From contig JACQKW010000003.1 in the NCBI GenBank assembly GCA_016204385.1, forward strand, positions 1 through 32,584: a stretch of DNA of 32,584 nucleotides, written 5' to 3'. Position 1 is the first letter of the stretch. Every line of letters starts with the position of its first letter. This DNA is from Candidatus Liptonbacteria bacterium. Its GTDB lineage: Bacteria; Patescibacteriota; Minisyncoccia; UBA6257; 2-01-FULL-56-20. Positions 1-32,584 of the stretch are shown here, in pieces. The position numbers were made by a program, and so were the translations under genes. The notes under the pieces are model-generated. The model was not told the origin of the DNA. It saw only the letters and a list, made by a program, of their open reading frames with translations, and did no database searches.

Positions 1-75
1 CGTCCTTCGACTTCGCTCAGGACTTTTTCCGACACGGAGGGAACCCGGTGGCTTTCCCTCCGACCCACCCTTCGG
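1..75 (+). repeat. Modular hairpin repeat, copy 1 (GTCC..GGAC hairpin, TTCCGACAC linker, GGAGGGAA/TTCCCTCC hairpin, GACCC..CTTCGG)
   Basis: Linkers and paired arms shared with copies at 7571-7692 and 10200-10277 (both minus). Begins with a CCTTCGACTTCGCTCAGG-type hairpin. Confidence 0.6.
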
Positions 76-108
76 TTCGAATCCCTGTCGATAACTTAGA
101 TACTGAAA

Positions 109-136
109 CGCCTGCCAAAATTGGCAGGCGTTTTAG
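109..136. terminator. Intrinsic, possibly bidirectional, terminator hairpin next to tRNA-Gln
   Basis: CGCCTGCCAA-aa-TTGGCAGGCG followed by TTTTAGT. Confidence 0.6.
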
Positions 137-142
137 TATTAG

Positions 143-213
143 CTGCCGGGCAGGGATTCGAACCCCGATAAATACCTTCAAAGGGTACTGTCCTACCATT
201 AGACGACCCGGCA
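143..213 (-). tRNA. tRNA-Gln (anticodon UUG)
   Basis: Reverse complement TGCCGGG TCGTCTAATGGTAGGAC A GTACC CTTTGAA GGTAT TTATC GGGGTTCGAATCCCTG CCCGGCA G folds as a cloverleaf; 7-nt anticodon loop CT-TTG-AA. Confidence 0.92.
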
Positions 214-266
214 ATTTTTTCCCTCCTATGCTATAATGAATCCCGTTCCCCATTCTACGGGAAAAT

Positions 267-752
267 ATGAGAAAAAACAACAAAACGTTCGTCATCATCT
301 TCGTAATCGTGGCGGCGGGCATAGTGCTCTTGGGATACCGCAGTTTCGTTCCCTCGGGCGGCGCGGGCACCGTGCCCTGCAACAATCCTGCGATACCAGA
401 TTCTCCAAATCTCCATTTGCATCCCCAGCTCACCATTATCATAAACGGTGAGCAGGTGCGCATTCCGGCTAATCTCGGCATAGAGTTTGCGGGATGCCAC
501 CGCGTGCTCCACACGCACGACGAGACAGGAGTAATTCATATCGAGCCGGACTTTGCCGGGGATTTTACGCTCGGACAATTCTTCGATCTCTGGGGAAAGC
601 CGTTTTCGGAAACACAGATTCTCGACCGCGTGGCTGACGAGAAACATGAAATCATACTGACGGTGAACGGCGAGCCGAGCACGGAATATGAAAACCTACT
701 CCTCAAAGACAAACAAAATGTTGTGATTGAATACCGTGGCACCAGCGAATAA
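267..752 (+). CDS. Membrane-anchored hypothetical protein with His-rich LHLHP...HTHDETGVIHIE motif
   Basis: ORF with N-terminal TM segment; TATAAT at 232-237 upstream. Confidence 0.75.
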   Translation: MRKNNKTFVIIFVIVAAGIVLLGYRSFVPSGGAGTVPCNNPAIPDSPNLHLHPQLTIIINGEQVRIPANLGIEFAGCHRVLHTHDETGVIHIEPDFAGDFTLGQFFDLWGKPFSETQILDRVADEKHEIILTVNGEPSTEYENLLLKDKQNVVIEYRGTSE

Positions 753-812
753 CGAGTTGTATATTTGCATTATTCGTATCATTAGTACCATTCGTATATT
801 AGTATCGATACC

Positions 813-1301
813 ATGAAGCTCATCGGTTTTCTCTCGAAAATCCTTCCCACGGTCACCGCCGAGGCCCATTGCGACATCCCGTGCGGCATCTACGACCCTA
901 CTCCCGCGAAAATCGCCGCAAAAACCGTGCAGAAAATGGTGATGCAGCTCGGCGAGCTCAAAGTTCCCGAGGAAATGGATACGCACACCTTGAACGCGTA
1001 TCACAATGCGGTCATGCGCCGCGTTGCCGTAAAAGAAGCGCACGCGGAAACCTGCAAGCGGGAGCTCTCCATTCTTTGGTCTGATTTTTTCAAGCCGGAA
1101 CACGTGAAAAAATTTCCTGCCCTCCACGAAACGTTCTGGAACGCGTTAAAGCTTTGTTCAAAAAATAAACAAGAGGTAAACGACGTGCTCGCGAAAGAGC
1201 TGGTGTCGGCGGTGGACGACATTGCAAAAATATTTTACGACGCAAAAGGTGATCCGAAACGCTATGATGCCTACAAGGAAATCACCGACAAGCTTTTTTA
1301 A
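813..1301 (+). CDS. sodN: Nickel-containing superoxide dismutase precursor
   Basis: Ni-hook motif HCDIPCGIYDP after an 18-residue leader (MKLIGFLSKILPTVTAEA|HCDIPCG); followed by a sodX-like protease. Confidence 0.93.
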   Translation: MKLIGFLSKILPTVTAEAHCDIPCGIYDPTPAKIAAKTVQKMVMQLGELKVPEEMDTHTLNAYHNAVMRRVAVKEAHAETCKRELSILWSDFFKPEHVKKFPALHETFWNALKLCSKNKQEVNDVLAKELVSAVDDIAKIFYDAKGDPKRYDAYKEITDKLF

Positions 1302-1575
1302 GCGCCTTCTCTTTGTCGTTCGGGTGGAAGGGGAAAGCGCGTGGCCGGAACTCATCCCCGGGAAGCATTATCTCGCCACAAATCTCCGGAACCCTAAGGT
1401 AGGGGATTTTGTTGTGTTCAGAAATCCGCTTCGCGAAGCGCAAATACTCGTCAAAAAGATAGAAGCAAAAGAAAAGAGGGGCTATCGCGTGAAAGGAATG
1501 CTCCCGTGGGCGACGTCCTCAAAAGAGCTTGGAGTGATACCCGCATCGCACGCGCTCGGAACAATTGTTCGTTAA
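1264..1575 (+). CDS. sodX: Nickel-type superoxide dismutase maturation protease (S26 signal-peptidase-like)
   Basis: VEGESAWPELIPGKHY (Ser motif) and ILVKKIEA (Lys region); overlaps the end of sodN. Start at 1264 or 1267 rather than 1222. Confidence 0.85.
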   Translation: MMPTRKSPTSFFKRLLFVVRVEGESAWPELIPGKHYLATNLRNPKVGDFVVFRNPLREAQILVKKIEAKEKRGYRVKGMLPWATSSKELGVIPASHALGTIVR

Positions 1576-1643
1576 TTCCCCTACCAATCGTTCTATCGGC
1601 TAATTCGTACGAATAAGAGAATGGTTGTCGTAATGACAAAACA

Positions 1644-2615
1644 CTACGAGAGCGTCTGGGACGTCTTGCCTTCCACCTGAATCTTTTTGAGTAGGAGTTT
1701 TCCGTCCCGAATCTCGGCTTCCAGGAGTTTTACCCTCTTCCCACCCGCGATTTGCGATTTGCCTGCCCGACTTCGCATTGACGACCTGCCCGACTCGCTT
1801 CGCCTGCCAGAAACGACATCTTGTCCGGCTGGCGACTCGAAGCGGGTGGGAGTCAAGGCAGGCGGGCGATTTGCGAGTGCGCTTCCAAACGTCCAAACTC
1901 CCGGCTCGGGATTCAACGCCCTGATCATGCGATCGATTTTTATGGCTTTCTCCGCGTCGCCCGCCTGCGCATCTTCAATATCTTTCTCGCCCACACACGC
2001 ATCTTCCGTTGCAAACTTTTTTGTGTACGTCGCCTGCGATTCATCCTGCGGCACCGGCCGAATCTCACCCTTCACGAATTTCGGCAACGTTTGTATGAGT
2101 AAATTCCCGCCCAAAGCCGCCAATTTTTTGAGAAGCATTTCGTAATTGCTATTTGCCATTTGCGCTTTGCTCTTTGCTATAATCGCCCCGTGATCCACCT
2201 TTTCATCCATACAGTAGAGCGCGACCCCTGTTTCCTCATCGCCCGCAAGAATTGCGCTCTGAATGGGCGTCGTGCCCCGATATTTTGGCAGAAGTGAGGG
2301 GTGAACGCCGATCGTCCCAAGCCGAGGCAATTCAATGATTTCTCGGGGCAGAATCTTCGCATAAGCGGCGACCACGAAGAAGTCGCAGTTGGAAGTTAGA
2401 AGTTGGAGGTTGGAGGTTGACAAAACTTCCGGCTGGAGTACCGGAATATTATATTTTTGTGCGAGAAGTTTTGTCGGCGGGGGAGTGATGACTTTTTTTC
2501 TCCCCACCGGCCGGTCGGGGTTGCAGACCACCGTAGCGGGGGGCATCCCGGCTCCGATGAGGCGTTCCAATACAATCGCCGCAAATTCCGGCGTACCGAA
2601 GAAAACGTACTTCAT
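1644..2615 (-). CDS. fmt: Methionyl-tRNA formyltransferase
   Basis: MKYVFFGTPEFAAIVLERL, CNPDRPVGRKK, VVAAYAKILP, GVHPSLLPKYRGTTPIQSAIL, LNPEPGVWTF, KRVKLLEAE. Confidence 0.95.
   Translation of the reverse strand: MKYVFFGTPEFAAIVLERLIGAGMPPATVVCNPDRPVGRKKVITPPPTKLLAQKYNIPVLQPEVLSTSNLQLLTSNCDFFVVAAYAKILPREIIELPRLGTIGVHPSLLPKYRGTTPIQSAILAGDEETGVALYCMDEKVDHGAIIAKSKAQMANSNYEMLLKKLAALGGNLLIQTLPKFVKGEIRPVPQDESQATYTKKFATEDACVGEKDIEDAQAGDAEKAIKIDRMIRALNPEPGVWTFGSALANRPPALTPTRFESPAGQDVVSGRRSESGRSSMRSRAGKSQIAGGKRVKLLEAEIRDGKLLLKKIQVEGKTSQTLS
1748..1877 (-). repeat. Palindromic GC-rich repeat cluster inside fmt, read in frame
   Basis: GCCTGCC/GGCAGGC-type arms and GCGATTTGCGA at both edges; encodes an Arg/Ser/Ala-rich stretch between TFGS and GKRVKLLEAE. 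Confidence 0.6.
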
Positions 2616-2728
2616 GATTTCATACATTGCGCAATCTCTTGACGCTCATCGTAAGTATACGCTACACTTTTTGGTAGCAACAACTGCAATACGGTCGAGC
2701 GGACCCTAAGCGCAGAAAGAGGTGCGGT

Positions 2729-3139
2729 ATGCCAAGTTTGACGAGCAGTGTCGCGAGGTTGCACCGGGCAGGCTCGGAGCACTCGAGTGCATGGCAGAAA
2801 CTCGACGAGGCAGCGAGAAATCTCGTTCGGTGGTTGGGAGAGCACGCGCCCACAGAGGAAATTTTCCCAAGAAACTGCCAAATCAATGTCGACCACTGGG
2901 GTGACGGGATCCGGTATACACTTTTACACCACCCCGCAAACGCGGCAAGAACAACCGTAGATTTCTGGTTGAGCACTTATTGGAAAAACGAGCGCTCGCA
3001 CCTTATCAGGTTCGCCGAGCTCGTCGCCGACGGCTGGCTCGATGAGGTGAGTAAGTGGCTCGAAGAGTGGACGAAGCGCTGCAAGACCACGACAGCGAAG
3101 ATCGAGTCAACGCTCGGAGAGATGCAGAACCGCACCTAG
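2729..3139 (+). CDS. Hypothetical protein
   Basis: 136-aa ORF with upstream AGAAAGAGG and downstream terminator. Confidence 0.7.
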   Translation: MPSLTSSVARLHRAGSEHSSAWQKLDEAARNLVRWLGEHAPTEEIFPRNCQINVDHWGDGIRYTLLHHPANAARTTVDFWLSTYWKNERSHLIRFAELVADGWLDEVSKWLEEWTKRCKTTTAKIESTLGEMQNRT

Positions 3140-3153
3140 GGGAAGGGAAGCAG

Positions 3154-3185
3154 GTCCCGAAGAGTAATTTTACTTCGGGACTTTT
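3154..3185 (+). terminator. Intrinsic terminator
   Basis: GTCCCGAAG..CTTCGGGAC followed by TTTT. Confidence 0.8.
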
Positions 3186-3186
3186 C

Positions 3187-3723
3187 TTATTGCCGAGTCC
3201 CTCCTATTTTTTCTTCCTGCCTCTTGAGCCGTTCCGACGTCGGCGCCTCGTGAAGATGCTTTGCCTTATCAATGAAAAGCTTGCCGTTCAAGTGATCTAT
3301 TTCGTGCTGAAACACGCGCGCGAGAAGCCCCCATGCCTTTATTTTTATCGGCCGTCCATTCTTGTCGAATCCCGCAAGCGTAATGCGCTCCGGCCGCTCC
3401 ACTTCTCCGTAGAGCCCGGGAACGCTCAAGCACCCTTCCTCGAGCGCGCTGGTTTCCTCGGAAGCCCTTACGACCTCGGGGTTGAATATCGCGTAAAACT
3501 TGAGGTGGCCGTTCTGGTCGGGAACCTGCGCCACGAATACGCGGGTCTCAAGGCCTATTTGGTTCGCGGAGAGCCCGATGCCGTTCGCATCCTGCATCGC
3601 CTGCTTCATGTCGAAAACGAGCTCGCGCACGCGCCTTGCCTCCGCCGGGAAAGGAAACGGCTTCGTCTTGTTGCGCAGGAATTTTTCCTCTTTTTTTTCG
3701 GAAACTTTCAAAATATGCGCCAT
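3187..3723 (-). CDS. def: Peptide deformylase
   Basis: GIGLSANQIG, EEGCLSVPG, HEIDHLNG motifs. Confidence 0.96.
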   Translation of the reverse strand: MAHILKVSEKKEEKFLRNKTKPFPFPAEARRVRELVFDMKQAMQDANGIGLSANQIGLETRVFVAQVPDQNGHLKFYAIFNPEVVRASEETSALEEGCLSVPGLYGEVERPERITLAGFDKNGRPIKIKAWGLLARVFQHEIDHLNGKLFIDKAKHLHEAPTSERLKRQEEKIGGTRQ

Positions 3724-3724
3724 A

Positions 3725-4012
3725 TCAGCGGCTGTGGAGTACTTTCATAAAATATGCGCCTTTTTTCTTTATTCCTTTCCGCTCGGCAACCTCTTTTGCA
3801 AGGCGCAAAAGCGCATCCGCGTTTCCCTCTTTCGCAAGCTTGATATAGAGCGCCTTGTGTGTTTCGTCTTTCAGAAGCTCCGCGATTTCGAGCCCGATAA
3901 GCTGATATTTCCTGTATACGTGCGACGCTTTGCTTCGCTTCCTAAGCTCCTTCAGATAATGATTGCCGAGTCTCACGCGTATAGTATATCTCCGGGCACG
4001 GCAACATCGCAA
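3725..4012 (-). CDS. Hypothetical protein
   Basis: ORF directly upstream of def on the same strand; basic, helical; true start may lie downstream of 4012. Confidence 0.6.
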   Translation of the reverse strand: MRCCRARRYTIRVRLGNHYLKELRKRSKASHVYRKYQLIGLEIAELLKDETHKALYIKLAKEGNADALLRLAKEVAERKGIKKKGAYFMKVLHSR

Positions 4013-4045
4013 TTTTTACCCATTGAACGCGTGCCTGTTCCTGCG

Positions 4046-4051
4046 TATAAT
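4046..4051 (+). promoter_or_regulatory. -10-like box TATAAT for the ctpA-like gene (leaderless spacing)
   Basis: TATAAT-TATGCAT-ATGGTG; 7 nt to the ATG at 4059. Confidence 0.5.
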
Positions 4052-4058
4052 TATGCAT

Positions 4059-5294
4059 ATGGTGAAAAGGCGCATTTTTTTTATTCTCTCGGGGTTGGCG
4101 GTGCTTGCACTCATCGCGTTTGCCGCGGGCGGAAGCTTTCTTTTCGGATACCGGCTCGGCAGCGAGCACCCGCAAACGCTTGTGGTAGAGGGCGTCAAAA
4201 ACATAAACCCGGAGGCCCCGCTCCAAGGGGATTTCGGCGTGTTCTGGCAGGCATGGCAGCTTATTAACGAAAAATTTCTCAACAACAAGGAGGTAAGCGA
4301 CCAGGAAAAAGTGTATGGCGCAGTCCGCGGTCTTGTGGGCGCGCTCGATGACCCCTACGCAGAGTTCTTTGACCCCGAGGACAACCAAAAGTTTCAAGAA
4401 GACATCAAGGGGCACTTTGGCGGCATCGGTGCCGAGATCGGCATCCGGGACGAACAGCTCATTATCGTCACCCCTCTCGCGGATACTCCGGCAATGCGCG
4501 CGGGGCTCCGCCCCAGCGACAAAATCGTGCGCGTGGACGGCGAATCTACGGCAGGGATCACGGTGCAGGAAGCGATAAAACGAATCCGCGGCATTCAAGG
4601 AACCAAGGTGGTGCTCGACATTCTAAGGGATGGGTGGGACAAAACCCGCGAATTCCGGATCATTCGTGCGGATATTACCGCGCCTACGCTTTCATTCGAA
4701 ATGAAAAACGATATCGGATACGTGCATCTCCAGAGCTTCAACGACAACACCGCAAGACTCCTCCGCGATGCGGTTTCCGATATGCGGAGAAACAACGCGC
4801 GCGGCATGGTGCTTGATCTTCGGAACAATCCCGGCGGATTTTTGAACGTCGCGATTGACGTGAGCGGCTGGTTCTTGAATCGCGGCACGCTCGTCGTCAA
4901 AAAGGAAGGGACGGGAGAAAACGAGCAATTCTTTGCGAACGGGAACGAGCTCCTGGCAAAATTTCCCGTGGTGATCGTCATAAACAAGGGTTCTGCTTCC
5001 GCATCCGAGATCCTCGCCGGCGCGCTCCATGACCAGCGAAACGTAAAACTCGTGGGAGAAACAAGCTTCGGGAAAGGCACGGTGCAGGAACTTGAGAATT
5101 TGAAAGACGGGTCGTCCTTGAAGGTTACCACGGCGCATTGGGTGCTTCCGAGCGGCAAAATCCTCGAGGGAGAGGGGATTCCGCCGGACGTGGAGGTTGC
5201 GCTTACCGAGGAAGACGTCAAAAACAAGAAAGATCCCCAACTTGAGAAGGCGCTCGAAATCCTCGGAGGGGAGATCGCAAAACTTGGTTCCTGA
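4059..5294 (+). CDS. S41 family C-terminal processing peptidase (CtpA/Prc-like)
   Basis: N-terminal TM, PDZ domain, [13 protein letters not shown]...[11 protein letters not shown] catalytic region; start at 4053 or 4059. Confidence 0.93.
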
Positions 5295-5310
5295 TTTCTC
5301 CCGGACACCG

Positions 5311-5778
5311 ATGCGCGTGATCCTGCTCCGTGACGTAAAGAATTTCGGAAAAAAGTTCGACGTGAAGGACGCACGCGACGGCTATGCGCGGAATTTTCTT
5401 TTCCCTCAAAACCTTGCAAAACCCGCGACTCCCGCCTCACTCAAGGAACTTGAAGCGATGAGGAAAATCGAGGAAAGAGAGGATGAGGAAACAAAAAGCC
5501 GATTGCGCCGCATTGCGGATACCCTCCGTGGCCGCTCAATTACGTTTGAAATCAGCGCGAACGAAAACGGGGAGGCCTATGGCTCTGTGACGAAAACAAT
5601 GATCCTCCGCGCGCTCCGCGAGCACGCTCTCACCACGAAGGATAGGGTGGAAGTGAAGCTCATTCATCCGCTCAAGCATGCAGGCGAACACGAAGTGGAA
5701 GTCGAATTTGAGAAGGGGATCACGGCGCGCCTCAAGATCATCCTCGAGCCGGAGAAGAATAAAAAGACCGCGGCATAA
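5311..5778 (+). CDS. rplI: 50S ribosomal protein L9
   Basis: [36 protein letters not shown]. Confidence 0.95.
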
Positions 5779-5803
5779 GCGCGGACTTTTTCCCGAAAGA
5801 GCG

Positions 5804-6076
5804 CTATTCAACCGCAACGACGGTAGCCCGCCGCCGGGAACCGTCGAATCGCGATTTCATCTTCGAGAAAAAGCGCACAAGCCCCGGCTTTCCTGCGTAG
5901 AGCGTATCATCGCCGCCTCGGCGGACATTCTTTCCCGGCATGTACTTCGTGCCTCGCTGGCGAATGATAATCTCGCCGGCCAAAACCCTCTCGCCGTCCT
6001 GGATCTTTACGCCCAGGCGCTTCGCGCGCGAGTCCCTCCCTAATTTTGTAGAACCGCCTGACTGTGTATGTGCCAT
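5804..6076 (-). CDS. rpmA: 50S ribosomal protein L27
   Basis: [24 protein letters not shown]...[18 protein letters not shown]. Confidence 0.96.
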
Positions 6077-6087
6077 GGTACAATTAT

Positions 6088-6165
6088 GATACCAATATAC
6101 GAATTGTACTAATGATACGAATGAACATTATTTGTATCATTCGCATGCATTAGTATATTGGTATC
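6088..6165. repeat. AT-rich intergenic inverted repeat between divergent rpmA and exonuclease genes
   Basis: GATACCAATATAC (6088-6100) and GTATATTGGTATC (6153-6165), perfect 13-bp arms; related sequence at 753-812 and 29522-29602. Confidence 0.7.
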
Positions 6166-6173
6166 GCATAATT

Positions 6174-6893
6174 ATGTCAATTTCTCAAAAACTCGTGCTC
6201 GACATCGAAACCGTCGGAGAGGATTTCGATTCCTTGGATAAGGCGACGCAGGAATCACTCACACGGTGGATCAAGCGCGAGTCCGCGGATGACGAAGAAT
6301 ACAAGATCGCGCTTGAGGACTTGAAGAATGGTCTCGGATTTTCGCCACTCACCGCAGAAATAGTCGCGATCGGAATGCTTGATTACCACAAAAACGAAGG
6401 CGCGGTCTACTTTCAGGCGCCCGGCGAAAAGCTCGAGGAAACCAAGGAAGAGGGGATAACCTTCAAGCCGATGGCAGAGAAAGAAATGCTCGAGAAATTC
6501 TGGGACGCGGCGAAACACTATCAGGTGTTCATCACGTTCAATGGCCGCGGTTTCGACGTGCCGTTTTTGATGATCCGTTCCGCAGTACACGGCATCCGGC
6601 CGACCAAAGACCTCCTCCGCGGCCGATACCTCTACCAGCATAACCCCGATGCGCTCCATATTGATCTTCTGGAACAGCTTACGTTCTACGGCGCGACACG
6701 GCGGAAGGGAAGTTTGCACCTCTGGACACGGTCATTCGGCATCCTAAGCCCCAAGGCAAGCGGGGTGACCGGCGACGACGTAGGGCCTTTATTCAAAAAG
6801 AAGAAATATCTCGAGATTGCGAAATACAATGTGGGCGATCTCCGCGCCACGCGGGCACTCTATGAGAAGTGGGAAACATATTTGCGGTTTTAG
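6174..6893 (+). CDS. Predicted 3'-5' exonuclease, PolB-like / RNase H-like fold
   Basis: LVLDIETVG, FITFNGRGFDVPFLMIR, YNVGDLRATRALYEKW. Confidence 0.85.
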   Translation: MSISQKLVLDIETVGEDFDSLDKATQESLTRWIKRESADDEEYKIALEDLKNGLGFSPLTAEIVAIGMLDYHKNEGAVYFQAPGEKLEETKEEGITFKPMAEKEMLEKFWDAAKHYQVFITFNGRGFDVPFLMIRSAVHGIRPTKDLLRGRYLYQHNPDALHIDLLEQLTFYGATRRKGSLHLWTRSFGILSPKASGVTGDDVGPLFKKKKYLEIAKYNVGDLRATRALYEKWETYLRF

Positions 6894-6927
6894 TTGAATA
6901 GGACTTAGTCGTTAGGACATAGTAAAA

Positions 6928-7083
6928 ATGAAAGAAAAACTTCTAAGGTATCGCAAGGAAATCATCTTCGCCATTATCATTTTCCTCGTCGCAAGCACAA
7001 GCTTCGCCTTGGGCTATCTCGCGAACCGCGAATTCAACCACGCGCCGATTATTATCGAGAAATCAAGTAGTGCTCCAGAATAA
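6928..7083 (+). CDS. Small single-pass membrane protein (51 aa)
   Basis: MKEKLLRYRKEIIFAIIIFLVASTSFALGYLANREFNHAPIIIEKSSSAPE; below the 60-aa cutoff of the supplied track. Confidence 0.7.
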   Translation: MKEKLLRYRKEIIFAIIIFLVASTSFALGYLANREFNHAPIIIEKSSSAPE

Positions 7084-7091
7084 AAAAGCTC

Positions 7092-7176
7092 GGATTGACC
7101 CCGCACCAAACCAAGCGCTGCGCTCTACGTGCTTCCGCACGGAGCAGGATAAAAGCGCTCGGTGGGTGACGGGGCG
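7092..7176. other. Nested stem-loop region between the small ORF and the cop cluster
   Basis: CCCCG/CGGGG, CACC/GGTG, AGCGC/GCGCT and CGTGC-TTCC-GCACG arms nest. Confidence 0.4.
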
Positions 7177-7194
7177 GGCGTACCTCGCAAAGAA

Positions 7195-7339
7195 AAAAGC
7201 CAGCGTTGACGTAGCTGGCCACCACACCTCAAAGGGCTGCTTGGTGCCCCGAGATCACGCCGCCGTACCCCGGCGGAAGGGATCTTTAATCGCCTCCCTT
7301 GGGAGGTGGCTTAATGATATACCCGGCCAAAAAACCCTG
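7195..7339 (-). ncRNA. Candidate structured RNA or 3'UTR downstream of copZ, ending in an intrinsic terminator
   Basis: CACCTC/GAGGTG, CCTCC-CAAG-GGAGG, AGATC/GATCT, CCGCC/GGCGG pairings; terminal GCCAGC-TACGTCAAC-GCTGGC-TTTTTT (minus strand). Confidence 0.45.
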
Positions 7340-7546
7340 TCAAGAGGCCGTATATCCCAAATCCGCAATTGCTTTCACGATGTCTTCCTTTTTTACCTTC
7401 GCGGGATCGAATTCGAACGTTCCCTTCTTATCGTCGTAGCTTACTTCGGCTGATTTCACGCCGCCCATCTGCGACGCGAGCATCTGTATCCCCACGGCGC
7501 AGGAACCGCAATGCATTCCGTCTATCTTTAACGTAAGTTTCTCCAT
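7340..7546 (-). CDS. copZ: Heavy-metal-associated (HMA) domain copper chaperone, CopZ-like
   Basis: MEKLTLKIDGMHCGSCAVGIQ; GMHCxxC metal site. Confidence 0.92.
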   Translation of the reverse strand: MEKLTLKIDGMHCGSCAVGIQMLASQMGGVKSAEVSYDDKKGTFEFDPAKVKKEDIVKAIADLGYTAS

Positions 7547-7570
7547 AGAAATATTATAAGACGGAATGCA
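7512..7570 (-). repeat. Inverted repeat around copZ start codon and -10 box
   Basis: TGCATTCCGTCT (7512-7523) and AGACGGAATGCA (7559-7570), perfect 12-bp arms. Confidence 0.85.
7553..7558 (-). promoter_or_regulatory. -10-like box TATAAT for copZ (leaderless spacing)
   Basis: TATAAT-ATTTCT-ATGGAG on minus strand. Confidence 0.5.
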
Positions 7571-7692
7571 CTTCGGGCAAAAGGGGGTCCCGCCTCTGTC
7601 CCGCCACCGCGGGACTACGGACGGGCAAGCGGGGAAAAGGTTTGTTTTCCCGGTGTCTGAAGACCCCGCCTCCGGCGGGGGCGTTAGAAACC
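7571..7692 (-). repeat. Modular hairpin repeat, copy 3, between copA and copZ
   Basis: GGTTTCTAACGCCCCCGCCGGAGGCGGGGTCTTCAGACACCGGGAAAA..TTTTCCCCG...CCCGAAG. Confidence 0.75.
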
Positions 7693-7699
7693 ATTGAAT

Positions 7700-10171
7700 C
7701 TACGCCTTTTTCTCCATCGGCGGCGTGTAGCGCCGAAGCAAAAGCGAATTCGTGACGACCGACACAGAACTTAGCGCCATCGCAAATCCGGCGATCTCGG
7801 GCCGCAAGGTCGCCTGCGAGAGATTGAAGAAAATCTGCCCGATGCCGGAACCGAGCGCATTGCGCGCGGCGAGTATCCAGTCTGACGGCACGCCGAAGGA
7901 CGATTGCGTGAGAAGCAAATGAATGCCTCCCGCAATCGGTATCGCGATGATGTTGTAGATGAACGCCCAGAAGAGATTTTGCCACACCTTCTTGATGGTC
8001 TTTTTGGAAAGCTGGATCGCGGTGACCACGTCGCGGAGGTCATCCTTGACCAAAATCACTTCTCCGGTCTCGATCGCTACGTCCGTGCCCGAACCGATGG
8101 CGATGCCCACCTCCGCCTGCGCGAGGGCAGGGGAGTCGTTGATGCCGTCGCCAACCATCGCAACTTTTTTACCCTCCGCTTGGAGTTTTTTCACGACGTC
8201 CGCTTTCTGCTGGGGCAAAACCTGCGCGAGATAGCGGTCAATGCCAAGTTGGTGCGAAATTGCCTCGGCGGTTTTGGGGTTATCGCCCGTGATCATGATA
8301 ATTTCCTTGCCCATTTTCTTTAATCCCTCTATCGCCTCATGCGCGTGAGGTTTCAAAGTATCCGCGAGCGCGAGAATGCCGATAATTTTCTTCTCTGACG
8401 CCAAAAATACGACGGTTTTCGCCTCTCTCTGTAATTTTTCCACATCCACCTCGAATTCCTTGATATCCATTCCCAAACTTTCAACGAACGCGCTGTTGCC
8501 GATATGCACTTCCTTGTTCCCGATTTTTCCCTTCACGCCCAAACCCGCCACCGCCTCGAAATCGGTCACTTTGGGGAGCTCGCCGATCTCCGCTTTCGCT
8601 TTCTCCACGATCGCGCGCGCAAGCGGATGTTCGGAGCCCGTCTCAAGCGCGCCTGCAATCGCAAGCGCATCTTTTTTATTCATATCCCCAACCACCATAA
8701 AATCGGTGACGTTTGGCTTCCCGATCGTGAGCGTCCCCGTCTTGTCAAATGCAACGGTCGTAATTCTGTATGATTTTTCAAGCGCTTCGCCGCCCTTGAG
8801 AATTATGCCGAAATTGGTCGCGCGGCCGATGCCCACGATGAGCGCTGTGGGCGTGGCTAACCCCAAAGCGCAGGGGCAAGAGATCACCAAGACCGCGATC
8901 ATGCGGAGGAGGCCCGCACGGAAGGGGAGACCTGCCCCGAAATACCACCCCGCAAAGACCGCGATCGAGAGCAGGACCACGGCGGGCACGAAGTATTCGC
9001 TGATTTTGTCCACAAGATTCTCGATAGGCGCTCGCGACGCCTGCGCTTCCTCCACCATCCGCACCACCTGATAGAGGAACGTGTCTTTGCCGACCTTCGT
9101 TGCTTTGAAGGTTATCAAACCCTCCTGATTGATGGATGCGCCGATCACTTCGTCGCCCACGGTTTTCGAGACCGGATACGACTCGCCGGTCACCACTTTC
9201 TCGTCAATGTGGCTTTTTCCTTCGGTGATCATCCCGTCCACGGGGATCTTTTCGCCCGGCCGGACCACGATAAGGTCGCCTTCCTTAAGCTGGTCTACGG
9301 GCACAAGCTCTTCTTTACCGCCCTTCAGAACATGCGCCTCTTTTGCCTCGAGTTTCAAGAGTTCTTTGATGGCGTTCGATGCCCTTCCCTTTGCGCGCGC
9401 TTCGAGAAATCTTCCGAGGAGAATGAATGACAGAAGCGCCGCCGAGGACTCCCAGAACGGGTGGTCAATGTTAAAGAAAAGAAATCCGATTGCCGAGTAG
9501 AAGTACGCGGCAGAGGTCCCTAAGGCGACAAGCACATCCATGTTTGCCGAGCCCACGCGGATGGAGGTGAAGGAATTGCGGTAAAACGGCCACGCAATCA
9601 CAAACTGTATCGGCGTGGAGAGCACCCAGTAAATATAGTTCAGATCTATCCGAAACGGGGGATTCGCCACATTCACGAAAATGCCCGCGATGGCTTTTGA
9701 TGGTTGCGCCACGATCCAGAAAAGGTAATTCGTAAAGAATGAGCCGTATGCGGCAAATCCCTCCCCGGTGAGCGACGGCTGGCGGAGATTCAGAAAATCA
9801 AACAATTCATGCACATGCGTTACGTTGAACATGTGGATGAGCATATAGTAGAGGATGATGGGCGCGGAAATGACGAACGCGGCAATCACGCGGCGCTTTG
9901 CCTCCTCGATCTGGCGCGCTTCTTTTGCCTCCTCGTCCGCGGGCGTCGCTCCGGCTTCATCCGGCCGGATGAGGTCATAACCCAGCTTATTGATAAGCTC
10001 ATCAATCCGCGTGAGCGTGATCTTCGATTCGTCGAACTCGATCGCCACCTTCTCCGCGCCGTAGCTCGTCGTGATGGACGTGATGCCCTCCTGCTTGCCG
10101 ATCAATTTATCAATCAAGACCGAACAGGAAGCGCAATGCATTCCTTTAACTTTTAAAATATATTTACTCAT
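7700..10171 (-). CDS. copA: Cu+-exporting P1B-type ATPase
   Basis: N-terminal GMHCASC HMA domain, [33 protein letters not shown]. Confidence 0.97.
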
Positions 10172-10199
10172 CGTTGTGTGTTAAAGGAATGCATTGCGC
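10131..10199 (-). repeat. Perfect 20-bp inverted repeat around copA start codon
   Basis: GCGCAATGCATTCCTTTAAC (10131-10150) and GTTAAAGGAATGCATTGCGC (10180-10199), 29-nt loop containing the ATG at 10171. Confidence 0.95.
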
Positions 10200-10389
10200 C
10201 GAAGAAGGGGTCGGGAGGAAAGTATGAAGTTCCTCCCGTGTCGGAAGACCCCGCCTCCGGCGGGGGAGCTAGAAACCCCGCCTTCGCCCAACGGCTACGG
10301 ACGGGCAGGCAAGGGTGTCTAAGGAGTTTTGAGCGGCAGTCGAAAGACGACGCACAATGCATTCCTTTCACCTTGAGAACGTATTTCAT
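10168..10389 (-). pseudogene. HMA-domain N-terminal fragment fused to repeat-derived sequence
   Basis: [14 protein letters not shown] matches the copA N-terminus, then repeat-encoded sequence; 2-nt gap to cupredoxin stop and ATGA overlap with copA start. Confidence 0.6.
10200..10277 (-). repeat. Modular hairpin repeat, copy 2, upstream of copA
   Basis: GGTTTCTAGCTCCCCCGCCGGAGGCGGGGTCTTCCGACACGGGAGGAA..TTTCCTCCCGACCCCTTCTTCG. Confidence 0.8.
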
Positions 10390-10391
10390 AT

Positions 10392-10862
10392 CTACTGGGT
10401 CTCCGAAATTATGCTCCTCACATGCATCTTCCCGATTTGATCAAAATGCCCGCGCTTTTCTCCGGCATATGCTCCGCCCTCCACCACGCCGCCCGGGAGT
10501 ATCGAGCTGTCGCCGCAGGGAACGGAGCAGTAATAGGGGAAATCGCCGACCTGCGTCGCGACAAATTCGGCTTTTATAGTCTGGTTCGCGGGCACCCGCT
10601 GGGAAATGCCGAATGCGTCAATCGAGAATCCGTGGTCAAAATCATCTTCATTGACGACGGTAAGAATAATTTTATCTCCGCGTTCAACCGTAATTTCCTC
10701 GGGGTCGAATGTCCAATGGAGCTTCCGCGCGGTAATTGTAATCTCGCGGACGTTTCCCGTTGTAACCGGCGCGGACTCTTCCGACCGGATAAACGCGGTA
10801 TAGGCGATTCCACCTCCGATGATGACAATTCCTACGATGATGAGCCAAAGGTATTTGTTCAT
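10392..10862 (-). CDS. Membrane-anchored cupredoxin / COX2 CuA-like domain protein
   Basis: N-terminal TM; FDHGFSIDAFG, YYCSVPCG, GHFDQIGKM. Confidence 0.85.
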   Translation of the reverse strand: MNKYLWLIIVGIVIIGGGIAYTAFIRSEESAPVTTGNVREITITARKLHWTFDPEEITVERGDKIILTVVNEDDFDHGFSIDAFGISQRVPANQTIKAEFVATQVGDFPYYCSVPCGDSSILPGGVVEGGAYAGEKRGHFDQIGKMHVRSIISETQ

Positions 10863-10927
10863 AAATTCAAAATTCTAATATCTAAATTCTAAACAAATTA
10901 TAAGCAACAAATTCTAAACTCTAGACA

Positions 10928-11293
10928 TTACTTTGATTTCTCTATTATTGAGCCGAGGATTTTCATAAGTTCTGTTGACTCTTGAATAAGCATTTCTTGT
11001 TCATGGCGATTTTCTTCTCCTGGCTCCGCGAGTCTTAGCCACAGCCTACTCTCCTTTGCCTCCTTTTTGGAAATCTTAGCTCGCATAAGAAAATCCTTCT
11101 TACTTAGAGATTCGTTCGCTTCGATATAATTCGCGGCAACAGAACCAGCAGATCGGACAAGTTGCTTGCCGTTTTCGATATTCGGTATGGTCTTCGGCAA
11201 TTTGTTCACGTAATTATTCACACGTTTTGCAAAATTCAACGTTCGTTCCTCAAGATTATAATTGCCTCGTTTGGAATTTGGAATTTCGCCCAT
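10928..11293 (-). CDS. Four helix bundle protein (23S rRNA intervening-sequence family)
   Basis: NFAKRVNNYVNKLPKT...LVRSAGSVAANYIEANESLSKKDFLMRAKISKKEAKESRLWLRL. Confidence 0.88.
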   Translation of the reverse strand: MGEIPNSKRGNYNLEERTLNFAKRVNNYVNKLPKTIPNIENGKQLVRSAGSVAANYIEANESLSKKDFLMRAKISKKEAKESRLWLRLAEPGEENRHEQEMLIQESTELMKILGSIIEKSK

Positions 11294-11325
11294 TTGGGAT
11301 TTGTTTAGAGTTTAGGATTTCGGAT

Positions 11326-13533
11326 TTAGGGCTTCTTCATCACAGGAACCGTGATATAGCGCTTCACCCCCCAGCTCAGGAGCACGATTGCGATCGCTGA
11401 CCAAATGAGATTGATCCACCACGGCGAAAGGGAAAGCCCGGGTCCTGCGGCCGCCACCTCTACATAAAATTCGGCAGTGAGCGCCTCGTCGGGAGGGAGA
11501 TCAATGCCTTTCGGGCGGAATTGCGCGAAGAGCTTGTAGATTCCTTCCTCGGGGAAGGTGACATGGAATGAAATCTGTTCCGTCGGCTCATGGGAGTGTT
11601 CACCGCCGTTCGCACGCGCGAGCGGAACAATGCCGGGCGCGCGGCTGTGGAGATGGTCGCCGCTCTCGGGATGCGTGTGGATATACGCGCCCCAATCATC
11701 TTTGATAATCGTAAGATGCATATCCGCCGCAAGGTACGGTTCAACCTCGACTGGCGTGCCAAGCACGTCGCGGATCTCGAAGACCAAATCTGCTTCCCGC
11801 TCTTTCACAAGCCGCTCTCCGCCAGAGAAGCCAACCTGATAGTCGCCCACGATTACGTTCGTGAGGTATTCGACACTTTTTTCACTCCGCGGGCCGTCTC
11901 CTTCCACGGAAAACGGAAGGTGGCCAGTCGAGTGTGTCTCGCCACCGCGCCTCACATCAGACCATACCTTGTAGGTACCCGGCTTCTTGAACACATAGGG
12001 CACTGACCAGTAGCCCGTCTGCTGGGGGTGCCCCAGCACCACGTCGGGTGCGGGGCTACCCTGAACCCCGCGTGGTTCAGGGTGGATATGAAAAAATTCA
12101 TTCAGGTCGTCGCGGGCACCAATCACATGAATGAACTTTTCATGCTCAATCTCAAGGTCGGTAACCGGAACATTCCCCGGTTTTTTATTCACAAAGAAAT
12201 CGAGCCGCGCGATGGTCCCCGCGAGGACAGGAACAGGCGTGATATTGAAATTCACCGCAAGGCCTTCCGTGATTTCCCCTTCCTCGTGGTAGAGCGCGCC
12301 GCCGTGCGCCTCGTTATGGCCGTCCGGTATCATGCCGCCCTCCATGCGCATCTCTTCCGCGGCATGCGCCGCAGTTTGGTGCCGAAAGCGAGCCGGCAGA
12401 GCATAGCCGAACACCGCAATAAGGAGGAGGGAAAGCGTAACGAAATTCCAAAAAAGATATGGTAGCGTTCGCCTTGCGGTAGTTTTTTCTGGCGTTTCAG
12501 ACATAGCTTCTACTTCTTTCTTTTTCTTCTTATAGTGCCAGAAAAACGGCAGGATCCAGAGGAACAGCAGGACCCACGTGCCCCACGCAAGCGGCAACCC
12601 CAAGAGCCCCGTGTGGCCCGCAAGTTCCTCCCCGCCGTGGGCATGGGGCGCCGCCGCTCCCAAGCGTTCCGATATGGCTCCCAAAAACCGTTCCTCTTGG
12701 GTAATTTCTTCAAGAAGCGTGTGCTGTCCCGAAAGCACCCACCAATCGTGCGTAAAGAGTCCTAAGACAATAATGAAACCGGCAACGAATACCATGCCCC
12801 AGCCGGTCGCGCGCGAAATTTTTTCCTTGTGCTTCACCAAAGCATTCAGCGCATTCACGCCGATAATGCCCAGGATCGCGAGGAAAAGAAGCGGCAGGAT
12901 GCGGCCGATCGCGTGCACGAAAAAGAGGAGCCAGCCGTAGAACACGTCTCCGGAGACGGCGATCCTCGTGAATATCACGGGCGTTGCGGGGTGGGGGCAT
13001 CCCACGCCGATGTTGCCGAGGAACAATCCCAAGAGAAGCGCCTTGAATACGTCTTGCTGGCGCTGAATGAATCCGGGGAACGCGCCGCTGTAGGACGGCA
13101 TGTGGAAATTCACGAGCCCAAGCTCGCCCAGCGCAAAAAGATAGGCGAACGCTCCGGCAACAAAATAGAGCCAGTTCTTTACCGTCTCGAGCGGGGCGCC
13201 CAAGCCCTCGATCGCTACCTTCCCAACGATCGCAGCGATAACCCCATACATGCTAAGGGTGACGGCCACGCCCAACCCAAACGCGATTGCAATCAGAAAT
13301 CCCTTCGCCGGCCCCTTACCCATCGAGAGAGGCACGATCACAAATGCCAAAGGCAGGGTGCAGGGGAGCACGATCATCGAGAGTCCTGCCGCGAAGCTGA
13401 AGAGATACCATCCAAAGCCCACGGGAGCGGCGGCGCCCGCGCCGAAGAAAAACCAAACTAAACCGAACGCGATAATCGCAAGAAACGCGAAGAGAAATGC
13501 GATGAGAAATTTTTTCGATCCGGATTCTCCCAT
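11326..13533 (-). CDS. CcdA/DsbD-like polytopic membrane protein fused to a His-rich extracytoplasmic C-terminal region
   Basis: Six or more TM segments with LPCTLPLAF and GCPHPATPVIF; C-terminus with EFFHIHPEP and YIHTHPESGDHLH. Confidence 0.8.
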   Translation of the reverse strand: MGESGSKKFLIAFLFAFLAIIAFGLVWFFFGAGAAAPVGFGWYLFSFAAGLSMIVLPCTLPLAFVIVPLSMGKGPAKGFLIAIAFGLGVAVTLSMYGVIAAIVGKVAIEGLGAPLETVKNWLYFVAGAFAYLFALGELGLVNFHMPSYSGAFPGFIQRQQDVFKALLLGLFLGNIGVGCPHPATPVIFTRIAVSGDVFYGWLLFFVHAIGRILPLLFLAILGIIGVNALNALVKHKEKISRATGWGMVFVAGFIIVLGLFTHDWWVLSGQHTLLEEITQEERFLGAISERLGAAAPHAHGGEELAGHTGLLGLPLAWGTWVLLFLWILPFFWHYKKKKKEVEAMSETPEKTTARRTLPYLFWNFVTLSLLLIAVFGYALPARFRHQTAAHAAEEMRMEGGMIPDGHNEAHGGALYHEEGEITEGLAVNFNITPVPVLAGTIARLDFFVNKKPGNVPVTDLEIEHEKFIHVIGARDDLNEFFHIHPEPRGVQGSPAPDVVLGHPQQTGYWSVPYVFKKPGTYKVWSDVRRGGETHSTGHLPFSVEGDGPRSEKSVEYLTNVIVGDYQVGFSGGERLVKEREADLVFEIRDVLGTPVEVEPYLAADMHLTIIKDDWGAYIHTHPESGDHLHSRAPGIVPLARANGGEHSHEPTEQISFHVTFPEEGIYKLFAQFRPKGIDLPPDEALTAEFYVEVAAAGPGLSLSPWWINLIWSAIAIVLLSWGVKRYITVPVMKKP

Positions 13534-13955
13534 TATTGCATAGTGCTGGTGAGCGGTTTCTCCTTCGCAAGGAGAATGAAGAAAAGTGCGAGCGAGGCGC
13601 CCAGAAGCCCGATGTCGCGGAAGGTAATCAGGAAATTCGCTTCGCTAAAGGGCATAAACGCGAGTGCAAGAATCGCTGCGAACTCGAGCGTGGAGAGAAG
13701 CGCAATCCACTTTACGAGCACGGGTCTTGCAAACCACGCGAGCAGCACGAGGGCAAACACAACCTCCACCGCGCCTTGAAAACGAATGTATGCGTCCACG
13801 GTCATGACTTTTGAGATGAGCTCGCGGAGCCAGAAGGGGATTGCCCACGTCCACGCGGAAGGATGGCGGATAAGGTCCTGGCCGGAATACAAATACATCG
13901 CGCCGAGCGTGATTCGCAGCGACCATTCAGGGGAAATTCTCATTAAAAATTTCAT
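13533..13955 (-). CDS. DoxX-family membrane protein
   Basis: Four TM segments, RITLGAMYLYSGQDLI...; likely start MKFLMRIS. Confidence 0.75.
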   Translation of the reverse strand: MKFLMRISPEWSLRITLGAMYLYSGQDLIRHPSAWTWAIPFWLRELISKVMTVDAYIRFQGAVEVVFALVLLAWFARPVLVKWIALLSTLEFAAILALAFMPFSEANFLITFRDIGLLGASLALFFILLAKEKPLTSTMQ

Positions 13956-13956
13956 A

Positions 13957-14223
13957 TCACTTTCCTGACACTTCTTTGAGCTTTGCGACAAGTTTTTCTT
14001 TGTTAAATCCGCCGGTCGAAAAAAGCTCGCCGTTTATGATGATCCCCGGCGAGGCGAAAATCATGTATTTTTGCACCAGTTCCTGTCCTTCGGGTGTCGT
14101 GACCATCATCTTTTTATACTCAACGTTCGGCCAGTCCTTCTGAATCGTGCTCCAGAACCGCTCAAACTCGGCGCAATGCACGCATCCCGGGGCGGAGAGC
14201 TCCTCGAGCAGTACTTTCGTCAT
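13957..14223 (-). CDS. Thioredoxin-like protein
   Basis: CVHC redox motif, ASPGIIINGELFSTG. Confidence 0.82.
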   Translation of the reverse strand: MTKVLLEELSAPGCVHCAEFERFWSTIQKDWPNVEYKKMMVTTPEGQELVQKYMIFASPGIIINGELFSTGGFNKEKLVAKLKEVSGK

Positions 14224-14231
14224 TTCATCCA

Positions 14232-14237
14232 ATTATA
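14232..14237 (-). promoter_or_regulatory. -10-like box TATAAT for the thioredoxin-like gene (leaderless spacing)
   Basis: TATAAT-TGGATGAA-ATGACG on minus strand. Confidence 0.45.
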
Positions 14238-14275
14238 CCATACACAGCGCCGATATTCAGATAGAAAAAGAAAAA

Positions 14276-14297
14276 CGCCCCGCCGTATGGCGGGGCG
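14276..14297 (-). terminator. Intrinsic terminator for the 42-aa ORF
   Basis: CGCCCCGCC-ATAC-GGCGGGGCG then TTTTT on minus strand. Confidence 0.8.
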
Positions 14298-14313
14298 CCT
14301 CGCTCAAGGCTCT

Positions 14314-14442
14314 TCAGCTCTTCAAAAGAAGAATGATGACAACCACGCCGATAAGCACGGTGTCAACGACAAGGAGGGTAAGTACTGTTTTTGCCCTCTG
14401 TTTCTCGCGTTTTTGATCAACCCCCAGAAAGTTTTCATCCAT
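14314..14442 (-). CDS. Small single-pass membrane protein (42 aa)
   Basis: MDENFLGVDQKREKQRAKTVLTLLVVDTVLIGVVVIILLLKS; GGAAGGA before ATG; terminator follows; not in the supplied ORF track. Confidence 0.7.
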   Translation of the reverse strand: MDENFLGVDQKREKQRAKTVLTLLVVDTVLIGVVVIILLLKS

Positions 14443-14555
14443 TCCTTCCACGTTTTTATTCTATCATAATGCCTGCGCGAAATACAGAGTAATTGACAAA
14501 GTTCATACACCTGCGTATTGTGGGAGCTAGAAACCTTGCGAAGGAGGTGGGGGGC

Positions 14556-14900
14556 GTGAACCGAGAAGAGAAAGACAGATTACTCAAGAAGATTAAGCGG
14601 GATATACGAATACTCTCCGCACTCGAGGTTGTGTGCGAACGTTGCGCAGAATGTACCTCATCGCTCGAGCGATTCTGCACATGGTGCGGCGCCGAAAATC
14701 CGGCATTCAGTCTCGAAGAATTCACGGATTACCACCATGAACCTTTCGAGAGAGTGATGGGACGTAACTGCCGCGATAACCATATCGAAGAAAAGGAAGC
14801 GATTTTCGAGGTTGCGTTTCCCTTTAATCCGGGATTCTGCCCTTTCTGCGGCGCACCGTTCCCCGCGGTACCCACGCAGGAAGTCCAGGGCACTCACTGA
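14556..14900 (+). CDS. Zinc-ribbon hypothetical protein
   Basis: AAGGAGGTGG before GTG start; CxxC pairs CERCAEC, CTWCG, CPFCG. Confidence 0.75.
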   Translation: MNREEKDRLLKKIKRDIRILSALEVVCERCAECTSSLERFCTWCGAENPAFSLEEFTDYHHEPFERVMGRNCRDNHIEEKEAIFEVAFPFNPGFCPFCGAPFPAVPTQEVQGTH

Positions 14901-14903
14901 CAA

Positions 14904-14934
14904 CCAGCCATGCACATCGGCTGGTCTTTTCTTT
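14904..14934 (+). terminator. Intrinsic terminator
   Basis: CCAGCC-..-GGCTGG-TCTTTTCTTT. Confidence 0.8.
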
Positions 14935-15703
14935 ATACATACCCGATCTTCTTGAGCCAAAACTCATTTTCCCATTCCCATAATTTTTTCGCCGCAAGGA
15001 ACGCCTCGAAGTCGTCGTTCCAGTAGGGGAATTCCTTAAGCTCAACGACGCCCTTCACCTCGCCCCAGCCGTGTTCGCCCACCCCACACGCCGGAATGCC
15101 GTTTCGCATGGTCTTTATTTTTTCTCTCCCGCCTTTCGTCCGAAGCGTTGCCCCGCACCGTACGCACGTTTGAACTTGGTCTATCCGCAATATCCACCTC
15201 GTCTGGAGATTCCGAAACTCCGACTTAAGCGCTTCCATATACGCGGCGGTCTGAAGATTGTAATCCCGATAGATGCCCTGCGAGGTTTTAATGTCCATAA
15301 CCCCGAACTTGCCGTCAATCAAGGCAAGCGCGTCAATCGTGCCCGCGTAGCGATGATCGTGGTGCACAATCCTTCGCTCAATGTATTCCTCCGCGGTCTG
15401 GATATTTTTTTCATCGAGAAATACTTTGAATGCCTCGATTGCGGGGGCAACCGTGGGATCAATGTCAGGCGTCTTTCCCAGTAATATCGCCTGGGCAATC
15501 TCGTGGACAAGGGTGCCCTCGGCGGCAGATTTTGTCGAAACACTTTGCGCGGCTTTATAATTTTCCGCCTCGCCGTAGAACCGGAGGAGCGCCGGCTTGG
15601 CCTTGATCCCGACAATCTTCGTCACCCGCGGAAACCACGCGCCGTCGAGCGTGTAGCCGTTTGCGCTCTTGAAGCTTTCGGCATCTCTGTAGAAGTCGAA
15701 CAT
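14933..15703 (-). CDS. PD-(D/E)XK nuclease superfamily protein
   Basis: GTLVHEIAQAIL, YAGTIDALALIDGKFGVMDIKTSQGIYRDYNLQTAAYMEA. Confidence 0.82.
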   Translation of the reverse strand: MFDFYRDAESFKSANGYTLDGAWFPRVTKIVGIKAKPALLRFYGEAENYKAAQSVSTKSAAEGTLVHEIAQAILLGKTPDIDPTVAPAIEAFKVFLDEKNIQTAEEYIERRIVHHDHRYAGTIDALALIDGKFGVMDIKTSQGIYRDYNLQTAAYMEALKSEFRNLQTRWILRIDQVQTCVRCGATLRTKGGREKIKTMRNGIPACGVGEHGWGEVKGVVELKEFPYWNDDFEAFLAAKKLWEWENEFWLKKIGYV

Positions 15704-15899
15704 CAGAATAGGAGATAGGACTTAGTTATTAGGACTTAGAATCTTCTATTAGATACTATCAGAAGGAGGAGGGGAATTCCATCGGCTGGGCGCTGGCAGG
15801 GTTTTAACCAATTATGACTTACGGTTGGCTTGCTTTTTTTGAGGCGTTATGCTATAAATCACCCCAGCATTTCATTCCATATAACATCGGGGGTGCGAG

Positions 15900-16214
15900 A
15901 TGGATGACCACGAAATCGAGAAGTGGCTCACGGAGTACGAAGATCGTTCCCGGGAAAGCATTGGGATCGTCGAGAGAGGAGAGGACGACAGCGCCAATTC
16001 AGAGAGAAGAGTAGAGCTTCTCGTGCTGACCGAGCGGAAACTCCAGACGTACATCGGAAGCCCGGAGTGGGGGGTGATCTATGACGATATAGAAGAGCGA
16101 AAATGGCGCGCATGCGATCTTATCGACCGCGCCATAAAGAGGCGTGATGCGGCTCTCCGCGCCTCGCTCGAGAACAGCAGGGGCTCCGAGCCCGGTGTCC
16201 ACGACTCCCCGTGA
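15900..16214 (+). CDS. Hypothetical protein
   Basis: 104-aa ORF, GGGGGTG upstream, terminator downstream. Confidence 0.65.
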   Translation: MDDHEIEKWLTEYEDRSRESIGIVERGEDDSANSERRVELLVLTERKLQTYIGSPEWGVIYDDIEERKWRACDLIDRAIKRRDAALRASLENSRGSEPGVHDSP

Positions 16215-16233
16215 AGCTGCGGGGAGTTTTTTA
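16204..16233 (+). terminator. Intrinsic terminator
   Basis: ACTCCCC-GTGAAGCTGC-GGGGAGT-TTTTT. Confidence 0.8.
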
Positions 16234-16244
16234 TTTTATCTACA

Positions 16245-16404
16245 AAAAAATAACCCCTCACCAATTTTGCCGAAGATAAACGAATGAAAGCATGGAAAGA
16301 AAGCAAACGCGATTACCCCATCGGTGCAGAGGTCGAATAGACCTAATCCGCCAACTGGCGGGGAGTGCACTGCCGTAGCATAACAGAGCAAAATTGGTGT
16401 GTGG
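16245..16404 (-). ncRNA. Candidate structured RNA downstream of murC
   Basis: CACCAATTTTGC/GCAAAATTGGTG terminal arms (16259-16270, 16388-16399), internal GTGCA/TGCAC, AGGTC/GACCT and CCGCC/GGCGG hairpins, minus-strand 3' T-run. Confidence 0.5.
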
Positions 16405-16408
16405 GTAT

Positions 16409-17899
16409 TTATCTTAATAGCGAATCAGTATAGTTCACAATATTTCCCGCGCCCATCATGACTATCGTAGCTTTCTGCTTCCGGCTGCCAGCTGCCAGCA
16501 GGGTGGTAAGGGCTTTTTTTAAGTTTTTGGGGTTCGGGAGATAAAAAACCAGTTTCTTGGGATGCTTTTTCTGTATGGCGCGGACAAGCGCTTCGGAGGT
16601 AAAGCGGGGATTGACGTTCACTTTATCGCGGCCGGCGACCTCATAGACAGGCATAATCAATGTGATATCAGCGTCATCAAACGCCGACCGGAACTCTCCG
16701 AAGAGCGCCTGAAGCCGCTTCGCCTGATGCGGCTGATATACACAGACGATTTTTGATTTCGGAAACTTTTCGCGGAACGCTTTGAGAGTGGCTTTGATTT
16801 CGGTGGGATGATGGGCATAGTCGTCGTATACTGGTACTGGCAGAGAGCGTATGGCATATGGCTTATGGTTCCTCCCCCTTTTAGCTATTTGCCCCTTGCT
16901 ATACGCTATATGCCATTCGCCGCGATATTCGAACCTCCGCCACGCGCCGCGGTAGCCGCCCACAACCTTGAGCGCCAATGATTTTTTTACCCCAAAGATT
17001 TTTGTCGCAACCGTGAGCGCTGCGAGCGCATTTGAAACATTATGCTCACCCGGTATTTTAATTATGCTTCTGATTTCCCGCGCCTCTTTCTCGCGCACGC
17101 TGAACCAAAACACGCTTAGCAATTTGCCTGCCCGCCACTCGCCTGCGCTCGAGGCGCTGGCAGGCGGGCGCTTCGCGATACGCGAAATAGGGGAGCGGAG
17201 CGAATAAAGATTCTTGTCGTCGCGGTTCAAAACCAAAAATCCGCGATCTTTCGTCTGTGAGAGAAATTTCAAAAACGTTTTTTTGAGGTCGTTCAAGTTC
17301 TTATAAAAATCCAGGTGCTCGCGATCAATATTGGTCACGACCGATACAAACGGCCGGTAGTTTAAAAAAGCCGCCTTCCATTCATCTGCCTCAAGCACAA
17401 GCCATGGATGCCTTCCGGCATAAAAGTTCTTATTGTCAAGTTCGCGGAGTTTCGTGCCGACGATGATGTTTGGCTCAAAGTTCGCTTTCTTTAGCATCAA
17501 GCCGACGAGGGCTGTGGTCGTACTTTTCCCGTGGCTCCCGGCGACCGCGACGGTTTCATAGCGCGCAGTGAAACGTCCCATCGCCTCGGGATATGAAAGC
17601 GGTTTGATCCCTAGGCGGCGCGCCGCGCGAAGCTCGGGGTTAGATTTTGGAACCGCGGAGCTATAGATGACCATATCGGGAGACGCCCGCCTGCCGGCAG
17701 ACAGGTTCCGGGCCTTATGCGGCCCAATTTTGACTTTTACGCCTTCTTTCTTGAGTTCCCGGGTAATTCCGCTCTCCACTATATCTGACCCTGAAACAGC
17801 CCAATTTTGAGCCATAAACCACCTCGCAAGGGCGCTCATCACAATCCCGCCAATACCTACAAAGTGAACGAGGGGCTTTTTAGAAGACTTATGTGTCAT
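16409..17899 (-). CDS. murC: UDP-N-acetylmuramate--L-alanine ligase
   Basis: VHFVGIGGIVMSALA, VAGSHGKSTTTAL, NIDREHLDFY, DDYAHHPTEI. Confidence 0.95.
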   Translation of the reverse strand: MTHKSSKKPLVHFVGIGGIVMSALARWFMAQNWAVSGSDIVESGITRELKKEGVKVKIGPHKARNLSAGRRASPDMVIYSSAVPKSNPELRAARRLGIKPLSYPEAMGRFTARYETVAVAGSHGKSTTTALVGLMLKKANFEPNIIVGTKLRELDNKNFYAGRHPWLVLEADEWKAAFLNYRPFVSVVTNIDREHLDFYKNLNDLKKTFLKFLSQTKDRGFLVLNRDDKNLYSLRSPISRIAKRPPASASSAGEWRAGKLLSVFWFSVREKEAREIRSIIKIPGEHNVSNALAALTVATKIFGVKKSLALKVVGGYRGAWRRFEYRGEWHIAYSKGQIAKRGRNHKPYAIRSLPVPVYDDYAHHPTEIKATLKAFREKFPKSKIVCVYQPHQAKRLQALFGEFRSAFDDADITLIMPVYEVAGRDKVNVNPRFTSEALVRAIQKKHPKKLVFYLPNPKNLKKALTTLLAAGSRKQKATIVMMGAGNIVNYTDSLLR

Positions 17900-17985
17900 T
17901 CTGGTAATAACGGGGGGTAGAAACGATTTATAGCGGTCATCAAAAACATTATCTGTCGCACATTATGTCTTTTATGACGGATGAT

Positions 17986-18630
17986 TTAAACTCGAAACCG
18001 AAGCGATAATTTCTCAAGATAAGGTATTGGATTCACGTCATCCCCGACGGGCGTAAGGCCGCATCCGTCTTTCTCGTCCATTGAAAATGAATTTTTCATA
18101 AACACCGAAAAATGAAGATGTGGTGCGGTGGCGAGGCCGGTCATGCCGACATGCCCCACGAGCGATCCGCGCGCAATCTCTTCGCCCGCCTTCACCTTCA
18201 TGTCGTTCAAGTGCGCATACAGAAGCACCCGTCCGTCGTTCGCGTTCTTAATTGCGACGAATTTCCCGTACCCGCGCCGTCGGCAGAATATATCCTGATC
18301 TCGCGACGCGATTACCGTGCCGGGCGCGGCAGAATAGACCGGAGCGCCCTTCTTCGCCGCAATATCTATGCCGTTGTGCCGCCGCCCGGGATACCGGTTC
18401 GAAAATCCGGTAATGCCGTACCCCTGCGAAATATAGCTTTTTTTCTTCTCCTGGGTAAAAAAATTGAAATCGATCGCCGCGAGCCCGGAGCCCGAAGAAC
18501 GCGCGATAACAGAGGTGGGCAGAAAATGCCCGTCGAAAAGCGAGGCTCGTATCCAGCCGAGAGATATGAAAACAAAAATCGCGCCAAAAACTATGAGGAA
18601 AAACTGTATGCTCCCGGCTCGGCTTCCCAT
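17986..18630 (-). CDS. M23 family peptidase
   Basis: RRHNGIDIAAKKGAPVYSAAPGTV, LLYAHL, TAPHLHFSVF; likely start MGSRAGSIQFF. Confidence 0.88.
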   Translation of the reverse strand: MGSRAGSIQFFLIVFGAIFVFISLGWIRASLFDGHFLPTSVIARSSGSGLAAIDFNFFTQEKKKSYISQGYGITGFSNRYPGRRHNGIDIAAKKGAPVYSAAPGTVIASRDQDIFCRRRGYGKFVAIKNANDGRVLLYAHLNDMKVKAGEEIARGSLVGHVGMTGLATAPHLHFSVFMKNSFSMDEKDGCGLTPVGDDVNPIPYLEKLSLRFRV

Positions 18631-18640
18631 GCAATTGCAA

Positions 18641-19057
18641 TCAAAGCAACGACGCAAGCCAGCGAAACGGCTTGGTAAGCAGATCGAGAAACCAGAGAAA
18701 AATATTCCCTGCGGCGCCAAGCGCCTGCGAAAAAGGAATACCCGCAACGCGTTCAAACCATTCGTTAAAGCGCTGCCAAAGACTCTCGGCACTCGTTTCT
18801 GTAAAGTCAATTTCTTGCGTCGGTTGGATCACATTGCGATTGATAATTTCATATGCGCTATCGGCAAACTGCAGGAACGGCGGCGGAACGAATTCGCGAA
18901 GCGATTCGTAGACAAGCGCCGTTACTGCGCGGTAATTTCCTTTCGTGCTTGCCTCCGCGCTCCGCGGCCCGGCAAGCAGAAGGGCGCACAGCATAAGAAG
19001 CGCACAGGAACGGCATCCCCTGCGCGCGAGAACGATCGCAAAGAAACGAGTTCCCAT
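18641..19057 (-). CDS. Hypothetical secreted/membrane protein
   Basis: N-terminal signal and C-terminal hydrophobic segment; TATACT box 6 nt upstream of ATG 19057. Confidence 0.65.
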   Translation of the reverse strand: MGTRFFAIVLARRGCRSCALLMLCALLLAGPRSAEASTKGNYRAVTALVYESLREFVPPPFLQFADSAYEIINRNVIQPTQEIDFTETSAESLWQRFNEWFERVAGIPFSQALGAAGNIFLWFLDLLTKPFRWLASLL

Positions 19058-19087
19058 GCACATAGTATAGTCCTTACGCGCCCTCGA

Positions 19088-20419
19088 TTAAAGATAGCGC
19101 TCCGGATTCAAATCTCCGCCAAACGGCATGGTGCCGCACACGCGGCTCGGTCCCATATAGAACGTGGGCTGCGCAAACACCGTAAAGTGAAGGTGCGCCC
19201 CCGTCGCGTAACCGGTGCTCCCGGAATATCCGATAAGCTGTCCGCGGGTCACTTCTTCGCCCACGCGTACCGCCTGCCGCGAAAGATGCGCATAGAGGGT
19301 CGTGAGATTATTGTTGTGGTTGATGACAATGAATTTACCGTACGCTCCGCGGTAGCAACCCTTAAACGAGTCCTGATCCCCCACCGCGGCCACGCGCCCT
19401 GATTCCGCTGCAACGATTGGCGTTCCGAGCGGAGCACGGAAGTCGGTGCCGTTGTGCCATTTCCCCGGATAGGCGGTCTGCGCAAATTTCGTGCTCCCGT
19501 ATTTCTGGGTGACCAAGGGCGGATCCACAGGAAGTGCAAGCACCCCCGGACGCGCAGCCGGAAGGAGGCTGGGGTCAATCTTCGTCCGCAGTTCCGCGTC
19601 AAGACTTTCAATTTCTTCCGCGATTTCCTGCTGAAGCTTTTGGAGCTCTGCAACCTGCTTTGCATACTCGCTCTCTTTGCTTTTTGTCTCGGTAAGCAGC
19701 ACCTGCCTCGTTCTCGTCTGGTCCTGCACGATGGAAGTCCTGTTCTCTAAATTCTTGCGGTGGCGGGTTACCGCGTCCTTCTTCACGCTCGCATCATCCA
19801 ATTTTTCCGCAAGTTCCCCCTGAAGCGTCCGCAGGCTCCCGATATCCACGGCAAGCTGGGTGTTGAGATCGCTCAAGGCCTGCGCTTCAAGAACGCCGTC
19901 GGCAAGGCTTTCGTTCCTCAAAAACACGATGAGCGGACTCACGTCGCTCGACCTCTGAAGCAGGCGAAACACCTGTACGATTGCGGAACGCTTGCTTTTC
20001 GTTGCTGATTCGATATCCGAGATATCGAACGAAAGTGCGCGAAGCTCGAGTCCGAGTTTCGAAATGCTCACCTCATCCGCGCGGATGTTTAATTTGAGCT
20101 GATTCGTCGCATATTCAAGACGTTGCAATTCGTTCTGAAGGCTTACTCGTTCGCCCTTTGTCGTATCAAGGCTTTTTTGGGTCCTCTCGAGCTCCTCGTT
20201 TATCCTCTCGAGCTCCCTCGCACGCGCTTCGATCTGCCCTTTGAGCGTTTCCTGTACGAGGGGTTCGCTTGAAGTGGAGTGATTAAGCTGCCCTTCTCCG
20301 CTTTGCGCATCCACCGGGGGTTCCGCGCCAAACACCGCCGGGGCCAAGGTAAGGGTGAGCACACAGAATAAAAAAGCTGAAACTAATTTTTTAGCCGCTT
20401 TGTGCATGTCGTTGCGCAA
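19088..20419 (-). CDS. EnvC-like murein hydrolase activator, coiled coil plus M23 peptidase
   Basis: Long coiled coil; KWHNGTDFRAPLGTPIVAAESG, LYAHLS, GAHLHFTVF. Confidence 0.9.
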   Translation of the reverse strand: MRNDMHKAAKKLVSAFLFCVLTLTLAPAVFGAEPPVDAQSGEGQLNHSTSSEPLVQETLKGQIEARARELERINEELERTQKSLDTTKGERVSLQNELQRLEYATNQLKLNIRADEVSISKLGLELRALSFDISDIESATKSKRSAIVQVFRLLQRSSDVSPLIVFLRNESLADGVLEAQALSDLNTQLAVDIGSLRTLQGELAEKLDDASVKKDAVTRHRKNLENRTSIVQDQTRTRQVLLTETKSKESEYAKQVAELQKLQQEIAEEIESLDAELRTKIDPSLLPAARPGVLALPVDPPLVTQKYGSTKFAQTAYPGKWHNGTDFRAPLGTPIVAAESGRVAAVGDQDSFKGCYRGAYGKFIVINHNNNLTTLYAHLSRQAVRVGEEVTRGQLIGYSGSTGYATGAHLHFTVFAQPTFYMGPSRVCGTMPFGGDLNPERYL

Positions 20420-20427
20420 GGGTCAGT

Positions 20428-21918
20428 TTAGGCGATTTTTTCAAGTTTCTCAATCGCAAGCCGCACCCGCGCGGCGCTCTCCGCACATCCCAATACTCCA
20501 ATGATCTCATAGGGGTCCGGCGAGGCGGCTTTTCCGGAAAGCGCCACGCGGAGGGGCCAGAGCACGCTGCCATTCCCCTCGCGTTTCGTAATGGGCGCGA
20601 GGGCTTTCTCAAGCGCCGCGCGGTCGCACGGCGCGGTCGCCGCATTCATTTCGAGAATCACAAGAAGTTCCTTGAGAATCGCGGCAGTTTTTTTTCGAGG
20701 ATCTTTCTGCCAGAGAAGAAGCGCGCTCTCGTACCCGGGCAATTCGACAAAGAACGACGCGAGCTCAAAGAAATCCGCGAGCGTCTTCATGCGCTGTTTT
20801 TCGACCGAGAGTATCTTCAAAAGCCTCGCCTTCTCTACGCGCATTTCCCGTATTCGTTTCTCAAACTCGGGGTTTTCGAGCATCGCCTCAAGGATCGCGG
20901 CGTCGCTCATGGCGTGGAGGCGCTCTGCGTTCATCCATTCCAGCTTTTCTCCGTCAAAGATCGCGCCGCTTTTTTGGATACGCTTGAGGTCAAATGCGCT
21001 CACCAGTTCCTCGCGCGAGAGAATCTCGCGGTTATCTTTCGGATGCCAGCCAAGCAGGGCGAGAAAATTCACCATTGCATCGGGCAGGAACCCTTTTTCC
21101 CGATATGCAAGAAGCGAAGTCTCCGCGTATCGCTTTGACAGCTTACTCCTGTCAGAGCCGAGGATAAGCGGCACATGGGCATACGCGAGCTCGCGAAACT
21201 TGAGCGCGCTCTGCAGTAAGATTTGCTTCGGCGTATTGGGCAGATGATCCTCGCCGCGGATCACGTGCGTGATGCTCATCAGTTCATCGTCAACCACCAC
21301 CGCGAAATTATAGAGCGGAGAATCTTCGCCCTTCGCGATGATGAAATCCCCGAAAAGCGCGGCGTCGAAGCTCACGTTCCCCCGGATCAAGTCACGGAAC
21401 TCGACGCGTATCTCCGGCGTCCGAAAACGGATTGCCTGGGGTGCGCGGCCTTCGGGCGGAGATTCGAGCGCCCGGCAATGCCCGTTGTATCGCGGCGGAA
21501 GCCCCTCTGCAAGCATGCTCTCACGCTGCGCTTCGATTTCTTCTTTCGTACAATAGCATACGTAGGCGTTGTGCGATTCAAGAAGCGCCCGGAGGTACAT
21601 GCGATATTTCTTTTTCCGTTCGCTTTGCCGGTACGGGCCGTGCTTCCCCTTTTCCCGGTGACGTTTCCCCTTCTCGTCCTTCCAATCCGGACCTTCGTCC
21701 CACGAAAGCCCAAGCCAAGAGAGCCCCTGCATGAGATTATCCTCATATTCGGGCTTTGATCGCGCCGCATCGGTATCCTCCATGCGCACCACGAACGTTC
21801 CAGTGTGCTGGCGCGCAAAAAGCCAATTAAAAAGCGCGGTTCTCGCGGTGCCAAAATGAAACGCGCCCGTGGGGCTCGGCGCGAGGCGAACCCGAATTTT
21901 TTCTTTTGCTCCTCTCAT
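20428..21918 (-). CDS. gltX: Glutamyl-tRNA synthetase
   Basis: VRLAPSPTGAFHFGTARTALFNWLFA, SDRSKLSKR. Confidence 0.95.
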   Translation of the reverse strand: MRGAKEKIRVRLAPSPTGAFHFGTARTALFNWLFARQHTGTFVVRMEDTDAARSKPEYEDNLMQGLSWLGLSWDEGPDWKDEKGKRHREKGKHGPYRQSERKKKYRMYLRALLESHNAYVCYCTKEEIEAQRESMLAEGLPPRYNGHCRALESPPEGRAPQAIRFRTPEIRVEFRDLIRGNVSFDAALFGDFIIAKGEDSPLYNFAVVVDDELMSITHVIRGEDHLPNTPKQILLQSALKFRELAYAHVPLILGSDRSKLSKRYAETSLLAYREKGFLPDAMVNFLALLGWHPKDNREILSREELVSAFDLKRIQKSGAIFDGEKLEWMNAERLHAMSDAAILEAMLENPEFEKRIREMRVEKARLLKILSVEKQRMKTLADFFELASFFVELPGYESALLLWQKDPRKKTAAILKELLVILEMNAATAPCDRAALEKALAPITKREGNGSVLWPLRVALSGKAASPDPYEIIGVLGCAESAARVRLAIEKLEKIA

Positions 21919-21928
21919 ATTCCGGCTT

Positions 21929-23128
21929 TTATTTTACCACAGGGCCGCTGCTCGGTTCTCCGGGCTCGCGCCCCCGAAAGCGCAGGAGTTCCTCTGCAAT
22001 TTTCCGTGCGGCATCGGGGCGAAAAAAACTCTCGGACGCGCGGTGCATCCGCTCCCACGCCCCGGGATTTTGGAGTATCGCGCGGATCTGATTTCTTACA
22101 ATCCCCATCATGAGGTTTTTCTCCTCAATCACGATTGCCGCGCCGCAGGCGGCGTATTCATACGCATTCCTGCGCTGATGGTCATTTGCGGATTCGGAAA
22201 GCGGCACGAGGATCGCGGGTTTCCCGAACGCGGCCGCCTCAAAAATACTCCCGCTTCCGGCGCGCGCGAGAATGAGGTCCGCGGCGCTCAACGCAAGCGG
22301 CATATCGTCCTCGAGGAAAGGCGCGGCGCGATACGCGGATTCACGCTCCATAAATCCGGTGTCCTTGAGCGCCGCGGTGGCAAGCATATTCACTTCATCG
22401 AAATGCGCGCGCCCGGTTTGGTGCAACACCTGCGCTTCGCGAAGCAATTCTCCGAGATTTAAAATCACAAATTCATTGAGGCGCGTTGAACCCTGCGACC
22501 CCCCGAGCACAAGGAGCAGGGCAGTGCGGGGAGAAAAGCCGAGCTGTTGTTTCGCCTCTTCCGGCTCGATGCGCTTTGAAAGAAGCGCGCGCCGCACGGG
22601 ATTTCCCGCGTGGATCACTCGCGTTCTCTTAAAATATTCCATTGTGGATTCGAAGCTCACGAGAACCGTCTTTGCCACGCGGCTCGAGAGCGCATTCGTG
22701 AGGCCGGGAAATACGTCGGATTCGTGGATTACCACGGGGACGCGAAATACCCACGCCGCACAGACCACCCAAAGCGCGCCGGCGCCCCCTTTCGAGAACA
22801 CCGCGTCGGGCATAAGGCGGAACACATGAAAAAATGTTTGCGCGAACCCGATCACCATTTTCGGCGCGTCGAGGGCGGTAAGGAGCGAAAAATATCTCCG
22901 CAGCTTCCCCGTGACGACTCCGACCGTGCGCACCCCTGCGCCCGCAATCACGTTCCGGTATTCGTCGTCCGGACCGATATAAAACAGCTCAAGCGAAACG
23001 TTCGCGGCTGCCGCCGCGTCTTGGAGGCCCTCGACCGCGGCAAGCAGCGGATAGACGTGTCCCCCGCTCCCGCCTCCCGTGATGAGTACGCGGAAGGGGG
23101 CTATTCCGCCGCCCGTCGCTTGATTCAT
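21929..23128 (-). CDS. murG: UDP-GlcNAc:undecaprenyl-PP-MurNAc-pentapeptide GlcNAc transferase
   Basis: VLITGGGSGGHVYPLLAA, VLGGSQGS, LARAGSGSIFEAAAFGKPAILVPL. Confidence 0.95.
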   Translation of the reverse strand: MNQATGGGIAPFRVLITGGGSGGHVYPLLAAVEGLQDAAAAANVSLELFYIGPDDEYRNVIAGAGVRTVGVVTGKLRRYFSLLTALDAPKMVIGFAQTFFHVFRLMPDAVFSKGGAGALWVVCAAWVFRVPVVIHESDVFPGLTNALSSRVAKTVLVSFESTMEYFKRTRVIHAGNPVRRALLSKRIEPEEAKQQLGFSPRTALLLVLGGSQGSTRLNEFVILNLGELLREAQVLHQTGRAHFDEVNMLATAALKDTGFMERESAYRAAPFLEDDMPLALSAADLILARAGSGSIFEAAAFGKPAILVPLSESANDHQRRNAYEYAACGAAIVIEEKNLMMGIVRNQIRAILQNPGAWERMHRASESFFRPDAARKIAEELLRFRGREPGEPSSGPVVK

Positions 23129-24237
23129 GTATACTTCGAGATATTTGCGACGATTCCGGACATTACGAGAAATACGGTGAGCGCGGTTCCGCCGTAACTT
23201 ATAAACGGCAGCGGCACGCCGGTCAAGGGAATGATCCCTGATATTGCCGCCATGTTAAAAAAAGCCTGGAGCCCTATGATGCTCCCGAATCCGACGAGGA
23301 TAAATTTTCCGAAACGCTCACGGAAGTCCTTTGCAATCCACAGTATCCGAATAGAAAGATAGCCGAAAAGAGCGACGAGCGCCCCCGCGCCCACAAATCC
23401 AAGTTCGGAACCTATGACGGCGAAAATGGAATCGTTGATCGACGCGGGAAGCCTCCGCACCTTCGCGAGCGATTCTCCGTACCCCAATCCCCAAAGGCCC
23501 CCCGAACCAAGCGTGATGAGCGCCTCGCGCAAGTGGTACCCTTTGTCATTCAAATTGCGTTCCGATTCCCAAAAAGAAGAAATCCGATCACGGCGATAGC
23601 CGGTAGAGAGCACGAGGATGCCGAGCGCGAGAAGCCCCACCCCGATGGTGACGAGAATATACCTCCACTTTGCGCCGCTTAAAAAATACACCGCCATGCC
23701 GGAGGTGATGAGGATTACCACGGTGCTCGTTGCGGGCTGAAATACCAGCGTGCCCGCAACGATCCCGCTTACCACAAGAAACGGGATAAAGCCCTCGATC
23801 AGGTTCTTCTCTCTGCTCTTCCTCGGATTACTGAGCCACGCGGCGAGATAGATGATATAGGTAACTTTCAAAAACTCCGCGGGTTGAAACGTAAGGGGTC
23901 CGAGCGAAAGCCATCTCCCCGCTCCCCCGGCAACGTAACCAAAGCTCGTGAATACGAGCGCAAGCAGCGCAAGACTCATAAGGAGAAGCGGGAGCGCAAA
24001 GCGCTTGTACGCCTTATAGGGCGTAAAGAACGCGAGAAAGAAACCGAGAAGACCGGGCAGGACGCCCTTCAAGAGCTGCTGTTTGAGGTAATAGTAGGAA
24101 TCATTAAAACGTATTTTCCCGAGTTCGGATGATGCGCTTGCGAGCATTGCGAGTCCGAACACCACGAGGAGCGCCACGATCGCAATGATGACATACTCGG
24201 GGCGATGGCCCCTTTTTATCGTCGCCTCAATACCCAT
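23125..24237 (-). CDS. ftsW: FtsW/RodA/SpoVE family glycosyltransferase
   Basis: Polytopic; LTFQPAEFLKVTYIIYLA, ISGIIPLTGVPLPFISYGGTAL; 4-nt overlap with murG. Confidence 0.92.
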   Translation of the reverse strand: MGIEATIKRGHRPEYVIIAIVALLVVFGLAMLASASSELGKIRFNDSYYYLKQQLLKGVLPGLLGFFLAFFTPYKAYKRFALPLLLMSLALLALVFTSFGYVAGGAGRWLSLGPLTFQPAEFLKVTYIIYLAAWLSNPRKSREKNLIEGFIPFLVVSGIVAGTLVFQPATSTVVILITSGMAVYFLSGAKWRYILVTIGVGLLALGILVLSTGYRRDRISSFWESERNLNDKGYHLREALITLGSGGLWGLGYGESLAKVRRLPASINDSIFAVIGSELGFVGAGALVALFGYLSIRILWIAKDFRERFGKFILVGFGSIIGLQAFFNMAAISGIIPLTGVPLPFISYGGTALTVFLVMSGIVANISKYT

Positions 24238-25735
24238 GATGCCGAAGCGGGCGCCCCGCGAGAATAGTTTGAACCGTGCCGTCCTTGAACGCCACGCGGC
24301 CGTTCACCACGGTAAATTTAACGTGTCCCTCATCGGTAAAGCATGCGAGGTCGGCGTAATTCCCCTCCCGAATCTCTCCGCGATCGCGGAGATTGAACTT
24401 TCTTGCGGGCTCTTGCGTCACTTTCTTTATCGCATCCTCAAGCGGCATGAGCTTCTCCTTGAGCACCAGGGAAAGGAATTTGGGGAACGTCGAAACTGCG
24501 CGTTCGAGTTTTTCCTCCTTCCGCGCATCGCTCAAACTCGCGGCATTCGAGGACACGAACGACCTCTTGCTTAGAAGTCCTCTCGTAATCAGCGCGGGGT
24601 TGATGTTCTTGTAAAATATTGATGCGCGAAGGCTGGTCGAAACCATGAGGCGCATGAGCGTCTCCTGCGGATCTCGAAGCCCGTAGATGTCCATCATCTC
24701 TCGGAGCGACCTGCCCGAGAGCGTGAGGTCGCCCGAGGCCCACGCAATCACAAAACCGTGAGGATCGACTTTGGGAAGCTCTTTCACGATCCGCGGCTGA
24801 AGCCACGAATCTTTCACGTTGCTCATCATCACCTCGATTCCGCCGTTCTGCACCCAGAGCGGAAGGAACGCGTAGAGCGGAATGACGCTCGTATCGAACG
24901 GGTAGAGATCGAAGTGGAAATCCGCGTCGCGCGGGAGCGATTCGATCCGATCGAGCGCGGCTTCGTATTCCTTCTCAAAGCCCTTGAGCGGTAAAAGATG
25001 GCTCACGACCACGCGCGCGCCCGTTTCGTTCGCGATCTTTATCGTCTCCTCAATGGAATCGCCGAGCCCCTCCCCGGTGTTTCTCAAGTGAGTCGCGTAC
25101 ACCGCCCCGTACTCGTGTACGATCTTCGCAAGAAACTTTATCTCGGCATACGGCGTCTGTCGGCTATGCACGTACCCCAATCCGGTTGAAAACCCCGCCG
25201 CGCCCTCTTTGAGGGCGCGGCGAAGCGTTTCGCCGAACACCACGAGTTCATTGGAGGTGAGATCCCGCATCGCCTCCCCCAACATTGCGCGCCGCACCGT
25301 CGAATGCCCGATGAGCGTCATAAAATTCACTCCGAGCTGCCGTTTCTCGATGAGCGAAAAGAATTCTTCGAGCGTATGCCAGCCGACATTCATATTCCGC
25401 ACATCCGTCCATTTCTGTATCGATTCCAAACTGCCGTAGAGGAGCGGCGCAAGCGACGCGCCGCAATTTCCCCCCACGATGGTCGTCACTCCCTGCCGAA
25501 GAAAATCTTCCTGGCCCGGATGGTCAAAAATCGAAAGATAGTGGTCGGAGTCGGTGTTTACGTCAATGAAGCCGGGGCTTAGATACGCTCCTTCGCCAGA
25601 GAGCACCTCGTCCGTTTTTTTATCTCCAAAACTCCCGATTGCGGAAATTTTATCCCCGTTCACGTATACGTCCGCGACCTCCGGCAGATTTTTTCCGCCT
25701 CCGATCACACGGACATTCGTAATAAGGAGCGTCAT
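24227..25735 (-). CDS. N-acyl-D-amino-acid deacylase-like amidohydrolase
   Basis: PGFIDVNTDSDHYL, TTIVGGNCGASLAPL, YATHLRNTGE, VVSHLLPL. Confidence 0.82.
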   Translation of the reverse strand: MTLLITNVRVIGGGKNLPEVADVYVNGDKISAIGSFGDKKTDEVLSGEGAYLSPGFIDVNTDSDHYLSIFDHPGQEDFLRQGVTTIVGGNCGASLAPLLYGSLESIQKWTDVRNMNVGWHTLEEFFSLIEKRQLGVNFMTLIGHSTVRRAMLGEAMRDLTSNELVVFGETLRRALKEGAAGFSTGLGYVHSRQTPYAEIKFLAKIVHEYGAVYATHLRNTGEGLGDSIEETIKIANETGARVVVSHLLPLKGFEKEYEAALDRIESLPRDADFHFDLYPFDTSVIPLYAFLPLWVQNGGIEVMMSNVKDSWLQPRIVKELPKVDPHGFVIAWASGDLTLSGRSLREMMDIYGLRDPQETLMRLMVSTSLRASIFYKNINPALITRGLLSKRSFVSSNAASLSDARKEEKLERAVSTFPKFLSLVLKEKLMPLEDAIKKVTQEPARKFNLRDRGEIREGNYADLACFTDEGHVKFTVVNGRVAFKDGTVQTILAGRPLRHHGY

Positions 25736-25742
25736 TCCTTCT

Positions 25743-25748
25743 ATTATA
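25743..25748 (-). promoter_or_regulatory. -10-like box TATAAT for the amidohydrolase gene (leaderless spacing)
   Basis: TATAAT-AGAAGGA-ATGACG on minus strand. Confidence 0.4.
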
Positions 25749-25795
25749 GAGGATATTCCCGCGACTAAAAAATCGTATGTGTGAGAGAGCGGCGG

Positions 25796-27079
25796 CTAAA
25801 GCCTGATAATGTCGCGAATGGTAATAACTACCATGAGAAAAATGAGCACGGCAAACCCGACGGTGTTCACAAATGCCTCTGCCGTGCGGGAAATCGGAGA
25901 ACCCTTGAGTTTCTCTATGATGAGAAGGAAGAACCGCCCGCCGTCCAGGGCCGGAAAAGGCATCAGGTTTATTACTGCAAGATTTACTGATATGACCGCG
26001 AGGAGGTTTAAAAGAAACACGAACCCCGCCTGGCTCGCCTCCGACGCAAAGGTGAAAATCCCGACTGGTCCCGCAATCCCCTCGGGAAGCGCCCCTTCGG
26101 TCACAAGGCTCCGCGCAAGCTCGGATACGCCCGTGACGGTGAGCCATGTTGCATCCCTCGTATGCGCGAAGCCCCCTTGAAGAGACGCGAGAAGTCCCCG
26201 GGGCGGAGCCCCGTATTCCCGCAGCACAAGGCCGAAATCCTTCACCAACCGCCCATGAGAGAGAAGCACGCCAAGGGCGGCCCGAGACTCGTCAGCCCGC
26301 ACGCGGGGGTTCAATTCAAACCTCTTTCCGCCGCGCGTCACGGAAATCGTGACCGCCGTGCCGCGGTTCGACTCGAGAAAATTGACGAATGCGTCGCCGC
26401 GCGAGAATCCTTGAATGACATCTCTTTCCGTGATGCCAACCTCCGCGGCGGGAGAGCCTGGCTCTATGCCCCGCACGAAAATCACCTCCTCTTCCGTGAT
26501 CTCGCGCGGGCGCGGGGAGAATATGATCGTGCTCTTCTCGGTTTCCCGCAAAACTTCGACCGACGCGCTCTTCCCCACCCCGGGATTCGCGGCGTTCAAA
26601 AATTCTTCGACGCTCTTCATTCCGAGGAGAAGATCTCCCTCTTTGAAACCGGCGCGGAACGCCTCCGAATTGTTTTGCACGCCGCTTACAAACACAAGCG
26701 GCGGGGTGCCGATCGCAAGGATCAGCGAAAATACCAGCCACCCGACGGCGAAATTCATACACACTCCCGCAAGCACTATGACGCTTCGCTTCCACGCGGG
26801 TTGAGCCGAAAAATAACGCTTTTTCTCTTCCGGGGACGGCACGTCCTTTCCATTATCCATATGATCGTTCTCGCCCGCGATCTGCACGAAACCGCCGAAC
26901 GGGAGCGCATTCACGCTGTATTCCGTTTCGCCTTTTTTCTTCGCAAAGAGGCGCGGCGGGAACCCGAACCCGAACTCATTGACGCGAAGACGGAACAATT
27001 TTGCCGCAAAAAAATGCCCGGCCTCATGGATAATGATAAGTGCGGAGAGCCCCGCGACGACAAAAATCAAAGTAAGCAT
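25796..27079 (-). CDS. rseP: RIP metalloprotease, site-2 protease family
   Basis: IIHEAGHFFAAKLF, PDZ region, NLMPFPALDGGR. Confidence 0.94.
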   Translation of the reverse strand: MLTLIFVVAGLSALIIIHEAGHFFAAKLFRLRVNEFGFGFPPRLFAKKKGETEYSVNALPFGGFVQIAGENDHMDNGKDVPSPEEKKRYFSAQPAWKRSVIVLAGVCMNFAVGWLVFSLILAIGTPPLVFVSGVQNNSEAFRAGFKEGDLLLGMKSVEEFLNAANPGVGKSASVEVLRETEKSTIIFSPRPREITEEEVIFVRGIEPGSPAAEVGITERDVIQGFSRGDAFVNFLESNRGTAVTISVTRGGKRFELNPRVRADESRAALGVLLSHGRLVKDFGLVLREYGAPPRGLLASLQGGFAHTRDATWLTVTGVSELARSLVTEGALPEGIAGPVGIFTFASEASQAGFVFLLNLLAVISVNLAVINLMPFPALDGGRFFLLIIEKLKGSPISRTAEAFVNTVGFAVLIFLMVVITIRDIIRL

Positions 27080-27094
27080 ACGTCCTATGATACG

Positions 27095-27646
27095 CTACTC
27101 GTGCAATTCCTTCAACTTGCGCTCAACAAGCGAATCTATTTCCTCGTTCGCCTTGTCCGTTATTTTTTGGAGACGTTCTTTCCCTTTGAACAGTTGGTCC
27201 TCGCTCACTTCTTTCCTCTCGTGCGAGGCCTTTAATTTCTTCTGCGCATCATCGCGATGCGTACGAATGTTGATCCGGACTGTTTCAGCCATTTTTCTCA
27301 CAAGCTTCGCAAGTTCGTTCCGCCGCTCCTCGGTAAGCGGCGGAAGGAGCGCGCGTATTATATTTCCCTCGCTCGAGAGGCTCAGCCCTACATTCGCGCT
27401 CTCAATCGCCTTCACGATCCCTTGAAGCGCGGATTGGTCCCACACGGCGATATCAATCTCCCGGGGGGGCTTCACGGTAAGCGACCCGAGCTCTCGAATA
27501 GGAAGCATCTGTCCGGCATATTCGGCTTTCACGTGCTCGAGGAGCTTTGTGGAAGGCCTGCCGCTCCGCACGCCCTGAAGTTCCTGCGTGAAATGGCCGA
27601 CGGCCCCCTCCAAATCAAGCTCAAGTCTCTTAAACTGCTCGTCCAT
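27095..27646 (-). CDS. frr: Ribosome recycling factor
   Basis: GRPSTKLLEHVKAEYAGQMLPIRELGSLTVKPPREIDIAVWD. Confidence 0.95.
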   Translation of the reverse strand: MDEQFKRLELDLEGAVGHFTQELQGVRSGRPSTKLLEHVKAEYAGQMLPIRELGSLTVKPPREIDIAVWDQSALQGIVKAIESANVGLSLSSEGNIIRALLPPLTEERRNELAKLVRKMAETVRINIRTHRDDAQKKLKASHERKEVSEDQLFKGKERLQKITDKANEEIDSLVERKLKELHE

Positions 27647-27647
27647 A

Positions 27648-28499
27648 TCAGTGCCTTGAAGAAATGAGCGCGCCGAGACTTTCGAGCTGAAGCCGCGGGT
27701 TCAAGTTGAAAAAATCCGCGTTCTGCCGCAGGCGGAGCACTTCATGCCATGCGCCATAACTCTTCTCTGCCGCAAGCTCTGCGATGATCGCGTCAAGAAA
27801 CTTATGCAATCGAATGTCCTGCTCCTTAAACACGTCCTTGAGGAACGCGCGGCGCGCGGCGGGGGAAGAGGAAAGAAACGTGTGCGCGGCGCGCTCGAGC
27901 GCGCGGTATTCATCATCAAAAAGCATTGCATGCGCCCGTCCCGGCTGGCCGAACGATCTCTCCGCGATGCGCCGCGCAACCTCCGGCAGCGCGCCGTGCG
28001 TTTCGCAAAGCCACTCTGCGATGCGCGCGGGAGCGACATGCGAAAACGGGATCTTGTGGAGGCGGGACACAAGCGTCGGTTTGAGCGCTTCGGAACCTTT
28101 CGCGATCAATATGATGATGCTTGATGCCGGCGGACGCTCGGCAATAGTGAGGAGCGCGTTTTGCGCCTCCGAAGTGAGCGCGTCCGCGTCGTCCACCACC
28201 ACCGTGCGATACGGGCTATGAAACGGGGTCATTCGCAAAAAACCCTGGATGGCGCGTGCGGTATCAATGCCGATTGAACCCTTCTCGTCCGGACCCACAC
28301 ACAACGCATCGCTCAAAGGGGCGCGGCTGTGTCTCGGGTCGGCGCGGCGGACTCCCCTTTCAAATTCGCGCGCAAGCTCATGCGCTACCGTCCTTTTCCC
28401 TACCCGCTCCGGACCCCAAAAAAGATATCCGTGATGAAGCTTCCCGTCGCGCGCAAGGTTCCTGAAGAGCTGGATCGTGCGCTCGTGTCCAATACTCAT
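27648..28499 (-). CDS. holB: DNA polymerase III delta'-like subunit
   Basis: HHGYLFWGPERVGKRTVAHELA, VVDDADALTSEAQNALL, LKPTLVSRL. Confidence 0.82.
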   Translation of the reverse strand: MSIGHERTIQLFRNLARDGKLHHGYLFWGPERVGKRTVAHELAREFERGVRRADPRHSRAPLSDALCVGPDEKGSIGIDTARAIQGFLRMTPFHSPYRTVVVDDADALTSEAQNALLTIAERPPASSIIILIAKGSEALKPTLVSRLHKIPFSHVAPARIAEWLCETHGALPEVARRIAERSFGQPGRAHAMLFDDEYRALERAAHTFLSSSPAARRAFLKDVFKEQDIRLHKFLDAIIAELAAEKSYGAWHEVLRLRQNADFFNLNPRLQLESLGALISSRH

Positions 28500-28502
28500 C
28501 GT

Positions 28503-29510
28503 TTATCGCTTGTTCAAAAGCGTCCGCTTATATACCGGGAGGTGATTTAATATGATCCCCGTGCCCTTCGCCACGCAGAAAAGCGGCTCGCGCGCAGTAT
28601 ACGTGGCAACTCCCAAGTGCCGCTTAAAAAAATCTTCAATGTAATGGAGTTGCGCCGTGCCCCCCGAAAGGATGATGCCTTTTTGCATTATGTCGGCCAC
28701 GAGCTCCGGCGGCGTCGCATTGAACACGTTCTGGACGGAACCCACGATCTCCATAAGGTGCGGATTCAATGCCTCCGAAATCTCGTTCCCGCTGATCGTG
28801 ATATCCTTGGGAAGCCCCGACACAAGGTCTCTGCCGCGAAGCTGGAATTCCATCTTATCCTTCACCGGGAGCGCCGCTCCTATCTGGATTTTCACCGTCT
28901 CCGCCATCTGCTCGCCTATCGCGAGCGAGTACCGCTTCTTGACGTAGTCGCTGATCGCCTGATCGAACTTATTGCCCGCGACGCGCAGGCTCGTCCACGA
29001 TACGATTCCCCCCAAAGAGATCACGGCAACCTCGGAGGTTCCGCCGCCCAAGTTCACAATCATATTCCCCGAGCGGGCGTTGATGGGAATTCCTGCGCCG
29101 AGCGAGGCAAGGATCGGTTCTTTTACGATGTAGACCTCCGCCGCGCCGGCTTCGCGCGAGGCATTTTGAACCGCGCGCCGCTCGGTTTGCGTAATGCCCG
29201 CGGGCACCGAGATTACGACATCCGGCTTCAATATATTGAAGCGCCCGACCGCCTTCGCGATGAAATAGGTGAGCATCGCCTTCGTGATGTAGTAATCGGC
29301 GATCACTCCATCTTTGAGCGGCCGGTACGCCACAATCTCCTCGGGCGTCCGTCCTATCATTTCCTTCGCTTCGACGCCCACCGCAAGCACGGAATTGTCG
29401 GGTTTTGAAAGCGCGACGATCGTGGGTTCATTAATGATAAAACCGCGCCCCGGCACGAAGACGATCGTGTTCGCGGTTCCTAAATCAATGCCGATTTTGC
29501 GAGTGAGCAT
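28503..29510 (-). CDS. mreB: Rod-shape determining actin homologue MreB
   Basis: KIGIDLGTANTIVFVPGRGF, VISVPAGITQTERRAV, GGGTSEVAVISLGG. Confidence 0.96.
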   Translation of the reverse strand: MLTRKIGIDLGTANTIVFVPGRGFIINEPTIVALSKPDNSVLAVGVEAKEMIGRTPEEIVAYRPLKDGVIADYYITKAMLTYFIAKAVGRFNILKPDVVISVPAGITQTERRAVQNASREAGAAEVYIVKEPILASLGAGIPINARSGNMIVNLGGGTSEVAVISLGGIVSWTSLRVAGNKFDQAISDYVKKRYSLAIGEQMAETVKIQIGAALPVKDKMEFQLRGRDLVSGLPKDITISGNEISEALNPHLMEIVGSVQNVFNATPPELVADIMQKGIILSGGTAQLHYIEDFFKRHLGVATYTAREPLFCVAKGTGIILNHLPVYKRTLLNKR

Positions 29511-29521
29511 GAAAGATGTTC

Positions 29522-29602
29522 CGACGCTAATACGCTAATTGACGCGAATGTCGCGGATGAATCATTAGCGCCATTCGCATGCATTCGTATATTGGCGTCG
29601 CG
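29522..29602. repeat. Intergenic imperfect inverted repeat upstream of mreB
   Basis: CATTCGCATGCATTCGTATATTGGCGTCGCG resembles CATTCGCATGCATTAGTATATTGGTATCGC near 6139-6168. Confidence 0.6.
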
Positions 29603-29644
29603 TTAAAAACCTCCTAGCAGTATAAAGCGCGGGATAGAAGAGAG

Positions 29645-30973
29645 TCAAACTCGTTCAATGTGAGCACCAAGATTCCGTAGCCGCTCGTCGATCCGTTCGT
29701 ACCCTCGGTCAATTTCCTCTACGCCGTCGATTTCCGAATCGCCGTTCGCGACGAGCGCGGCAATTACGTTTACGATCCCCGCTCGAAGGTCGCGAACGAC
29801 CATTTTTGCACCGCGAAGAGGGGTGGAGCCATGGATAGTCGCAACGTGCGGAAAGTTCTTCTCTGAAAACCGGCACGGCGCGGAGGGCGGGCATGAATCC
29901 CCTACCTCGATCTTTGCTCCCATTCTCTTCAGATCATCTGTATAACCGAAACGATTATCATAAATTGTTTCATGGATTGTGGATGTTCCCTCGACCTGAG
30001 TTAAAAGCACTGCGAGCGGCTGCTGCCAATCAGTCATAAACCCGGGGTGAATTGCGGTTTCCACCTCGAGGGGCCTTAAAGAATTTGACGTGCCCGCCGA
30101 CCCGCGAGCGACGGAGGGACGCCAGAACGCAATGCCCTCCGGCGAAATCTCATATTCCGCGCCAAGCCGCCGCACGGTGTTTAAAAACGTAATGAGATGA
30201 TCTTGAATTGCGTCTTTCACGAGTATTCTCCCGCCAGTCGCAATCGCAAGGCACGCGAAGGATACCGCTTCGTTCCTATCCGGCAACACCTTGTGCCGCG
30301 CGCCCCGCAGGCGGGGCACGCCCTCGATATAAAAGTCCCGGTTCGCGCCAAGCTCGATGATAGCACCCATCTTCTGGAGCATTTTGACCACGCTCATGAT
30401 CTCGGGCTCAAGCGCGGCGTTCCGGAGCACTGTTTTCCCTTTGGCGAGGACCGCGGCAAGAATGGCGTTCTCCGTCGCGCCGACCGATGGGAAATCAAAC
30501 CGAATCTCCGCGCCGCGGAGGCCGTGCTTTGCCCGCGCGCGATAGCATTTCCCCTCCTCAATTTCGATTTCTGCGCCAAGCGCCTCGAGCGCTTTGATGT
30601 GGAGATTAACCGGCCGCGCGCCAATCTTATCGCCTCCTAGAAATGGCACTTCTGCCTCGCCCACGCGCGCAAGAAGAGGTCCTAAGGCAAGGATGGGAAT
30701 ACGGTTCCTGCGGCTCTGCTCAAGCGTTACGCGGCTGTTTTTGACGGTTGTGGTCTCGATTGTGACGGTTGATCCGTTTCGGACAACTTTGCTCCCGATG
30801 TGCTTCAAAAATTCCGCGGTGATGTCGGTGTCCCCTATCCTTGGGAAATTGTCCAAGCGGCACGGCTCCTCGGTGAGGAGCGAGGCGACCATGAGTTTCG
30901 TCGCCGCGTTCTTTGCGCCCTGCAGTTTAATCTCTCCCTCAAGCTTTTTCCCGCCTCGAATGAGAAATTTCAT
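29645..30973 (-). CDS. murA: UDP-N-acetylglucosamine 1-carboxyvinyltransferase
   Basis: GGKKLEGEIKLQGAKNAATKLM, GGDKIGARPVNLHI, PGFMTDWQQPLAVLL. Confidence 0.95.
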   Translation of the reverse strand: MKFLIRGGKKLEGEIKLQGAKNAATKLMVASLLTEEPCRLDNFPRIGDTDITAEFLKHIGSKVVRNGSTVTIETTTVKNSRVTLEQSRRNRIPILALGPLLARVGEAEVPFLGGDKIGARPVNLHIKALEALGAEIEIEEGKCYRARAKHGLRGAEIRFDFPSVGATENAILAAVLAKGKTVLRNAALEPEIMSVVKMLQKMGAIIELGANRDFYIEGVPRLRGARHKVLPDRNEAVSFACLAIATGGRILVKDAIQDHLITFLNTVRRLGAEYEISPEGIAFWRPSVARGSAGTSNSLRPLEVETAIHPGFMTDWQQPLAVLLTQVEGTSTIHETIYDNRFGYTDDLKRMGAKIEVGDSCPPSAPCRFSEKNFPHVATIHGSTPLRGAKMVVRDLRAGIVNVIAALVANGDSEIDGVEEIDRGYERIDERLRNLGAHIERV

Positions 30974-30991
30974 TTGGGGAACAAGAAAATT

Positions 30992-31258
30992 CTACAGCTT
31001 GTATGCCTTGTCTCGACGATCAATGTAGTGCACGACAATCGCATGTTCTTGCCACTTGACCGCATAAATAATCCGCCAATCGCCAACGCGCAGTTTGTAG
31101 AAATTTTTGAATTCGTAACTCAACACAACGGGCACCACGGTATCAAAATGTTCCGTGAGCCAGTCGAGCTTATCAATAATGCGCCGCCGCACTGGGCGAT
31201 CAAGACGCGCAAGATCCTCTTCGGCCTCACGGGAAAACTCGAGCGACCACCCCGCCAT
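30992..31258 (-). CDS. RelE/ParE-superfamily toxin
   Basis: SLEFSREAEEDLARLDRPVRRRIIDKLDWL...YKLRVGDWRIIYAV; start MAGWSLEF directly after antitoxin stop. Confidence 0.85.
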   Translation of the reverse strand: MAGWSLEFSREAEEDLARLDRPVRRRIIDKLDWLTEHFDTVVPVVLSYEFKNFYKLRVGDWRIIYAVKWQEHAIVVHYIDRRDKAYKL

Positions 31259-31259
31259 G

Positions 31260-31454
31260 TCAGTTGTATCGTGCTTTGATGGTTCTAAATGGCATGGTTT
31301 TCTTTCTTGACTGAAGCGCTCCCCGGAGTCTCCTCTTAGCTTTTTCACTTAGTTCCAACCCAAAATCGGGATCATGCACAATTTCATAGAGAGCTTGGGC
31401 AATAATGGCTCGCATTTCTTTGGATATCTTTTGAGGTATGGTAACCGTGCTCAT
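31260..31454 (-). CDS. Antitoxin of RelE-type TA pair
   Basis: 64-aa ORF immediately upstream of toxin; GTATACTTATAC near-palindrome at the start codon. Confidence 0.7.
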   Translation of the reverse strand: MSTVTIPQKISKEMRAIIAQALYEIVHDPDFGLELSEKAKRRLRGALQSRKKTMPFRTIKARYN

Positions 31455-31531
31455 AGTATAAGTATACCGCGGCAGTGTGAGCTAGACAACCTCCGCGTTC
31501 TAGCCCTTCGGCGATGCTCAAGGCAAATCAT

Positions 31532-32428
31532 TTATACGACTTCCGCGTTGTAACATTGTTCACAATAGACAATTTCTTTGCGATCGGGCGCGTAGGAGGT
31601 TTCAAATTCATTGGGACAGTGGCCCTCTTTATGAAAATGTACGATGGTATTTTGGTAAACATTGCTTTCAGATTTGATTCCATTGCACATGCAACTCCTG
31701 TGCCAAAGTTTCATTGGCGTCCTCTGGCGGACACGCGAGTAATGCCGGCAATTCGGACAAAGTCGTGGAAGGGGCAGATTAAGATTCTTATAGAAGTTCA
31801 GCTCCTCGGGCACAATGCGGAATGCAGTAGTGCACTGCTCGTTGCAAGATCCACCATGATCACAACCTATAACCTCTTTGAGTATTGATTCGCCAACTGC
31901 CTGAATTGTATCCGGTAGGTCCTTGGACATTTTGGTAACTTGATAATTGCGCCCTTCCGGTTCTTTCCAGTTATACTGACCCTCACGCGCTTCATTTTTC
32001 GTAAGAGGAAAATACTCTTGAGCTATTGTCTCGTTATAGGCAAATGGAGAAAGCTCTATTGGGAAAAATTCCCCATATTTATAGGTTCTGCCCTTTTTAT
32101 CAACAAACGGAACCGCATTCATTTGTGCGGTCACTTTGGGCAAAAGCGCTTCATATTCTTCCTTTGTGTATTGCTTGTTCAAGATGCAGTAGTGTTTGCT
32201 ACGGAGCCCCACACATCCGAAAAGATGCGATGAAGCATGGCAATTTAAGGAATATATAATATCGCTCGAGTTATAGATTGTGCTGGAGGCAAAATTCCTA
32301 TTCCCCACATTGCAGTCAACCAACTCGCACGAAAGTGGATTTTGGAAAATCCCATTGCCGTCGTAAGAATCCTTGAGATCCAATGCGCTGTATTCATATT
32401 TACAATCGGAACGGCGGCGGCACAGCAA
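31532..32428 (-). pseudogene. Zinc-ribbon/Cys-rich hypothetical protein, probably 5'-truncated
   Basis: YTKEEYEAL, CPNCRHYSRVRQRTPMKLWHRSCMC, YCEQCYN; starts at TTG with no convincing N-terminus. Confidence 0.55.
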
Positions 32429-32584
32429 GCGCCATATCTTGTTGATGCGAGCGGAGTTGAATTGCAGACATATACGGCGAACAATTCAATGAAGCCATGA
32501 AATGCGAAACGGAAGAAGATGCTGCCCGCTGGCTCTTCGCGGAGATAGACTTTTATGGCCGCGAGTATGGGCAAGAACCAGAAG

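Follow-up and report, generated by a model that had tools for sequence, protein, structure and literature searches.

The window analysed here, a stretch of 32,584 nucleotides of a Candidatus Liptonbacteria genome (G000; contig JACQKW010000003.1), carries the copper chaperone gene copZ on its minus strand, and an inverted repeat flanks the start of this gene. The arms, at 7506-7523 and 7559-7576, are complementary at 16 of 18 positions and enclose a loop of 35 nt. A first-pass annotation had described shorter arms on either side of the copZ start, TGCATTCCGTCT (7512-7523) and AGACGGAATGCA (7559-7570). Both are present, each with a single occurrence, and both can be extended to 18 nt. It had moreover noted that one arm encodes DGMH and that the other abuts TATAAT-ATTTCT-ATG. 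Indeed, on the minus strand one arm codes for D-G-M-H-C-G of copZ, and the order of upstream arm, directly followed by TATAAT, ATTTCT and ATG (7544-7546), is read directly on the minus strand. In the following, A2 denotes a gene's own end, A a direct copy and B' an inverted copy of that end.

7340..7546, minus strand: copZ, ORF encoding a 68-aa HMA copper chaperone (MEKLTLKIDGMHCGSC...), 67-68% identity to copZ of the relatives G024 and G022
7506..7523, minus strand: A2 arm at copZ, the true target (DGMHCG codons)
7553..7558, minus strand: TATAAT, -10-like box, 6 nt 5' of the copZ ATG
7559..7576, minus strand: B' arm at copZ, inverted copy of the target and probable right end of an element (CCGAAGTGCATTCCGTCT)
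7577..7692, minus strand: putative decayed element core 5' of copZ, left half missing, read against the copA copy
7589..7629, minus strand: putative nested insert of 41 nt (CTTGCCCGTCCGTAG...GGCGGG), read from the sequence

The inverted repeat at copZ is real and not a product of chance. Repeats with at least 16 of 18 complementary positions and a gap of up to 60 nt are found at four places in the whole 32.6-kb window, as compared to a single hit in total (mean 0.05) over 20 order-1 Markov sequences of window length. Three of the four places belong to copies of one element, located at copZ, at copA and at the terminator of a tRNA gene at the left edge. A 17-nt inverted repeat with an additional internal palindrome (GATACCAATATACGAAT / ATTAGTATATTGGTATC; 6087-6165), located between the start of rpmA (minus strand) and the next gene (plus strand), is unrelated to the element.

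Element copies in the window

The window contains three element sites: an intact one at copA, one at the left-edge tRNA gene and a decayed one at copZ. Features of the first two are as follows.

10131..10150, minus strand: A2 arm in copA (VKGMHC codons), complementary to 10180-10199 at 20 of 20 positions
10180..10199, minus strand: B' arm of the copA element
10198..10326, minus strand: copA element core with hairpins 2 and 3 (61.8 bits, E 4.5e-15)
10343..10389, minus strand: A copy, apparently a stranded older 5' end of copA, left of the core
3..76, plus strand: third core, at the tRNA gene (42.6 bits, E 6e-10)
74..87, plus strand: B' arm GGTTCGAATCCCTG at the tRNA gene, complementary to the T-arm at 151-164 at 14 of 14 positions
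151..164, plus strand: A2 arm, the T-arm of the tRNA, whose gene lies on the minus strand

At copZ, the match to R1, a covariance model built from 25 copies of the element, is weak (7620-7689; 11 bits, whole-window E 0.17). When the copZ leader is aligned by eye to the copA copy, it reads GGTTTCTAACGCCCCCGCCGGAGGCGGGGTCTTCAGACACCGGGAAAACAAACCTTTTCCCCG, a 41-nt repeat (7589-7629), ACCCCCTTTTGC and then the arm; automatic alignment of the two copies gave no clean placement of the nested insert. The insert divides CCCCG^ACCCCC of the decayed core, and its relative in the copA copy sits within hairpin 2. At copZ there is neither an A copy nor a left core half; the end of copA lies just upstream (7700). 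The core alone being non-significant (E 0.17), we assign it to the family because it is collinear with the copA copy. The inserted sequence, a second repeat rich in GC (CTTGCC..CCCGTCCGTAG..GGCGGG), lies within both copies, at different points (7589-7629 and about 10262-10313, minus strand).

Moreover, -10-like boxes recur at copZ. The box is TATAAT in this genome and TAGAAT in G024, and in G022 copZ there is TATTAA at the new start and TATAAT at the old start. This recurring box 6 nt before the ATG suggests a leaderless start of copZ, in which case the upstream arm would fall outside that transcript. Since the box stands at a fixed spacing in copZ of G022 and G024 too, it appears to be part of the gene, and the arm would then be a neighbour left behind by insertion. 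At copZ the arms probably serve no regulatory function of their own.

A dispersed family of hairpin elements

The R1 hairpin element is dispersed and measures about 75-130 nt. Of 61 relatives, 39 carry it, with 1-16 copies per genome; the genome analysed here contains 12. A stricter cut-off, applied to a phylum-wide sample of 240 genomes, found it in 17. Named carriers include Liptonbacteria, Staskawiczbacteria, Colwellbacteria, Wolfebacteria, Wildermuthbacteria and Yanofskybacteria. One element (L215) comes from a short contig assigned to Gastranaerophilales (Cyanobacteria-Melainabacteria group), probably through misbinning. In Rfam 15 the core had no match even at E up to 5-10, for the copper region as well as for 11 other loci, and a pattern scan of viral contigs found no element. 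The literature search, confined to open-licence papers and thereby no proof of novelty, yielded no description of the family. These copies apparently represent an undescribed family of small mobile DNA hairpins of Patescibacteria.

With the core oriented such that the AACCCTCGGTT hairpin comes first and the ACACGGG...CCCGACCC hairpin second, a site consists of A, a variable hairpin, two conserved hairpins, B', a spacer and A2. The arms are locus-specific. Among 80 copies, B' scores on average 12.0 against its own A2 and 6.8 against the neighbours of other loci, and 71% of the B'-A2 scores exceed the 95th percentile of this control. The direct repeat of A and A2 has a mean score of 15.8, compared to 7.8 in the control. 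Some copies at genes other than tRNA genes are without a clear A2. Spacers often contain terminator-like hairpins; as these are separate, and as the copA and copZ copies lie at 5' ends, the idea that the element is a plain intrinsic terminator was rejected.

Regarding the core hairpins, 86 distinct sequences show 96.9% of cells paired. Double-sided changes occur at 12 of 18 pairs, and cells with such changes number 341, versus 11-89 in slid-partner controls. This covariation is of the DNA type. Only 5 of 1494 standard pairs in the core are G-U (0.3%), as compared to 60 of 1226 (4.9%) for 57 tRNAs of these loci. Since G-U pairs would be tolerated in a transcribed RNA, their near absence indicates that the form under constraint is folded or palindromic DNA and not RNA. 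To us this is the strongest clue to the mechanism, and it points in the same direction as the suggestion of the first-pass annotation that the copZ repeat, if transcription starts at the ATG, would act at the DNA level. The leaderless-type box likewise makes a DNA feature likelier; the copper operator or cruciform regulator which that annotation had in mind was not supported, as discussed below.

Insertion sites and probable mobility

In 44 of 80 copies the 3' end of a tRNA or tmRNA gene faces the core within 160 nt. Measured at 37 tRNA loci, one end of the direct repeat falls close to the mature 3' end (median -1) and the other, the inner one, in most cases 14-18 or 22 nt inside, within or next to the T-loop; the breakpoints at tRNAs are fixed. 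Sites at other genes are the 3' ends of rpsI (seven genomes), rplK, rpsJ and gapdh and the 5' ends of copA and copZ. The rpsI 3' end is occupied at L076, L119, L121, L125, L142, L143 and L165, by an old shared insertion or by repeated targeting.

An empty site is present at tRNA-Leu(caa) of G046, where G024 carries the element. Within a genus, copies per genome vary widely (13 versus 2 versus 1 in g4; 12 versus 1 in g13). G103 has near-identical cores at several tRNA genes as well as tandem arrays with units of 163 and 192 bp at tRNA-Ser and tRNA-Glu (L266, L267). In these recent copies the match between B' and target spans only about 7-15 nt, with mismatches, hence B' may not always arise at insertion. 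In G006, A, A2 and B' match over 17-22 nt at different tRNAs, perfectly at L141 and L166 and with one mismatch in A at L152; these copies look young. A second block of B', spacer and A lies left of the core at G022 copZ, L135 and L152, as if an older insertion had lost its core before the new element arrived.

Homologues of copA and copZ

A CopZ search of 41 genomes returned 30 loci comprising copZ, copA and related HMA genes. Of 29 homologues tested, five have a strong upstream arm, namely copZ and copA of this genome, copZ and copA of G022, and copA of G024. Their scores are 11.5-20, equalled by none of 200 shuffles, and strong arms are limited to these five, which are also the ones with a core. 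The first-pass annotation had held that copZ homologues lacking the upstream arm would count against its reading, and 24 of the 29 copA/copZ homologues have no strong arm. G024 copZ follows directly after copA and is without an arm; G009 copA has an arm match of 9 nt (p about 0.01), and the architecture is absent there. The arms of G022 copZ and copA and of G024 copA match the GMHC codons of their own genes, and their sequences are unlike those of the window. Left of all five strong arms there is a common sequence, TCTTCCGACACGGGAGGAAC...TTTCCTCCCGACCCC..CTTCGG, which is intact at four and decayed at copZ of this genome. This sequence is also found at numerous other, unrelated sites. The earlier idea that copA and copZ share one design is thus borne out as to architecture and not as to regulation, the cause being the insertion of related elements.

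The stranded old start of copA differs from the new start almost exclusively by synonymous changes, and in G022 copA the old and new starts show six third-position changes in twelve codons. This suggests that the two copA ends evolved as functional genes before they were joined; a selected leader peptide is also possible. Mini-ORFs that begin as HMA domains run through the element at 10168-10389 (minus strand) of the window and in the copA and copZ leaders of L031 (MSKYVLKVKGMHFAS..., MEKITLNITGMHFGS...). They probably represent stranded old gene starts, though they may also act as leader peptides.

Interpretation of the copZ repeat

In our reading, a small, non-coding mobile DNA element that integrates site-specifically near conserved gene ends has inserted upstream of copZ, and the repeat forms its right boundary (probability about 0.8). 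The core would fold into covarying hairpins and insert at the tRNA T-loop, at the last codons of ribosomal-protein genes or at the GMHC codons of copA and copZ. After insertion, the order would be A (the old or duplicated end), core, B', a spacer with a terminator or start region, A2 (the new or intact end) and the gene body. As A2 is supplied or kept at the locus, the gene would retain a working end. The copZ locus of this genome would have lost its A copy and the left half of its core, and the 41-nt repeat would have split the rest, leaving B'-TATAAT-ATG-A2. We infer that the element moves as folded single-stranded DNA, in principle like the recombination of integron attC sites, and that it uses a host enzyme such as Xer. 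B' may have come in together with the replacement end, may have been copied during insertion, or may have lengthened afterwards through palindrome correction.

Two regulatory explanations were weighed against insertion. As an RNA switch or attenuator, the upstream arm would pair with the GMHC codons and hide the start, and copper or translation of a mini-ORF (MSKYVLKVKGMHF...) would alter the fold. The start codon of copA and copZ indeed lies within the loop, an HMA-like mini-ORF precedes both genes, arm and coding side have changed jointly in copA and copZ of G022, and a few differences in the copA arms (G022, G024) are of the G-U type. However, the same core with arms is found at the 3' ends of tRNA, tmRNA and ribosomal-protein genes, the core hairpins are almost devoid of G-U, the arm would lie outside the mRNA of the apparently leaderless copZ, and most homologues (24/29) are without a strong arm. 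We therefore regard an RNA switch as very unlikely. A copper riboswitch was at first favoured, as the copA/copZ leader looked conserved, and was dropped because the core also occurs at tRNA and ribosomal genes. Even less credible is a copper-responsive operator with the two arms as repressor sites around the copZ promoter. One arm adjoins the -10 box, AATGCATT is self-palindromic and the locus is a copper cluster; against this, the arm varies in sequence with the coding region of its host gene and the same design is found at non-copper genes. The operator or cruciform regulator of the first-pass annotation is at odds with the same architecture at tRNA, tmRNA, rpsI, rplK, rpsJ and gapdh genes. 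No association with copper genes was found, most copies being located at tRNA, tmRNA and other non-copper genes, and of the copper-responsive regulators, CsoR was not found in the genome and CopY/BlaI appeared below the cut-off only.

A further explanation concerns the origin of the arms alone and is compatible with insertion of a mobile element. Template switching during replication could later correct the palindrome, so that the match grows from a short initial complementarity (about GGTTC). The short, mismatched B' arms of recent G103 copies and the near absence of G-U would suit such a correction at the DNA level; the matches over 17-22 nt in the young-looking G006 copies speak against it, and we find it rather unlikely.

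Comparison with known systems and candidate enzymes

The integron integrase IntI recognises folded single-stranded attC hairpins (PMC11641012). R1 resembles attC in being a DNA hairpin of variable sequence and conserved structure with paired outer arms, and also in its tandem repeat units and site-specific insertion point. In contrast to attC, R1 is without gene cargo, no IntI was identified, and it targets the ends of tRNA and protein genes with an arm complementary to the host gene. The AAC/GTT triplets of attC are present in tRNA-type copies (L141, L166) and absent at copA, copZ and rplK. Integrative elements at tRNA 3' ends restore the gene and use tyrosine integrases. R1 shares with them the direct repeat of the 3' end, the fixed breakpoint in the T-loop region and the whole tRNA. 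Unlike them, it measures about 100-200 bp, carries no genes, has an extra inverted copy of the target and also occupies ends of protein genes; units of 163 and 192 bp are too small for an integrase gene of their own. REPs are interspersed palindromic repeats (PMC3733652). Small size, non-coding nature, dispersal and hairpin formation are common to R1 and to REP/BIME, Rickettsia palindromic elements and MITEs, whose ends are constant, whereas the outer arms of R1 are locus-specific and match the neighbouring gene. As these arms vary with the neighbour, shared terminal inverted repeats are missing and a MITE of a DNA transposon was rejected.

Concerning enzymes, nearly all relatives encode a tyrosine recombinase (Xer-like or IntI-like), mostly in one copy, and the majority of carriers possess a single Xer-like recombinase. 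In this genome, the assembly of which is 80% complete, an Xer-like recombinase was not found. Y1_Tnp was not found in the multi-copy carriers G000, G001, G002, G008, G022, G045 and G054, nor RVT_1 in the multi-copy carriers G001, G008 and G022. An IS200/IS605-derived (Y1 HUH) element and a retroelement were rejected, since Y1 and RT, respectively, are missing in several high-copy genomes. The most economical candidate enzyme is a host Xer-type recombinase acting on the folded strand.

Patescibacteria have tiny genomes in which few mobile elements are expected. Up to 16 copies per 0.5-1 Mb genome, at a fixed point of tRNA genes and at the ends of ribosomal-protein genes, would strongly shape gene ends. 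The locus-specific inverted arm raises the question of how an element acquires the reverse complement of the adjacent gene; if the arm sets the target, insertion would be directed by nucleic acid in a new way. Tentatively, and with somewhat more doubt than belief, we propose a new mobile class of gene-end cassettes, which would travel as a folded single strand of DNA with the help of a recombinase encoded by the host, find conserved gene ends because the outer arm is complementary to them, replace the gene end and strand the old one. If true, different arms would direct the element to different targets, and Patescibacteria would possess a natural DNA insertion system that can be re-targeted. 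Repeats of this kind at copper genes should not be taken for operators or riboswitches. An element can also lie inside an ORF: at L063 (about 1050-1150), one is located within a NUDIX-like ORF, the frame being open throughout.
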